The translations under genes and the position numbers were made by a program. Source: Nitrospira sp. (GTDB taxonomy: Bacteria > Nitrospirota > Nitrospiria > Nitrospirales > Nitrospiraceae). Taken from it: a DNA stretch of 58,416 nucleotides. Location of the stretch: the NCBI GenBank assembly GCA_005116945.1, contig SWDH01000003.1:54595-113010 (forward strand), written 5' to 3'. The notes below the pieces were generated by a model. It was not told where the DNA came from and did no database searches. It worked only from the letters and a program-made list of their open reading frames with translations. Positions 1 through 58,416 of the stretch are shown here, piece by piece (position 1 is the stretch's first letter; each line of letters begins with the position of its first letter).

Positions 1-1030
1 CTTTCACTTTTTCCAGGTCATAATGGTCCTCATTGAGGACTTTAGCCGCGGCTTTGAGGTCGAGGTTATCCTTGGATCTCTTGGACCAGGGTAACTCCAC
101 GATCCATTCAATATAGGTTCTGACGGTGGCGGACTCAGCGGTATCCGGGTGCATCTTCTCGAGGCGCTTGAGTTGTTTTTCGGTTTCTTTCAGCACCTTT
201 TCCGGCATCTTCAGTTCGGCAATCCGTTTGCGAAATTCGGTAATTTCTTCCGCGCGTTCGTCGAGTTCACCCAGCTCTTTTTGAATGGCCTTGAGTTGCT
301 CGCGCAAGAAATATTCGCGTTGAGTCTTGTCCATTTCCCCTTTGGCTTGCGCCTGAATTTTCTGTTGCATGGAGAGGACTTCGATCTCTTTGCCGAGGAT
401 CTCGCTGACGCGACGGAGGCGTTTGAGTGGATCAAGAATTTCCAGCACTGCCTGGGTGATGTCGACTTTGAGGCCGAGATTGGATGCCACCATGTCCGCA
501 AGACGTCCGGGGTCTTCGAGGTTTTCGATGACAATCATCACGTCCGGGACTAAGACTTTGTCGAGACTCACGATCCGTTCAATTTGTTCCTTGACGGTTC
601 GCATGGCGGCCTCGGTTTCAAGGGCGGCGCTCGCTGGCTTGTGTTCGATGAGCTTTTCGATGCGCACGGAGTAATAGGGCTCCGTCTGGATATAATTGGA
701 AATCTTGGCTTTCGAGAGCCCTTGCACAAGAATTTTGATGCGTTCATCGGGTAGTTTCAGCATCCGCATGATGATGCCCACTGTGCCGATGGTATGAATA
801 TCTCCAGGTGAAGGGTTCTCGACGTCCAAGGCTTTTTGTGTCGATAGGAAGATCATGCGATTGCCGGCGAGCGCGGCTTCAATCGCTTTGATCGACATCT
901 CTCGCCCGACAAATAATGGCAGCACCATATAGGGGAAGATAACGATATCTCGAACAGGCAATAGCGGAAGTTGGTCGGGAATTTCGACGTTTTGGGGCGG
1001 CTGCAAGTCTTGTTCGATCGGGTCGTTCAT
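1..1030 (-). CDS. lon: Lon protease, N-terminal part (cut by window edge)
   Basis: ATP-dependent serine protease of the cytosol that degrades misfolded and regulatory proteins. Reading the minus strand from the ATG at 1030 gives MNDPIEQDLQPPQNVEIPDQ followed by LPLLPVRDIVIFPYMVLPL, the typical opening of the Lon substrate-binding domain. Around residues 235-270 comes the conserved helical stretch with QREYFLREQLKAIQKELGE. About 343 codons are present; the AAA+ and Ser-Lys protease domains lie beyond position 1. It is transcribed in the same direction as galU, 233 bp downstream of it. I saw no convincing promoter in that gap. Family assignment is secure from the sequence; its regulation is unknown here. 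Confidence 0.95.
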   Translation of the reverse strand, partial: MNDPIEQDLQPPQNVEIPDQLPLLPVRDIVIFPYMVLPLFVGREMSIKAIEAALAGNRMIFLSTQKALDVENPSPGDIHTIGTVGIIMRMLKLPDERIKILVQGLSKAKISNYIQTEPYYSVRIEKLIEHKPASAALETEAAMRTVKEQIERIVSLDKVLVPDVMIVIENLEDPGRLADMVASNLGLKVDITQAVLEILDPLKRLRRVSEILGKEIEVLSMQQKIQAQAKGEMDKTQREYFLREQLKAIQKELGELDERAEEITEFRKRIAELKMPEKVLKETEKQLKRLEKMHPDTAESATVRTYIEWIVELPWSKRSKDNLDLKAAAKVLNEDHYDLEKVK

Positions 1031-1263
1031 CGGTTATGGTCTCAATGTATGCTCAGTGGTGAGTGAGAGAAGAAGTGCCATCGTCCCTGCGTGTCATGGC
1101 TTCAGGATTATTGACATATGTCGCACACAAAAGAGGGTCGTGATGTTGTCTGTCCGGCTCGTCGGTTCGACATGTACTCGCCGGATACACCAGACTAACC
1201 GGGCCTATCCTCAATGGATAGCCCCATGCGATTTCTCGCTCACAAAGGATTTCCTGTCGCGCG

Positions 1264-2175
1264 CTAGGCTTTTACAGCCATTTTCTTGCGGCGTTCGCCG
1301 GAAGGCCACATCCGATTCTGCAGGTACTCGTTGAATTCCGGTCCCAGGGAGGGGTTTTTGAGTGCGAATTCGACGGTCGCAATGAGGAATCCTAACTTAT
1401 CGCCGGCATCGTACCGTTGTCCTTGTATCTCCAGCGCAAACATAGGGGATTTCTTGGCCAATTCCAGGAGCGCATCGGTCAATTGGATCTCGCCGTTTTT
1501 ACCGGGCCGTGTTTTTCTCAGGATAGAGAAAATCTCCGGTGGCAGGACATAGCGACCGATGACTGCCAGGTTGGAGGGGGCGTCGGCCGCGGCCGGCTTT
1601 TCAATAAGGCCCTCAACTCGATGGAGCCCTGCGGAGAGGGTTCGAGGCGCCACGATTCCATAACGGCTGACGTCATGGTGGGGGACCTCCTGCACACCGA
1701 GGATGGCGCCGTGTCGTTTCTTGTAGGCATGAATGAGTTGTGCAAGGCCGGCCACCGGGGCGTCAATGATTTCGTCCCCGAGAATGACGGCAAAGGGTTC
1801 GTCTCCGATCAGTCGTTGGGCGCAGAGGACCGCATGGCCAAGTCCAAGGGCCTCCGATTGACGGACGTAACAGAAATTTGCAAGCGTAGAGATGTGTCTC
1901 ATCTGGCTCAAGAGCTGCGCTTTGCCGTTGCCCTTGAGATTTTCTTCCAATTCGACGGACCGGTCAAAATGGTCCTCGATCGCGCGCTTGCCCCTTCCTG
2001 TGATGATAATAATATCTTCGATTCCGGAGGCGACCGCTTCTTCCACGGCATACTGAATGAGTGGTTTGTCGACGAGCGGCAGCATTTCTTTGGGAGACGC
2101 TTTTGTCGCGGGAAGGAAGCGCGTGCCAAGGCCAGCGGCGGGAATCACAGCTTTACGGACATCATAACGTGACAT
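1264..2175 (-). CDS. galU: UTP--glucose-1-phosphate uridylyltransferase
   Basis: Makes UDP-glucose from UTP and glucose-1-phosphate in the cytosol, a precursor for LPS and polysaccharide sugars. The 303-residue protein has the nucleotide-binding signature AAGLGTRFLPATKASPKEML at residues 13-32, the VDKPLIQYAVEEA segment, FAVILGDEI near residue 128 and EKP in GLIEKPAA. Its length is normal for bacterial GalU. The ATG at 2175 directly follows the bases AGGA with no room for a normal ribosome binding site, and a good promoter places the transcript start on this ATG (see the promoter entry). It is divergent from the bamA operon. Confidence 0.95.
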   Translation of the reverse strand: MSRYDVRKAVIPAAGLGTRFLPATKASPKEMLPLVDKPLIQYAVEEAVASGIEDIIIITGRGKRAIEDHFDRSVELEENLKGNGKAQLLSQMRHISTLANFCYVRQSEALGLGHAVLCAQRLIGDEPFAVILGDEIIDAPVAGLAQLIHAYKKRHGAILGVQEVPHHDVSRYGIVAPRTLSAGLHRVEGLIEKPAAADAPSNLAVIGRYVLPPEIFSILRKTRPGKNGEIQLTDALLELAKKSPMFALEIQGQRYDAGDKLGFLIATVEFALKNPSLGPEFNEYLQNRMWPSGERRKKMAVKA

Positions 2176-2181
2176 TCCTCG

Positions 2182-2210
2182 ATACTATGTGATGAGGTAG
2201 ACGATGTCAA
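2182..2210 (-). promoter_or_regulatory. sigma70-type promoter of galU, predicted leaderless start
   Basis: On the minus strand TTGACA (2210-2205) is followed by exactly 17 bp and TAGTAT (2187-2182). Only six bases separate the -10 box from the galU ATG, so the expected transcription start is the A of the start codon at 2175. This is read directly from the sequence; promoter activity is inferred. Confidence 0.6.
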
Positions 2211-2680
2211 GGAATGCAAGAACGATCGTACGGTTGCGTGACTGATGTTGTCTGCCCCAAGAGGGCTCGTATACACCACGTGTGCGCAGGTGACGATGAT
2301 AAGGTTCGCTTCCAATGTTACCCATGGCACTCATCCGTAACCGTGACGCTGCGTATCCATCGACTCGGGTTCCTTCCTATGCATCAACATCCATGGAGTG
2401 CTCGCGCAACGTGAGTGAGAATGGACCTTGCCAGCCTCAACAAATCTGTCGAGTGTGTAGGTGTCTATCGAGTGTTTTCATATTTCTGGTGCGGAGTGTA
2501 AGAGTGAAGGAAGACGTGATGGCTTACTGGAACGAGAATGGGAGAGCCATACATGACGCTATCGCATAATCTGAGGCTCGACGTTCCGCGACAGCGAGCG
2601 TTGAGCTTCGAATCGTCGTCTTGTCGTGCTTGCCTCGCCAGGTTGCAACGAGCCCACGTGAATATTTATGGGTTATCAGC
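2211..2680. other. intergenic region between divergent galU and bamA
   Basis: No gene is supported in this stretch. Small open frames exist on both strands, for example a 21-codon frame from GTG 2503 ending IHDAIA, but none has a recognisable domain, a convincing ribosome binding site or coding-like composition. The segment separates the galU promoter from the bamA promoter. Confidence 0.5.
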
Positions 2681-2709
2681 TTTACATTCAAATACTTGCC
2701 CAATATAAT
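2681..2709 (+). promoter_or_regulatory. sigma70-type promoter of the bamA operon
   Basis: TTTACA at 2681-2686, a 17-bp spacer and a perfect TATAAT at 2704-2709 form a strong consensus promoter facing bamA. The predicted start is near 2716, which leaves a leader of about 110 to 215 nt depending on the bamA start chosen. It is probably the main promoter for the envelope block that follows. Confidence 0.7.
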
Positions 2710-2929
2710 CCGGGGGTTTTGCACGTAGGTGACCGTGAGGGATACGTGTGGCTTGATCGCATGAGTTGTTCACGCCCGTCACTCCTGCTGCCAGCGGCGC
2801 ACCAGTGTTCCAGGTCCATCGTGTGTGCAAATGTGTGGTGGAGAGGGAGCCTGTACGGTTACGGCCAAAGTTAGGGTTGCCCATAATGCCGGTATTATTT
2901 CTTCCGTGTTCTTATGGGATACAGATCCA

Positions 2930-5257
2930 GTGAAGGGAGTCTGCTGTTGGGCGGGGCCGCGCTGGCTTGTCGTCATGGTATTCGTCACCATGATCTGCAG
3001 TGTGCTGCCGGTGTTTGCGATCGCTGCGGAGCCAGCCGGAGTGAAAGTGACGACGATAGAAATTCGAGGGAACAAACGGATCGAGTTACCGGCGATTCTC
3101 GGTCGATTGACGTTGAAACCAGGTGATCCCTATACCCCTGAAAACGTCCGCGGACAGATCAAGATCCTTTACGAAACCGGATACTTTGAAGAGGTGCAGG
3201 TCGAGACGGAAGCGGGGACGGGAGGTACGGCTCTGGCGTTTCTGATCCGTGAGAAACCGTTTATTACCGAGATCGTATTTGACGGGAATGCCGCGCTCAG
3301 CGACGATAAGCTCAAAGAGAAGATTACGATCAAGAGCCAAGCCTTTCTCGATCAGTTGCAGGCAAAAGAGAGTGCGGAGAAGATTCGCCTGGCCTACCAA
3401 GGGGATGGCTATTTCAATTGCAGTGTAATTCCGGTCGTGCAAACCCTGGATGAGGATCGGAAGCGCCTGACATTTCTCATCAAAGAAGGGGAGAAGGCGC
3501 GCGTCAAAACGGTGAATTTTGACGGTCTGCACGCGGCGACGAAAGACGAGATGTTTAAGGTGATGGCGACGCGAGAATGGATTCCTTGGCACGGACTGAT
3601 CACGCAACTCAAATTGCCGTCTATGCTGTCAGATGCTGGGGTCTTGAAGCGGGAAGAAATGAACAACGACGTGGAGCGCGTCAAAGAGATCCTGCTCAAC
3701 AAAGGCTATTTAAACGCCCGGGTCGGGTTGCCGACGGTGGAGCTTAGTGAGGACAAGAAATGGTTCGTTGTGACATACGCGGTCATGGAGGGGGAGCCAT
3801 TCACTATCGGTGAAATCGGGTTCCGCGGGAATACGGTGTTCGAAGAACCAGAGCTTCGCCAGGGGCTCAAGATGAAGGAAGGGGAAATTTTTCAGCGTCA
3901 GAAACTCCGCGACGAGATTACACGATTGAACGATCTGTATGGGAGTAAGGGCTATTCGTTTGCTGATGTCTCTCCCAATGTGGTTCCGAACACCACGGAG
4001 CGGACCGCAAGCATCATTCTGACCATCAAGGAAGGAGAGATGATGCGGATCCGTCAGATCAATATCAGTGGGAACGAGAAGACCAAAGACAATGTGGTTC
4101 GTCGTGAGATCCGTGTGGATGAACAAGATGTCATCGATACCCCCGCCTTGAAACGGAGCTTTCAGCGTCTCAATAACTTGAACTTTTTTGAGACGGTAGA
4201 AATTCTTCCGGCGCAGGTGGGCGCGGACAAGGTCGATCTGAATGTTCGCGTGAAGGAAAAACCCACGGGCCAGTTCAGCGTCGGCGGCGGATTCAGCACG
4301 CTGGACCAGGTAGTCGGCATCGCCGATATTACAGAGGGAAACCTTGGTGGGAATGGTTGGATGGGGCGAGTCCGCGGTCAGTTGGGCGCGCGGCGGCAAA
4401 TAGGGTTGATCACATTTCGTAACCCGTACGTGAACGACTCCCTGACCTCCATGCAGTTGGACGTCTACGCCACGGCGACGAACTACATCACCTATTTTGA
4501 GAAGAAAGCCGGCGCCAGCGTGACGTTAGGTCGATATCTTTCAGAATATACCTCTGGAAGCGTGAGTCTGTTCGCGGAGGAGTTGAATTTTAAAGATCCG
4601 GCGGTGGGCATCTGTCCGGATCGATTTCCTATTGTGTGTCGGCAACTTGGAAGTCAGTCGTCGACTGGGTTCCGGACCACACTCGCTCGTGACACGAGGG
4701 ACTACTATATGGATCCACGCACCGGTTGGCGAGCCGCTATTGGCTTCGACGTGGGCACGCCTCTTTTGGGCGGGACCAATAACTTCTATAAATATTATGT
4801 GGATGTGGTCAAATATTTTCCGCTGCCTTTCGATACGCGGTTTTCTTTTCGCGCTCGCTATGGCGCCGCAGTTGGCGTGGGTGGGGAACCTATTCCGTTG
4901 ACGGAACGATATTTCGTCGGCGGCATCAATACAATACGTGGGTTCTCCTTCGGGCGCGCGGGTCCGGTGACCAACACCAATTCTTTACTCGGCGCATCCA
5001 AGCAGTTGATCTTTAACAACGATTTTATCTTTACGATTTCCGCTGACGCAAAATTGAACGGGGTGATCTTTTTTGACTATGGGAAAGGCTTCGACGACGA
5101 CGAACCTCTCTCATCCAAGTTGCGGAAAACAGTTGGACTAGAAGGGCGGTGGATTTCTCCCTTTGGGCCTCTCCGTGCCGCATACGGGATCAATATCGAC
5201 CCCAACCCAGGAGAGCGAAAAGGGGTCTTCGAATTTACGATCGGGACGTTGTTCTAA
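2930..5257 (+). CDS. bamA: outer membrane protein assembly factor BamA
   Basis: Omp85-family barrel that inserts beta-barrel proteins into the outer membrane. From GTG 2930 the protein has 775 residues: a signal peptide (hydrophobic LVVMVFVTMICSVLPVFA, then AIAAEP), five POTRA repeats over about residues 37-440, each with the (I/V)xxxxxxGN/DG pattern, then the surface-antigen barrel. The barrel holds the loop-6 motif IRGFSFGRAGP and ends in a terminal Phe (FEFTIGTLF), the usual BAM recognition signal. The frame is open upstream to GTG 2825, but that start would bury the signal peptide behind 35 extra residues, so 2930 is preferred; its ribosome binding site is weak. The following genes encode OmpH/Skp-like chaperones, the usual partners. 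Confidence 0.93.
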   Translation: MKGVCCWAGPRWLVVMVFVTMICSVLPVFAIAAEPAGVKVTTIEIRGNKRIELPAILGRLTLKPGDPYTPENVRGQIKILYETGYFEEVQVETEAGTGGTALAFLIREKPFITEIVFDGNAALSDDKLKEKITIKSQAFLDQLQAKESAEKIRLAYQGDGYFNCSVIPVVQTLDEDRKRLTFLIKEGEKARVKTVNFDGLHAATKDEMFKVMATREWIPWHGLITQLKLPSMLSDAGVLKREEMNNDVERVKEILLNKGYLNARVGLPTVELSEDKKWFVVTYAVMEGEPFTIGEIGFRGNTVFEEPELRQGLKMKEGEIFQRQKLRDEITRLNDLYGSKGYSFADVSPNVVPNTTERTASIILTIKEGEMMRIRQINISGNEKTKDNVVRREIRVDEQDVIDTPALKRSFQRLNNLNFFETVEILPAQVGADKVDLNVRVKEKPTGQFSVGGGFSTLDQVVGIADITEGNLGGNGWMGRVRGQLGARRQIGLITFRNPYVNDSLTSMQLDVYATATNYITYFEKKAGASVTLGRYLSEYTSGSVSLFAEELNFKDPAVGICPDRFPIVCRQLGSQSSTGFRTTLARDTRDYYMDPRTGWRAAIGFDVGTPLLGGTNNFYKYYVDVVKYFPLPFDTRFSFRARYGAAVGVGGEPIPLTERYFVGGINTIRGFSFGRAGPVTNTNSLLGASKQLIFNNDFIFTISADAKLNGVIFFDYGKGFDDDEPLSSKLRKTVGLEGRWISPFGPLRAAYGINIDPNPGERKGVFEFTIGTLF

Positions 5258-5295
5258 ACAAGCCAAGTCTTTGACTGGGATGTGGAGGTGGCAGT

Positions 5296-5850
5296 GTGAT
5301 CCAGATTGACGCGGTTGCGAAGAGGATGTTCAGTGTAGCCGGTCTGTTGACGGCTCTCCTCGTTGTGTCCGGCTGTGCTGCCGGTGTGGCTAGGGTCGAT
5401 GGGAAGATAGGAGTCGTTGATGCGGCTCGTGTTCTCAGCGACACGAATGTCGGGAAGAAGGCGAAGGATTCCTTGAGCATCTTCTCGAAGAATCGCCAGG
5501 CTCTGATCGAGATGGATGAGAAAGAACTTCGACGGATGGAAGAAGATTTTGGGAGGCAGGCGAGCGTCTTGAGCCCGACGGCGAAACGTGAGCGTGAAGA
5601 ACAGTTCCGACGGCGTGTTACCGAGTATCAGCAGAAAGCGAACGAGATGAATCGCGAGGTTCAGGAAAAACAAAAAGACGTACTTGAAGGGTTCCGTGAG
5701 AAGGTCGGGCTCATGGTGGGGAACGTATCGAAGCGCCTTGGATTACAAGTCGTCATCGATAAGGGGAAAGGGGGCCCTACTCTCTATAGCGATGAAGGTC
5801 TCGATATAACCGGTCAGGTGATCGATGAATTCAATCGTGAGTATCCATAG
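5296..5850 (+). CDS. OmpH/Skp-family periplasmic chaperone, lipoprotein form
   Basis: A Skp-like protein of 184 residues that probably holds unfolded outer-membrane proteins for BamA. GTG 5296 has a good ribosome binding site (GGAGG at 5284-5288). The N-terminus is a lipoprotein signal with lipobox VSGC (Cys near residue 27), so unlike classical soluble Skp it should be anchored by lipid. The mature part starts KIGVVDAARVLSDTNVGKKA, typical of OmpH, followed by a long charged coiled coil (about residues 60-135) and the closing VVIDKGKGGPTLYSDEGLDIT segment. It lies 38 bp after bamA. Confidence 0.85.
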   Translation: MIQIDAVAKRMFSVAGLLTALLVVSGCAAGVARVDGKIGVVDAARVLSDTNVGKKAKDSLSIFSKNRQALIEMDEKELRRMEEDFGRQASVLSPTAKREREEQFRRRVTEYQQKANEMNREVQEKQKDVLEGFREKVGLMVGNVSKRLGLQVVIDKGKGGPTLYSDEGLDITGQVIDEFNREYP

Positions 5851-5859
5851 GCGAGAGGG

Positions 5860-5948
5860 TTGATTTGGTTCGTGTAGTTTGTTTGGTTTCTTTGGTTGGG
5901 CTGATCACCGAAACACACAAAACAAACCAAAAAGACGAGCAAAACCAG
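5860..5948 (+). repeat. TGGTTTGT/ACAAACCA palindromic repeat, copy B1
   Basis: A T/G-rich left half (TTTGTTTGGTTTCTTTGG at 5879-5896) faces an A/C-rich complementary right half (AAAACAAACCAAAAAG at 5919-5934). It fills the gap between the two ompH-like genes. Related copies occur at 16597, 20685, 26724, 27178 and 27926. Confidence 0.7.
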
Positions 5949-5960
5949 TGGGAGGCTTCG

Positions 5961-6500
5961 ATGGAACGACTGAGACTACTTCAATTGATTGGTGTGGCCG
6001 GCTTGTGGTTGGCGATGGTGTCGCCGGCGTTGTCGGATGACACGTTCAAAGTTGGCGTGATGAACCAGCAAACAGTGGTTGAGCAATCGAAGGCCGGCAA
6101 ACGTGCATTGGAAGAGCTGAAGGCCTATTCCATGAGCAGGCAGAAAATCATCAATGCCGACGATCTGGAGTTGAAAGAGTTGCAGCAGGCGACTCAAGAC
6201 GAGAAGTTGCCCGACAGCACAAAGCAAGAGAAGCAAAGTCAGTTCCAGGCTAAGCTAGATGCCTATCAACGCCGCCTATCCGACTTCAATCGCGAGATTC
6301 AACAAAAGCAGCGCGACATGGTGGCGGAATATTCAAAAAAAGTGCAAGCCGCTGCGCAAGCCGTCGGGGAAAAAAATGGGTTTGTTGCGGTGATCGATAA
6401 GGGAAACGAGACAGTCATGATGAGGATTGTACTCTATCATCAACCTGTATTGGATGTGACGGATCAAGTGGTGAAAGAGTTCGATCGGCAGAATAATTAG
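5961..6500 (+). CDS. ompH: OmpH/Skp-family periplasmic chaperone
   Basis: Second Skp-like chaperone, 179 residues. ATG 5961 is chosen because GGGAGG lies 5-10 bases upstream and the protein then begins with a clean Sec signal peptide (MERLRLLQLIGVAGLWLAMV, cleavage after SPALS). The mature part opens FKVGVMNQQTVVEQSKAGKR, then has a charged coiled coil and the closing FVAVIDKGNETVMM. A longer frame starts upstream at 5865, but its extra residues are encoded by the B1 repeat and are unlikely to be used. Tandem OmpH paralogues, one lipidated and one soluble, are an uncommon arrangement. Confidence 0.88.
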   Translation: MERLRLLQLIGVAGLWLAMVSPALSDDTFKVGVMNQQTVVEQSKAGKRALEELKAYSMSRQKIINADDLELKELQQATQDEKLPDSTKQEKQSQFQAKLDAYQRRLSDFNREIQQKQRDMVAEYSKKVQAAAQAVGEKNGFVAVIDKGNETVMMRIVLYHQPVLDVTDQVVKEFDRQNN

Positions 6501-6688
6501 AGGGGAGGAGGGCAGCCTGGTCGTCCTCCTGCTCGCGGAACGCGCACGATCAGAATGTGCTCGTTCGACGCGTGCAGTAGAAGCTCAATCAGCCGCCATC
6601 CCTGGGGAGATGATGGCAAGCTCGGAAGGATCATTTGAAAGTTCGCCACTAAAATCATATGTAGTGGTGTCGATGTCAACATAGGATC
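6501..6688. other. non-coding gap before fabZ
   Basis: Together with the MITE-like element that follows, this makes a gap of about 330 bp between ompH and fabZ. lpxD commonly sits here in related gene orders, but no lpxD-like hexapeptide frame is visible. I recognise nothing else in the segment. Confidence 0.4.
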
Positions 6689-6812
6689 AGGGTGCTCAAA
6701 AAGGCCGTCCAGCAAGGCCGCAGGCGAGTCGAAACTGGAGGCGTACCCTCAGGGGTGCGTTGAGGATTTCGATGAGCTAAGAACGAAGCTGGCGGGTTTT
6801 TTCAACACCCTG
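6689..6812 (+). mobile_element. MITE-like element, copy A1
   Basis: About 124 bp bounded by imperfect terminal inverted repeats: CAGGGTGCTCAAAAAG at the left and, read on the opposite strand, CAGGGTGTTGAAAAAA at the right. The interior holds CCAGCAAGGCCGCAGGCGA, a small palindrome around GCGTACCCTCAGGGGTGCG and GAACGAAGCTGGCGG. A second copy at 23495-23619 is similar throughout. It has no coding capacity and I saw no clear target-site duplication. Its right end lies 18 bp before the fabZ start. Confidence 0.7.
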
Positions 6813-6830
6813 AAAGAGGAGGTTCTGCCG

Positions 6831-7289
6831 ATGGCCGTGATGGAACAAGCCGAAATTCAGTCTATTCTGCCTCACCGGTACCCCTTTCTTCTGATCGATC
6901 GCATTCAAGAATTGGATCCCGACCGGCGGATCGTCGGAATCAAAAACGTGACAATCAATGAACCGTTCTTTCAGGGCCATTTCCCAGGGCGTCCGGTCAT
7001 GCCAGGGGTGTTGATCCTTGAAGCCATGGCGCAAGTCGGCGCAGTTTTGGCCTTGAAGTCGATGGGGCACGCGTTGCGTCCGGTGGTGTATCTGACCGGT
7101 ATTGATGGCGCAAAGTTTCGAAAACCGGTTGTGCCCGGTGATCGGTTACGGTTTGAGATCGACGTGGTCAAGAAACGGGCGCCGTTTTGGAAGATGCAGG
7201 GTAAGGCGTTTGTTGAGGAAGAGATTGTCTGTGAAGCTGAAGTGACGGCTATGGTGACAGAGGAAAAAGGCGTGAAGGGTATGGAGTGA
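6831..7289 (+). CDS. fabZ: 3-hydroxyacyl-ACP dehydratase FabZ
   Basis: Dehydrates 3-hydroxyacyl-ACP in type II fatty acid synthesis and competes with LpxA for hydroxyacyl-ACP. The 152-residue hotdog-fold protein has LPHRYPFLLIDRI at residues 13-25, the active-site segment GHFPGRPVMPGVLILEAMAQ with catalytic His and Glu, and the closing EEEIVCEAEVTAMV. ATG 6831 has GAGGAGG a few bases upstream, supplied by the sequence just after the MITE-like element. The fabZ-lpxA order is widespread. Confidence 0.95.
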   Translation: MAVMEQAEIQSILPHRYPFLLIDRIQELDPDRRIVGIKNVTINEPFFQGHFPGRPVMPGVLILEAMAQVGAVLALKSMGHALRPVVYLTGIDGAKFRKPVVPGDRLRFEIDVVKKRAPFWKMQGKAFVEEEIVCEAEVTAMVTEEKGVKGME

Positions 7290-7341
7290 TACGTGAAACG
7301 TGTGAGGGGGCAATCGTCACGTAAGCTCATCACCCATCACT
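7286..7341 (+). repeat. ACGTGAAACGTG-type repeat, copy C1
   Basis: Short spacer repeat with ATACGTGAAACGTGTGA and CGTCACGTAAG, resembling the longer C2 (12999) and C3 (19846) copies. It overlaps the fabZ stop codon. The family link rests on the ACGTGAAACGTG core only. Confidence 0.4.
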
Positions 7342-7351
7342 GGAGGTACAT

Positions 7352-8158
7352 GTGCAGATTCATTCAACAGCAATAGTTCATCCTAAGGCCATCCTTGCCG
7401 ATGATGTGGAGGTCGGGCCGTTCTGCGTGATTGGTGAGCATGTCACGATCGGAACCGGCAGCAGATTGTTGTCCCATGTGACAGTCGACGGATGGACCGA
7501 GCTTGGGGAGCGGAATGTCGTGCATCCATTTGCCTCGATAGGCGGACCACCGCAGCATCTTGGATATAAGGGAGAACCAACCAAGGTGATCATTGGACAT
7601 GACAATATCCTTCGCGAATATGTCACGGTCAACCGTGCCACCGTGGAGGGCGGAGGAGTGACGTCGCTCGGGTCAAAGAATATTCTGATGGCCTATGTGC
7701 ATGTGGCGCATGATTGCCGGCTCGGGAGTCACCTCATTATGGCCAATGCCGCGAGTTTAGCCGGCCACATTACCATCGGCGACCATGCCATCATTGGCGG
7801 ACTGACCGGTATTCATCAGCATGTACGGATTGGATCCTATTCCATGGTTGGTGGTTGTTGTGCCCTTGGGCAGGATCTTCCACCGTTCATGCGGGCGGCT
7901 GGTGGCTATCGCGCGCGGATGTATGGTCTCAATTCGGTGGGATTGCGCCGACAGGGGTTTTCCACGGATCGGGTGTCGGTCCTGAAACGGGCGTACGATA
8001 TGCTCTTCCGGTCTGGACATCGAACCGCTGAAGCCGCCAAGCTTGCCAAGGCCGAGTTTGGAGATCAACCGGACGTCATGACGATCGTGAAGTTTCTTGA
8101 GGGGACAAAACGCGGCATTTGCCGGTCGGTCGGTAAAGACCAAGAGGATGAGGAGTAA
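7352..8158 (+). CDS. lpxA: UDP-N-acetylglucosamine O-acyltransferase
   Basis: First enzyme of lipid A synthesis: moves a 3-hydroxyacyl chain from ACP to UDP-GlcNAc in the cytosol. The 268-residue protein is a left-handed beta helix with repeated hexapeptides (IHPKAILADDVEVGPFCVIG type), the catalytic-His region NAASLAGHITIGDHAIIGG near residues 131-149, and the C-terminal GLNSVGLRRQGFS hallmark of LpxA. GTG 7352 follows GGAGGTACAT, a good ribosome binding site. The presence of a Gfo/Idh gene in the operon raises the possibility of an amino-sugar acceptor, which the sequence alone cannot settle. Confidence 0.95.
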   Translation: MQIHSTAIVHPKAILADDVEVGPFCVIGEHVTIGTGSRLLSHVTVDGWTELGERNVVHPFASIGGPPQHLGYKGEPTKVIIGHDNILREYVTVNRATVEGGGVTSLGSKNILMAYVHVAHDCRLGSHLIMANAASLAGHITIGDHAIIGGLTGIHQHVRIGSYSMVGGCCALGQDLPPFMRAAGGYRARMYGLNSVGLRRQGFSTDRVSVLKRAYDMLFRSGHRTAEAAKLAKAEFGDQPDVMTIVKFLEGTKRGICRSVGKDQEDEE

Positions 8159-8163
8159 ACATC

Positions 8164-9015
8164 GTGGCATCGCGACCTCACGTTACAAATGGCGAGCGGA
8201 TCGGGCTCATTGCCGGCAATGGCCGCTTCCCGATCATCTTCGCGGATAACGCAAAAAGGCTGGGCTATCACGTGTCGGCTGTGGCACATGAAGGCGAGAC
8301 AGAACCGGAGTTAGCCGGCCATGTGGATCGGATCCATTGGATCAAGATCGGCCAACTCAGCAAATTGATCAAAGCATTCAAGGCAGATAAGGTTCACCAG
8401 GCTGTGATGCTGGGCGGGATCAAGAAGACCCATATGTTTACCACCCTGCGGCCGGATCTTCGCACCTTAGCCATGGCGACCCGGTTGGCGCTTCGGAAAG
8501 ACGACGACATTCTGCGCGAATTCGCAAGAGAACTTGAAGGAGAAGGGATCGCGATCTGTGAATCGACCTTTGGCCTTGAGGGGATACTCGCAGAAGAAGG
8601 GGCATTGACTGCACGCGTTCCATCGGAAAAAGAGTGGGAAGATATCCGCTACGGGTGGGACGTGGCCCATGACATCGGTCGTCTCGATATCGGGCAGTGT
8701 GTCGTGATCAAAGATTGTGTCGTTGTGGCGGTCGAGGCTGTAGAAGGGACCGACGGAGCCATCAAGCGCGGCGGCGATTTGGCCAAGGAGGGCGCGGTGG
8801 TGGTCAAGCGATCGAAGCCGCAGCAGGATATGCGGTTCGATCTCCCGGCCGTGGGGCCTCGAACGATCGAAGTGATGGCCTCGGTGAAGGCATCTGTCTT
8901 AGCGATCGAAGCCGGCCGGACAATCCTGTTGGATCGCGAGATTGTGGTGGACAAGGCCAAGGCTGCTCGTATTGCGATTGTTGGAATTACGAAACTCGAT
9001 CCGAGCCGGAAATAA
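8164..9015 (+). CDS. lpxI: UDP-2,3-diacylglucosamine diphosphatase LpxI
   Basis: Cleaves UDP-2,3-diacylglucosamine to lipid X plus UMP; LpxI replaces LpxH in many non-gammaproteobacteria. The 283-residue protein has the N-terminal ERIGLIAGNGRFPIIFADNA, the KADKVHQAVMLGGIKK segment, GTDGAIKRGG near residue 195 and the conserved KPQQDMRFDLPAVGPRTIE block containing the key Asp residues. GTG 8164 lies five bases after the lpxA stop with GAGGATGAGGAG upstream, so the two genes are translationally linked. Confidence 0.93.
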   Translation: MASRPHVTNGERIGLIAGNGRFPIIFADNAKRLGYHVSAVAHEGETEPELAGHVDRIHWIKIGQLSKLIKAFKADKVHQAVMLGGIKKTHMFTTLRPDLRTLAMATRLALRKDDDILREFARELEGEGIAICESTFGLEGILAEEGALTARVPSEKEWEDIRYGWDVAHDIGRLDIGQCVVIKDCVVVAVEAVEGTDGAIKRGGDLAKEGAVVVKRSKPQQDMRFDLPAVGPRTIEVMASVKASVLAIEAGRTILLDREIVVDKAKAARIAIVGITKLDPSRK

Positions 9016-9018
9016 GCC

Positions 9019-9990
9019 TTGAATGTGATACCGATTAGGGCAGGAGTCATCGGCGTTGGACATCTCGGGCAGCACCATGCGCGTCTCTATGCGTCGTTGC
9101 CGGGGTCGCAGCTCATCGGTGTGGTGGACCAGTCGATCGAGCGTGCGCAGATGGTTGCAGATCGGCATGGCGTGCGTGTCTTTCGTACAGTCGATGAATT
9201 GTTGTCAGAGGTTGATGTCCTCAGTGTGGCGGTACCCACATCAGGCCACTATGCTGTCGCACAAGCCTGTCTGAATGCAGGGAAACATGTCCTTGTCGAA
9301 AAGCCGATTGCGATCACACTTGGAGAGGCGCAGGAGTTAGTGCTACTGGCCAAGCAGCGAGGCTGCTGTTTGCAAGTGGGACACAGTGAACGGTTCAATC
9401 CGATCATGGCGCTGATGCGTCCCTTTATCGGGCACCCTGTGTTCATTGAGTGTCATCGTCTCAGCAGTTTCAGTGAACGGGGAACGGACGTGGATGTGGT
9501 GTTGGACTTGATGATTCATGATCTGGACCTCGTGTTATCGTTGAATCCCGGCCCCGTTGAAGAGGTGCGCGCTGCAGGGGTGGCGGTGTTGTCCTCCTCG
9601 ATCGATATCGCCAACGCCCGCATTCAGTTCAGGAGCGGCTGTGTGGCCAATCTGACCGCCAGCCGTGTGTCGACGAATAAGATGCGCCGGTTGCGCCTTT
9701 TCCAGCAAGATAATTATCTGTCGATCGATTTCCAGACCAGGCAGGGGATGATTTGCCGACGCAATGTCAGGGCAGGGGAGCGACCCACCGTTGAGGTTGA
9801 GCAGCTGCAGGGTGGAGACGAAGAGCCGCTGAAGCTTCAACTTGAATCGTTTCTTCATGCAGTCGGCACGGGCGCGAGGCCTGTGGTATCAGGTGAGGAT
9901 GGGGCGGCGGCAGTGGGTCTCGCGCACCAGGTCTTGCAGGCCATTGAGACCTTTGCGGTTCGCCACGAAGCAGGGGATCGTAAGGGATAA
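9019..9990 (+). CDS. Gfo/Idh/MocA-family oxidoreductase in the lipid A operon
   Basis: NAD(P)-dependent sugar dehydrogenase family, 323 residues. Seen: Rossmann motif GVIGVGHLGQHHARLY near residue 10, the family EKP motif in VLVEKPIAI (about residue 95) and MIHDLDL near residue 165. It starts at TTG 9019, or GTG 9025, three bases after lpxI, and precedes lpxB, so it is likely to act on a lipid A precursor. In some bacteria a dehydrogenase of this family (GnnA) oxidises UDP-GlcNAc at C3 so that GnnB can make an amino sugar for lipid A; no GnnB-like aminotransferase is adjacent here. The assignment to that role is inference. Confidence 0.8.
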   Translation: MNVIPIRAGVIGVGHLGQHHARLYASLPGSQLIGVVDQSIERAQMVADRHGVRVFRTVDELLSEVDVLSVAVPTSGHYAVAQACLNAGKHVLVEKPIAITLGEAQELVLLAKQRGCCLQVGHSERFNPIMALMRPFIGHPVFIECHRLSSFSERGTDVDVVLDLMIHDLDLVLSLNPGPVEEVRAAGVAVLSSSIDIANARIQFRSGCVANLTASRVSTNKMRRLRLFQQDNYLSIDFQTRQGMICRRNVRAGERPTVEVEQLQGGDEEPLKLQLESFLHAVGTGARPVVSGEDGAAAVGLAHQVLQAIETFAVRHEAGDRKG

Positions 9991-10089
9991 AGAGATCGTG
10001 GAGGTATCCAGGATTCACGGGATTGCGAGCGAGGGGGATCACAGGATAGAGGCGTGGTCTCTTCCCTCCAAACTCCTTCCATAGAGGCC

Positions 10090-11217
10090 ATGCGAATTCT
10101 GATTGTCACAGGCGAAGCCTCCGGTGATCTCCACGGGGCGCATTTGGCCAAAGCGATCATGGCACTCGACCCGACGGCTCAGCTGGTCGGCATTGGTGGG
10201 TCTGGGATGCGGGCTGCCGGAGTCAGTCTTGTCCCTGGTATTCCGCAGTTGGATGTGATGGGATTGATCGGGCTGTCTGCTATCCGAGCAGTGGTGCAGC
10301 GCGTGCGCGCGATTCGGAGGGTGCTGAAGGCAGAAGCCTGGGATCTTGTCGTGCTCATCGACAATCCCGGGCTGAATTTTCATTTTGCCAGGGTCGCGAA
10401 AGCTGCCGGCCGGCGTGTCCTGTACTATATCGCTCCGCAAGTCTGGGCCTGGCGGCCGGGGCGTATGAAGTGGATTCAGCGCCGAGTAGATCATGTCGTC
10501 GTCATTCTCCCATTTGAGCTGGAACTCTATCGTCGAGCAGGAGTTCGGTGCACGTTTGTGGGCCATCCACTCCTTGATTCGGTCGCGCCGCAGTATGATC
10601 GTGCGGAGCTGCGGAAGGAGTTCGGTTTTGAGGAGTCCGCTCGCGTCGTTGGATTGTTGCCGGGAAGTCGAAAGAGTGAAGTGGAAATGCTCTTGCCGGT
10701 GCTCCTCAAGGCAGCGGCTCAATTGGTCGCGGCTGAGCCGAGAACGCAGTTTATCCTGGCGCAGGCTTCCTCAATTGACGATAATCTGATCCAGGGCCTC
10801 CTTCAGAATAGCCCTGTTCCGGTTCGAGTGGCACATGACCGAGCCAGTGAGGTGATGGCTCTGTCCGATGTGTTGTTCATCGCGTCGGGGACTGCGACGT
10901 TACAGGCGGCGGTGGTGGGAACACCTATGGTGTTGCTATACAAGACGTCACCATTGACCTATCGGCTGGCGCGTTGGCTGATCAATGTGAAATGGATCGG
11001 GCTTGTGAATTTGGTGGCCGGCAGATCGATCGTGCCGGAGCTGATTCAGGATGAAGCGACGGAGGAGCGCCTTTGTCAGGAAGTCTTGTACCTCTTGCGC
11101 GATCTGTCGGCGTATAATGCGATGAAAGAAGGGCTGCGACAGGTTCGGCTATCGTTGGGAGAACCGGGTGGGTCGCATCGAGCGGCTCAAGTGGTCTTAG
11201 CAGAATGTCGACTCTAG
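10090..11217 (+). CDS. lpxB: lipid A disaccharide synthase
   Basis: Joins lipid X and UDP-2,3-diacylglucosamine into the lipid A disaccharide at the inner membrane. The protein opens [20 protein letters not shown], the LpxB signature, and has [42 protein letters not shown] and the C-terminal [20 protein letters not shown] donor-binding motif. ATG 10090 is chosen by family length (375 residues); the frame extends upstream to GTG 10054 with residues that look unrelated. The gap of about 100 bp before it shows nothing notable. Confidence 0.95.
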
Positions 11218-12347
11218 ATCGTCTGACACGATTGGTTCGCTACCTGAAGCCTTATCGGATTCGATTGGGCGCCGCGTTCGCCTGCTCAGGGTTGGTGGCG
11301 GCCTTTTCGGGCGCGTATGCCTGGCTTGTCAAGCCGGTCCTCGACGAAATTTTTATCAACAAGAACGAAAGCCTCCTGCTCATTCTTCCGCTCGCGCTCT
11401 TCACCGTGGCGGTGCTCAAGAGCGTCTTCAACTACGGGCAAAACTATCTCATGAACTATGTCGGGAATCAGGTGATCACCGATATTCGACAGGAGTTGTT
11501 TGGGAAGCTCATACGGCTGCCTGTGTCCTATCACGATGCGAATACCTCAGGGCGATTGGTGGCCCGTGTGGTGAGCGACGTCACATTGATGGCCAACGCG
11601 GTGGCGGGAGTATTGAAAGATATTTTTCAACAGGGATTGACGTTCCTGGCGATGATGGGCGTGATTTTCTATCAGAATTGGCGGCTTCGTGCCGGAGAAA
11701 TGGTGGCCCTCGTGGGCAGCAGCGGCAGCGGAAAGACGACGCTGGTCAATCTGATCCCTCGTTTTTACGAACCGACGGCCGGCCGTATTCTCATCGACGG
11801 GATCGATATTCAGTCGTACACCATCCGCTCGCTCCGATCGCAGATCGGCATGGTGTCGCAAGATGTCGTCTTGTTTGACGACAGTATTCGTAACAATATC
11901 GCATTTGGACGGGAGGACGCGACCGACGAAGACATTATGCAAGCGGCGCGAGCGGCCTATGCTCATGATTTTGTCGAACGCCTTCCGCAGGGGTACCACA
12001 CGATTGTGGGAGAGAAAGGGGTGAAGCTCTCCGGTGGGGAGCGGCAGCGCTTGGCCATCGCTCGCGCGATCTTACGCGATCCTCCTTTGCTGATCCTCGA
12101 TGAAGCCACCTCGGCGTTGGACACCGAGTCCGAACGGGTCGTCCAGTTGGCCCTTGCCAATTTGATGAAGAATCGAACGACCGTCGTCATTGCCCATCGG
12201 TTGTCGACGATTCAACAGGCCGATCGAATCATGGTCCTGGCTCGAGGCTCGATCGTCGAAGTGGGGACACACGACGAATTGCTGCGCCGAGGAGGACAGT
12301 ACCAGCGGCTTCATGCCATGCAGTTCCAGGATATTCCCGATGCGTAA
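11205..12347 (+). CDS. msbA: MsbA-like lipid A flippase, internally deleted
   Basis: MsbA half-transporters (about 580 residues) flip lipid A-core across the inner membrane. This frame has only 380 residues. Residues 1-161 match the first three membrane segments, ending in [10 protein letters not shown]; the next residue is already inside the ATPase domain ([18 protein letters not shown], Walker A at about 171-179). Roughly 200 residues, including TM4-6 and the domain linker, are missing in frame at about 11688. The ATPase domain itself is complete: Q-loop, [16 protein letters not shown], Walker [13 protein letters not shown] and the AHRLST switch. It overlaps lpxB by 13 bp. As written it should not form a normal transporter; either a genuine deletion or a collapsed assembly. 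Confidence 0.85.
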
Positions 12348-13019
12348 CCCCGCGATGAAGCGGGTGGAGAATTGGCTGAAGCTTTCTGTCCTCCCTCCAA
12401 TCGGAGCCGCAGTGATTCGCGGGCTGGGGCGGTCGATGCGAATGGATTCGCAGGGCCATGAGCAGGTAGATGCGTTATATCGTGAGGGCCGGCATATTAT
12501 CCTTGCATTTTGGCATGCGCAGCAACTGATGATTCCCACAGGCTATCGCGGATCAGAGGCCAATGTGTTGATCAGCCAACATCAGGATGGCGAGATCATC
12601 GCGCGCATCATCTCTCGATTCGGGCATCGAGCGGTCCGTGGATCGAGCACGCGCGGGGGGGCGCTTGCGCTACGAGAATTGATTCGCCTGGGGCGGTCTG
12701 GCGCCGATCTTGTCGTCACTCCCGATGGACCAAAGGGGCCTCGCCAGGTTGCGAAACTCGGGGTGGTTCAGCTGGCGAAAGCAACCGGGCTTCCGATTGT
12801 GCCGCTAGCATTTAGCTGCTCAAAAAAAAACTCTTTGCGAGCTGGGATCGATTCATGGTCCCGTATCCATGGTCCCGAGGGATCTATCTGTGGGGTTCCC
12901 CCATCTGGGTTCTGCGAGATGCCGATGAACCGGCAATGGAAGCGGCATGCCGGGAGCTTGAGAAGGTTTTGAATCAGCTCACGGATCAGGCGGAAGAAGC
13001 TGTGAAACGTGAAACCTAA
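12340..13019 (+). pseudogene. DUF374 lysophospholipid acyltransferase family, frameshifted at an A9 run
   Basis: Acyltransferase-like gene usually found next to msbA and waaA; probably modifies lipid A or a related lipid at the membrane. From ATG 12340 (overlapping the msbA stop) the protein reads [25 protein letters not shown] and the family block VVTPDGPKGPRQVAKLGVVQ. At the nine-A run 12822-12830 the family-like frame is lost: the zero frame stops at 12972 with unrelated residues, whereas adding one A continues as SKKKLFASWDRF, PYPWSRGIYLWGSPIWVL and ends at 13019. This could be a sequencing error in the homopolymer, a true mutation, or transcriptional slippage. The last codons are encoded by the C2 repeat. 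Confidence 0.85.
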
Positions 13020-13065
13020 GGGATTCAGGGGCGTCGTTTCACCGTTCACGTCTCACGTGTAACGC
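12999..13065 (+). repeat. GTGAAACGTGAAAC inverted repeat, copy C2
   Basis: GTGAAACGTGAAAC (13001-13014) pairs with the GTTTCACCGTTCACGTCTCAC segment to its right (from 13038). The left arm covers the end of the DUF374 gene and the whole fills the gap to waaA. It may act as a hairpin between genes; there is no T-run after it. Confidence 0.6.
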
Positions 13066-13071
13066 GCAGCC

Positions 13072-14445
13072 ATGTGGCGTCTCTTCTATAACATTCTGTT
13101 GTTGGCACTGTCGCCGCTTATCGTGGCGATCCTGCTGGCCAAGCCGCGGTGCCGTCCCGGCTTGCTTCAGCGGCTAGGGTTACAAGAAGGCCCATCCGGT
13201 CAATCTGCCGCACGCAGTATTCCACCCACACCGACACTACCGGTTATCTGGATTCACGCAGTTTCTCTGGGTGAAGTGGTTGCGGTGACCCCGCTTGTCA
13301 ACGAGCTACATCGCCGGCACCCGACGTACCGCCTGGTGGTCTCGACCGTCACTGAGACCGGGCGCGAAGCTGTGGAACAACGGCTAGCCGGTGTGGCTGA
13401 GCACTGTTATGCCCCACTCGATTTCCCCTGGGTCGTTTCCCGGTTTATTGAGCGGCTGCAACCCTGCCTCTATCTGTTCGTTGAAACCGAACTCTGGCCG
13501 AATCTCTTGTGGCACCTGCGTCGGCAGGGAGTCCCGACTGCCCTCGTGAACGGCCGGCTTTCGACCCGGTCTTTTGCGCGGCAGCAATGGGCGCCTGTGC
13601 GATCGTTCTATCGGACGATGTTGCAAACGCTCAGCCTCTGTCTCATGCAGTCAGATCGAGATGTCGAGCGTATCATTGCATTGGGAGCGGAGGCGTCACG
13701 AGTCAGGCGAACAGGGAATATCAAGTTCGACCAGCCGATACCGGTCATTGCGGAAGGTGGGGTTACCAGGGCACATCTTGGGCTTCACGATACAGAACGG
13801 CTGTTTGTGTCAGGAAGTACTCACTCTGGTGAAGAAGAGATCCTTGTCGAATGCTATCGGGAGCTCGTGGCTCGCTGTCCCTCTGCAGTCTTGCTCATCG
13901 CTCCTCGACATATTGAACGCGCGGAGTCAGTGGAGGCGATGATTCGGGCGCGTGGGCTTGCGGTACAGCGACGGAGTACCATGGGGCAGGTCGGTGTATT
14001 GCGGTCTACCGGTCCCCGCGTGCTGGTGCTCGATTCGCGGGGTGAATTGGCAGCGATTTACCGGGAGGCAGTGGTGGCGTTTGTCGGTGGCACACTTGTG
14101 CCGATCGGGGGACACAATTTGCTGGAGCCGGCTCAGTGGGCGAAACCGGTGCTGTTCGGTCGCTATACCGATCACTGTGCGGAGATTGCCGATCTTCTAA
14201 TCCAGGCAGAGGGGGGGCGTCGGGTTCTCCATGCGGAGGAGCTTTTACAACAAGTCATTGCCCTCTTTTCCGATAACGAGGAACGGGAGCGGATGGGCCG
14301 GTCGGCTCGTCAGGTGGTCGAACAGAACCAGGGCGCATTACAACGGACGCTGGACGCCATCGAGAGGCTTTTGACGCCGCAGCAAGGCACCAGTGGGTCT
14401 CCTCTTGAAGGCCGGTCGCTTCCTCTCATGGCCGGACGATCATAA
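13072..14445 (+). CDS. waaA: 3-deoxy-D-manno-octulosonic acid transferase
   Basis: Adds Kdo from CMP-Kdo to lipid IVA at the inner membrane. The 457-residue protein has an N-terminal membrane anchor (LFYNILLLALSPLIVAILL), the HAVSLGEVVAVTPL segment, the ETELWPNLLWHLRRQGVPTA block near residue 140 with the catalytic-domain Glu, and the C-terminal donor-binding region VGGTLVPIGGHNLLEPAQW. The region between SGQSAARSIPPTPTLP and the first conserved strand is a short Pro-rich insert. ATG 13072 follows the C2 repeat directly. It is in the usual lipid A gene order before lpxK. Confidence 0.94.
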   Translation: MWRLFYNILLLALSPLIVAILLAKPRCRPGLLQRLGLQEGPSGQSAARSIPPTPTLPVIWIHAVSLGEVVAVTPLVNELHRRHPTYRLVVSTVTETGREAVEQRLAGVAEHCYAPLDFPWVVSRFIERLQPCLYLFVETELWPNLLWHLRRQGVPTALVNGRLSTRSFARQQWAPVRSFYRTMLQTLSLCLMQSDRDVERIIALGAEASRVRRTGNIKFDQPIPVIAEGGVTRAHLGLHDTERLFVSGSTHSGEEEILVECYRELVARCPSAVLLIAPRHIERAESVEAMIRARGLAVQRRSTMGQVGVLRSTGPRVLVLDSRGELAAIYREAVVAFVGGTLVPIGGHNLLEPAQWAKPVLFGRYTDHCAEIADLLIQAEGGRRVLHAEELLQQVIALFSDNEERERMGRSARQVVEQNQGALQRTLDAIERLLTPQQGTSGSPLEGRSLPLMAGRS

Positions 14446-14451
14446 CGAACG

Positions 14452-15531
14452 GTGTTGAACCCTGGGACAAAGGTCAGATGGTGGCTGATGTGGGCCGCAA
14501 TCCCCTATGGGGCGGTTGCACGGCTGCGCGCGCTCCTGTACGACTGGGGCTGGTTCGATCAGAGGAGATTGCCGGTCCCGGTCGTCAGCGTCGGGAATCT
14601 TACGCTCGGCGGGACGGGAAAAACGCCGGTGGTCATTCTACTCGCAGACTGGCTCCTGGCGCAGGGGAAGCGGGTGGCGATTCTGAGCCGAGGCTATCGA
14701 CGGACAAGTATGACCCCGTATCTGTTAGTGTCAAATGGCGAGCGCCTGTTGGTGGGTCCGCAGGAGGCCGGCGATGAGCCTTTCTTGATGGCGCAGCGTT
14801 GCCCAAGGGCAATCGTGGCTGTCGGTGCCGATCGGTACCAACTCGGCGACTGGGTCTTGGATCGATTCCCGATCGATTGTTTCCTACTCGACGATGGATT
14901 TCAGCACCGAGGGCTCTCTCGCGACGTGAATCTCCTATTGATCGATGCCACAGATGCAGCAGGGCTTGGGGCTTTGGTCCCGGCTGGTCGGCTGAGGGAG
15001 TCGCTGAAAGCTGCTGTGCGCGCGACGGCGATCATCGTAACAAGGGCGGACGAGTTAGCCCAGGTCAATGACGTGTGTCTCAAGCTGCAAGTTAAACTCG
15101 GTTCGATGCCCGACACAATTCATGCAGTCTTTCGCCCAGAGAATCTTGTGTCGGTGACGACTGGTGCGGTGCAGCCGCTTTCTTGGTTCAGGGGAAAAAC
15201 AGCCTTGCTTTGCAGTGCGGTGGGCCATGCGGGATCGTTTCGCTCCCTTGTCGAACGAATCGGGATCAGAATTCTTGGCGAAGTGGCCTATGTTGATCAC
15301 CATGCCTACACAAGACAGGATGTCGAACGGCTGCGCGCGAGAGCGATTGAACTTCAGGCGGAGTTAGTCGTGACGACGGAGAAAGATGCGTGCAAGGTGG
15401 CATCGCTGCTCCACCCCACCGATGCCTGGTGGGCAGTCCGATTGACCACGCACGTCATCAAGGGGGAAGATCGATTACGGCAGTTGGTTCTCGGGGAGGG
15501 AAATAGGCTGAAGGCGGAGTCGGAAGGCTGA
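14452..15531 (+). CDS. lpxK: tetraacyldisaccharide 4'-kinase
   Basis: Phosphorylates the 4' position of the lipid A disaccharide at the membrane. The 359-residue protein has the N-terminal LRALLYDWGWFDQRRLP anchor region, the P-loop VSVGNLTLGGTGKTPVVILL near residue 42, SRGYRR, and DDGFQHRGLSRDVNLLLIDA near residue 145. GTG 14452 lies six bases after the waaA stop. Its last residues (RLKAESEG) and stop codon lie inside the D1 GGCTGAAG repeat, suggesting that the repeat has replaced the original gene end. Confidence 0.94.
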   Translation: MLNPGTKVRWWLMWAAIPYGAVARLRALLYDWGWFDQRRLPVPVVSVGNLTLGGTGKTPVVILLADWLLAQGKRVAILSRGYRRTSMTPYLLVSNGERLLVGPQEAGDEPFLMAQRCPRAIVAVGADRYQLGDWVLDRFPIDCFLLDDGFQHRGLSRDVNLLLIDATDAAGLGALVPAGRLRESLKAAVRATAIIVTRADELAQVNDVCLKLQVKLGSMPDTIHAVFRPENLVSVTTGAVQPLSWFRGKTALLCSAVGHAGSFRSLVERIGIRILGEVAYVDHHAYTRQDVERLRARAIELQAELVVTTEKDACKVASLLHPTDAWWAVRLTTHVIKGEDRLRQLVLGEGNRLKAESEG

Positions 15532-15551
15532 AGACTGAAGGGCGGAGGGCG
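15503..15551 (+). repeat. GGCTGAAGG repeat, copy D1
   Basis: Repeated AGGCTGAAGG/AGACTGAAGGGCGGAGGG units across the lpxK stop and up to the next start codon. Similar units occur at 17250-17290 in the same direction and at 17645-17692 inverted. Confidence 0.55.
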
Positions 15552-17249
15552 GTGAAGAAAGAAGCCATCAAGAAAATTCTTGTGCGTGGGCCCAACTGGT
15601 TGGGCGATGCGGTGATGTGCGAGCCCGCGCTCCGTGGATTGCGGGGGCTGTTTCCTGATGCGCAGGTGACACTCTTAGTGAAACCGGCTGTGGCCGATCT
15701 GTTTGTGGGGCATCCGGCAGTCACGCGCCTGTTGACCTACGACATCAAGGGGCGTCATGCGGGGTTCTCGGGAAAGTGGGCGTTGGCCAAGCAGTTGCGG
15801 CGGCAAGGCTTCGATCTGGCGGTCTTGTTTCAGAATGCGTTTGAGGCGGCCTTCCTGACATTTCTGGCACGTGTGCCTTGCCGGTATGGGTATGCGACAG
15901 ACGGTCGGAGTGTGCTGTTATCCGATCCAGTCGCTGTGCCGGATCCACGCATGCTCCTTCATCAAGTCCGCTATTATTGGGATCTGTTGAAGCCGCTGGG
16001 CCTCATGGGCGATCCTCCGGTACCGGAACTCGTCGTCCTGCCCGAGGAGGAACAGGCCATGGTGGGGCGATGTGCGCAGGGCGGGTTGACTCCTACGGAT
16101 ATCGTCGTTGGGATCAATCCGGGATCGACCTATGGCGATGCCAAACGCTGGCTCCCGGAACGGTTTGCCGAGGTCACGGAACAACTCTGCCGAACGATCC
16201 ATACATCTCCAGGGCAACAGGTCAGTGTGGTCATTTTTGGGGCGAAAGGGGAAGAGCATTTGGGCCAGGAGATTGCTGCACGCCTATCGTCCCGTTCCCT
16301 GGTCTTGTCCGGGGCGACGACGATCAGGGAACTCATGGCAGCGGTGAAGCGGTGCAGCCTGCTTCTCACAAATGATACCGGCCCCATGCATATCGCCTCT
16401 GCGTTCAAAGTCCCGGTTGTGGCCGTCTTCGGGCCGACCGATTGGCGCACCACGTCGCCATTTGGGGGCGCACATGCCATTGTTCGGGAGCCCGTCGATT
16501 GTGCGCCCTGCCTGTTGCGTGAATGTCCGATTGACCATCGGTGCATGACAAGAGTCACCGTTGATCAGGTTTATGAGGCGGCAACGAAGCAGATAGCTGG
16601 TCTCTCTGGTTCATCTGGTTTGTCTAGTTCTTCTGGTTCAACCCAAATACACAAGATCAACCAAACAAACCAGACAAACCTTCTCGACGGTATCACCGTG
16701 TTTCTGGATCGAGATGGAACATTGAACTACGATCCAGGCTATTTGAAAATTGCCGCTGATCTGAAGCTATTAGCAGGGGTGGGTCCGGCTCTGGCGCGTT
16801 TAAAAAAGGTTGGGGCTAAATTGGTGGTTGTGACCAATCAATCCGGTGTCGGCCGTGGAATCTTGACACTAAAAGATTTGGAAGCGATTCATGCCAGGTT
16901 GCAAGGTCTGTTGGAGCAGGAGGACGTGGCGCTTGACGCAATCTATTTCTGCCCGCACCATCCTGATGACGGGTGCCGCTGTCGCAAGCCGAATGTGGGC
17001 ATGGTGGAGCGGGCTGTATCGGAGTTGCAATTGGATTTCCGTCGTTTCTATTTGATTGGCGACCACGCACGCGACATACAACTAGCGCATAGGGTAGGCG
17101 CTAAGTCTGTTCTCCTGACGCCAGCGCTGGCAGATGCGCAATCGTTGGAGAGGCTCAAGGCTGAAAAGGCGATGCCGGATGCCATGGCGAAGTCGATGGC
17201 TGAGGCCGTTGATTGGATCTTAGAGGACGCGAAGACGCGCCCCAGGTAG
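15552..17249 (+). CDS. waaF-gmhB: heptosyltransferase II fused to heptose-bisphosphate phosphatase (WaaF-GmhB)
   Basis: A 565-residue two-domain protein of LPS core synthesis. Residues 1-345 are a GT9 heptosyltransferase: LVRGPNWLGDAVMCEPALRG at the start, NPGSTYGDAKRWLPERFAEV and TNDTGPMHIASAFKVPVVAV. Residues about 379-560 are a HAD phosphatase of the GmhB type: VFLDRDGTLNYDPGY with the nucleophile Asp, TNQSGVGRG, the zinc-loop-like CPHHPDDGCRCRKPN and IGDHARDIQLA. GmhB removes the 7-phosphate from heptose 1,7-bisphosphate, so supply and transfer of heptose are joined. The linker (residues about 349-376, Gly/Ser-rich then NQTNQTN) is encoded exactly by the B2 repeat, so repeat insertion probably caused the fusion. 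Start GTG 15552. Confidence 0.9.
   Translation: MKKEAIKKILVRGPNWLGDAVMCEPALRGLRGLFPDAQVTLLVKPAVADLFVGHPAVTRLLTYDIKGRHAGFSGKWALAKQLRRQGFDLAVLFQNAFEAAFLTFLARVPCRYGYATDGRSVLLSDPVAVPDPRMLLHQVRYYWDLLKPLGLMGDPPVPELVVLPEEEQAMVGRCAQGGLTPTDIVVGINPGSTYGDAKRWLPERFAEVTEQLCRTIHTSPGQQVSVVIFGAKGEEHLGQEIAARLSSRSLVLSGATTIRELMAAVKRCSLLLTNDTGPMHIASAFKVPVVAVFGPTDWRTTSPFGGAHAIVREPVDCAPCLLRECPIDHRCMTRVTVDQVYEAATKQIAGLSGSSGLSSSSGSTQIHKINQTNQTNLLDGITVFLDRDGTLNYDPGYLKIAADLKLLAGVGPALARLKKVGAKLVVVTNQSGVGRGILTLKDLEAIHARLQGLLEQEDVALDAIYFCPHHPDDGCRCRKPNVGMVERAVSELQLDFRRFYLIGDHARDIQLAHRVGAKSVLLTPALADAQSLERLKAEKAMPDAMAKSMAEAVDWILEDAKTRPR
16597..16680 (+). repeat. TGGTTTGT/ACAAACCA palindromic repeat, copy B2, inside a coding region
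   Basis: Left half TCTGGTTCATCTGGTTTGTC (16605-16624) and right half AACCAAACAAACCAGACAAA (16659-16678) are the same motifs as the intergenic copies. Here the reading frame stays open: the left half encodes GLSGSSGLSSSSGS and the right half INQTNQTN, forming the linker of the WaaF-GmhB fusion. Confidence 0.8.
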
Positions 17250-17290
17250 ATAGGCTGAAGGGGTTCAGGCTGAAGGTGTTAGGGGTAAAG
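17250..17290 (+). repeat. GGCTGAAGG repeat, copy D2
   Basis: ATAGGCTGAAGGGGTTCAGG and CTGAAGGTGTTAGGGG lie immediately before a four-helix-bundle gene; an inverted counterpart (D3) lies immediately after it. Confidence 0.55.
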
Positions 17291-17291
17291 C

Positions 17292-17644
17292 ATGCGGGAC
17301 CACACACAGCTTCGGGCATTTGAGTTGGCTGATGAAGTCGTCCTGTTGGTGTATCGACAACCGCAGGGTTTCCGAAAGAAGAGTTGTATGGACTGACTTC
17401 TCAAATTCGACGGGCAGAAGTTTCAGTCCCGTCTAACATTGTAGAGGGTTGCGCTCGTGACAGTGAGGCAGAGTATCTCAGGTTTCTCAGTATAGCCTTC
17501 GGGTCCTTGAGGGAATTACACTATCAACTGAATTTATCGAAGCGCTTGGGTTTCTTGCTCAACGAGGATTCATCTTCGCTTGAGCGCAAGATCGTAGAAA
17601 CGGAGAAGGTGTTGAATGGCTTGATCTGTGCCTTGCGCGATTAA
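17292..17644 (+). pseudogene. S23-type four-helix-bundle protein, frameshifted
   Basis: Small protein of the family first seen as an open frame inside spirochaete 23S rRNA genes and structurally related to Avd of diversity-generating retroelements; function unknown. From ATG 17292 the frame gives MRDHTQLRAFELADEVVLLV and stops at 17396. The rest of the protein (LYGLTSQIRRAEVSVPSNIVEGCAR to LNGLICALRD) is in the next frame to 17644. Adding one G in the GGG run near 17366 would join them as QPQGFPKEELYGLTSQ, the normal family sequence. Inverted GGCTGAAGG repeats flank the gene on both sides. Confidence 0.85.
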
Positions 17645-17692
17645 CTCATAGCCTTCAACCGGACGATTCATAACCTTCAGCCTAAACCCCCA
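17645..17692 (-). repeat. GGCTGAAGG repeat, copy D3 (inverted)
   Basis: AGCCTTCAACC and TAACCTTCAGCCTAAACCCC are the reverse complement of the D2 units, so D2 and D3 form inverted repeats around the four-helix-bundle gene. Confidence 0.55.
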
Positions 17693-17697
17693 TTCTT

Positions 17698-18732
17698 ATG
17701 CCAGACTATCGCCACATTTTATTGATCAAGCCGAGTTCGCTGGGTGACATCGTGCATGCGATGCCGACCTGTGCGGCAATTCGCCGAGCCTATCCCAAGG
17801 CTCGGCTGACCTGGTTGGTCAAACGTGAGTGGGCTGGTCTCGTAGAGCGGATCGACGGGGTTGATCGGGTGTGGCCGGTGACATCGACTCTTAAGGGGTG
17901 GCTCTCCCAGGTATCGTCTCTTCGCGCGGAGCAGTTCGACCTTGTTATGGATCTTCAGGGTCTGTTCCGGAGCGCTGCAATCGGGTGGTTTAGTGGATCG
18001 CCTCTACTTGTGGGATTTGCCAATGGGCGAGAAGGGAGCCCCAGGTTTTATTCACAACGCGTGTCGGTTCCGCAATCGGACATGCACGCGGTTGATCGGA
18101 ATTTGCTTGTGGCCAATGCTGTGGGAGCGATGGAGTCCGGTACGCCGGAATTTCGTTTTCGCATCCCGCAACACGATTACGATGAGGTCGATCGCGTATT
18201 GAGTCGATCCGGTGTGACGCCTGGAACGAATTGGGTGGCGATGAATGTGTCTGCCCGGTGGCAGACTAAGCGGTGGCCTCCTGCGTCGTTCGCCGAAGTC
18301 GCAGATCGGCTGCAGCAAGAGGGTTGGGGTGCCGTAGTCATGATCGGAGGTCCTGATGAGCGGGCGGAGGTTGCTGAAGTCAACAGGATGATGAAGACTC
18401 CCGCCATCGATCTGGCCGGAGCCACGACCGTGGGGTTGCTCCCGGCGCTCCTCAGTAGGGCATCACTGCTGATTACGAATGATTCAGGTCCGATGCATGT
18501 TGCGGCGGCAGTGGGCACCGCGATTGTCGCCCTGTTCGGACCGACCAGTGCCGTTCGGACTGGTCCTTACGGGGCGGGTCATGCCGTCTTGTCAGGGAGT
18601 GTTCCCTGCAGTCCCTGTTTCAGCCGAACCTGCGACAATGCGGTGTCGTTGGAATGTCTGAAAATGGTGTCACCACAACAAGTATTGGCAGCGGCTCGAG
18701 TACAGCGTGCTCAGCGAATGGTTCCTCGATGA
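17698..18732 (+). CDS. GT9 heptosyltransferase, WaaC-like
   Basis: Transfers heptose to the inner LPS core at the cytoplasmic face of the inner membrane. The 344-residue protein starts ILLIKPSSLGDIVHAMPTCA, the opening typical of heptosyltransferase I, and has NVSARWQTKRWPPASFAEVA and TNDSGPMHVAAAVGTAIVAL in the C-terminal donor-binding half. A Cys-rich tail (CSPCFSRTCDN) is common in this family. The next GT9 gene overlaps by 4 bp (ATGA). The exact acceptor cannot be read from the sequence; WaaC is the best guess from the N-terminal motif. Confidence 0.85.
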   Translation: MPDYRHILLIKPSSLGDIVHAMPTCAAIRRAYPKARLTWLVKREWAGLVERIDGVDRVWPVTSTLKGWLSQVSSLRAEQFDLVMDLQGLFRSAAIGWFSGSPLLVGFANGREGSPRFYSQRVSVPQSDMHAVDRNLLVANAVGAMESGTPEFRFRIPQHDYDEVDRVLSRSGVTPGTNWVAMNVSARWQTKRWPPASFAEVADRLQQEGWGAVVMIGGPDERAEVAEVNRMMKTPAIDLAGATTVGLLPALLSRASLLITNDSGPMHVAAAVGTAIVALFGPTSAVRTGPYGAGHAVLSGSVPCSPCFSRTCDNAVSLECLKMVSPQQVLAAARVQRAQRMVPR

Positions 18733-19748
18733 ATATTCTTTTAGTCAGGCCTGACGGGATCGGCGATGAAATTTTGTGTCTGCCGGTCGCGTCCGCATTA
18801 CGCAGGCTCCTGCCGGAAGCACGGATCACGTTTCTCTCCAGCGAGTACGCTGCCCCGCTCTTGGCGCACCATCCGGACCTCGATGAGGTTTGGACGGTCA
18901 CAGGCCGGGAATCCCTGCGCGAGTTGAAGGCGTTATTTTGCCGGGCTGTCGATGCGGCGGTGTTTCTCAAACCGTTTAAACGGTTGATGTGGGCCGCGTT
19001 CTTGGCACGGGTGCCGATTCGAGTGGCCACAGGGTACCGCTGGTATAGTGTGTTGGCGAATCGTCGGATCTATGAACATCGAAAAGATTTTTCCAAGCAT
19101 GAAACGGCGTATAACGTCGGCATGCTTGCGGGGCTCGGATTGCAGCCTGGGATCGTCTCTCCACCGAGTCTCGTTCTGACCGATGCAGAGCGAGCGTCGG
19201 GGCAAGAGCGATTACGGAGCCTGCCGATTCCCACAGTTGTCCTCCACCCTGGTGGTTTTGCGGCGCGGCGCTGGCGCGTGGAACAGTATCATGCGCTTGC
19301 GGTCGATTTGACTCGGAAGGATGTGGGTGTGGTATTGACGGGAAGTCAGGTGGAAGCAGATATGTTCAACCAGCATAGAGCCAATGGCGGGCCGATTCCT
19401 GCCTCGGTACTCAATCTCATGGGTCGACTGTCGGTGCGTGAGCTGATGGCTGTGATTGCGGCAAGTCACGCCGTGGTCTCCGGGGCCACCGGCCCAGCCC
19501 ATATTGCCGCAGCCTGTGGGGTGCCAAACGTCAGTCTGTTCGATCCACGACGCAACAATCTTCCGACGCGTTGGCAGCCGCTTGGTCGAGGCGTTGTCAT
19601 GCGCCCAGATGTGCCGACGTGCGAAAAATGTATTTATGAGGCCTGTCCCTATTGGGACTGTCTCGATCGGCTGACAGTGGACACGGTGGCACGACAAGTC
19701 ATGGAAGTCGCCCGACAGCCTGCTCCACTCAAGGTTATCCATGTCTAG
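18729..19748 (+). CDS. GT9-family glycosyltransferase (heptosyltransferase-like)
   Basis: A 339-residue ADP-heptose:LPS heptosyltransferase-family protein. ATG 18729 overlaps the previous stop (ATGA) and gives MNILLVRPDGIGDEILCLPV. Conserved blocks are LHPGGFAARRWRVEQYHALA and SGATGPAHIAAACGVPNVSL, followed by a Cys-rich end (CEKCIYEACPYWDC). The nearby PSSLGD-type and PNWLGD-type GT9 genes suggest that this one adds a further core residue. Its last codons (LKVIHV, stop) recur in nearly the same form 190 bp downstream, see the insertion entry. Confidence 0.85.
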   Translation: MNILLVRPDGIGDEILCLPVASALRRLLPEARITFLSSEYAAPLLAHHPDLDEVWTVTGRESLRELKALFCRAVDAAVFLKPFKRLMWAAFLARVPIRVATGYRWYSVLANRRIYEHRKDFSKHETAYNVGMLAGLGLQPGIVSPPSLVLTDAERASGQERLRSLPIPTVVLHPGGFAARRWRVEQYHALAVDLTRKDVGVVLTGSQVEADMFNQHRANGGPIPASVLNLMGRLSVRELMAVIAASHAVVSGATGPAHIAAACGVPNVSLFDPRRNNLPTRWQPLGRGVVMRPDVPTCEKCIYEACPYWDCLDRLTVDTVARQVMEVARQPAPLKVIHV

Positions 19749-19937
19749 CAGGACGCTCAAAAAGTCTCCCTTCTCACCCGCCCAACCCGTGCGCGCCGAG
19801 ACGCGTCTTTTCCCATGCGGCATGCGCGAAATCTGTGAAGCGTATCTCGTGAAGCGTCGTTCGTTTCCGGATTCGGACGTTTCACGCTTCACGTTTCACG
19901 AACGACGAGGATGGCCGCTCAAGGTGCTCCATGTCTA
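19728..19937 (+). mobile_element. small inserted element flanked by a 20-bp direct repeat
   Basis: CTCAAGGTTATCCATGTCTA (19728-19747) ends the GT9 gene, and CTCAAGGTGCTCCATGTCTA (19918-19937) carries the start of the next GT2 gene. Between them lie the MITE-A terminus CAGGACGCTCAAAAAGT (19749-19765) and a C-type hairpin whose arms CGTCGTTCGT (19855-19864) and ACGAACGACG (19898-19907) pair perfectly. Without the element the GT9 stop and GT2 start would overlap. A 65-codon open frame across it (19741-19938) is probably not a gene. Confidence 0.65.
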
Positions 19938-20683
19938 AACTATCGGTGTACGTCATTGCCTACAATGACGAGCCCAACATGAGGGCCTGCCTTGAGTCTA
20001 TATCTGGCTGGGGCGATGAGTTGATTGTCGTGGATTCCCACAGTCGAGATCGGACGGCTGCAATCAGTCGTGAATTTACGAATAAGGTCTATCAAGTCGA
20101 CTTTAAGGGATTCGGCGATTTGCGCAATCAGGCAGTGGCACTCACAACCCATGAATGGGTCTTCAGTCTGGATAGCGATGAGAGAATGACGCCCGAGTTG
20201 CGGGAAGAGATTCGACTGCTGCTCGAACGTGGACCCGAGGCGGATGCCTACTTCGTCCCAAGAAAGAACTATTTTTTAGGCCGGTGGATCAGACATTGCG
20301 GCTGGTATCCCGATTATCGGCAACCGCAGTTGTTTCGCAAGGGGCGGTTTCGGTATCGCGAAGAACTTGTCCATGAAAGTTTCGATTGTGATGGGCCGGT
20401 CGGATTTCTCAAGAGTCCCGCGTTGCAGTATCCATTTCGAAACATCGATCACTATGTGGCGAAGCAAGACCGCTACTCGGCCCTGATGGCTCGTCGCATG
20501 GTGGAGCAGGGCCGGCGGTTCTCTCCCCCTCAACTGATCACCCATCCGCTCGGTGCGTTTTTCAAGATGTATGTGCAGCGGGCCGGCTTCCTCGACGGGA
20601 AACCTGGCTTGATTCTTTCCGGCCTCTATGCCTATTACACCGTCATGAAGTACGCGAAGTTCTGGGAACTGACGAAACCATGA
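19931..20683 (+). CDS. GT2-family LPS core glycosyltransferase, WaaE/KdtX-like
   Basis: Inverting glycosyltransferase of 250 residues, GT-A fold. Seen: VYVIAYNDEPNMRACLESIS at the start, WGDELIVVDSHSRDRT, the DxD-type metal site in FSLDSDERM near residue 80, and the WIRHCGWYPDYRQPQLFRKG segment typical of the WaaE-like core glucosyltransferases. It lacks membrane segments. ATG 19931 is fixed by the homologous start. The next gene is separated by the B3 repeat. Confidence 0.85.
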   Translation: MSKLSVYVIAYNDEPNMRACLESISGWGDELIVVDSHSRDRTAAISREFTNKVYQVDFKGFGDLRNQAVALTTHEWVFSLDSDERMTPELREEIRLLLERGPEADAYFVPRKNYFLGRWIRHCGWYPDYRQPQLFRKGRFRYREELVHESFDCDGPVGFLKSPALQYPFRNIDHYVAKQDRYSALMARRMVEQGRRFSPPQLITHPLGAFFKMYVQRAGFLDGKPGLILSGLYAYYTVMKYAKFWELTKP

Positions 20684-20684
20684 A

Positions 20685-20793
20685 CCGTGTTTATCTTGTT
20701 CGTCTGGTTCATCTTGTTAGTTTGGTTTATCTCGTTAGTAACCGGAGTGACCAGACAAACCAAATAAACGAAACAACCAGACAAACCGTTCAA
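20685..20793 (+). repeat. TGGTTTGT/ACAAACCA palindromic repeat, copy B3
   Basis: Left half with TCGTCTGGTTCATCTTG and TTAGTTTGGTTTATCTCG, right half with ACCAGACAAACCAAATAAAC and AACAACCAGACAAACC. It fills the space between two GT2 genes and ends three bases before the next ATG. Confidence 0.75.
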
Positions 20794-20795
20794 CT

Positions 20796-21644
20796 ATGAA
20801 AGTCAGCGGATTTACATTCGTGCGAAACGTGGTGAAGTACGACTATCCCGTCGTGGAGTCGATCCGTTCCATTTTGCCGGTGGTCGATGAATTTATCGTG
20901 AATGTCGGGCGGTGTGACGACGGCACGCTTGAGCTGATCCGGTCGATCCGCGATCCGAAGATCAAGATCGTGGAGTCGGTCTGGGACGAGACGTTGCGAA
21001 AAGGCGGACTGATCTACGCCCAACAGACCAACATCGCCTTGGCGCACTGTAGTGGAGATTGGGCGTTCTACATCCAAGCCGACGAGGTCGTGCACGAAGA
21101 CGATTTGCTGATGATCCGGGAGGCGATGCGCCGCCAGCTTGGCAATCCTGAGGTGAAGGGACTCCTGTTCCGGTATCTGCATTTTATCGCGGACTATCGG
21201 TCGACGAATCCCTGGTTCTATCACAAAGCCGTGAGGATCATTCGAAACAACGGTGAAGTCGAGTCCTGCGGCGATGCCGTCGGATTTCATCTGAAAGCGA
21301 CACAGCAGTATCTCCAGAGCGGACCGAAGGAATGGATCGCTCCATCGAACGGGAGAGTCTTTCACTACGGATGGGTGAAGGACCCCAAAACGATGCTGGA
21401 AAAAAAGCGAGAGCAAGTGACGGTCTATCATGGAGGAGGCCACGTTCCTGTCGAAGAGGCCAAGCAGCTTGCGCACGACAGCTTTCAGTTCGAAGACTAT
21501 GCCGTATTGAAGGAGTTCAGCGGATCGCACCCGGCAGTGATGGCGGATCGTCTTCGATCTTCCCGGCGCTGGGCTTCCCGCCGCAATCGCTGGCTGAATT
21601 GGAGATTCTACGGAACAATCTTCCAGCGAGGCTTTCGCGGGTAA
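20796..21644 (+). CDS. GT2-like glycosyltransferase
   Basis: A 282-residue GT-A-like protein. It opens MKVSGFTFVRNVVKYDYPVV, has SILPVVDEFIVNVGRCDDGT and a likely metal-binding ADE motif in WAFYIQADEVVHEDD near residue 95. The family commonly occurs in LPS and exopolysaccharide clusters of diderms, but the donor and acceptor cannot be stated. ATG 20796 comes right after the B3 repeat and has no clear Shine-Dalgarno sequence, so the repeat seems to have replaced the native leader. Confidence 0.8.
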   Translation: MKVSGFTFVRNVVKYDYPVVESIRSILPVVDEFIVNVGRCDDGTLELIRSIRDPKIKIVESVWDETLRKGGLIYAQQTNIALAHCSGDWAFYIQADEVVHEDDLLMIREAMRRQLGNPEVKGLLFRYLHFIADYRSTNPWFYHKAVRIIRNNGEVESCGDAVGFHLKATQQYLQSGPKEWIAPSNGRVFHYGWVKDPKTMLEKKREQVTVYHGGGHVPVEEAKQLAHDSFQFEDYAVLKEFSGSHPAVMADRLRSSRRWASRRNRWLNWRFYGTIFQRGFRG

Positions 21645-21706
21645 GGACAGACTGACCATAAATAGGCCGAGGCCCTACCTGTTCTGTTAGTTATGGAGTC
21701 GGACAC

Positions 21707-22357
21707 ATGAGACTGAGCGATGTGGTGCGTCGTTACAAGTTCCGCTTACGCCGGCGATTTGGGAATCCCTCTAAGAGACGGGTCTTGGATGTTGGATCAG
21801 GCCATCGGCCGCACGATGACGCAACCCATCTGGTCGATCTCCTGCCCGAGGACGACTCTGAACGAGGAAATCCGATACAAAGAGTCGGGCTTCCTCTTCT
21901 CCTGGCCACAGTGGAAGCGCTTCCGTTCAGGGACAAGATGTTCGATTATGTCTATGCCTCTCATGTGCTGGAGCATACTGTTGACCCTGCAGCAGCCTGC
22001 AAAGAGCTGATGCGCATCGCCCGCGCAGGGTACATAGAGACGCCCAGCCCGTTTTATGAACAGGGGTACAATTATCCGAATCCCAATCGTGGGTGGTCGT
22101 TCCATCGTTGGTTTGTCTACATCGGCGAAGGAGATACGCTCACATTTGAACCCAAGACAAGCCAGACGATCGATGAGTTTTGTGACTGTCGGCATGGCCA
22201 ATTTATCAAGAAAGTCTATCAGTCTGTAGGAGACCTCAACCGCGTTCATCGTGTACTCCCACGCGAATGCAACGAACCGCTCACCCGGATGCCAAGTAGT
22301 GGGCACGCGAATTCTGTACGTGAATGGGGTCGAAGCGATTGGCGGGGCAGAGCGTGA
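21707..22357 (+). CDS. class I SAM-dependent methyltransferase
   Basis: A 216-residue methyltransferase: motif I VLDVGSGHRPHDDATHLVDL, then ATVEALPFRDKMFDYVYASH and VLEHTVDP, a common pattern for small methyltransferases of sugar or lipid clusters. After about residue 185 (VHRVLPRECN) the residues no longer look like the family and overlap the next gene by about 59 bp, so the true C-terminus may have been lost in a small deletion. Substrate unknown. Confidence 0.75.
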   Translation: MRLSDVVRRYKFRLRRRFGNPSKRRVLDVGSGHRPHDDATHLVDLLPEDDSERGNPIQRVGLPLLLATVEALPFRDKMFDYVYASHVLEHTVDPAAACKELMRIARAGYIETPSPFYEQGYNYPNPNRGWSFHRWFVYIGEGDTLTFEPKTSQTIDEFCDCRHGQFIKKVYQSVGDLNRVHRVLPRECNEPLTRMPSSGHANSVREWGRSDWRGRA

Positions 22358-23420
22358 TCTGATCGCATTGCTGCACACACTCGATCGCCAGACATGGGAG
22401 CCGCATGTGATCTGTCCGGGAACGGGCCCGTTCCGAGAGCAGCTGCACGCGATCGCCGTCCCCACTCATGCACTGAGTCTTCCCCCCTGGAGAAAGCCTC
22501 TCGCTGTGTTTCAGCGCCGATCGGCGATCGGGCATTTTGGTGCTCTTGTGGGCCAACTCGATCCAGCCTTGGTTCATGTGAACGATATCTGGTGGGTGCC
22601 CCATACCGTGAGAGCCATCGAGAGTGGTCGGTCTCATTCCATGCCGATCGTGGCCCATGTGAGGCAGGAAATCGAACCGGAGAAGGTGGGACGCTATGAG
22701 CTTGATCGGGTCGAGGCCGTCATTGCCATTTCCAGACAGATTGAGCAATCGCTCATTACCGGTGGTGTTTCGATGAGCAGGGTACGGACTCTCTATAGTG
22801 GAATTGATTGTTCCAAGAGACCATCTACCCGCGATGACCAGGCGATTCGTCAGATGCTCGGGCTCCCGAACGATGCCGTCTTATTGGGCACCGTTGCCAA
22901 TCTGTTCCCACGAAAAGGCTATGAGGTGATGCTTCGAGCGCTTCCGGCCATCGTCCACGCACTACCCACGGTGCATTATGTGATCGTGGGCAGTGATGAT
23001 CACGGCTATGCCGATCGATTGACACGGCTCGCGAACGAATTGAGAATTGCCGACCGCGTACACATTGTCGGCTTTCAGGACCCGGTTCAGCCGTTCCTGG
23101 CCGCGCTCGATCTGTATATGCATCCTGCACTCATGGAGGGCTTTGGGATTGCGGTGGTCGAAGCGATGGCGATGGGCAAAGCCGTGGTTGCGACGACAAC
23201 AGGAGGGCTTCCCGAAGTCGTAGCGCAGGGAGAGACCGGCTTGCTTGTTCCCCCGGGCGATGTCGAGTCATTAGCTGAAGCCGCGATTTCTCTTCTGGAA
23301 AATACGGTAAAGCGAGAGCAGATGGGGGTGTGCGGAAGGATGCGCGCGCAAGAGAGATTTAGCCTTGATGCGTCTGTCGCGCACATGGAACAGCTGTATG
23401 GAGAAGTATTGGGTGCGTAG
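22299..23420 (+). CDS. GT4-family glycosyltransferase
   Basis: Retaining GT-B glycosyltransferase of about 373 residues. The N-terminal half has RILYVNGVEAIGGAERDLIA; the C-terminal half has GTVANLFPRKGYEVMLRALP and the donor-site EGFGIAVVEAMAMGKAVVAT motif with the E-x7-E pair. GTG 22299 is chosen because the protein then begins just before the conserved first strand; the frame is open to GTG 22251, which would overlap the previous gene by 107 bp. Role in outer core synthesis is inferred from position. Confidence 0.82.
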   Translation: MGTRILYVNGVEAIGGAERDLIALLHTLDRQTWEPHVICPGTGPFREQLHAIAVPTHALSLPPWRKPLAVFQRRSAIGHFGALVGQLDPALVHVNDIWWVPHTVRAIESGRSHSMPIVAHVRQEIEPEKVGRYELDRVEAVIAISRQIEQSLITGGVSMSRVRTLYSGIDCSKRPSTRDDQAIRQMLGLPNDAVLLGTVANLFPRKGYEVMLRALPAIVHALPTVHYVIVGSDDHGYADRLTRLANELRIADRVHIVGFQDPVQPFLAALDLYMHPALMEGFGIAVVEAMAMGKAVVATTTGGLPEVVAQGETGLLVPPGDVESLAEAAISLLENTVKREQMGVCGRMRAQERFSLDASVAHMEQLYGEVLGA

Positions 23421-23494
23421 AAAGCTGCAAAAAAATCTGTAGCGCGTCAGAATCTCTCTGGCTTCCACGGTTAGGGCGATAGGAAAGCGGCGTG

Positions 23495-23619
23495 CAGGAT
23501 GCTCAAAAAGTTCGCCCAGCAAGGCCGCAGGCGAATCGAAACCAGAGGCGTACCCTCTGGGGTACGTTGAGGATTTCGATGAGTCGAGAACGAAGCTGGC
23601 GGACTATTTCAGCATCCTG
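23495..23619 (+). mobile_element. MITE-like element, copy A2
   Basis: About 125 bp with terminal inverted repeats CAGGATGCTCAAAAAGT and, from the other end, CAGGATGCTGAAATAGT. The interior has GCAAGGCCGCAGGCGAATCG, a palindrome around GCGTACCCTCTGGGGTACG and GAACGAAGCTGGCGG, closely matching A1 at 6689-6812. No coding capacity. Its right end is 13 bp before the next gene start. Confidence 0.75.
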
Positions 23620-23632
23620 AGAAGGGGAGAGG

Positions 23633-24748
23633 ATGAGAATTGGTATAGACGCCAATCCGATGGTGGGCGATATGGGTGGGGTGGGATGGCACAGCTATCA
23701 TCTGCTCCGCACGATGATGGCACAGCAAGGAGAAATCGATTTTGTCGCCTATGCGAGACCGGGCGCAGCTCGGCCTGACGCTGTGAGTGCTTGGACGGGC
23801 GCTGAGCGGCTTGGGTGGATCAATTCGAGCCGATGGGGGATGGGGAAGCGGGGAGCGTCCGATCAGTTGGATCTCTACCACGGCACGAATTTCAAAATGC
23901 AGACGGTCGGCCGCTACGGCGGGGTTGTGACGATTCACGATCTCTGGTTGGATCGCCACCCTGAGTACTCGAAGAAGATGTTGGGCCAATGGCCATCCTC
24001 GTTTAAGACCAGACAGATGGCCCTACGGGCTAGAAAAACCATTACCGTGTCCGAGTTTTCTGCGAGAGAGCTGATGGATCTCTATGGTTTGAAGCGCGAG
24101 CACATCAGAGTCATTCCCAACGGAGTGTCGGGGGATTTCGTGCCACGTCGGGACGATCCGGCCATGGCGGAGTTGCGGAAACGGATTGGTTTGAAGGCTG
24201 AGCGCTATGTCTTATTTATTGGAGGGGCGGACCCACGAAAGAATCACCAGGTATTTCTTGAAGCGGCTGAGATGGTGCGAAAGAAGCTGGGATCGAGGAT
24301 GTTGGTTCTTGTCGGCTCGCCCACCCATCCGTTCGGGAGCTATGAGGAGACGGCTCGAAGGCGGAGCTTGTTGGAAAAGGTGCTCTGTCCGGGACGGTTG
24401 CCCACGAATGACTTGCAGCTTTTGTATTCCAATGCCGATCTGTTTGTGTTCCCTTCGCTGTACGAGGGGTTTGGGATGCCCGTGTTGGAAGCGATGGCCT
24501 GTGAGGTGCCGGTGCTCACGTCCAATTCGACCGCATTGGCAGAAGTGGCAGGTGATGCAGCGGTGTTGGCAGATCCTCAAGACGCGCGGGCACTGGGAGA
24601 GGCGATGGTCCGTGCGCTTGAGGATGAGCCGCTTCGAGCCGACTTGAAGGTCAAGGGATTGGCCCGGGCCAAGCAATTCTCCTGGGAGCAGGTTGCCGTA
24701 AAGACCGTGGCCCTGTACCGGGAGTTGTGCGAGGGGAAACGCTCGTAG
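23633..24748 (+). CDS. GT4-family glycosyltransferase
   Basis: A 371-residue GT-B enzyme. It opens MRIGIDANPMVGDMGGVGWH, has the middle YVLFIGGADPRKNHQVFLEA strand and the donor-binding YEGFGMPVLEAMACEVPVLT motif near residue 280. It resembles mannosyl- or related transferases of core and O-antigen clusters; the sugar is not known. ATG 23633 is preceded by GGGGAGAGG, provided just after the A2 element. Confidence 0.85.
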   Translation: MRIGIDANPMVGDMGGVGWHSYHLLRTMMAQQGEIDFVAYARPGAARPDAVSAWTGAERLGWINSSRWGMGKRGASDQLDLYHGTNFKMQTVGRYGGVVTIHDLWLDRHPEYSKKMLGQWPSSFKTRQMALRARKTITVSEFSARELMDLYGLKREHIRVIPNGVSGDFVPRRDDPAMAELRKRIGLKAERYVLFIGGADPRKNHQVFLEAAEMVRKKLGSRMLVLVGSPTHPFGSYEETARRRSLLEKVLCPGRLPTNDLQLLYSNADLFVFPSLYEGFGMPVLEAMACEVPVLTSNSTALAEVAGDAAVLADPQDARALGEAMVRALEDEPLRADLKVKGLARAKQFSWEQVAVKTVALYRELCEGKRS

Positions 24749-24806
24749 TGGTGAGCGATCAGTGTCTGTTTCTTGCTATCAGCCGCAGGGCATCAGCTCT
24801 TTTCTC

Positions 24807-25835
24807 ATGAAACACGTCCTTATCATCAAGCTCCGCTATATCGGCGATGTCTTATTGGCCACGCCGACTGTGCGAGCGATCAAAGCAGCGCTGCCCGATG
24901 TGAGGGTCACGATGATGGTCAATCGTGGGACGGAAGATGTCTTATCCGGTAACCTGGACTTGGAAGAGATCGTCGTTCTCGACAAAGGATCTTTGGGGGC
25001 TCAATCGCGGCTGATTGCCGGTCTGCGGAGTCGGCGATTCGATACGGTGATCGATTTGACAGATGGAGATCGCTCCGCGTTTCTGAGTTGGATCAGTGGG
25101 GCCTCTGTTCGGATCGGGTTCAATGATGAACATCGATGGCGGGGGAAGTACTACACGCAGGTGGTCCAGTCTGCGATGGGTGTGCAGCACCGGATCGACC
25201 GAGATTTGGACGCCCTCAAACCCATGAGTATCCACGCCGGCTCAAAGGATCTTCAACTTCTGGTGACGCCGGAAGAAGCCCACAGTGCAGATCAATTGTT
25301 GGATCAACTCGGTATTCAGCGATCGCAGTTGATGGTCATCTTGCAGCCCGGGGCCCGGTATTGGTTCAAGGCCTGGCCTCCGGAGCGGTATGCGGAGCTG
25401 GCGGATCGGTTGAGCTCCCAGTATGGGTGCCAGGTATTGATTGGAGGAAGCAGCCAGGATATCGATCTCGCGCAGCAGATTCGACAGATGACGGAGAGCC
25501 GCCCCACGATCATGGCAGGTCGTACAACCATTAAACAGTTTGCAGCCATTGCCAAAAGGTCAGCCCTCTTCGTAGGAAGCGATAGTGGCGCGATGCACAT
25601 TGCTGCGGCAGTGGGTACTTCAGTCGTCGCATTGTTCGGCCCGTCGAATCCCCGCGAGTGGGGGCCTCGTGGCGGTCGTGCGGAGGTGCTATATAAGGAG
25701 ATCGATTGCCGTATCTGCTTTCATCCGACTTGTACGAGAGGGGAACAGAATTGCATGAGGCTCATTTCAGTTGAGGAGGTCATTGCTGCAGCGCAGAAGC
25801 TTCTTCGTGCCAGGCAATCGGACTGTGCGGGCTAA
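24807..25835 (+). CDS. GT9-family heptosyltransferase, WaaQ-like
   Basis: Fourth GT9 enzyme of the window, 342 residues. ATG 24807 gives MKHVLIIKLRYIGDVLLATP, the opening typical of heptosyltransferase III-like proteins; the frame extends upstream to 24762 with unrelated residues. Other blocks are LQPGARYWFKAWPPERYAEL and GSDSGAMHIAAAVGTSVVAL, and a Cys-rich tail (CRICFHPTCTRGEQNC). It is the last gene of the core block; about 220 bp follow before the regulator of the next locus. Confidence 0.85.
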   Translation: MKHVLIIKLRYIGDVLLATPTVRAIKAALPDVRVTMMVNRGTEDVLSGNLDLEEIVVLDKGSLGAQSRLIAGLRSRRFDTVIDLTDGDRSAFLSWISGASVRIGFNDEHRWRGKYYTQVVQSAMGVQHRIDRDLDALKPMSIHAGSKDLQLLVTPEEAHSADQLLDQLGIQRSQLMVILQPGARYWFKAWPPERYAELADRLSSQYGCQVLIGGSSQDIDLAQQIRQMTESRPTIMAGRTTIKQFAAIAKRSALFVGSDSGAMHIAAAVGTSVVALFGPSNPREWGPRGGRAEVLYKEIDCRICFHPTCTRGEQNCMRLISVEEVIAAAQKLLRARQSDCAG

Positions 25836-25992
25836 ACAGTTGTTCCGATCCTAGCGGATCCAGCCTATTGTTTGGTCTCAATCCCGCCACGATTTCCCAT
25901 ATCTTTCTCATTCGCATCATCTACGCCAGATTCAACCGAAATTGCCGACTCATCGTTGGGACACCGTAATGTCTAGCTACGTATTTTTTTGC

Positions 25993-26027
25993 TTGACAGA
26001 ATGGATTTATGTGTTCATGTTATGAAC
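25993..26027 (+). promoter_or_regulatory. promoter with overlapping palindromic operator before the polysaccharide-locus regulator
   Basis: TTGACA at 25993-25998 is a perfect -35 box. The best -10 candidate is TGTTAT (26018-26023, spacer 19). A perfect inverted repeat GTTCAT-GTT-ATGAAC (26013-26027) covers that -10, as expected for an operator bound by a dimeric winged-helix protein. The regulator gene starts at 26054, so autoregulation is plausible. Confidence 0.5.
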
Positions 26028-26053
26028 GCGTTGCCAATTTATCGGTATAATTC

Positions 26054-26641
26054 ATGAATTTACAAGGCCAGCGAGACCTTCTACTACTGAGCGAGCTCGA
26101 CCGAGATGGTGGGGCCACTCAGCGCACCCTTGCCATCAAACTCGGTGTTGCCCTCGGCTTGACCAATCTCTATCTGAAGCGTCTGGTCCGCAAGGGCTAC
26201 ATCAAGATCACGACCATTCCGCGCAATCGAATCAGATATCTCCTGACGCCACAGGGCTTCACCGAAAAATCACGCTTGACCTATCTCTACATGCAGTACT
26301 CCCTCTCGTACTACCGTGACATGCGTACTCGATTGAAAGAGATGATGTTGGCGCTTGACGGCTCTCATGGCCAGCGGGTTGTGATCTACGGGACGACCGA
26401 GCTGGCTGAATTGGCGTATTTGTCGCTGCGAGAAATGAATATCGATTGTGTGGGATTTATCGATGAAAGCTCGCGCGAGTCATTTCTTTCTTGTCCGGTT
26501 TCTTCGCCGGAAAGGCTTGCCGGCTGGCATTTTGATCAAGTGTTAATTACTGATCTCGATCATGCGGCAGCCTGTGAAGAACAGTTAGTACAGTCGGGAG
26601 TGCCACGGGAAAAAGTCCTGAGACTCGGCCTGCCCGAATAA
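26054..26641 (+). CDS. winged-helix regulator fused to a Rossmann-like sugar/nucleotide-sensing domain
   Basis: A 195-residue protein. Residues 1-80 form a MarR/Lrp-like winged helix (GGATQRTLAIKLGVALGLTN, then RKGYIKITTIPRNRIRYLLT) similar to regulators at the head of exopolysaccharide clusters. Residues about 108-195 (VVIYGTTELAELAYLSLREM, then GFIDESS and VLITDLDHAA) resemble the N-terminal Rossmann part of PglD/NeuD-type acetyltransferases, so it may sense a nucleotide or sugar nucleotide. It begins the locus that runs to the end of the window. No catalytic hexapeptide domain is attached. The sensing role is inference. Confidence 0.8.
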   Translation: MNLQGQRDLLLLSELDRDGGATQRTLAIKLGVALGLTNLYLKRLVRKGYIKITTIPRNRIRYLLTPQGFTEKSRLTYLYMQYSLSYYRDMRTRLKEMMLALDGSHGQRVVIYGTTELAELAYLSLREMNIDCVGFIDESSRESFLSCPVSSPERLAGWHFDQVLITDLDHAAACEEQLVQSGVPREKVLRLGLPE

Positions 26642-26723
26642 GGCTCGGCGCTTCCGTGTGAGAGTGGTATTGCGGGAGGGCCTGTAAGGATCTGTAAGTG
26701 AAAGGGCGGAGCTGTGCCAAAAC

Positions 26724-26825
26724 GGTTTATTTGCTCGAAGAGGTTTGTTTGGTTTGTCAGATTGGAAGAATCGGTGTGATTGATCAACGAAACAAACCAA
26801 CTGACCTAATCAAACGAGATAAACC
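26724..26825 (+). repeat. TGGTTTGT/ACAAACCA palindromic repeat, copy B4
   Basis: Left half includes GAGGTTTGTTTGGTTTGTCA, right half CGAAACAAACCAACTGAC and GATAAACC. The right end touches the start codon of a four-helix-bundle gene. Confidence 0.75.
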
Positions 26826-27208
26826 ATGAAATTGACTCGATTTGAGGACCTAGATTGTTGGAAAGAAGCTCGACAGTTGACGCGGCAGGTCTACGAAGCC
26901 ATTGACCAGAACTCTGCATGGAAAAGAGATGTGCGTCTCTGTAGTCAGACCCAGAGCGCTGCAGGTTCGGCGATGGCCATATTGCGGAAGGGTTTGTGCG
27001 TCGCTCGAACAAAGAATTCGTGCATTTTCTATTCATTGCCATGTCGTCAACGGCAGAAGTTCAAAGCCATCTGTATATCGCCGTGGACCAAGGTTGTCCG
27101 TCCAAGGACGCATTTGAATCGATTTACGCGCAGACTGACCGGACGGGTCGAATCATCTCCGGACTCATAAAATACCTGCGTACCAAACAAACAAAATCAA
27201 CCAAATGA
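26826..27208 (+). pseudogene. S23-type four-helix-bundle protein, frameshifted
   Basis: Second member of the family in the window, only about 25% alike by eye to the one at 17292. From ATG 26826 the first frame reads MKLTRFEDLDCWKEARQLTR and SQTQSAAGSAM. The family sequence continues in another frame (FVRRSNKEFVHFLFIAMSST, then DRTGRIISGLIKYL) to the stop at 27208. Adding one A near 26980 would restore the usual NIAEGFVRRS motif. The gene is bounded by repeats B4 and B5; its last codons (TKQTKSTK) come from B5, and its stop overlaps the next start (ATGA). Confidence 0.85.
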
Positions 27209-27220
27209 ACCAGACAAACG
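27178..27220 (+). repeat. right half of the ACAAACCA repeat, copy B5
   Basis: ACCAAACAAACAAAATCAAC and CAAATGAACCAGACAAAC are the right-half motifs without the T/G-rich left half. The start codon of the NusG-like gene lies inside it. Confidence 0.7.
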
Positions 27221-27708
27221 CTCTTCATTGGTATGCCCTTCGGACGCGGTCGCGTCATGAAAAACTCGTGCGCGAACAGCTTACCAATCAAGGCATCGAG
27301 CCGTTATTGCCGACGGTCAAGCGGCTGAGTCAATGGAAGGATCGAAAGAAGGAAATCGAAGTCCCGCTCTTTTCAGGGTATTGCTTCGTCCACTTTTCGT
27401 CGGAGCAAAAACTACCGGTGCTCAAGACCATCGGTGTGATTGACATCGTGGGAAGCGGACAACGCCCTGAACCAATTCCAGATGAGGAGATCGCAGCGAT
27501 CAAGACTCTGATGACCAGCGTGCTGCCCTACGATCCACATCCGTATCTACACGAGGGCATGCAGGTGGAAGTGGTTCGCGGTCCGCTGCAAGGAGTGCGC
27601 GGGGTTCTCTTGCGCAAAGAAAAGCGCCATCGTCTAGTCCTGGGTGTTCGCCTCATTCAGCAAGCCGCAGCAGTGGAGATCGATGTGAACGATGTGGTGC
27701 CGGCGTAA
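27205..27708 (+). CDS. NusG-like elongation factor of the RfaH/UpxY type
   Basis: Specialised NusG paralogue of 167 residues, expected to bind RNA polymerase and carry transcription through the long polysaccharide operon. Seen: the NGN domain (LHWYALRTRSRHEKLVREQL, then VPLFSGYCFVHFS and IGVIDIVGSG) and a C-terminal KOW domain (EGMQVEVVRGPLQGVRGVLL). ATG 27205 and the first residues MNQTN are encoded by the B5 repeat. I looked for an ops-like GGCGGTAG element downstream and did not find one, so its loading signal is unknown. Confidence 0.88.
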   Translation: MNQTNALHWYALRTRSRHEKLVREQLTNQGIEPLLPTVKRLSQWKDRKKEIEVPLFSGYCFVHFSSEQKLPVLKTIGVIDIVGSGQRPEPIPDEEIAAIKTLMTSVLPYDPHPYLHEGMQVEVVRGPLQGVRGVLLRKEKRHRLVLGVRLIQQAAAVEIDVNDVVPA

Positions 27709-28030
27709 TGAGAACGCGATGGGCTATAGGAATATGGCCGTGCATCACTAAGAGGAAATCGACTGGATGATTGTTCTCTGCATTGGACTGCATCGCTTGA
27801 CCGATTTCACCGAATTTGCCAAGGATATTGCCTCCAGATTAGCTCGATGATCACTCCCCAAGACATGAAAGTGGTGAGCAGGCAGAAGTGGTGCGAAGGC
27901 CATTGCAGGGAATAAATGGGATTTTGTTTGCGCTATTTGTTTTGTATGGTTGAACCAGACTAACCAGGCAAACCAGATCAACGCTCTGCCTCCGCAGCTG
28001 CCCCAGTTGCCGTCTTTCTCACAGAGAGCC
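27709..28030. other. gap with repeat copy B6
   Basis: About 320 bp after the NusG-like gene. At 27926-27982 there is a degenerate B repeat (ATTTGTTTTGTATGGTTG, then ACCAGACTAACCAGGCAAAC). A short frame reading LHRLTDFTEFAKDIASRLAR (about 27789-27850) could be the debris of a gene, but I do not recognise it. Confidence 0.45.
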
Positions 28031-28235
28031 ATGCTCAGGAAGCAGGCGATTCGGAACCGATTCGATCGCTTGGCGTCGGAGCGAGAGTCTTGGCAAAGGC
28101 GGGCGGCCTAAGGGCTCGAAGGTTTTAGAAATCGGATGTGGGTTAGGCGATCAGCTCGTGGCTCTCAAACCTCGAAGGGGAGTCCGTATCGATCTGAGCG
28201 AGGCCATGGTCAAGAAAGCATTCAAGAACTCTTGA
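28031..28235 (+). pseudogene. methyltransferase remnant
   Basis: ATG 28031 begins RKQAIRNRFDRLASERESWQ and stops. In another frame the sequence continues GSKVLEIGCGLGDQLVALKP and GVRIDLSEAMVKKAFKN to a stop at 28235. This is the start and the SAM-binding motif I of a class I methyltransferase from which roughly 20 codons between them and all of the C-terminal part are missing. The following 236 bp to 28472 hold nothing I recognise. Confidence 0.7.
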
Positions 28236-28472
28236 GCGTCTCATGAACATGTTGAGCCGGCATCTCGCCTTTCGCATCCTCGTCGAGTTGGAGAAGGGAT
28301 CTTCGTGAAGGATTCATGTTCCTGAATGTCAGCCACTGTAGCTTGATATTGAGCTCTCAAATAATTCATTTGGCGACATCGGTCGAGAGGAATGTCGTGG
28401 CTGTTTACGGGATTTTGGTGGGGCAACTTCCAGCTTCTAGTCGCGGAGAACTTGTAAGGTGACTGTGAGGGA

Positions 28473-29732
28473 ATGACAAGTCAGGGGGGGTCTCAGGAGG
28501 TTGTATCTGGTGGTCCAGCAGATGTGCTGAGCTCGAGGGTGTTCTCGTATCGTTTTGACCAGGCCATCCGAGGGATGCTGTATGTCTATATATTTTCACT
28601 GCCATTCTCAGGCCTGCTTGTTATAGAGCGAAACGGATTCATCCTCTTGACCGTGTTGATGGGTATATGGTGTGCGGTCAATCGGCGCCATTTCTTTTGC
28701 CGCACTCCCGTAGATGTTCCACTTGCGGCTTTTGTTTTATGGGTAGGCGTGAGCATTCCGTTTTCCGCATCGCCTGCCTATAGCTTCGGGGAGTTCGCCA
28801 AACTCCTCCAGCAGAGCTTGGTGTTTTATTGGGTTGTCTTTTTTTTCCAGTCTCCAACGCATAAGCGGCGGATCATGACGATGATTCTTGGGATGCTAAT
28901 TGTGAGTAGTGTATACGGAATCTGGCAATTTGATTCAGCTCCGACAAGAAAATACTATTTCATCGAGTCCTTCCTGGGATCAGAGGTCGCGCTCACGACA
29001 TTTCTTGTAATGACTTTGCCGCTAACCGCTGCCGTAGCAGTTTATGCATGCGAGCCTTGGCTGAAAAGATTGGGTGTAAGTACCGCTCCGCTCGCGGTGG
29101 CTTGCCAGCTTCTCACATTTTCCAGAGCGGGTATGTTGGCGCTCTTTGTCGAAGTCATCGTCCTGGCAGGTATGGTCAGGACCCGGCTCATGACCGCCCT
29201 GGCAGGGGTTGTGTTGGTGATCAGTCTTTTTGGTGCTGGGGCACTTTTTTATATTAGTGATCAGAATGAGTTATCCTTTATTCCCGTCAAAACAAAACTT
29301 AGCGCGTACAATCTAGTTTCGAGATTTAAAGCGTGGGAGCTTGGGTTTGAAAAAGTGTTGGAACATCCACTTTTCGGATCGGGTTATGGGAAGAATATGT
29401 TTCAACCGGTTTCTCAAGCACAACTTGATCATAGTGAAGAGGTTCCAATGGCGCATGGGACTCACAACACTTTGCTGGATGTTACTGTCGGAGCAGGAGT
29501 TCCGGCAGGGATTGCATTTCTCTGGTTGATGTGGATGATCGGAAGAACTGGACTATGCCAGTTCCTGGCCACACAAGATTCCACAGAGAGAACTTGGTCA
29601 TTCGCACTCTTTCTGATGGCAATAGGCCTCTTCGTTAGACTATTTTTCGATCATATGTGGGTCGGAAGTTTGGCTGTATTGTTTTGGGTGATGGTGGGGA
29701 TGGCTGTGAGACCGGTGTTTTCAAAGATTTAA
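28473..29732 (+). CDS. O-antigen ligase/polymerase family membrane protein
   Basis: A 419-residue membrane protein with about ten hydrophobic segments, of the WaaL/Wzy family that either polymerises O-units or ligates them to lipid A-core in the periplasm. The family periplasmic loop is visible: RFKAWELGFEKVLEHPLFGS followed by AHGTHNTLLDVTVGAGVPAG. Ligases and polymerases cannot be told apart from this. The start at ATG 28473 is the first of the frame; an internal ATG before MLYVYIFSLPF is an alternative. Confidence 0.85.
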   Translation: MTSQGGSQEVVSGGPADVLSSRVFSYRFDQAIRGMLYVYIFSLPFSGLLVIERNGFILLTVLMGIWCAVNRRHFFCRTPVDVPLAAFVLWVGVSIPFSASPAYSFGEFAKLLQQSLVFYWVVFFFQSPTHKRRIMTMILGMLIVSSVYGIWQFDSAPTRKYYFIESFLGSEVALTTFLVMTLPLTAAVAVYACEPWLKRLGVSTAPLAVACQLLTFSRAGMLALFVEVIVLAGMVRTRLMTALAGVVLVISLFGAGALFYISDQNELSFIPVKTKLSAYNLVSRFKAWELGFEKVLEHPLFGSGYGKNMFQPVSQAQLDHSEEVPMAHGTHNTLLDVTVGAGVPAGIAFLWLMWMIGRTGLCQFLATQDSTERTWSFALFLMAIGLFVRLFFDHMWVGSLAVLFWVMVGMAVRPVFSKI

Positions 29733-29754
29733 CCACCGGACCTTTCATGGGGAA

Positions 29755-29781
29755 AAGCATCGTGCATAATGATTGATGCTT
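29755..29781 (+). terminator. possible hairpin after the ligase gene
   Basis: AAGCATC and GATGCTT (7-bp arms, 13-nt loop) lie 22 bp after the stop. No T-run follows, so an intrinsic terminator is uncertain. Confidence 0.25.
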
Positions 29782-29897
29782 CCTGCCTTTCAGCGGTCGG
29801 CCATAGTGAGTGCCAGGATCGCTTCGAAAAGAAATTGATGGTTGAAGATGGAACGATAGGCTATGTGTTGCGAAATCAACCAATCGCCTGAATTGTG

Positions 29898-30893
29898 ATG
29901 AAAACGCTCATCACTGGCGCCGACGGATTTATCGGCTCGCATCTGACCGAAGCCTTGGTTCGGCAAGGCCATGATGTCCGCGCCTTTGTCCTGTATAACT
30001 CGTTCAATTCCTGGGGCTGGCTTGATTATTGTGCCCAGGATGTTCAGGGAAAATTCGAGATTTTCTCCGGAGACATTCGCGATCCAAACGGGGTGCGTAC
30101 AGCCATGAAAGGTTGCGATGCAGTCCTGCATCTTGCAGCATTAATCGCTATTCCCTATTCGTATCATTCGCCCGATACCTACATCGACACCAACATTAAA
30201 GGCACTCTGAATACCGTCCAGGCGGCTCGGGATCTAGGTGTGGCCAAGGTTGTGCATACCTCTACTAGCGAAGTCTACGGGACAGCGCGGTTTGTCCCTA
30301 TCACAGAGGAGCATCCTCTTCAGGGCCAGTCGCCCTATTCAGCGAGCAAGATCGGGGCAGACCAGATCGCCATGTCCTTCTTCACCTCGTTTGGGACGCC
30401 AGTGACTCTTCTTCGTCCGTTTAACACCTATGGCCCGCGTCAATCCGCACGGGCAGTGATCCCTACCATTATTACGCAGATCGCCAACGGCCTACGGCAA
30501 ATTAAACTGGGCGCGGTGTATCCCACTCGCGACTTCAGTTACGTGGCTGATACGGTGGCTGCGTTCATCGCCGCGCTGAATTCAGAACAAGGCGTGGGTG
30601 AAGTGGTCAATGTCGGGAGCAATTTCGAGATTTCCATTGGTGACACCGCTCGCCTCATTGCCGAGACCATGGGCACAGAGATTGACATCGTGACAGACCA
30701 AGTACGGTTGCGTCCGGAGAATTCTGAGGTAGAACGACTGTGGGCAAATAACACTAAAGCCAAACAGCTCTTTGGTTGGCAACCCGCCTATGGTAGCCGT
30801 GACGGCTTCAAGCGCGGTCTGGCGGAAACTGTCGAATGGTTTCAGGACCCATCCAACCTCTCAAGGTACAAGGTTGATCTGTACAATATTTGA
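29898..30893 (+). CDS. legB: NAD-dependent 4,6-dehydratase LegB
   Basis: Extended SDR of 331 residues, expected to turn nucleotide-activated GlcNAc into the 4-keto-6-deoxy sugar at the start of the legionaminic acid pathway (GDP-GlcNAc in Campylobacter). Seen: TLITGADGFIGSHLTEALVR, the LegB-typical VLYNSFNSWGWLDY segment, HLAALIAIPYSYHSPD, the active-site SEVYG and YSASKIGADQ (Tyr-x3-Lys). ATG 29898 is preferred to GTG 29895. It heads the nonulosonate gene set. Confidence 0.92.
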   Translation: MKTLITGADGFIGSHLTEALVRQGHDVRAFVLYNSFNSWGWLDYCAQDVQGKFEIFSGDIRDPNGVRTAMKGCDAVLHLAALIAIPYSYHSPDTYIDTNIKGTLNTVQAARDLGVAKVVHTSTSEVYGTARFVPITEEHPLQGQSPYSASKIGADQIAMSFFTSFGTPVTLLRPFNTYGPRQSARAVIPTIITQIANGLRQIKLGAVYPTRDFSYVADTVAAFIAALNSEQGVGEVVNVGSNFEISIGDTARLIAETMGTEIDIVTDQVRLRPENSEVERLWANNTKAKQLFGWQPAYGSRDGFKRGLAETVEWFQDPSNLSRYKVDLYNI

Positions 30894-30894
30894 T

Positions 30895-31083
30895 ATGGGT
30901 GCGGCAGGGAACTCACTTGACCAGGCTCTGCTGCAGGGGTTTCAGAGGGACATGCGGGTGATCGAGAGCCCGACTTGGATGGTATTGCACAAGCTGTCTA
31001 TGTATATCGACTGCCCCTACGCATTGCTGTCAGTGGTGGAGCAGTTAACGGCCCGCTTGATTAACCTGCTGAGCAGTGAATAA
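30895..31083 (+). pseudogene. legC: remnant of the LegC aminotransferase (C-terminus only)
   Basis: LegC is a PLP-dependent aminotransferase of about 390 residues that should follow LegB. Only about 50 C-terminal residues remain: PTWMVLHKLSMYIDCPYALL then LTARLINLLSSE, matching the family pattern of a HKLPMY motif and an ending like INLPSS. The catalytic Lys and the rest of the enzyme are gone. A 62-codon frame from ATG 30895 covers the fragment, but its first residues look unrelated. Confidence 0.8.
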
Positions 31084-31100
31084 TTGGTAAGCTAGTCGTA

Positions 31101-32270
31101 ATGACCAGCAAGCGAAAAATTTGCATCGTGACTGGTAGTCGTGCGGAGTACGGTCTTCTCTATTGGCTGATGAAAGAAGTCAGCGATGACACAGATCTAC
31201 AATTGCAGATCATCGCAACGGGTATGCACCTCTCGCCCGAGTTCGGATTGACCTTTCAACAGATCGAAGCCGATGGCTTCACCATCGATGCCAAGATCGA
31301 GATGCTGCTTTCGTCAGATTCACCGGTAGGCATTGCAAAATCTATGGGCGTCGGTGTCATCGGTTTCGCCGATGTGCTAGCTCGGCTGAAGCCGGACATC
31401 TTGGTGGTATTGGGCGATCGGTTTGAAATGTTGGCGGCAGCTCAGGTGGCCTTGGTTTTACGGATACCCATTGCGCACATTCATGGTGGGGAAACAACCG
31501 AAGGCGCGTTCGATGAAGGCATTCGCCATGCCATTACGAAGATGGCGCAATGGCACTTTGTAGCTGCGGAGCCCTATCGCAAACGGGTCATCCAACTAGG
31601 GGAAACGTCAGATAGGGTGTTCAATTTTGGTGCACCAGGCCTGGATTATATTCAACGCCTTGAGTGGATGAATAGATCGTCTTTGGAAAAATCATTAGCG
31701 TTCAAACTTGCCACGCCAGTCTTTCTGGTTACCTACCATTCCGCCACGCTAGGTCAACAGGAACCCATTGGAGCGATGAACGAGTTGCTGGCAGCATTAG
31801 ATGAGTTTTCAGACGCAACGGTTGTCTTCACCTATCCGAATGCAGACACGGGTGGTCGCGGATTGATCGCTCGACTCAATCAGTGGGTTGCGGCTAATAA
31901 GCATCGCGCCACCGCATGTGCTTCGTTGGGTCAGCAACGTTATTTGAGCCTCATGCGCGAGTCAGATGTGATCCTCGGCAATTCTTCAAGTGCGCTGACT
32001 GAGGCACCTGTACTCAAAAAGGCGACGGTCAATATTGGCGATCGTCAGAAGGGCCGCCTCAAAGCGACATCCGTGATCGACGCTGAGGAGACCAAGGATG
32101 CCATTGCCGGAGCGATTCGTAAGGCGTTGTCAGAGGATTTTCGCGCAGGCCTACCAGCGACAAAATCTCTCTATGGTTCGGGTAATGTGAGTCGCCGAGT
32201 CAAGAACACCCTGAAGGTCGTTTCCATGGGTCAGCAAAAATCGTTCTTCGATATCGAGCATGGACATTGA
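31101..32270 (+). CDS. legG: hydrolysing UDP/GDP-sugar 2-epimerase LegG/NeuC
   Basis: Removes the nucleotide and inverts C2 of an activated diacetamido or acetamido sugar, giving the free manno-sugar for NeuB/LegI. The 389-residue protein starts KICIVTGSRAEYGLLYWLMK, has LVVLGDRFEMLAAAQVAL, IPIAHIHGGETTEGAFDEGI and LGNSSSALTEAPVLKKATVN, all typical of the NeuC branch of the epimerase-2 fold. Clustering with legB and ptmE favours LegG over the sialic-acid NeuC. Confidence 0.92.
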   Translation: MTSKRKICIVTGSRAEYGLLYWLMKEVSDDTDLQLQIIATGMHLSPEFGLTFQQIEADGFTIDAKIEMLLSSDSPVGIAKSMGVGVIGFADVLARLKPDILVVLGDRFEMLAAAQVALVLRIPIAHIHGGETTEGAFDEGIRHAITKMAQWHFVAAEPYRKRVIQLGETSDRVFNFGAPGLDYIQRLEWMNRSSLEKSLAFKLATPVFLVTYHSATLGQQEPIGAMNELLAALDEFSDATVVFTYPNADTGGRGLIARLNQWVAANKHRATACASLGQQRYLSLMRESDVILGNSSSALTEAPVLKKATVNIGDRQKGRLKATSVIDAEETKDAIAGAIRKALSEDFRAGLPATKSLYGSGNVSRRVKNTLKVVSMGQQKSFFDIEHGH

Positions 32271-32271
32271 C

Positions 32272-33348
32272 ATGAGGACCTTCATCATCGCTGAAGCCGG
32301 GGTCAACCATAATGGTGATCTGAGTCTCGCGAAGCAGTTGATTGATGTTGCCGCCGATGCAGGCGCCGATGCAGTAAAATTTCAGACATTTCGTGCCGAG
32401 GAGGTGGTGAGTCGTCATGCGCCCAAAGCTGAGTATCAGACTCGAACTACAGGCCAAACTGAAAGCCAGCTCGAGATGATACGCAAGCTTGAGCTGACCG
32501 AGGCGGATCACGATGAGCTGATCGCTCATGCCAAGGCGTGCGGGATTGCGTTTCTATCGACCCCGTTTGATGTACCGAGCTTGCATCTCCTCACAAAGCG
32601 ATTCGGCTTGCAGACTATCAAGATTTCATCAGGGGAAATAACCAACGCTCCATTTTTGCTTGCTATTGCCTGTGCGGCGAAGTCAGTAATCGTCTCCACC
32701 GGTATGAGCACGCTTGCAGAAGTCGAAGCGGCCTTGGGTGTATTGGCGTTCGGGTTTACTGGACTGGCGACCGCTATGCCTCAGCGTGAAGACTTCGATC
32801 AGGCGTTTGCCTCTGAGGCAGGGCAACAAGCCCTACGTGACCGTGTGACACTGCTTCACTGCACGACCGAATACCCTACTTCTTTTAGAGAAGTGAACCT
32901 ATGCGCAATGGATACCCTGGCCACGGCGTTTAGGCTGCCTGTGGGTTACTCGGATCACACGATGGGGATTCATATCTCGCTGGCTGCTGTGGCACGTGGG
33001 GCTCGGGTGATTGAGAAACACGTCACGCTGGATCGAACCTTGCCCGGCCCGGATCATAAGGCATCGTTGGAGCCGGAGGAACTGCGGCAGCTGGTACGCC
33101 AAATCCGGGAGGTCGAACCGGCGCTCGGGGATGGCATCAAGCGACCGGCCGCATCCGAGTGGAAAAATCGCGATGTTGCGCGGAAGAGCCTGGTTGCGGC
33201 GAGGGCGATCCAAGTGGGAGAGGTATTTACGGAGGAGAATCTGACCTGCAAGCGGCCTGGAACGGGGGTGAGTCCAATGGCGTATTGGCAAACCTTGGGG
33301 CAAGCCGCAGGGCGCAGTTACAACGCCGATGAATCACTAGATGTTTAA
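32272..33348 (+). CDS. legI: N-acetylneuraminate/legionaminate synthase
   Basis: Condenses the free manno-sugar with phosphoenolpyruvate to form a nine-carbon nonulosonic acid. The 358-residue protein has RTFIIAEAGVNHNGDLSLAK, KFQTFRAEEVVS, LSTPFDVPSLHLL, IKISSGEITNAPFL, LLHCTTEYPT and GYSDHTMGIHISL in the TIM barrel, and a C-terminal SAF domain (KSLVAARAIQVGEVFTEENL). ATG 32272 is chosen; ATG 32260 would overlap legG by 11 bp. Its stop is followed in frame by an acetyltransferase fragment. Confidence 0.93.
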   Translation: MRTFIIAEAGVNHNGDLSLAKQLIDVAADAGADAVKFQTFRAEEVVSRHAPKAEYQTRTTGQTESQLEMIRKLELTEADHDELIAHAKACGIAFLSTPFDVPSLHLLTKRFGLQTIKISSGEITNAPFLLAIACAAKSVIVSTGMSTLAEVEAALGVLAFGFTGLATAMPQREDFDQAFASEAGQQALRDRVTLLHCTTEYPTSFREVNLCAMDTLATAFRLPVGYSDHTMGIHISLAAVARGARVIEKHVTLDRTLPGPDHKASLEPEELRQLVRQIREVEPALGDGIKRPAASEWKNRDVARKSLVAARAIQVGEVFTEENLTCKRPGTGVSPMAYWQTLGQAAGRSYNADESLDV

Positions 33349-33519
33349 ACAAACGTTCTGCTTGGTGATGGAAGTGGTCGAGTTTTCTGGATACGTTGCG
33401 CCGCAGTCGCAGTTGTGCGGCCTGGTACTGAGATCGATGCAAATGTTGTCACTGGTGCCGGTGCAGCAGTCACAAAAAGTGTTCCTGATGGATGGATCGT
33501 TGCAGGCAACTCCACTTAG
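33349..33519 (+). pseudogene. remnant of a NeuD/PglD-type acetyltransferase
   Basis: Directly after the legI stop, in the same frame, the sequence reads AVVRPGTEIDANVVTGAGAA then VTKSVPDGWIVAGNS and stops. These are the last hexapeptide turns and the VPDG...AGNP ending of NeuD/PglD/LegH-type sugar N-acetyltransferases (about 210 residues when whole). The N-terminal Rossmann part and most of the beta helix are missing and no start codon fits. Confidence 0.75.
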
Positions 33520-33560
33520 CTGAACCTGGAAATTCCGGTACGTGAAAGTGCAAAAAAACC

Positions 33561-34637
33561 ATGACAGACAACGGTAGAGAAATGTCATCGGAGCTTTGGC
33601 GCAAGACGCTACTCCCTGCGAGTGCTACGCTGCAGCAGGCGATTCGCAGCCTCAATGAAACCTCTCTCCAAATTGTACTGGTGATGTCATCCGATGGTGC
33701 CTTGCTAGGCACTCTGACTGATGGTGACATTCGGCGCGGACTTTTGCGCGGGCTGGATCTGAACAGTCAGATCGAGACAATCATTCGTCGGAATCCCTTA
33801 GTCGTACCGCCCCAATTGGGACGCGATACGGTGCTGCAACTCATGCGGGCCAACAAGATCCATCAGTTGCCAATCGTTGACGACAACAGGAGCGTGGTGG
33901 GGTTGCATCTGTGGGACGAACTCATGGATCCGCACGAGCGTGCCAACTTGATGGTCATCATGGCTGGCGGTCAAGGCACTCGGTTGCGACCTCACACCGA
34001 ACATTGCCCCAAGTCGATGTTAGCAGTCGGCGGCAAGCCGATGTTAGAACACATTATTGAGCGGGCGAAGGCAGAGGGGTTCCAAAGTTTTGTGCTGGCC
34101 ATCCATTATCTTGGCCACATGATCGAAAAGTATTTCGGCGATGGGAGTCGGTGGCAGGTGCGCATCAACTACCTGCATGAAGACTCCCCCTTGGGCACAG
34201 CCGGGGCCATTGGTTTGTTGTCCCCGCGACCTGAGGCGCCGTTCGTAGTCTCCAATGGCGATGTGTTGACAGACATTCGCTACGGTGAATTGCTCGACTT
34301 CCACTGCCGCCATGGGGCGACGGCTACCATGGCTGTGCGACAGCACGAATGGCAACATCCATTCGGTGTAGTCCGCACAAAAGGGGTTGATATTATAGGT
34401 TTCGAAGAAAAACCCATTGCCAGAAGCCATATCAATGCCGGCATCTATGTATTGGCTCCTGCCGCACTTGATGTCATGAATGCTGGCGAACATTGCGACA
34501 TGCCGACGCTGTTCGGCCGCTTGCAGGAGCATGCCGAACGGACCATTGTCTATCCAATGCACGAGCCTTGGCTAGACGTGGGAGGTGTGGAGGATTTGAA
34601 AATGGCACAAGAAAATCATCCTACTAACGCTCAGTGA
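33561..34637 (+). CDS. ptmE: CBS-domain nucleotidyltransferase, PtmE-like
   Basis: In Campylobacter PtmE activates GlcN-1-phosphate with GTP for legionaminate synthesis. This 358-residue protein has two CBS repeats (about residues 15-125: GTLTDGDIRRGLLRGLDLN, then ANKIHQLPIVDDNRSVVGLH) followed by a nucleotidyltransferase domain with MAGGQGTRLRPHTEHCPKSM, VSNGDVLTDI and the EPWLDVGGVEDL ending. The CBS plus nucleotidyltransferase layout is that of PtmE; the nucleotide used cannot be read directly. ATG 33582 is an alternative start. Confidence 0.85.
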   Translation: MTDNGREMSSELWRKTLLPASATLQQAIRSLNETSLQIVLVMSSDGALLGTLTDGDIRRGLLRGLDLNSQIETIIRRNPLVVPPQLGRDTVLQLMRANKIHQLPIVDDNRSVVGLHLWDELMDPHERANLMVIMAGGQGTRLRPHTEHCPKSMLAVGGKPMLEHIIERAKAEGFQSFVLAIHYLGHMIEKYFGDGSRWQVRINYLHEDSPLGTAGAIGLLSPRPEAPFVVSNGDVLTDIRYGELLDFHCRHGATATMAVRQHEWQHPFGVVRTKGVDIIGFEEKPIARSHINAGIYVLAPAALDVMNAGEHCDMPTLFGRLQEHAERTIVYPMHEPWLDVGGVEDLKMAQENHPTNAQ

Positions 34638-34650
34638 CAAGGGGTTCTCC

Positions 34651-35988
34651 ATGGACATCTTTCGTTATCCAACAGCCGTTGACTTCTCTAGATTTGCGAA
34701 AACCATTCAAAACCCCGACACTCTCTATGGCTTGCCGAGCGACGTAAGATTCTGTCGTCGCTGTGTCATTTCGAACCAAAGACCGAACTCTGCCGTGGAG
34801 TACACGCATACTAAACAGACGAGGAAAGTTACCATACATTTTAATGAGCAGGGTGTCTGTGATGCCTGCGGATTTGCCGAGCGCAAGAAGCATGAAATTG
34901 ATTGGGCGGCTCGCGATAAGCAGTTGCGAGAACTCTGCAACAAGCATCGGAAGCAGGACGGCAGTTATGACTGCATCGTGCCAGGTTCAGGGGGCAAGGA
35001 CAGTTTCTATGCATCGCATATTCTGAAGAGTGTCTATGGGATGCATCCATTGACAGTAACCTGGGCCCCGCATGTTTATACCGATTGGGGATGGGAGAAC
35101 TTTCAATCATGGATTCACGCGGGTCATGACAACTATCTGATGACACCAAATGGGCGGGTGCACAGACTGCTGACTCGTTTGTCGACGGAATTGCTGTTCC
35201 ATCCTTTTCAAGCTTTCATGTTCGGTCAAAAGGCATTGGCCCCAAAGATGGCGCTGCTATTCAATATCCCTCTTGTATTCTATGGTGAGAATGAGACCGA
35301 GTATGGCAATCCGAGCCGTGACGCTGAGAGTGCGCAGCGGGATTGGGCGTATTTTTCGGCGCAAGATCAATCCAAGATTTTTTTAGGAGGTGTCTCGATC
35401 AACGATCTTAAGGCACAGTTTGGAATTGACCGAAATGATCTCCAACCGTATCTGCCTGCTGATCCTAACCAGTTGGCTGAGAAAAAGACAGAAGTGCATT
35501 ATCTGGGATATTACCTCAAGTGGCATCCGCAGAGCTGTTATTACTATGCTGTTGAACATGGTGGATTTCAGGCAGCACCCGAGCGTACGCCAGGTACGTA
35601 CAGCAAGTACAACAGCATCGACGACCGGATCGATGATTTCCATTACTACACCACTGGTGTCAAGTTCGGTATCGGACGCGCCAGTTACGATGCGGCTCAG
35701 GAAATTCGCTCAGGAGACATCAATCGCGAAGAAGGGGTAGCGCTAGTGAAGCGATTTGATCTTGAATTTCCAGAGCGATTTGCCGACGAGATATTCCAGT
35801 ACCTCAGTCTTCCTGCGAGTGAATTTCCTGATGCCAGTAGGATGTTTGAACAGCCGATCATGGGCCGCGAGTATTTCCGGTTGCTCACGGACCAATTTCG
35901 CTCTCCACATCTGTGGTGCTACGACCATCATGGATGGATATTGCGCCATGCGGTTTGGCATGAGAGTCTCGTAACAGCAGTGGTATGA
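34651..35988 (+). CDS. N-acetyl sugar amidotransferase (PseA/WbpG family)
   Basis: Converts a sugar acetamido group to acetamidino using ammonia from a HisH/HisF-like pair. The 445-residue protein has an N-terminal Cys pair CRRCVISNQRP (residues 34-44), a second Cys pair CDACGF near residue 70, and the PP-loop PGSGGKDSFYASHILKSVYG that activates the substrate with ATP. It is somewhat longer than the usual 380 residues. The HisF-like gene overlaps its stop by 4 bp and the HisH-like gene follows, the complete three-part arrangement. The target is probably the nonulosonic acid of this cluster. Confidence 0.88.
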   Translation: MDIFRYPTAVDFSRFAKTIQNPDTLYGLPSDVRFCRRCVISNQRPNSAVEYTHTKQTRKVTIHFNEQGVCDACGFAERKKHEIDWAARDKQLRELCNKHRKQDGSYDCIVPGSGGKDSFYASHILKSVYGMHPLTVTWAPHVYTDWGWENFQSWIHAGHDNYLMTPNGRVHRLLTRLSTELLFHPFQAFMFGQKALAPKMALLFNIPLVFYGENETEYGNPSRDAESAQRDWAYFSAQDQSKIFLGGVSINDLKAQFGIDRNDLQPYLPADPNQLAEKKTEVHYLGYYLKWHPQSCYYYAVEHGGFQAAPERTPGTYSKYNSIDDRIDDFHYYTTGVKFGIGRASYDAAQEIRSGDINREEGVALVKRFDLEFPERFADEIFQYLSLPASEFPDASRMFEQPIMGREYFRLLTDQFRSPHLWCYDHHGWILRHAVWHESLVTAVV

Positions 35989-36755
35989 GAAACGTTCGCC
36001 TCATAGCGCGACTCGATATCAAGGGCCCTAATCTGATCAAGGGAGTCCACCTGGAAGGCCTCCGCGTGATTGGTTCGCCAAATGAACATGCTGTGCGCTA
36101 TTACCATCAGGGTGTCGATGAATTGATTTACATGGATTGCGTGGCGAGTCTCTATGGTCGCAATAGTCTTGGTGACATTATCCAGGCTGCAGCTATGGAC
36201 GTGTTCGTGCCGATGACGGTGGGTGGTGGAATTCGTTCGGTAGAGGATGCCGCCAGCCTGTTGCGTTGTGGGGCTGATAAGGTGGCGGTGAATACGGCTG
36301 CGGTTTCGCGCCCAGCGCTGATCACCGAAATCGCTAAACGTTTCGGCCGTCAATGCATGGTGCTCTCCGTTGAAGCCAAACAAGTTGGCCTCGATCGCTG
36401 GGAGGTCTACACCGACAATGGACGTGAGCATACAGGACTGGATGTATGCGATTGGGTGAAGCGTGCTGTGGAACTGGGGGCAGGGGAGATACTTCTCACC
36501 TCGGTGGATCGGGAAGGGACTCGTAAGGGGTTTGACGTTGCCTTGGTTCGTCTTGTGACACAGCAGGTGACTGTCCCGGTCATTGCCAGTGGGGGGATGG
36601 GTAAACCCGAAGATCTGATCGATGTTATTCGGCATGGAAAGGCAGATGCCGTTGCTATGGCTGACATCTTGCACTATGGCCGGGCTACCGTGGGCGATGT
36701 TCGCCGTGCTGCCCAAGCTGCCAGCATAGACGTGAGAAGTTATGAGTATGCCTGA
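35985..36755 (+). CDS. HisF-like ammonia-channel partner of the amidotransferase
   Basis: TIM-barrel paralogue of imidazole-glycerol-phosphate synthase subunit HisF, 256 residues. Seen: RLIARLDIKGPNLIKGVHLE, VPMTVGGGIRSVEDAASLLR, ADKVAVNTAAV, ILLTSVDREGTRKGFD and PVIASGGMGKPEDLI. The second catalytic Asp of true HisF (AIDAK) is replaced by Glu (SVEAK, about residue 130), and the position next to the amidotransferase and a HisH-like gene indicates that it channels ammonia for sugar amidation, not for histidine synthesis. Confidence 0.88.
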   Translation: MRNVRLIARLDIKGPNLIKGVHLEGLRVIGSPNEHAVRYYHQGVDELIYMDCVASLYGRNSLGDIIQAAAMDVFVPMTVGGGIRSVEDAASLLRCGADKVAVNTAAVSRPALITEIAKRFGRQCMVLSVEAKQVGLDRWEVYTDNGREHTGLDVCDWVKRAVELGAGEILLTSVDREGTRKGFDVALVRLVTQQVTVPVIASGGMGKPEDLIDVIRHGKADAVAMADILHYGRATVGDVRRAAQAASIDVRSYEYA

Positions 36756-37389
36756 AGTCGCTGTTATCGACTACGGTATGGGAAATTTGCTCAGTGTGCG
36801 ACGCGGGCTCGAACACTGTGGTGCGACAGTGACGGTGACCGCTGATCCGAGCGCCATTCTTTCAGCATCACGGGTGGTGTTGCCTGGGGTGGGGGCCTTT
36901 GGTGATGGCATGGCCGAATTGCGCCGGCATGGACTCGACGCAGTTGTCAGAGAAGTTGTGACGCGAGGTACACCGTTACTAGGCATCTGCCTTGGCATGC
37001 AGATGCTGCTTGATGAGAGTGAGGAATTCGGTACGACGGCCGGTCTCGGACTGATTCCGGGGCGCGTGATTCCGGTTCCCTCAGTTACCACCGACGGCTC
37101 TCCGCAGAAGATTCCACATATCGGCTGGAACATGTTGATTCTGCCTCCAGGACAGGAAGACTGGAAAGATAGTCTGCTCGGGAGGGTCATGCTTGGGGAC
37201 GCCGTCTACTTTGTGCACTCCTTCATGGCCAACCCGACCGATCCCAGGCACCGCATCGCGGATTGCTTATATGGTGGTGTGCGAGTTTCAGCCGCCATCG
37301 GACGCGGTAACGTTCTTGGATGCCAGTTTCATCCGGAGAAGAGCGGAAAGGTTGGGCTGAACGTACTAAAGAGATTTCTGGATTCATGA
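36742..37389 (+). CDS. HisH-like glutamine amidotransferase subunit
   Basis: Class I glutaminase that supplies ammonia to the HisF-like protein. The 215-residue protein has VAVIDYGMGNLLSVRRGLEH, PGVGAFGDGM, the nucleophile Cys in LGICLGMQMLLDESEEF and the His/Glu pair in GCQFHPEKSGKVGLNVL. The catalytic triad is complete. It overlaps the HisF-like gene by 14 bp. Confidence 0.88.
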   Translation: MSMPEVAVIDYGMGNLLSVRRGLEHCGATVTVTADPSAILSASRVVLPGVGAFGDGMAELRRHGLDAVVREVVTRGTPLLGICLGMQMLLDESEEFGTTAGLGLIPGRVIPVPSVTTDGSPQKIPHIGWNMLILPPGQEDWKDSLLGRVMLGDAVYFVHSFMANPTDPRHRIADCLYGGVRVSAAIGRGNVLGCQFHPEKSGKVGLNVLKRFLDS

Positions 37390-37445
37390 GTATGGACAGG
37401 CAATGGATTTTCTCCCGAGCCGGCGGTCGAATTTCCTAATCAAGT

Positions 37446-38462
37446 ATGCTCGAACGTCTACTGGTTGTTGGACTTGGTAGTATCGGCCTTCGACACGTTC
37501 GAATTGTTCGAGAGCTTGTACCGAGCGTGCAGATTATTGCCTTGAGGCATCGAGATCATCCTGACACCAATAGCGTTTCGATCGACCATTGTGTGACGAG
37601 CGTGAGCGAAGCCTTAAAGTTCTTGCCTCAGGCGGCCGTGATAGCGAATCCAGCCAGTCACCATCTTGAAGTTGCGGTACCATTAGCCAGAGCCGGCCTC
37701 CATCTGCTCGTTGAGAAGCCAATTTCCATCTCTGCGAAAGGGGTTTCAGAACTCATCGAAGCCTGTGCAACGCAGAGCTGTACCTTGATGACGGGCTACA
37801 ATCTGCGATTTTCTCTCTCATTACAACGATTCCGCGAATTGCTCCAAGAGAATCGGGTAGGGTCGGTGCTTTCTGTTCGGGCTGAGGTGGGGCAGTTCTT
37901 ACCATCCTGGCGGCCAGGAGCTGATTATCGCGAGACGGTCTCCGCGAAGGCTGCGCTTGGCGGTGGGGTGTTGTTGGAATTGAGCCACGAAATTGATTAT
38001 CTTCGGTGGCTGTTTGGCGAAATAGAGTGGGTGTGTGCTTTCCAGGGCAAGCAGAGTAGCCTCGAAATAGATGTTGAAGATACGGCTCATTTGTTTCTGA
38101 GGTTTGTGCCTAAGTCAGGAGCTGCGCCTATCATAGCGACCCTCAGTATGGATTGCATACGGCATGACACCACTAGGACATGCACAGCTATCGGCGAAAG
38201 GGGATCGATGCGATGGGATGCTGTGACTGGTTCCGTGGAGATATTTGAACAGGGTGGCACTGCCTGGGAGACCGTATTTAGGCACGAGGGCCAAAGAGAT
38301 GATAGCTACGTGGCGGAGTGGCGCCATTTCTTGTCGTGCATTTCTGATGGCACTCCGCCGGTCGTTTCCGGACATGATGGCTTATCGGTGATTCGGGTCA
38401 TTGAAGGCGCAAGACAATCCGTCAAGATCGGCTCCACCGTACAGATGAAAGCAACAGGATAA
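37446..38462 (+). CDS. Gfo/Idh/MocA-family oxidoreductase
   Basis: A 338-residue NAD(P)-dependent sugar oxidoreductase: LLVVGLGSIGLRHVRIVREL at the start, LLVEKPISISAKG (EKP motif, about residue 95), TGYNLRFSLSLQRFRELL, and LLELSHEIDYLRWL near residue 180. Family members are frequent in nonulosonate clusters between the synthase and the CMP-transferase gene, but their reaction is often unknown; I cannot state the substrate. Confidence 0.82.
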   Translation: MLERLLVVGLGSIGLRHVRIVRELVPSVQIIALRHRDHPDTNSVSIDHCVTSVSEALKFLPQAAVIANPASHHLEVAVPLARAGLHLLVEKPISISAKGVSELIEACATQSCTLMTGYNLRFSLSLQRFRELLQENRVGSVLSVRAEVGQFLPSWRPGADYRETVSAKAALGGGVLLELSHEIDYLRWLFGEIEWVCAFQGKQSSLEIDVEDTAHLFLRFVPKSGAAPIIATLSMDCIRHDTTRTCTAIGERGSMRWDAVTGSVEIFEQGGTAWETVFRHEGQRDDSYVAEWRHFLSCISDGTPPVVSGHDGLSVIRVIEGARQSVKIGSTVQMKATG

Positions 38463-38490
38463 AGGGAGCTGAAAGGCCTCGAATATTCGT

Positions 38491-39192
38491 ATGAGAGTCG
38501 TAGCGCTTATTTGTGCCCGAGGTGGGTCTAAAGGGCTGCCGGGTAAGAACGTGCTCCTCCTGGCAGGGCGACCATTGATTTCCTGGGCCATTGATCATGC
38601 TCAGGCTGTGAAACGGATTCAACGAGTCATCGTTTCGACCGATTCCGAAGGCATAGCAAAAGTAGCCCGTCAGGCTGGAGCAGAAGTTCCATTCCTGCGG
38701 CCTGCTGAACTGGCCCGAGACGACAGTCCTGAGTGGCTCGTCTGGCGTCATGCATTGAACTTCATGAAAGTAGATGAAGGAGCTTATCCTGATGCATTAC
38801 TGGTGGTTCCGGCTACAGCGCCGTTGAGGGCTGTTGCTGACTTAGATCGCTGCTTGGACGAATATGAGAAGGGTGGGGCAGATATAGTGATCACGGTCAC
38901 GGATGCGCATCGGAGCCCCTACTTCAACATGGTGCGGGGGTATGACGATGGAACTGTGGGCCTTGTCCTACCTCCGACGAGCGCCATTGTACGACGTCAG
39001 GATGTGCCCGTGGTCTATGACATGACTACGGTGGCGTATGTGGCCAAGCCAGAGTTTGTGATGACTCGAAATAGCACATTTGAAGGCAGGGTACGCTCGG
39101 TGCACGTGCCGATGGAGCGCGCATTGGACATCGATACAGCGTTGGATTTCAGCATTGCAGAGCACCTCATTCGCAGCAGGTCTAATCAATAG
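38491..39192 (+). CDS. legF: CMP-nonulosonate cytidylyltransferase LegF/NeuA
   Basis: Activates the nonulosonic acid with CTP before transfer. The 233-residue protein opens VVALICARGGSKGLPGKNVL, has ISWAIDHAQ, VIVSTDSEGIAKVARQAGAE, VPATAPLRAVADLDRCLDEY and ERALDIDTALDFSIAE, all standard for the acylneuraminate cytidylyltransferase family. Context (legB, ptmE, legI) favours legionaminate. The 164 bp after its stop encode nothing I recognise. Confidence 0.92.
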   Translation: MRVVALICARGGSKGLPGKNVLLLAGRPLISWAIDHAQAVKRIQRVIVSTDSEGIAKVARQAGAEVPFLRPAELARDDSPEWLVWRHALNFMKVDEGAYPDALLVVPATAPLRAVADLDRCLDEYEKGGADIVITVTDAHRSPYFNMVRGYDDGTVGLVLPPTSAIVRRQDVPVVYDMTTVAYVAKPEFVMTRNSTFEGRVRSVHVPMERALDIDTALDFSIAEHLIRSRSNQ

Positions 39193-39356
39193 AAAATCGA
39201 GCGCAAAAGAGTTCAATGGTTGGTTCGTTCCGGCAACCAGCCTTGGCTGCAACGACTTAGGGCTGCCAATGAGGACAGGGGTAGGTGTGGGAGGGGGAAG
39301 GAGTTTGAGGCCGTTGGTTTCGCCAAATCGACTGGAGCAGGAGCATAGATAGGAAA

Positions 39357-39920
39357 ATGAGATGGTCCGAAGTGCTCGATCGTATCCGGTTCTGGCAAAC
39401 AGCCAATCGATTAGGGCCGGATATTCCCTATACCCACTGGAGGTTGCACTTTAAGTCTACGATGGTCAATCTATGCAAGAAGGAGTTTAAGTATTTTGGG
39501 GACGGCGCTGAGTTCCGTCCCGGCGCATATGCTATCTGCTGCTCACAAATTAGTTTGGGAAAGCGGGTCATTATTCGCCCCGCCTCGATGCTATTTGCCG
39601 ATATGGAGGGCGGCGAAATCACGATTGAAGATGATGTCATGTTGGGAAGCGGAGTGCATATATACGTTGGCAATCATCGGTATGACTGCGATGGGAATCC
39701 CATTATCGACCAAGGATATTCCCCGTTAAAACCTGTGGTATTGAAGAAGGGATGCTGGATAGGAAGTAATGTGATTATTCTCCCGGGTACTATCGTTGGA
39801 GAGAATTCTGTGATCGGCGCCGGCAGTGTCGTAACGAAGAGTGTTCCTGATAGGGTTATCGCGGTTGGTAATCCGGCGAGAACCATTCGAACCATTGACG
39901 GAGCAGTCGGTGGTCGGTAA
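39357..39920 (+). CDS. hexapeptide-repeat O-acetyltransferase
   Basis: Left-handed beta-helix acyltransferase of 187 residues, WbbJ/LacA-like. Hexapeptide repeats run over about residues 45-175, with GNHRYDCDGNPIIDQGYSPL (the loop carrying the catalytic His) and the ending VIGAGSVVTKSVPDRVIAVG. It probably acetylates a sugar in this glycan from acetyl-CoA. The acceptor is unknown. Confidence 0.8.
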   Translation: MRWSEVLDRIRFWQTANRLGPDIPYTHWRLHFKSTMVNLCKKEFKYFGDGAEFRPGAYAICCSQISLGKRVIIRPASMLFADMEGGEITIEDDVMLGSGVHIYVGNHRYDCDGNPIIDQGYSPLKPVVLKKGCWIGSNVIILPGTIVGENSVIGAGSVVTKSVPDRVIAVGNPARTIRTIDGAVGGR

Positions 39921-41727
39921 TCAGTACCGATGTATCTTCATCCTGGAGTCCAGGAATTGGTGGTCGACATATCGTGATGCTTTTGACCCCTCGCAAGACC
40001 TTGTGCTGACCTACGATTTTGGCCTTCAGCATGAGGTGAGCCGCATGGGCGGGCAGGCTTATTACGTGGATCATCTCGTTGACCATGAGGTCATGCAGGA
40101 GAACAACTTTCTCATCTATGAGTTTTTCCGCACATGGCATTTAGATACGGAAGGCAAAGATATTTTCGTCCATGGTGGTGTTCCCTTCGGGTTTGCTTTT
40201 CGCCTCGATATCTGGACTGATTTCGTGTTCTACCTGCAGTCAAAGATCTGCCTGGAAACGCTTCGCAATCTGAAATTTGAATCTCTCGTGGTCGGGACTC
40301 AACTCGGGATCGTCGAGTCAATTCTCTCGGACATGGGTGTTCCATTCAGGCCAGTACAGCAAAACAACAGTCCTGGCTTAGCGGACTACTACTTTCCGGC
40401 GATCCGGTGGATGGATGAACGGATCCGGATCAAGACTTTCAAGCATTGGGCTAGAGATCTTGCTACGGCTGTTCAAAGTGCATTGATGTCTTGGTTTGAC
40501 GGAATATGCCGCTCGCACGGCGAGAAGCCGGCAGTATTCATCCAGGAATACTATCCCACGCGCAAGCTCGTAGAGCGTTTGCAACAGGAATCAAAAATAA
40601 GGACGGTGCTTGTCCATTTTTCATGGGCGCCAGGGTGGCTAAAGTACCTGACGGAACATGTCATCCCTGTCTGGGGCAGCGCGGATCAGTTTCAGGGGAA
40701 AGCAGATAGCTTGATGGGCGAGTTTTTCACGAGGCGCAGCGCGCGACTGGTTCTTATCGATGGCGTCGATGTTACCGAGAATATCTATCAAGTCATTGAG
40801 CGTCGTGTTTCCTCTCAAATGCCAGAAACCCTTCACGTTTTCGATTGCGTACTTCGATACTTGGACAAGAATCCACTCAGTCTAGTCGTGCTGATCGCGA
40901 ATATTGGGCGGGTTGCAACCTTGGTCGATTGTGTGAGCAAGGAGCGAGGCGTTCCCTCTTATCTCATTGTTAACGGGATGCTGTGTAGTGCGTTCTTGGA
41001 TGAGGGAAAGTACGCCACTGTCATTAATGCCTACTCTGAGAGCATGAAGGACCATTACTTCCGACGAATGGATAATGTTGTGTGTCTCGGCGATCCGAGG
41101 ATGGATGTCTATGCACAAGATGCCTTGCCCAGGGCCATTAATCGAGCGAATCCAACAGTGACGATTGCAGCATCCGGCCATAACAATACGGACATGAACT
41201 CGTATCTTGCGGTAGAATTCGAGTTCATGTTTGATGTGCTGCAGGCGCTTCGTATTGCCAAGGACCAGGGGATGAGTATGCGTGTCGTGATCAAGGTTCG
41301 AGCGAATGGCTATCGCGAACAGTATGAGCGATTCAGTCGAGAGTATTTCCCAGGATTGGTCGATGACATCGTCGATAAGGTTCCGATCAAAGACATTCTC
41401 GAACGAACAGACTTTTTCATTTCGATCTATTCCCAGACATTATTTGAAGCTTCTTGCATGGGAATTCCCTGCCTCTATTATAAGAAGGATGACGAGATCA
41501 TGGATCCACCATTCGACGGGCGTTCCGAATTAGTCACTGTCGATAGCGTCGGCGATCTGGTGAAGGCTCTTTCTGATTTTCAATCCAGAGATAAGCGGTT
41601 TGACGCATTCCTGGATAAGTCTGTGATGGAAAAATACATTGGGCCTCTTGATGGAAAGAATCTTGAGAGAAATAGGGCCTTTATCTATAACCTTCTCGCG
41701 CAAAACCAACGGTGTAAAGAGCAGTGA
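39910..41727 (+). CDS. large uncharacterised GT-B-like protein, candidate nonulosonate transferase
   Basis: 605 residues from GTG 39910, overlapping the acetyltransferase stop; no membrane segments. I do not recognise it to family level. The last third (DILERTDFFISIYSQTLFEA then SCMGIPCLYYKK) resembles the nucleotide-sugar-binding end of GT-B transferases of the polysaccharide/sialyltransferase-like type. The N-terminal half has GKDIFVHGGVPFGFAFRLDI and KFESLVVGTQLGIVESILSD. Its place right after the legF set makes it the best candidate for the enzyme that transfers the CMP-activated sugar, but this is inference from context. Confidence 0.6.
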   Translation: MVGNQYRCIFILESRNWWSTYRDAFDPSQDLVLTYDFGLQHEVSRMGGQAYYVDHLVDHEVMQENNFLIYEFFRTWHLDTEGKDIFVHGGVPFGFAFRLDIWTDFVFYLQSKICLETLRNLKFESLVVGTQLGIVESILSDMGVPFRPVQQNNSPGLADYYFPAIRWMDERIRIKTFKHWARDLATAVQSALMSWFDGICRSHGEKPAVFIQEYYPTRKLVERLQQESKIRTVLVHFSWAPGWLKYLTEHVIPVWGSADQFQGKADSLMGEFFTRRSARLVLIDGVDVTENIYQVIERRVSSQMPETLHVFDCVLRYLDKNPLSLVVLIANIGRVATLVDCVSKERGVPSYLIVNGMLCSAFLDEGKYATVINAYSESMKDHYFRRMDNVVCLGDPRMDVYAQDALPRAINRANPTVTIAASGHNNTDMNSYLAVEFEFMFDVLQALRIAKDQGMSMRVVIKVRANGYREQYERFSREYFPGLVDDIVDKVPIKDILERTDFFISIYSQTLFEASCMGIPCLYYKKDDEIMDPPFDGRSELVTVDSVGDLVKALSDFQSRDKRFDAFLDKSVMEKYIGPLDGKNLERNRAFIYNLLAQNQRCKEQ

Positions 41728-42413
41728 AATATTTCTTCGCGTTGAGGAATATTTCTGAATGTATGAAAGCGACCCTACGGAGTGCTGTATCGAGGGCTGG
41801 GCTGCAAGAAAGAAATCCGACGTGCCGAATTTACGCTGGCGCAAGGATCGATGAGCGATCCGTTTTGGGAGCCTATAGTGTCTTGTTCAGCAATGTGACG
41901 ATTGTCTCTTCAGTTATCGGCGATCATACGTATGTTCAGGAAAATTCAATTGTCAATGAGGCCGAGGTCGGTAAATTCTGCTCTATCGCAATGGGGGTGA
42001 GTGTTGGACTTCCCCAGCATTCAATCTCAGGCGTCAGCTCGCACCCAGCGTTTTACCTGCGGAATACGCCATTGGCAAAAACGTATAGTGATCGAGATAT
42101 GTTCATACCTTCAAAGAAAACGTGCGTTAGTCATGATGTATGGATTGGACAGAATGCGATCATCCTGAGTGGCCTGCAGATAGGGGTTGGCGCGGTTATC
42201 GGGGCTGGTGCAGTGGTGACACGAGACGTGCCGGCGTATGCGGTTATGGGTGGAGTACCTGCGCGGATCATCAAGTATAGATTTGACGAGAAGCTACGAA
42301 ATGATTTGCTTGAGAGCAAGTGGTGGGATATGTCGGAAGAATGGATGGAAAGCAATTACACTGTATTTCGAGACCCACTAAAGCTCTTGGAAACTTTGAA
42401 CGCTAAGCGTTAG
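41724..42413 (+). CDS. CatB-related O-acetyltransferase
   Basis: A 229-residue hexapeptide acyltransferase. Seen: GAYSVLFSNVTIVSSVIGDH, KFCSIAMGVSVGLPQHSISG with the catalytic-loop His, DVWIGQNAIILSGLQIGVGA and AVMGGVPARIIKYRFDEKLR, the usual CatB-like C-terminus. GTG 41724 overlaps the previous stop (GTGA). It is similar in plan to the protein at 43378. Confidence 0.85.
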   Translation: MKYFFALRNISECMKATLRSAVSRAGLQERNPTCRIYAGARIDERSVLGAYSVLFSNVTIVSSVIGDHTYVQENSIVNEAEVGKFCSIAMGVSVGLPQHSISGVSSHPAFYLRNTPLAKTYSDRDMFIPSKKTCVSHDVWIGQNAIILSGLQIGVGAVIGAGAVVTRDVPAYAVMGGVPARIIKYRFDEKLRNDLLESKWWDMSEEWMESNYTVFRDPLKLLETLNAKR

Positions 42414-43373
42414 GTGCGAGAAATACTCTTCGGTGTCGAAACAATAAAGAGCAAGTGGATGAAGTCAGAAGAAGTATCGTTAACGAAATGGCATGAAGAT
42501 GAAAAGGTCTGGTGGGATAAGTACGGCAGGTACATGTCGTATCAATGGAAGCTGACCCCATCGCTTAATAAAATTCTCAGAGCAGATCTGGAAAGCGATT
42601 ATGTCGAATTCTTGCTTAATCCAACCGAGAGTTTGCTTGATCTGGGCTGCGGTAGCGGGTGGCTATCGCTATATTTTGCAGAACGCGGGATGAAAGTTCT
42701 CGGAATCGATATCTCGCAGGAACAGATCGACGCATCTAATAGTCTAAGGGATCAGGGTAGGCTCGAGAATCTTGAGTTTGAATGTTGCGACCTTGTTAAC
42801 TGGAATTCCGTGAAACATCAGGAAAGATTCGACAATGTTTTTGTGAATGCGTTCCTGCATCACCTTCCAGAAGTTGAGCTAGAGATGATGTTTCATAAGA
42901 TAGCCACCGTATTGAAGCCTGGTGGCAAGGTATACATGTACGAGCCCTTACGGTCGTCTTCCGGGACGAGATGTATAGGTGTCCGGATGGTCGATGCGAT
43001 CAGCAGTCGCATGATGCACCTGCTATTAAATCTGTTGCCCGGTTGGTTTGATTTATTCAGCGACGAATACAAAACGGAGTTGAAAAATGGTTACCAGATG
43101 AGTAGTCCCCATGAGGACCCCATTGATATTGAGCTGATCAAGAAGTTCTGTTCCGACTCATTTGAGGTAATTGAGATGAAGGGGTGGCATCTGTTTAGCC
43201 TTGGTTTTGCAATGCAATCGATGGCATTAAAAGAGTCTGTCAGAGGAACATACGCTGGTTTGGCGGCACTGTGGTTTAGAATAGACACAATCCTTCTCCG
43301 AATGTTCGATTGGCAGGACTTTTCACAACCTCATAGATTTATCTTGTGCAGCGTGAAGCTTTTGCGGAAATAG
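42414..43373 (+). CDS. class I SAM-dependent methyltransferase
   Basis: A 319-residue methyltransferase: [20 protein letters not shown] (motif I), [13 protein letters not shown], then [20 protein letters not shown] and [12 protein letters not shown]. The long C-terminal part (about residues 185-319) is unusual and includes hydrophobic stretches, so it may associate with the membrane or bind a lipid-linked glycan. GTG 42414 abuts the previous stop; ATG 42459 is an alternative start. It lies between two O-acetyltransferase genes. Confidence 0.78.
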
Positions 43374-43377
43374 AAAG

Positions 43378-44022
43378 ATGCAGCCGCAAATTTTGAAAGC
43401 TCTTAGGCTTTTTGTCCGCAAAATGAAGAGTCTTGTCAGGGAACCTGAAATTGATGGAAGAGTCTCAGTCGGAGCTCATACGTACGGATTGAACGCGCAA
43501 ACCGTCTTGCTATTTAAGGATAGTGATCGTGTTCATGTCGGCAAATACTGCAGCTTCGCCCATGGTGTTAAGGTCATTGCCAGTGGCGAGCATAATTACA
43601 GCGCTGTCGCCAATTTCCCATTTTATGCCCACTATCTCAGCCGAGGGGCCGAGAAAGATACCTTTAGCAAGGGAGAGGTGTGGATCGGAAATGATGTTTG
43701 GATAGGAGCGAGCGCTATTATCCTGTCCGGCGTAAAAATTGGGGATGGTGCTGTGATTGGCGCTGGTGCTGTGGTCACGAAGGATGTTCCTCCCTACGCC
43801 ATTGTAGGTGGAGTTCCAGCGAACATTATTAAATATCGGTTTTCGCCTGAGATCATCGAAAAATTGCTGGAAATCAAATGGTGGGACTGGGACACAGAGT
43901 TCTTAAAAGCTCATATCGATGATTTGTATTTGAATGTCGATGAATTTCTGAGAAAGGTGCAGCTGCATTTCCCCTCCTCGAATGATTCAACCCCTGTCCA
44001 GCTAAGAGACACCGGTAAGTAA
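43378..44022 (+). CDS. CatB-related O-acetyltransferase
   Basis: A 214-residue hexapeptide acyltransferase: [20 protein letters not shown] with the His, [40 protein letters not shown] and [20 protein letters not shown]. The third O-acetyltransferase of the region, so the glycan may carry several acetyl groups. Five bases after the methyltransferase stop. Confidence 0.85.
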
Positions 44023-44026
44023 CAAG

Positions 44027-45163
44027 ATGGCCCACAATATATTGGTTACTGGCGGAGCTGGTTTCATAGGCTCGGCGCTTTCCCTTCAACTGGTCACGAG
44101 GGGCCACCATGTGAGGGTGCTCGATAATCTCTCCCCTCAAATTCATGGGGCCAATCCGGAGTCTTCTCCTCTGTTCTGTTCAATCCATGACAAGGTAGAG
44201 TTCGTCCATGGCAGTGTGACCAGTCGCGCGGATTTGATGAAAGCCTTACTCGGAATGGACATGGTTGTTCACCTTGCTGCGGAAACAGGAACCGGGCAAT
44301 CCATGTATGCCATCCAGCACTACTCCAATGTGAATATCGGGGGAACTGCATTACTCCTTGATTTGATCGCGAACGAACCCTTTCCTATCCGTAAGATTGT
44401 GGTGGCATCCTCGCGTGCAGTCTATGGGGAGGGGAAGTATGTCTGCCCGCAGCACGGCAATGTGTTTCCGCTATCCCGTTCCGCTGAGGATATGGAGAAT
44501 GGTGACTTTGAGGTCCATTGCTTCGCATGTGGCGTTCCGGCTCGGCTGATACCTACAGATGAGGAGACACCTGTTCGCCCGGCGTCCATATATGGGATCA
44601 CAAAGCTTGCTCAGGAGCAGATGGTTCTTACGATTGGTAAAGCGCTCGGCATTTCAGCCCTAGCGTTTCGTTACCAGAATGTGTACGGACCTGGCCAATC
44701 ACTTTCCAATCCTTACACCGGTATTCTTTCCATTTTCTCTAGCAGGATACGCAATGGTGGCAGCATCAACATTTTTGAGGACGGCAAGGAAAGTAGAGAT
44801 TTCGTGTTCATCGACGACGTTGTTACAGCGACTGTGAAAGGTATTGAGCATGAGGCGCCGCTGACAGGTGTGTTCAATGTCGGTTCTGGCGTGGCAACCG
44901 ACGTATTGACGATTACAAATACCCTAGAGCGGATGTTGGGGCAAACCGTTCCCGTGAAGGTGTCAGGACAATTCCGCCTGGGAGATATTCGTCACAATGT
45001 TGCAGATTTAACGAAAGTGCAAGCTGTTCTCGGATTCAACCCGTCCATATCCATCGAAGAGGGTCTTCGCCGGTTTGTTGCTTGGGTCACTGATGAGGGG
45101 GTCCTGGCGGATCGTTATGAAGAGAGCCTCAGGGAACTCGAGGCGAAGGGGTTGCTCAAGTGA
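44027..45163 (+). CDS. NAD-dependent epimerase, dTDP-L-rhamnose 4-epimerase-like
   Basis: Extended SDR of 378 residues: NILVTGGAGFIGSALSLQLV, SSRAVYGEGKY, the catalytic YGITKLAQEQ (Tyr-x3-Lys), FRYQNVYGPGQSLSNPYTG and ESRDFVFIDDVV. Between the first and second halves is an insert with two Cys pairs (CPQHG and CFACGVPARLIPTDEETP), a feature I associate with dTDP-L-rhamnose 4-epimerases; it could be a zinc ribbon. Other 4-epimerases remain possible. It overlaps the next gene (GTGA). Confidence 0.82.
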   Translation: MAHNILVTGGAGFIGSALSLQLVTRGHHVRVLDNLSPQIHGANPESSPLFCSIHDKVEFVHGSVTSRADLMKALLGMDMVVHLAAETGTGQSMYAIQHYSNVNIGGTALLLDLIANEPFPIRKIVVASSRAVYGEGKYVCPQHGNVFPLSRSAEDMENGDFEVHCFACGVPARLIPTDEETPVRPASIYGITKLAQEQMVLTIGKALGISALAFRYQNVYGPGQSLSNPYTGILSIFSSRIRNGGSINIFEDGKESRDFVFIDDVVTATVKGIEHEAPLTGVFNVGSGVATDVLTITNTLERMLGQTVPVKVSGQFRLGDIRHNVADLTKVQAVLGFNPSISIEEGLRRFVAWVTDEGVLADRYEESLRELEAKGLLK

Positions 45164-46164
45164 GCGTTGATGCGAAGCCGGGGTGGGTCACGGCCGTGGT
45201 GGCCAGCTACAACCATGCGGAGTTTCTCGTTAAACGGATGGAAAGCTTGATTACACAGACCTATCAGGATCTAGAGATTCTGGTGATAGAAGATTGTTCC
45301 ACTGACAATAGCATTGATGTACTTCGCGGGTATCAGTGTCATTCCAAGGTCAATCTGATTGTGCGTGAAACGAATGGTGGTTGGGTGACGGTAAGTAATC
45401 AGGGTGTTGAAATGGCCACAGGAGAATTCGTCATTTTTACAAATTGCGATGACGACTGTGACCCACGCTTGATCCAGCGTTTGGTTGCTGCGATGAAAGC
45501 AAGTCCCACAGCGGGCATGGCATTCTGTCGTAGTGCGCTTGTGGATGAACACGATAATCTGCTGGGTGATGATTTTACTGTCAGGGAATCATCATTTCGT
45601 GCCAGGTGTTCAACGGACACGTTACTCTCCGGGGCAGAGATGTCCCGATTTCTGCTGCATTCCTGCGTGATTCCCAACCTGAGTGCTGCACTGATACGAA
45701 AGGAATGTTTTGCGATCGTTGGAAATCTCTCGTCATCCTATCGTGTCTGTTGTGATTGGGAACTCTTCTTTAGAATTGCGGCGCGATATGATGTGGCCTA
45801 CATTGCAGAGCCGTTGAACAGATTTAGGCAACATGCGGCCACCATTCGCAGTGTAACCAAAGAGCGCGTGGTCTACGAGGAGTACTTTCGCCTGCTGCTC
45901 GGACAGATTCATTTGTTAGACCTGACGTGGATTGAGCGTTGTCGTTTCCGGCTACATGTCATGTACTTATGGTCGGTGCACTTATTGACTCCCTCAAAGG
46001 GTGGGTGGAGCAATTTCCCGTATCACTTTGAGCGGGTGTTGGATCTGGATCCTTTGGCCTTATTGTTCTTTGTTCCAAGCCTGGTGCTGCGGGCAGCCAG
46101 AGTGCTGGGCAAGTCATTGGTGAGTCCAATTGCATCAAGAGGTGCTGTGAGTGGCGGCAAATAA
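45160..46164 (+). CDS. GT2-family glycosyltransferase with membrane-associated C-terminus
   Basis: A 334-residue GT-A enzyme: VTAVVASYNHAEFLVKRMES, LEILVIEDCSTDNSIDVL and the metal-binding DDD region in FTNCDDDCDPRL near residue 97. The C-terminal 60 residues are hydrophobic (DLDPLALLFFVPSLVLRAAR), consistent with membrane attachment near the lipid-linked acceptor. Donor unknown. Confidence 0.83.
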   Translation: MSVDAKPGWVTAVVASYNHAEFLVKRMESLITQTYQDLEILVIEDCSTDNSIDVLRGYQCHSKVNLIVRETNGGWVTVSNQGVEMATGEFVIFTNCDDDCDPRLIQRLVAAMKASPTAGMAFCRSALVDEHDNLLGDDFTVRESSFRARCSTDTLLSGAEMSRFLLHSCVIPNLSAALIRKECFAIVGNLSSSYRVCCDWELFFRIAARYDVAYIAEPLNRFRQHAATIRSVTKERVVYEEYFRLLLGQIHLLDLTWIERCRFRLHVMYLWSVHLLTPSKGGWSNFPYHFERVLDLDPLALLFFVPSLVLRAARVLGKSLVSPIASRGAVSGGK

Positions 46165-46184
46165 TATGAGAAAAGGGGAGCGTC

Positions 46185-46952
46185 TTGCTAACGAATAAAG
46201 TCATTGTCATCACCGGGGGGGCTGGTCTTCTCGGAGGGCGGTTTTGTTCTGCGGTGGCGGAACAGGGTGGAATCGCCGTGGTCGCTGACGTCGATGGTGC
46301 TGGTGCCGCACATGTAGCGGAGCAGTTGGCGAGTCAGTATCAGGGGCGTGCCGAGGCGGCATCGCTGGACATCACCAACAGCGAATCGGTTACCACGCTT
46401 ATTGCGAAACTTCAGAAGCAGTATGGGCGTATGGACGCTGTGGTGAACAGTGCCTATCCGCGCAATCGCAACTACGGGCGAAAATTAGAAGATGTGACGT
46501 ATGAAGACTTCTGCGAAAACGTTGGGCTGCATGTGGGGGGCTATTTTCTCGTGATGCAGCAATTTGGTCTGTTTTTCAAGAAGCAGGGTGACGGCAATAT
46601 CGTTAACGTCGCATCCATCTATGGGACCATGGCTCCGCGTTTCGACATGTATAAAGGAACGTCGATGACCATGCCTGTTGAGTATGCTGCAATCAAGGCC
46701 GCTGTTGTTCACCTGACGCGCTACTTTGCGCAGTACTTTAAGGTCGATGGGATTCGTGTGAACTGCATAAGCCCAGGGGGGATTATTGATAACCAAGATG
46801 AGAAATTCCTTCGGGAGTATAACTCCCGGTGCGGCGATAAGGGGATGCTAGATCCCCAAGATATCAGCGGGAGCTTACTATTCCTGCTGTCGGATGCATC
46901 CAAGTACATTACTGGCCAAAACTTGATCGTGGATGATGGGTTTTCCCTTTAG
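46185..46952 (+). CDS. ptmA: SDR oxidoreductase PtmA-like (nonulosonate/flagellin-modification family)
   Basis: Short-chain dehydrogenase of 255 residues. It has VIVITGGAGLLGGRFCSAVA, the PtmA-typical VNSAYPRNRNYGRKLEDVTY, YEDFCENVGLHVGGYFLVMQ, ASIYG, the active-site MPVEYAAIKAAVVHL and the end SKYITGQNLIVDDGFSL. PtmA is found with the Campylobacter legionaminate genes, although its step is not well defined. TTG 46185 has GGGGAG upstream. It is separated from the other leg genes by about 7 kb of GTs and acetyltransferases. Confidence 0.88.
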   Translation: MLTNKVIVITGGAGLLGGRFCSAVAEQGGIAVVADVDGAGAAHVAEQLASQYQGRAEAASLDITNSESVTTLIAKLQKQYGRMDAVVNSAYPRNRNYGRKLEDVTYEDFCENVGLHVGGYFLVMQQFGLFFKKQGDGNIVNVASIYGTMAPRFDMYKGTSMTMPVEYAAIKAAVVHLTRYFAQYFKVDGIRVNCISPGGIIDNQDEKFLREYNSRCGDKGMLDPQDISGSLLFLLSDASKYITGQNLIVDDGFSL

Positions 46953-46987
46953 AGAAGCTCGATAAACGGGCATGTGCACCACATTGA

Positions 46988-48820
46988 ATGCTTAGCTCTC
47001 TGCCGCCACAGGCCAATCCACCGGAGTCCTCATTGTGGCGTCTGCTGCATCGTCTCTGGTGTCATCTCAGTCAGCGGCGGCGGCGGCAGTTTGGGCTGCT
47101 TCTGGGCCTGATTCTCGTAAGTGCCTGTGCGGAGATTATGAGTCTTGGTGCGGTGTTGCCTTTTATCGGGGCGCTGACAACTCCCGATCGGGTTTTTAGC
47201 CTTCCTCTGGTTAAGCGCGTTGCAGAGTCTGTAGGAATCACCACAGCCGAGGGCTTGCTGTGGCCTGTCACCATTGGCTTTATCGTGGCTGCAGTTGTTG
47301 CAGGAGGCATCCGCATACTCTTGTCCTGGTGTAGTACACGGTTTGCTTTTGGAAGCATCACGGAAGTTGGCCTTGATGTGTATCGGCGTACGCTGTATCA
47401 GCCTTATCAAGTGCAAGTCGCTCGCAACAGTAGTGAGGTGATCAGCGCGATTACTATTAAGGTGAACCACACTGCCAATGTTTTACACCAGTTGCTGGTG
47501 CTTGTTAGTTCGGCGGTGGTGTTGATTGCGATCGCCCTGATGTTAGTCGCCATCGATTCAACTATCGCCATGATGGCCGCTGTCGGTTTTGGCCTAACCT
47601 ATGGGTTCATTACCGTACTGTTCCGCAGCAGGCTCAAGTTTAACGCGCAGCACGTAGCTCAGGAATCAGACAAAATGGTCCGGACTCTGCAAGAAGGACT
47701 TGGTGCCGTTCGAGATGTATTGCTGGACGGTACCCAACCGCTCTATTGCGAAATCTATCGCCGGACAGATCATCAGCTTAGGCTGGCTCAGGCAAATAAT
47801 ATCTTCATTGGCATGAGTCCCCGATATGCCATAGAAGCTCTTGGCATGGTTGTAATCGCAGTCCTGACTTATGGGTTGAGTCATCAGCCAGGCGGGGTAA
47901 CATCAGCCTTGCCAGTGCTGGGGGCATTAGCATTAGGAGCCCAACGCCTATTGCCGGTTCTTCAGCAAGGGTACGCCGCATGGACCGGCATTGCTGGGGG
48001 CCAAGAATCTTTGGCCGATACGCTTGAGTTTCTCGATCAGTCTTTGCCACCGGAGGCATTCCAGCCCCCTCCAGTCCCCTTGTCCTTTGAGAATGCCATC
48101 AGCTTCGAGGCCGTGCGCTTTCGATATCATAGTGACCACCCATGGGTTTTGGATAATGTCAATCTGAGAATCTTGAAAGAGACGCGTGTAGGTCTTGTCG
48201 GAAGCACAGGTAGCGGCAAGAGTACCATGCTCGATTTGCTGATGGGGTTGATTGACCCAACTGAAGGCTGCATCCTAGTCGATGGACAGTCGATTAGTGG
48301 TGGACGAAGGCGGCCGTGGCAACGAGCGATTGCTCACGTTCCACAACATGTCTATTTGGCTGATACTTCGTTCGCTGCAAACATTGCGTTTGGCGTTCCG
48401 AGTACGGAAATCAATCTCGATCGGGTTCGACAGGTTGCCCGTCAAGCCCAAATTGCAGGCTTCATCGAAACTCAGCCAATGGGGTATCAGACAGTGGTGG
48501 GGGAAAGAGGTGTCTTTCTGTCTGGAGGCCAACGCCAGCGGCTTGGCATTGCCCGGGCACTGTATAGGCAAGCCTCTGTTCTCGTGTTTGACGAAGCCAC
48601 AAGTGCTCTTGACAGCGGTACTGAACAAGAGGTGATTAATTCGATTGAGGCGCTTGATCGCGGCGTGACTATAGTCATGGTGGCCCATCGGCTTACGACA
48701 GTAAAACATTGCGATATCATTTTCGAGTTGGGGCAGGGTCGAGTGGTGGCGGAAGGCACGTATGAGTACTTGATCGAGCATAGTCCGAGCTTCCGAGGCA
48801 TGGCAAACGTCACGCCGTAG
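46988..48820 (+). CDS. PglK-like ABC flippase for lipid-linked oligosaccharide
   Basis: Fused ABC half-transporter of 610 residues with about six membrane segments in residues 1-330 and an ATPase domain: Walker A GLVGSTGSGKSTMLDLLMGL, signature LSGGQRQRLGIARALY, Walker [15 protein letters not shown] and the AHRLTT switch. PglK-type proteins flip undecaprenyl-linked glycans without a Wzx. This one is complete, whereas the Wzx-like gene at 51860 is broken. The gap of 265 bp after it (to 49085) holds only an unrecognised 41-codon frame at 48867. Confidence 0.85.
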   Translation: MLSSLPPQANPPESSLWRLLHRLWCHLSQRRRRQFGLLLGLILVSACAEIMSLGAVLPFIGALTTPDRVFSLPLVKRVAESVGITTAEGLLWPVTIGFIVAAVVAGGIRILLSWCSTRFAFGSITEVGLDVYRRTLYQPYQVQVARNSSEVISAITIKVNHTANVLHQLLVLVSSAVVLIAIALMLVAIDSTIAMMAAVGFGLTYGFITVLFRSRLKFNAQHVAQESDKMVRTLQEGLGAVRDVLLDGTQPLYCEIYRRTDHQLRLAQANNIFIGMSPRYAIEALGMVVIAVLTYGLSHQPGGVTSALPVLGALALGAQRLLPVLQQGYAAWTGIAGGQESLADTLEFLDQSLPPEAFQPPPVPLSFENAISFEAVRFRYHSDHPWVLDNVNLRILKETRVGLVGSTGSGKSTMLDLLMGLIDPTEGCILVDGQSISGGRRRPWQRAIAHVPQHVYLADTSFAANIAFGVPSTEINLDRVRQVARQAQIAGFIETQPMGYQTVVGERGVFLSGGQRQRLGIARALYRQASVLVFDEATSALDSGTEQEVINSIEALDRGVTIVMVAHRLTTVKHCDIIFELGQGRVVAEGTYEYLIEHSPSFRGMANVTP

Positions 48821-49085
48821 GGTCGGTGTAGTGCAATTTACAAAACATGTGATGACAGGTAACGCAATGGCCGACGATTATTCTGGATTGAATGAAAGAA
48901 TGATTTCTTTCACTGGTCCCGATGGCGGACCAGCGCGAGGTCGCATTCATCTGATGTGCAAATCGGCACCAGGCACACAGCAGGCTGGTTAGAAACCCAT
49001 TCGGATGGAAACTATATATCGGTCTGGGAGATCGGGTGGAAAGACAGATCGTCACTCGGGCATGCCTGGTACGTTGGACGGCTCT

Positions 49086-49994
49086 ATGAGTAAACGGATT
49101 CATAATCCGATAGTGTCTGTAATAGTTCCAACATACAACCGTGCCATTGAACTGCAACGATGTTTGGAGTCACTCGTCTCACAAACCATGCAAGACTTTG
49201 AAGTTGTAGTTTGCGATGATGGATCAACGGACAACACCTCTGAGGTTATTAAAGACTATGCCTCGGTGCTTGATATTACGTACGACTATGCCGAGAATTT
49301 TGGGGGTCCGGCACGACCTCGCAATCGAGGTATTAGGTTGGCACGAGCCGCATATATTGCATTTCTGGACTCGGATGATTGGTGGGCGCCGGAGAAGTTG
49401 GAGCGGAGTGTGTGTTCCCTAAAAGCTGGCGCGGATGTCGTGTACCATGATTTGTGGAATGTCGTGGGCTCAGATCAAAAGCAATTCAAGCGTCGCATTG
49501 CGTCAGGTGAGCCCGTATCGCCCATGTTTGAGAGTTTACTCTGTTCCGCCAATTCAATACCGAACTCGAGCATAGTTGTGCGGGTTAGCTCTCTGCAACG
49601 GATAGGGGAGATCTGTGAAGAGACTGAGCTCATTGCTGTCGAGGATTTCGATATGTTGCTTCGCTTGTCAAAAGTTACAGAAAAGTTCGTCAAGATTCCA
49701 GAGTGTTTGGGCTATTACTGGAATGGTGGGGCGAATATTTCCGGAGCGTCTTCAGAACAGATACGTCGAACTGAGGCCGTCTACAGGCGGCATATGGGGC
49801 ACCTGGATGAATCCAACAGGAAGCGGGCCGAGGCACTCCTCGCCTATCGTATCGGTCGTATTGCCCAGCTGCATGGAGATTGGAATGTGGCCGTACCGAA
49901 TTTACTGTCAGCTATCCGGGGGCATCTTGACGTGAGCTATAAAATGAAAGCGCTATGGTTACTCTCGGTACACCGTTTGCTGGCGGCAATGTAG
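49086..49994 (+). CDS. GT2-family glycosyltransferase
   Basis: A 302-residue GT-A enzyme from ATG 49086: VSVIVPTYNRAIELQRCLES, FEVVVCDDGSTDNTSEVIKD and the DxD site in YIAFLDSDDWWAPEKLERSV near residue 100. The frame extends to ATG 49005 with residues that do not look like the family. Donor and acceptor unknown. Confidence 0.83.
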   Translation: MSKRIHNPIVSVIVPTYNRAIELQRCLESLVSQTMQDFEVVVCDDGSTDNTSEVIKDYASVLDITYDYAENFGGPARPRNRGIRLARAAYIAFLDSDDWWAPEKLERSVCSLKAGADVVYHDLWNVVGSDQKQFKRRIASGEPVSPMFESLLCSANSIPNSSIVVRVSSLQRIGEICEETELIAVEDFDMLLRLSKVTEKFVKIPECLGYYWNGGANISGASSEQIRRTEAVYRRHMGHLDESNRKRAEALLAYRIGRIAQLHGDWNVAVPNLLSAIRGHLDVSYKMKALWLLSVHRLLAAM

Positions 49995-50033
49995 CAGTGG
50001 CTCTGCATACGCCGACAAGGCTTCACGAGACAG

Positions 50034-50858
50034 ATGTCCTACGGTTGGGTCGCTAGCATGAATAAAAGCTGGATTCATGAGCAAACCGAACGCAACATTT
50101 CCCAATTTGATAAAGCGATGGAAGTATCCAGCCCTGAATCTAGGGCGTATATTCATGATCCGAAGGCGTATCTTTCAAGAATTTCAGAACAGTGCAATTA
50201 TCTGGACGCGGTTAAATTAATCGATTGGAAGGTGTGTTTGAGGAAGGATTGCGCGATTCTGGACTTGGGATGCGGGGGGGGATGGTTGACCGGGTATCTC
50301 TCCAGGCTGGAGGAGGTGAAGACGGTTTATGCGTTGGATTCGAGCAAATACTTTCTCCTGGATATGATGCCGCAGATTGTCCGACTCATGGGAGGACGAC
50401 AGGAAAAGATCGTTCCGATAGAGGGTTTGTTTGCTCCGTTGATGTTTGACGATGGCGCCTTGGACATCGTTGTTGCTTCCTCGGTGCTTCACCATGCCGA
50501 TAGTCTGGAGTCGGTATTGAAGGAAATGAAACGAGTTTTGAAAAGCGATGGGCTGCTGGTTATCTTGAATGAAACCCCGTCTTCCGGCATTCGGCATGTC
50601 GTGTCGCTCGGCAGGGCATTCATCAAGATCTTTTTGAATGCCGCCTTCCATCGGTACAAATCGATATCTCCATCTATTTCTTCTTCAGGGTATCTCTATG
50701 ATCCCATGCTTGGGGATCGAGATTATCCATTGTGGTATTGGAAAGAGGCCGTTCATCGTTCCGGATTTGTCATCGTCGAAAGCATGGACACAGGTCTGTC
50801 TACCGTTAAGAATGTCAAGGGGCGCAGCCTTGTGCACTTTGTCTGTAGAGCGGCGTAG
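50034..50858 (+). CDS. class I SAM-dependent methyltransferase
   Basis: A 274-residue methyltransferase: AILDLGCGGGWLTGYLSRLE, VYALDSSKYFLLDMMPQI, DIVVASSVLHHADSLESVLK and MKRVLKSDGLLVILNETPSS. ATG 50058 (MNKSWIHEQ) is an alternative start. The family is mixed in function; methylation of a glycan residue is likely from context. Confidence 0.78.
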   Translation: MSYGWVASMNKSWIHEQTERNISQFDKAMEVSSPESRAYIHDPKAYLSRISEQCNYLDAVKLIDWKVCLRKDCAILDLGCGGGWLTGYLSRLEEVKTVYALDSSKYFLLDMMPQIVRLMGGRQEKIVPIEGLFAPLMFDDGALDIVVASSVLHHADSLESVLKEMKRVLKSDGLLVILNETPSSGIRHVVSLGRAFIKIFLNAAFHRYKSISPSISSSGYLYDPMLGDRDYPLWYWKEAVHRSGFVIVESMDTGLSTVKNVKGRSLVHFVCRAA

Positions 50859-50941
50859 ATGAGGGGTGTGCCAAGTTTGGATGAACAAGGCCCGTGCAGT
50901 CGGGCATTGGGCCTGATGAGTTTGCGAGATCGACCTGAGTA

Positions 50942-51838
50942 GTGAGCCGCGTCAGTCTGATCATTCCATGTTATAGGGATGCCGCGACGATCGCCCGGGC
51001 TTTGGAGTCGGTGTACCGGCAGACCAGGCCCGTTGAGGAAGTGATCGTCGTCATCGATTGTTCTCCGGAAACGAAGGAGATCGAACGTGTCCTAAAGGTC
51101 TTCCCTCACGTCGTTCTTATCAAGCACGCCGTCAATCTCGGCTTGGCAGCGACAAGGAACACAGGTGTGAAAGCGGCTACGGGAGATATTGTGACGTTCC
51201 TCGACGCCGACGATGAATTACACCCTCAGAAAATCGAGTTGCAAGCGCAGCTCATGGATGGGGATTCAGCAGCGACCTGCGCCGTTCAAAAGGTGTTTCC
51301 GGGGAGGGCTCCTTGTGTGCCGTCCGTCTATCATGGGAGCGGGCGGGTCCGCACTGTGACATCGACCGGGCGAATGCTGTTGGCCAACTATCTGACTGGA
51401 GCCTCTCTCATGATTCCCAAAGCGCTCATAGATAGGGTGGCTGGGTACGACACCTCGCTCCGGTCGTGTGAAGATTACGACTTGTGGCTCCGGTTATTAG
51501 AGTCGGGAGTCAAGGTCAGAAAACTCGACCGGCCGCTGTACATCTATCACATCAATCCCACTGGTTTGTCGAAAGATTTGCAAAGCATCTCGTATTGGGA
51601 GCTTGAAGTATTGCAACGGTATTTCGCACGGAGGGAGAAGCTGGGGTACGGAGCACAGTATGTCTGGGCCTGGTGGATGCTTAAGCATCTGGTTCGCGCT
51701 GAGGCGAACTGCCATGCCGAGTTGAAAGCCAGAACGGAGACGAATATCGAAACTTTGCAGGGATCGGCGCTGCTTCGCTGGGGGCTCAAAGCGCTCAATG
51801 GCTCTCGCGTGCTCAGCTTGTGTGCCGTGCTCAAATGA
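50942..51838 (+). CDS. GT2-family glycosyltransferase
   Basis: A 298-residue GT-A enzyme: VSLIIPCYRDAATIARALES, VEEVIVVIDCSPETKEIERV, NLGLAATRNTGVKAATGDIV and the DxD site in TFLDADDELHPQKIELQAQL. The central SLRSCEDYDLWLRLLESGVK segment is the usual catalytic ED pair. GTG 50942 is the first codon of the conserved start. Donor unknown. Confidence 0.85.
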   Translation: MSRVSLIIPCYRDAATIARALESVYRQTRPVEEVIVVIDCSPETKEIERVLKVFPHVVLIKHAVNLGLAATRNTGVKAATGDIVTFLDADDELHPQKIELQAQLMDGDSAATCAVQKVFPGRAPCVPSVYHGSGRVRTVTSTGRMLLANYLTGASLMIPKALIDRVAGYDTSLRSCEDYDLWLRLLESGVKVRKLDRPLYIYHINPTGLSKDLQSISYWELEVLQRYFARREKLGYGAQYVWAWWMLKHLVRAEANCHAELKARTETNIETLQGSALLRWGLKALNGSRVLSLCAVLK

Positions 51839-51859
51839 GAAGCTCTGTGCTCATGCCGT

Positions 51860-52404
51860 AAGCTTGCTGCGGCGTCTCGGCAGTCCACCTGGGCTGTTGT
51901 CGCGGTTGGGGTCGGCGTGGCGGTTAATCTGACATTAAACGTGTTCTTGGCGCCGATATATGGCCTCTATGGAATCGCTGTTGCGATGGTTGTGGGCTCG
52001 GCCTGTTCCTCAGGCTATCTCTGGCGGCGATGCGCCGGCTGTGCGGGCTGAATTGGGAGCAGGTGTTGTTGCTGAATGGGAGCTGGCTCACGATGGTCGG
52101 GCTGGCCGCTGGTCTGTCGTATCAAAACGGTGTGACCGTTGGCGTTGTGTTTCTCTCGATGCTGGGGGTGCTTGCCGCGCAATGGCATGTTGGCAACAAG
52201 GAAGCCAGTTCCCTGCGTTTCAATCGGTCGCCGATTCAAAAGGGGTCGAACTGGCGGCCTATCGCCGGCCTGCCCCGTAACGTTCAGGAAGAGTGCGGCG
52301 TTTCTGTTCGGCTGTCTCGGTCGGGATATCACAGTCTTATATGTCGGGTCAGTAAGGCGGTCGGTTTCTGTTGCAGTAACCGTGGAACGAGTGTACGCGC
52401 TTGA
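51860..52404 (+). pseudogene. remnant of a Wzx/MATE-type oligosaccharide flippase
   Basis: The frame from 51860 reads STWAVVAVGVGVAVNLTLNV then FLAPIYGLYGIAVAMVVGSA, the C-terminal membrane segments of a polysaccharide flippase, and stops at 52051. A second frame from 52030 continues MRRLCGLNWEQVLLLNGSWL and GVTVGVVFLSMLGVLAAQWH. Adding one A near 52030 joins them as YLWRRMRRLCGL. The first two thirds of the gene are absent and its end looks scrambled. Confidence 0.75.
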
Positions 52405-53033
52405 TGGGGGCTCGACGAAAAACAACACTTGCTGTAATAGGCGCGTTCCTGGCCGGTTCTCTGCTGCTTGCGCTCTGTTTCATCTATGCCGCATCCCTCC
52501 TGGTCGTTGAGACGTCTCCCGTACGAGCCGACGCAGGCTTGGTGCTTGCCGGAGATTTTACCCGAGCCCTCTATGCAGCCGATCTGTATCAACAGGGGTA
52601 TGTCCCGACGATTTGGCTGTCACGGCCGGAGCGTGAACGGTCTCTGCAGCAGCTGGATGCTCTCGGTGTGCCCTATCCTCGTCAGGAAGAAGTGAGCCGG
52701 ACGATTCTTCTTCAAAAGGGAGTCTCGCCCGATCGTATTGAGATGTATGGGCATGAGGAGGTCAGCACTATTGAGGAAGCGCGAGCCGCAGCTGAGTATC
52801 TGGAGCGACGCCCCGATGTTCGTTCGCTGCTGTTGATTACGAGTCGATTTCACGTGCGCCGCGCGGAGGCGATCTTTCGCGCAGTGCTTCGTCCGGATAT
52901 TCAGATCCACGCGGTCGGTACGCCGTATGACGGATTTGTGGTTGACCGCTGGTGGAGCGATCGAAACTCTGCGCGCCAGGTCGTGCTTGAAACGGCCAAG
53001 TTGCTGCTCTTTTGGGTCTACACGGAGTTTTAA
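52404..53033 (+). CDS. YdcF-family (DUF218) membrane-anchored protein
   Basis: A 209-residue protein with one N-terminal membrane segment (LAVIGAFLAGSLLLALCFIY) and a periplasmic YdcF/ElyC-type domain: ADAGLVLAGDFTRALYAADL, STIEEARAAAEYLERR and LLLITSRFHVRRAEAIFRAV, the conserved Ser/Arg-x-H region. The family is linked to envelope polysaccharide metabolism, but no precise reaction is established for this branch. The start overlaps the previous stop. Confidence 0.8.
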   Translation: MGARRKTTLAVIGAFLAGSLLLALCFIYAASLLVVETSPVRADAGLVLAGDFTRALYAADLYQQGYVPTIWLSRPERERSLQQLDALGVPYPRQEEVSRTILLQKGVSPDRIEMYGHEEVSTIEEARAAAEYLERRPDVRSLLLITSRFHVRRAEAIFRAVLRPDIQIHAVGTPYDGFVVDRWWSDRNSARQVVLETAKLLLFWVYTEF

Positions 53034-53082
53034 TGTCGCGGCATGGATATTCGCAGCGTGAGCGCCAGAGCGTAGAGGTTTG

Positions 53083-54261
53083 ATGGAGGGACGGCGGCCG
53101 ATTCGTGTCCTGCATGTATGCACGATTTTCCTGACGGCGCAGACATTCATTGCTCCGGTCCTCCGCTACTTGTCCAGACGGGGCTATGAAGCAGCTGTGG
53201 CTTGCTCGCGCGCGTCGGCGGAGGATGGGCCGGTCTCCTCGGAACGCCGGGACATCGAAGGGTGTAAGGTCTTTTCAGTCGGGATTCCGAGGAAGATACA
53301 GCCGATCCAGGATTTACGGGCAATTTGGCAACTGTACAAGGTGATTCGCGGGTTCAAGCCCGATGTTATTCACACGCAGACTTCTAAAGCTGGAATCGTT
53401 GGCCGATTAGCAGCACGGATGGCCGGGACTCCGATTATTATTCATACGGCTCATGCGTTTCCCTTCCATGCCTATCTGCCATTCCCGGTCAGATGGGCCT
53501 ATATCGCGATCGAGCGATGGGTTGCAGGTTGGACCGATCTCTTGATGGTGGATACTGAGAGTGTGCGAAAGGACGGTTTGCGCCAGAGGATCGTTCAAGA
53601 CGCAACCAGGATCGTGACCGTGCCGATGGGCGTCGACCTGACGCGCTTCTCGCCTTCTTTTTGTGGAACTGATACTCTCCGCGACGCGCTCGGGTTAGGG
53701 CGAGACACGCTGGTTGTCGGAACCGTTGCGCGATTGGTTCCTGACAAGGGCTTGGCGTGTTTTCTTCGCATGGCCGCGATCGTTCGCTCGCAACGCGCTG
53801 ACGTGAGATTTCTGATTGTCGGGGAGGGGCCGCTTCGCCGGAGTTTGGAGCAGATGGCCGAATCACTCGAGATAGGATCGGAGGTAGTATTTGCCGGTCA
53901 TCGGGCCGATATCCCGGAGCTGATGCAAGTGATGGATCTGTTTGTGTTGCCGACGAAACGGGAAGGTTTCGGTGTGGTGTTTGCAGAAGCGATGGCAATG
54001 GGAAAGGCGACGGTCGGCAGCTTAATCGGTCCAGTGGCTGAGGTTGTAGAAAACGGTGTGACGGGTTATCTAATCCCTCCTGACGATGCTCAGGGATTTG
54101 CCGATCGGGTAATCGAGCTGCTTGCGGATGAACAGAAAAGACAGGATTTTGGCGCGGCTGGTCGGCGGCGCGTCGAACGATATTTTAACGAAGCTCGTAT
54201 GTGCGACGCTATTGAGGGGCACTACCGGCATTTACTGGAAGCCAGGAATGTATGTGTCTGA
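53083..54261 (+). CDS. GT4-family glycosyltransferase, PglA-like
   Basis: A 392-residue GT-B enzyme: IRVLHVCTIFLTAQTFIAPV, VIHTQTSKAGIVGRLAARMA (the HTHxxKAG-like pattern common in PglA/EpsD-type enzymes), VGTVARLVPDKGLACFLRMA and KREGFGVVFAEAMAMGKATV in the donor site. It precedes the PGT gene, overlapping it by 10 bp, so it most likely adds the second sugar to an undecaprenyl-linked first sugar. Confidence 0.85.
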   Translation: MEGRRPIRVLHVCTIFLTAQTFIAPVLRYLSRRGYEAAVACSRASAEDGPVSSERRDIEGCKVFSVGIPRKIQPIQDLRAIWQLYKVIRGFKPDVIHTQTSKAGIVGRLAARMAGTPIIIHTAHAFPFHAYLPFPVRWAYIAIERWVAGWTDLLMVDTESVRKDGLRQRIVQDATRIVTVPMGVDLTRFSPSFCGTDTLRDALGLGRDTLVVGTVARLVPDKGLACFLRMAAIVRSQRADVRFLIVGEGPLRRSLEQMAESLEIGSEVVFAGHRADIPELMQVMDLFVLPTKREGFGVVFAEAMAMGKATVGSLIGPVAEVVENGVTGYLIPPDDAQGFADRVIELLADEQKRQDFGAAGRRRVERYFNEARMCDAIEGHYRHLLEARNVCV

Positions 54262-54887
54262 GGGGGAGAGGATTTCAGCTGGCCGTAAAACACGTGTGCG
54301 ATCGTATCGTGTCAGCGATCATGCTGTGTCTGCTTGCGCCATTGCTCCTCGGCATTGCATTGGCGATTATCCTTCAATCTGGATGGCCGGCGATATTTGT
54401 TCAGACGAGGGTTGGGCGAGACGGCCGTTCTTTCAAGATATATAAATTTCGCACCATGATTCAGGGCGCTTCAGGCAAAGGTTTGAAGACGACGGTTGCT
54501 GACAATGATGACCGAATAACCCGAGTCGGTGTATTGCTCAGAAAATGGAGCCTGGACGAACTCCCTCAACTCGTCAACGTTCTGAAGGGGAATATGAGCC
54601 TGGTGGGTCCCCGCCCAACGCTAGAGTACCAGGTCAATCAGTATACCCCCCAACAGCGTCGCAGACTTGAAGTGAAGCCTGGAATTTCAGGCTGGGCTCA
54701 GGTGAATGGACGTAACACGTTACCCTGGGATCGTCGGATCGAATTAGATGTGTGGTACGTGGACCACTTCACGTTATGGCTTGATGTCAAAATTTTATTT
54801 CGTACCATCGGCGTGTTTCTGCGTCGCGAAGGTCTCTACGGTCAAGGTGGGGTCAATGACGACTTCGGCACCAAAAGAAACATCTGA
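54252..54887 (+). CDS. undecaprenyl-phosphate sugar phosphotransferase, PglC/WbaP-like
   Basis: Starts the lipid-linked glycan by moving a sugar-1-phosphate to undecaprenyl phosphate. The 211-residue monotopic protein has the N-terminal hydrophobic hairpin (IMLCLLAPLLLGIALAIILQ), VGRDGRSFKIYKFRTM, WSLDELPQLVNVLKGNMSLV with the catalytic Asp-Glu pair, GPRPTLEYQ and KPGISGWAQVNGRNTLPW. With PglD and PglE downstream the likely substrate is UDP-diacetamido-bacillosamine. Confidence 0.9.
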   Translation: MCLRGRGFQLAVKHVCDRIVSAIMLCLLAPLLLGIALAIILQSGWPAIFVQTRVGRDGRSFKIYKFRTMIQGASGKGLKTTVADNDDRITRVGVLLRKWSLDELPQLVNVLKGNMSLVGPRPTLEYQVNQYTPQQRRRLEVKPGISGWAQVNGRNTLPWDRRIELDVWYVDHFTLWLDVKILFRTIGVFLRREGLYGQGGVNDDFGTKRNI

Positions 54888-54894
54888 GGTCTCA

Positions 54895-55545
54895 ATGAAG
54901 GTCGTCGTATTCGGTGCTGGTGGTCACGCAAAAGTTGTGTTGGATGTGCTTGAAAAAACTGGACGCTGCACGATCGTGGGCCTCTTAGACGACAGTGCGG
55001 CTCTTGTCGGTGACACCCGTTCAGGATACCGAGTGCTGGGTGGGCGCGCCCATTTTCGAGGGCTGATCCAGGATGGTGTGAAAAGGATGATCGTGGCGCT
55101 CGGAGATAACGCGCGCCGTCGAGCGGTGTTTAATTCTGCTCGCGACGAAGGGTTTGAGTTGGTTGCAGCCATTCATCCCTCAGCGCTTCTGGGTAGTCGC
55201 GTCAAAATCGGAGCAGGCAGTCTGCTTGTCGCAGGAGTTGTGGTAAACGTCGATGCAGAGATCGGTGACGATGTTATTGTGAATACGGGTGCGTCGGTGG
55301 ACCACGACTGCCGGATAGGGGCGCATGTCCATCTCTCGCCAGGCGTGCGCCTCGCTGGGCGAGTGACGGTAGGGGAACTCACGCATATTGGGATTGGCGC
55401 TGTCGTGCTGCCGAATCTTGCCATTGGGAAAAATTGTATTGTCGGAGCCGGTTCGGTTGTGCGAGAAGATGTGCCGGACGGGATGGTGGTAGCTGGGAAT
55501 CCCGCGAGAATTATTAAACCGAATGAGGTGGCTCTTGGGGTCTGA
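54895..55545 (+). CDS. pglD: sugar O/N-acetyltransferase PglD/NeuD family
   Basis: A 216-residue protein: N-terminal Rossmann-like part (VVVFGAGGHAKVVLDVLEKT) and a hexapeptide beta helix with VVVNVDAEIGDDVIVNTGAS, VDHDCRIGAHVHLSPGVRLA with the catalytic His, and VPDGMVVAGNPARIIKP at the end. In PglD it acetylates the amino sugar made by PglE. ATG 54895 lies eight bases after the PGT stop. The intact counterpart of the fragment at 33349. Confidence 0.9.
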   Translation: MKVVVFGAGGHAKVVLDVLEKTGRCTIVGLLDDSAALVGDTRSGYRVLGGRAHFRGLIQDGVKRMIVALGDNARRRAVFNSARDEGFELVAAIHPSALLGSRVKIGAGSLLVAGVVVNVDAEIGDDVIVNTGASVDHDCRIGAHVHLSPGVRLAGRVTVGELTHIGIGAVVLPNLAIGKNCIVGAGSVVREDVPDGMVVAGNPARIIKPNEVALGV

Positions 55546-55549
55546 TGGA

Positions 55550-56680
55550 ATGAACATACCGCTGGCTCAGCCCGATCTGACATGGCTCGAGCGAAAGGCG
55601 GTTCTTGATGTCGTCGAATCGACATTTCTTAGCCTGGGGCCGAAGCTGCCTGAGTTCGAGCGGGCCATGGCAAAATACATCGGTGTGAAGCATGCGATAG
55701 CCGTCAACAGCGGGACCAGCGGGCTGCATCTGATCGTGCGAGCGTTAGGCATCGGGCGCAATGACGAGGTGATCACCACGCCGTTCAGCTTCATTTCTTC
55801 CGCAAATTGCATATTGATGGAGGATGCGCGACCCGTGTTCGTCGATATCGACCCGGAGACATACAACATCGATCCCGATAAGATTGAAATCGCCATTACG
55901 CCACGAACAAAGGCGATCCTTGGCGTAGATGTATTCGGCCGTTGTGCGGCGTGGGACCGTATCGAGGAGATTGCACATCGGAGAGGATTGGCCGTTATTG
56001 AGGATTCGTGTGAAGCCATTGGATCTGAGGCTTTTGGAAAAATGGCGGGAACATTCGGTGACGCAGGATGCCTGGCTTTTTACCCGAATAAGCAAATGAC
56101 AACGGGCGAGGGAGGAATGATTCTCACCGATCGAGACGATGTGGCTGCGCTCTGTCGGAGTATGCGTAATCAGGGGCGTGACGAAGGCCAAGGCTGGTTG
56201 GAACATGCGAGGCTAGGATTCAATTATCGGCTTAGCGATATTCAGTGTGCCCTCGGTCTCGCTCAGTTATCGAGGATCGAGGAGTTGCTGGGCAAGCGCG
56301 CCGCAGTAGCCGATCTCTATCGCGAGCGGCTCGGCCATCTCGATACCCTTGTGCTGCCAGAGGCTCCACAGCAGGGCCGTCTCAGTTGGTTTGTGTATGT
56401 TGTGCGGCTGGCCGATCGCTTTACCCGTGAGGATCGGGAGCGGATTCTTTTTGTCTTGCGAGAAAACGGGATCGGCTGTAATAAGTATTTTGCTCCCATC
56501 CACCTGCAACCGTTTTATGTCGAGCAGTTTAGTTTTGAGACGGGAGATTTTCCTGTTACTGAACGCATCTGTGAACGAACCATTGCGCTCCCGTTCTTTA
56601 ATACGATGACACCGGCTCAGGTTACCCAAGTCGCTGATTGTCTCACGCAAGCGATAGGCGCCACTGAGAAAAGCCAATGA
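55550..56680 (+). CDS. pglE: DegT/DnrJ/EryC1 aminotransferase, PglE-like
   Basis: PLP-dependent transaminase of 376 residues that adds the C4 amino group to a 4-keto-6-deoxy sugar nucleotide. Seen: IPLAQPDLTWLERKAVLDVV, NSGTSGLHLIVRALG, VFVDIDPETYNID, AVIEDSCEAIGSEAFGKMAG and FYPNKQMTTGEGGMILTDRD with the PLP Lys. ATG 55550 gives the usual family start. It follows pglD and overlaps the next gene by 4 bp. Confidence 0.9.
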   Translation: MNIPLAQPDLTWLERKAVLDVVESTFLSLGPKLPEFERAMAKYIGVKHAIAVNSGTSGLHLIVRALGIGRNDEVITTPFSFISSANCILMEDARPVFVDIDPETYNIDPDKIEIAITPRTKAILGVDVFGRCAAWDRIEEIAHRRGLAVIEDSCEAIGSEAFGKMAGTFGDAGCLAFYPNKQMTTGEGGMILTDRDDVAALCRSMRNQGRDEGQGWLEHARLGFNYRLSDIQCALGLAQLSRIEELLGKRAAVADLYRERLGHLDTLVLPEAPQQGRLSWFVYVVRLADRFTREDRERILFVLRENGIGCNKYFAPIHLQPFYVEQFSFETGDFPVTERICERTIALPFFNTMTPAQVTQVADCLTQAIGATEKSQ

Positions 56681-58416
56681 GATCGTACGTCCTAAAGATT
56701 TTCTCGTTTTTCTCCAGCCGATTTGGATCTCATCTGATCGAGCATCGCCTGTTAATGGTGGTCGGTGTCCAGCTTGTGCTGATCGTTGCGGCCAATCTCC
56801 TGGCATTTCTCTTCCGTTTCGACGGAGACATTCCATCCGACCAGGCACAACTGTTTCTCAGAGGCCTCCCTGTCGTGTTGGCTATCTACGCTGCCGGTCT
56901 TGTCGCCTTCGGCATTCAGCGAGGACTCTGGCGTTATGTCGGTCTCCATGATTTAGGCCGTATCCTCTGGGCTTCCGTCATCAGTTCCGCGGTGTTCTAT
57001 GGTATGGCGCATGGTCTCCTCGGATGGACCGCCTATCCCCGCTCGGTCATTATTCTCACGGGTATACTCAGCGGGCTCTTTCTCGCCGGTATCCGGTTGG
57101 TGGTTCGCTGGTTCCGTGAATGGCTTCGCGTGACAAGTCCTACGGCTCGAAGAGTGTTGGTGGTTGGGGCCGGCAATGCCGGTGAGCTGCTGATTAGGGA
57201 TATGCTGAGCGATGTAAGCGCGCACTACCGACCGGTTGGGCTTGTTGATGACGATCCGATCAAGCGGAAGATGAAGATTCACGGCATTCCCGTTGTGGGG
57301 GCGATTGCAGATATCTCGGGCTTGGCGCGTGGCCTCGTCGCGCACGAGATTATCGTGGCGATTCCCTCGGCATCAACATCCTTAAAGCAGCGAATTCTTG
57401 CCGCGTCTGAGGGGTGCAAAGTTCCCATCAAAACCTTGCCGAGCGTGAAACAGTTATTGGCGAACCCGGAGGCGCTGAGACAGGTCAGGCCTATGAGCCT
57501 AGAGGATCTTTTGCAGCGTGAACCTATTCAGATGGATCGGCAGGAGTTGTATCCGTTGCTCGAAGGAAAACGGGTGCTTGTGACCGGCGCCGGAGGATCG
57601 ATCGGTTCCGAACTCTGCAGGCAGATCGCCCGATACCATCCGGCCACGTTGATCCTTTTTGAGCGTTACGAGAACGGCCTGTTTGCGCTCGATCTTGAAC
57701 TGCGGGCGCAGTGTCCACACGTCACGATCATTCCGGCCATTGGAGATGTGACGGTTCCTGAGCGGGTGGCGGAAGTGCTGCAGCAGACGGACCCCGATCT
57801 TGTGTTTCATGCCGCCGCGCATAAACATGTGCCGCTCATGGAGATGAATCCGAAAGAGGCAGTTCGCAATAATGTGCTCGGAACGAAGACGGTGGCGGAA
57901 GCGTCGCTGGCGAACGGGGTCGATCGCTTTGTGCTCATTTCCACAGACAAGGCGGTGAATCCTACGAGTGTCATGGGCGCCACGAAACGGCTGGCCGAAG
58001 ACCTGCTGCAGAACCTGAGCCAGAGAAGAGAAACGAAGTTTACCGTGGTCCGATTTGGGAATGTACTGGGCAGTAACGGGAGTGTCGTTCCGTTGTTTAC
58101 GGACCAGATTCGAAGGGGAGGCCCGGTCACGGTGACCCATCCTGAGATCAAACGGTTCTTCATGACGATCCCGGAAGCGGTGCAATTGGTGTTGCAGGCT
58201 AGTCTCTTGGGGCAGGGCGGCGAGGTATTTGTGTTGGATATGGGTGAGCAGGTTAAAGTGGTCGACCTGGCTAGAAATATGATTGTGCTGTCCGGTCTTG
58301 TGCCGGACCAGGATATTCAGATTGTCTACAGCGGCTTGCGTCCAGGAGAAAAATTATACGAGGAACTCTTTGAAGAGACGGAACAAGTCGAGCTCACGGC
58401 ACATGCAAAAATCCGG
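56677..58416 (+). CDS. pglF: nucleotide-sugar 4,6-dehydratase PglF/WbpM-like (cut by window edge)
   Basis: Membrane-bound dehydratase that makes the 4-keto-6-deoxy sugar used by PglE. The visible 580 codons hold four N-terminal membrane segments (about residues 20-130), the nucleotide-binding VLVVGAGNAGELLIRDM region, then the main Rossmann domain starting VLVTGAGGSIGSELCRQIAR, HAAAHKHVPLMEMNPKEAV and the STDKAVNPTSVMGATKRLAE block with the Ser-Met-Lys triad typical of WbpM-type enzymes in place of Tyr. It ends in PGEKLYEELFEETEQVE with the frame still open at 58416. ATG 56677 overlaps pglE. Confidence 0.9.
   Translation, partial: MRSYVLKIFSFFSSRFGSHLIEHRLLMVVGVQLVLIVAANLLAFLFRFDGDIPSDQAQLFLRGLPVVLAIYAAGLVAFGIQRGLWRYVGLHDLGRILWASVISSAVFYGMAHGLLGWTAYPRSVIILTGILSGLFLAGIRLVVRWFREWLRVTSPTARRVLVVGAGNAGELLIRDMLSDVSAHYRPVGLVDDDPIKRKMKIHGIPVVGAIADISGLARGLVAHEIIVAIPSASTSLKQRILAASEGCKVPIKTLPSVKQLLANPEALRQVRPMSLEDLLQREPIQMDRQELYPLLEGKRVLVTGAGGSIGSELCRQIARYHPATLILFERYENGLFALDLELRAQCPHVTIIPAIGDVTVPERVAEVLQQTDPDLVFHAAAHKHVPLMEMNPKEAVRNNVLGTKTVAEASLANGVDRFVLISTDKAVNPTSVMGATKRLAEDLLQNLSQRRETKFTVVRFGNVLGSNGSVVPLFTDQIRRGGPVTVTHPEIKRFFMTIPEAVQLVLQASLLGQGGEVFVLDMGEQVKVVDLARNMIVLSGLVPDQDIQIVYSGLRPGEKLYEELFEETEQVELTAHAKIR

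What the first reader, a model, noticed from the sequence alone, without database searches (positions are those of the whole stretch)
16597..16680. A dispersed intergenic repeat is translated as the linker of a WaaF-GmhB fusion
The TGGTTTGT/ACAAACCA repeat that sits between genes at 5860, 20685 and 26724 occurs here inside an open frame. Its left half codes for a Gly/Ser-rich stretch and its right half for INQTNQTN, joining a complete heptosyltransferase to a complete heptose-bisphosphate phosphatase. A repeat insertion between waaF and gmhB thus seems to have created a gene fusion with a ready-made flexible linker.
Basis: partly seen in the sequence, partly recalled or inferred. Interest (0 to 1): 0.75.

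Follow-up and report, generated by a model that had tools for sequence, protein, structure and literature searches.

The report
Old enzyme fusion with swapped repeat linker
Two lipopolysaccharide enzymes that were fused long ago in Nitrospira and its relatives are joined by a stretch of translated DNA that is really a hairpin repeat, and closely related species can carry quite different repeats at this one spot while the reading frame is kept.

Summary
Window 16597-16680 is a palindromic array of CTGGTTTGT-type units, translated inside a 565-codon WaaF-GmhB ORF. The fusion is older than the repeat: it occurs with short, repeat-free linkers in outgroup lineages, and it is intact across the junction in all 29 readable genomes of the 37 of the window's family searched. 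What is new is the linker. Related species carry different families of hairpin repeats there (CTGGTTTGT, CTGGTCTGT, GGGGTAA, GGGGCAA, CTGACAGG, AAGTCNGA). Swaps are sharp: the window and its sister genome are 91-99% identical on both sides of the linker but 43% within it, while two more distant genomes share a linker at 90% with flanks at 71-84%. A quick tree needs at least 10 family changes. Nearby spacers turn over too; in one genome type-A repeats avoid genes (1 of 28 mid-ORF). AlphaFold's one long disordered stretch is residues 352-373. Similar arms flank IVP (PF05635) genes, a possible source. Closest known: Rickettsia palindromic elements. How cassettes change, and whether the protein exists, are untested.

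The parts
15552..17249 (+). Fused ORF, 565 codons, heptosyltransferase II (WaaF) - linker - HAD-IIIA heptose-bisphosphate phosphatase (GmhB-like)
15573..16586 (+). WaaF part, residues 8-345
   Evidence: TIGR02195 above cut-off
16597..16680 (+). Translated palindromic repeat (type A1, 9-bp CTGGTTTGT units): left arm about 16597-16637, right arm about 16651-16680; codes residues 349-376
   Evidence: pLDDT under 50 at residues 352-373
16695..17225 (+). GmhB-like phosphatase part, residues 382-558
   Evidence: TIGR01656 above cut-off, GmhB-specific models below theirs
5852..5951 (.). Intergenic type-A palindromic repeat; an unrelated 321-nt spacer stands here in sister genome G028
20685..20788 (.). 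Intergenic type-A palindromic repeat
26724..26827 (.). Intergenic type-A palindromic repeat upstream of a broken IVP (PF05635) frame
27181..27222 (.). Type-A arm downstream of the broken IVP frame; supplies ATG and MNQTNA of ORF 27205-27708
17260..17690 (+). IVP (PF05635) gene 17384-17644 between 18-nt inverted arms 17260-17277 and 17673-17690

Best explanation
The WaaF-GmhB fusion is ancient in Nitrospirota. Shown: within the family of the window's genome (Nitrospira-like), the junction between the two folded domains often carries palindromic repeats, of five or six unit families, and in several close pairs of species the repeat has been exchanged as a sharp-edged cassette with the frame kept. 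Inferred: this junction is a rare coding place where such repeats are tolerated, because a stop-free, frame-keeping insert of some 20-35 residues is harmless between two folded domains, while selection on the phosphatase part removes frame-breaking inserts. So the junction behaves like an intergenic spacer that happens to be translated. How cassettes move (excision and insertion of an element, or very short-patch recombination between populations) is open. The repeats are probably solo relatives of the inverted arms that also flank IVP (four-helix-bundle) genes in these genomes.
For: Fusion older: repeat-free fused outgroups. Cassette swaps, from 22 pairs that I chose: window/G028 flank blocks 91-99%, linker 43%; L047/L052 77-92% against 38%; L042/L046 78-95% against 28%; L044/L056 81-97% against 32% (two of its left blocks without data); conversely L032/L052 linker 90% with flanks 71-84%, L044/L045 linker 93% with flanks 72-87%; edges lie within about 10 nt of the repeat. 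The L032 linker matches over its full length only itself and the same site of G030; other scored hits reach about 77% over about 60 nt or cover shorter pieces (at most 14 candidates a genome were scored). Unit families: 40 of 71 distinct linkers labelled; fewest changes 10 on 39 labelled rows. Linker DNA folds better than same-gene windows: mean z -2.0 against -0.22, 60 linkers, 18 of them under -3. In frame in 29 of 29 readable genomes of family f1 and 31 of 32 loci L061-L092 (six of the fused ones repeat linkers of L031-L060). Spacers of sister genomes are swapped too. In 800 kb of G027, 1 of 28 type-A elements is mid-ORF against 49% of random placements.
Against: 31 of 71 linkers carry no recognised family, 15 of them inside the 54-row family clade; some may be decayed, some never had one. 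The change count of 10 equals the lowest value of 200 label shuffles (mean 12.55), so families do follow descent in part, for example the C linkers. Dispersal in the genome is well shown only for types A and B; types C and D are rare with the patterns used (C 0-9 matches a genome, in G002 the linker alone; D in 4 of 37 genomes, 3 matches each in G017 and G020 including the linker itself), and E and the CCCTCCCC type were not searched genome-wide. An outgroup linker, L094 (gap 48), also folds well (z -3.7), so inserts may not be confined to this family. In pairs G005/G030 and G018/G009, 4 other low-identity windows were also mid-ORF. Unit patterns were chosen after looking at the linkers. The tree is the quick kind and the gene itself may be recombinant. 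No target-site duplication was seen at the linker, and no transposase was looked for. No protein or RNA data.
Confidence: 0.8

Rival explanations
1. One reading: insertion of the TGGTTTGT repeat between separate waaF and gmhB genes created the fusion and its linker.
For: The repeat exactly fills the junction; separate adjacent genes exist in another family of the order (f3: L142-L145, L147).
Against: Fused, repeat-free, short-linker proteins in outgroups and in families f2 and f4; sister species fused with a different repeat.
Confidence: 0.04
2. A special case of the best explanation, about how the change happens: linker alleles are exchanged between co-existing Nitrospira populations by short-patch homologous recombination through the conserved sequence on both sides; no active element is involved at this site now.
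For: L032 and L052 linkers are alike along their whole length (90%) though hosts differ; flanking residues are conserved; spacers around are swapped.
Against: Donor flanking variants stop within about 10 nt of the cassette, tighter than ordinary recombination tracts usually are (recalled).
Confidence: 0.45
3. The hairpin itself is kept for an RNA-level role, such as slowing the ribosome between domains or guarding the mRNA.
For: Linker DNA is more self-complementary than the rest of the gene.
Against: Pairing has decayed in several type-A linkers (z about 0 or positive for L033, L054, L068, L091), and fused relatives with short linkers have no room for it.
Confidence: 0.08
4. Artefact of metagenome assembly: linkers of different species joined wrongly.
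For: Nearly all named records are metagenome-assembled by their titles.
Against: Dozens of loci from separate records, in frame with few exceptions, with the same two edges, families shared between independent records.
Confidence: 0.03

Closest known systems
Rickettsia palindromic elements (RPE) and the like in Wolbachia
   Same: Small palindromic repeats present between genes and in frame inside conserved protein genes, apparently tolerated (PMC10969869 and PMC2229807, passages only; one original paper by Ogata and colleagues was asked for and is not held).
   Different: RPEs sit in many unrelated genes, nearly half of them in ORFs (passage); here type-A elements avoid ORFs in the one genome sampled (1 of 28) and one domain junction takes several different families. 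Units are short tandem 7-9-mers, not an element of about 105-150 bp with a conserved peptide.
REP / BIME and MITE-type repeats of bacteria
   Same: Dispersed, palindromic, mostly intergenic.
   Different: REPs seldom overlap protein-coding regions (PMC12306157, passage; its table counts REP candidates in Nitrospira moscoviensis, without sequences in the passage seen). GTAG/CGTC tags, transposase and target duplications were not systematically tested.
23S rRNA intervening sequences with S23/IVP gene
   Same: An S23/IVP gene in the loop of inverted terminal arms (PMC4990558, passages); the window's repeats make the same kind of arms around IVP genes.
   Different: Here the IVP units looked at in the window lie beside ordinary protein genes, arms differ from locus to locus, and solo arms occur inside a protein gene.

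Membership tests
Rickettsia-type protein-coding palindromic elements (as a kind) | palindromic repeat present both between genes and in frame in a conserved gene | tested here: met
Rickettsia-type protein-coding palindromic elements (as a kind) | relatives lacking the insert keep the gene intact (insert is extra) | tested here: met
   short repeat-free linkers in L093, L095, L097, L099, L125, L126, L136, L146, L150-L153
Rickettsia-type protein-coding palindromic elements (as a kind) | sequence homology to a named RPE family or its conserved peptide | not tested
   no RPE sequence was fetched or compared
MITE | terminal inverted repeats with target-site duplication and a related transposase | tested here: inconclusive
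   inverted arms present; edges compared with swapped sites show no duplication by eye, but a true empty site in a close relative is lacking; no transposase search was made
REP/RAYT | GTAG or CGTC-tagged stem-loop with a RAYT (TnpA-REP) gene in the genome | not tested
   -
IVS/IVP elements | inverted arms around an S23/IVP gene | tested here: not met
   the linker has arms only, no IVP gene; elsewhere 22 of 30 PF05635 loci exceed the 95% null for flanking inverted arms
WaaF (heptosyltransferase II) | curated score | tested here: met
   TIGR02195 196.7 bits against 134.6
GmhB (heptose-bisphosphate phosphatase) | curated score of GmhB-specific models | tested here: not met
   NF006506 165.2 of 178, TIGR00213 128.5 of 149.6; broader TIGR01656 met

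The most novel reading that the evidence does not exclude
Nitrospira genomes host a class of elements made of inverted arrays of 6-9-bp units whose unit sequence differs from copy to copy. Some hold an IVP (four-helix-bundle) gene in the loop, some are solo arms, and they replace one another at spacers. The WaaF-GmhB junction is their one regular coding landing site, so an enzyme linker is being re-written again and again by different elements without loss of the fusion.
Probability: 0.35. Interest if true: 0.75.

Novelty: new variant of a known kind. Interest (0 to 1): 0.55.

Why it matters
It is a natural series of linker replacements in one fused pair of lipopolysaccharide enzymes: the same two domains, joined by several unrelated translated repeats, with near-identical flanks as internal control. 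That makes it possible to test directly how much sequence, length and composition of an interdomain linker matter, and to watch small hairpin repeats become protein. It also points to arms of IVP genes as a possible source of these spacer repeats.

Tried and rejected
Repeat made the fusion: rejected. Independent start of GmhB inside the linker: by eye the in-frame start codon in the window's repeat is a TTG near 16620, and only L034 and L035 (with its duplicate L062) show an in-frame ATG just before the phosphatase part; not pursued with a ribosome-site model. RNA role of the hairpin: rejected as main explanation because pairing decays. L058 has a run of N across the junction and says nothing; L155 gave no junction; of the 37 genomes of family f1 (G000-G036), 29 had a readable junction, the other 8 did not or had no match of this protein. 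Rows dropped: L146 from the tree (83 residues), L058 and L155 from the counts; L149 was labelled B by the rule, relabelled G by me for and left out; for I also relabelled L060, L067, L072, L083 and L084 by eye. One search, with these and with 'none' as a state, gave 21 changes (25 with A1 and A2 apart). The family patterns were written after seeing the linkers, and its null is a letter shuffle. The control pattern (pattern read backwards) is nearly mirror-symmetric, so those control counts, which are high, are no proper null. Types C and D are thin in the genomes. One search picks the IVP frame by a simple motif rule; a few of its 30 frames (for example L187, L195, L209) are longer than an IVP gene and may be another frame, and one locus (L204) is under the family's cut-off. 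One search is capped at 80 loci. Papers: searches listed no paper that by title, abstract start or the passages seen describes this junction; I opened passages of four papers only, and the library lacks most subscription papers, so absence there is weak.

Full report
What is there. Window 15552-17249 is one open frame of 565 codons. Residues 8-345 match heptosyltransferase II above its curated cut-off; residues 382-558 match HAD-IIIA phosphatases, with the GmhB-specific models under theirs. Between them, 16597-16680 is a palindromic array of degenerate CTGGTTTGT units. The word TGGTTTGT occurs 12 times in the window against 1.66 expected, the stretch folds with z = -4.4, and the window's genome holds 108 matches to a 17-letter form of the array (52 forward, 56 reverse, up to 2 mismatches; the backward-pattern control gives 40 and 40 but is nearly mirror-symmetric and so a weak control). 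A 22-letter form was found in 33 of 61 genomes searched, 30 of them in the same genus. AlphaFold (24 sequences, mean pLDDT 85.7, pTM 0.62) leaves residues 352-373 under 50, inside the repeat-coded residues 349-376, and otherwise only 320-322.

The fusion is old. Of 61 genomes searched with the protein, 54 match; 32 have one row that spans both domains in one open frame, from three families of the order (f1, f2, f4), and G039 has both parts in a 542-codon frame. The nearest named relatives are Nitrospira, and fused loci include records titled Manganitrophaceae, Troglogloeales and Thermodesulfovibrio (one search keeps the best 80 loci only). Of loci L031-L140, 69 of 110 have both motifs in one frame. 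Outgroup linkers are mostly short, 28-31 residues from the WaaF cysteine motif to the phosphatase motif (L093, L095, L097, L099, L125, L126, L136), against 41-65 in the Nitrospira family; two other outgroup loci have 35 (L096) and 48 (L094), and that of L094 folds well (z -3.7). Families f2 and f4 of the same order also have fused members without a recognised repeat (L146, L150-L153). Family f3 has two separate genes (L142-L145, L147), and one f4 genome (L148) differs from its fused relatives by a stop overlapping a start. So a repeat was not needed to make the fusion.

The linker is a changing cassette. Lining up the junctions showed that different species have different repeat families there. 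A rule on unit counts with letter shuffles labelled 40 of 71 distinct linkers: A1 19, A2 7, C 5, B 3, D 3, E 3; 31 had none. I think one of the B labels (L149) is really a CCCTCCCC palindrome, as in L060. Linker DNA is more self-complementary than windows of the same gene: mean z -2.0 against -0.22, 18 of 60 under -3 (11 linkers were too short to score). On a 70-row tree of the domains without the linker (quick method), well-supported sister pairs differ: L031 A1 and L032 B, L047 A1 and L052 B, L042 A2 and L046 E, L044 D and L056 A2. The fewest changes for 39 rule-labelled rows with A1 and A2 merged is 10 (five families, so at least 4 are needed); 200 label shuffles gave mean 12.55, range 10-13. 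So families follow descent in part (the C linkers group together) but change far more often than once each.

The swap is sharp. I compared 22 chosen pairs in 150-nt blocks. The window and G028 are 91-99% identical on both sides and 43% in the linker; L047/L052, L042/L046 and L044/L056 behave alike (38%, 28%, 32%). Conversely L032 and L052 share their linker at 90% with flanks at 71-84%, and L044 and L045 at 93% with 72-87%. Pairs of one family look ordinary, for example L034/L031 with 91% linker and 78-88% flanks. Codon alignments place the edges within about 10 nt of the repeat. The L032 linker finds, among 61 genomes, itself (100%) and the same site of G030 (90%) over its length; other scored hits cover part of it or reach about 77% over about 60 nt, with at most 14 candidates scored per genome. 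So L032 and L052 most likely hold the same cassette by descent or transfer at this locus, not two independent draws from the genomic pool.

How dispersed each family is. Type A is abundant in the genus and type B occurs in 22 of 61 genomes, 24 matches in G030 and 4 in G028 including the linker. Type A2 has 6 to 348 matches in 22 of 23 genomes of the genus searched and 3 in the other, but its pattern overlaps type A and its control is useless. Types C and D are rare: C in 13 of 37 genomes with 1-9 matches (in G002 only the linker), D in 4 of 37, among them both genomes of this set with a D linker (G017, G020). E and the CCCTCCCC type were not searched genome-wide.

The frame is kept. All 29 readable genomes among 37 of family f1 are in frame across the junction (L058 unreadable), as are 31 of 32 loci L061-L092, six of the fused loci being duplicates of L031-L060. 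Exceptions, told in full: L090 is out of frame with stops in the WaaF frame, and L100 carries a different palindromic insert with stops. With several swaps, keeping frame each time points to selection for the joined product or for coupled translation; that is inference.

Spacers do the same. Between the window and G028 (91.9% identical over 26.7 kb) the spacers at 5852-5951 and 19766-19935 are replaced by unrelated sequence, 23411-23620 is present only in the window and a palindromic insert at 25973 only in G028. Over five sister pairs one search lists 14 gaps with 30 nt or more on both sides and 8 one-sided ones of 30-1500 nt, plus one larger; one of the 14 includes a run of N in G028, and I looked at the sequences only for the window/G028 pair. 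A scan inside aligned blocks of six pairs found 24 low-identity windows; 8 were mid-ORF in both genomes, 4 of them this linker, 2 in G005/G030 and 2 in G018/G009 not examined further. In 800 kb of G027, 28 type-A palindromes were found (0 in one letter shuffle); 1 of 28 was mid-ORF and 4 lay near an end of an ORF of 200 codons or more, against 49% mid-ORF for 140 random placements. The junction is thus an unusual coding place for repeats that otherwise keep to spacers, as far as one genome and one family tell.

A possible source. PF05635 (23S rRNA IVP, four-helix bundle) genes occur in 12 of 21 genomes searched and in none of 14 control genomes. In 22 of 30 loci the flanks hold an inverted pair above the 95% point of mismatched pairs, made of 6-9-bp tandem units that differ between loci (mean best periodicity 0.57, shuffled 0.46). 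Among them are arms of types A (L191), A2 (L201), B (L181, L186) and C (L190), and, by eye, look-alikes of D (L183, L184) and E (L205). In the window itself, type-A arms stand on both sides of a broken IVP frame at 26724-27222, and other arms around the IVP gene at 17384. I infer that the linker repeats are solo relatives of these arms. Nothing here shows movement by IVP.

What is known. The nearest kind is the Rickettsia palindromic element, translated inside conserved genes; one such protein was shown to stay active, with changed substrate affinity (passages in PMC2229807, and PMC10969869). The new points are a single junction taking several families, near-identical flanks around unrelated linkers, and the link to IVP arms. 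My paper searches listed no account of this, in a library that lacks most subscription journals.

Limits. Most genomes are metagenome-assembled or unnamed; the tree is quick; repeat families were defined after inspection; no expression data exist; how cassettes change is open.

Noticed in passing
window 17260-17690: IVP (PF05635) gene between inverted arms, directly downstream of the fusion; IVP matches also stand next to the fusion in G003, G006, G009 and G011.
   Followed up: partly
window 26724-27225: Broken IVP frame between type-A arms; the right arm supplies the ATG and first residues (MNQTNA) of ORF 27205-27708, which by eye resembles a NusG-like start.
   Followed up: partly
L181-L210: Flanks of IVP genes are often inverted arrays of 6-9-bp units, with units that differ from locus to locus.
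   Followed up: partly
window 11686: Sister G028 has 602 nt more here, inside a frame of about 610 codons (ABC-transporter-like by eye); the window's copy may be deleted or misassembled.
   Followed up: no
window 25973 and G028 contig 10: G028 carries a roughly 200-nt palindromic insert bounded by CTAG on both sides where the window has a single CTAG.
   Followed up: no
L100: Junction of WaaF and the phosphatase is split by a different palindromic insert (TGTTGAAAAA...TTTTTCAACA) with in-frame stops.
   Followed up: no
L094: An outgroup fused locus has a longer linker (gap 48) that folds well as a hairpin (z -3.7).
   Followed up: no
L146, L148, L153: Within one genus of family f4 the two genes are fused in two genomes and separated by an overlapping stop/start in a third.
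   Followed up: no
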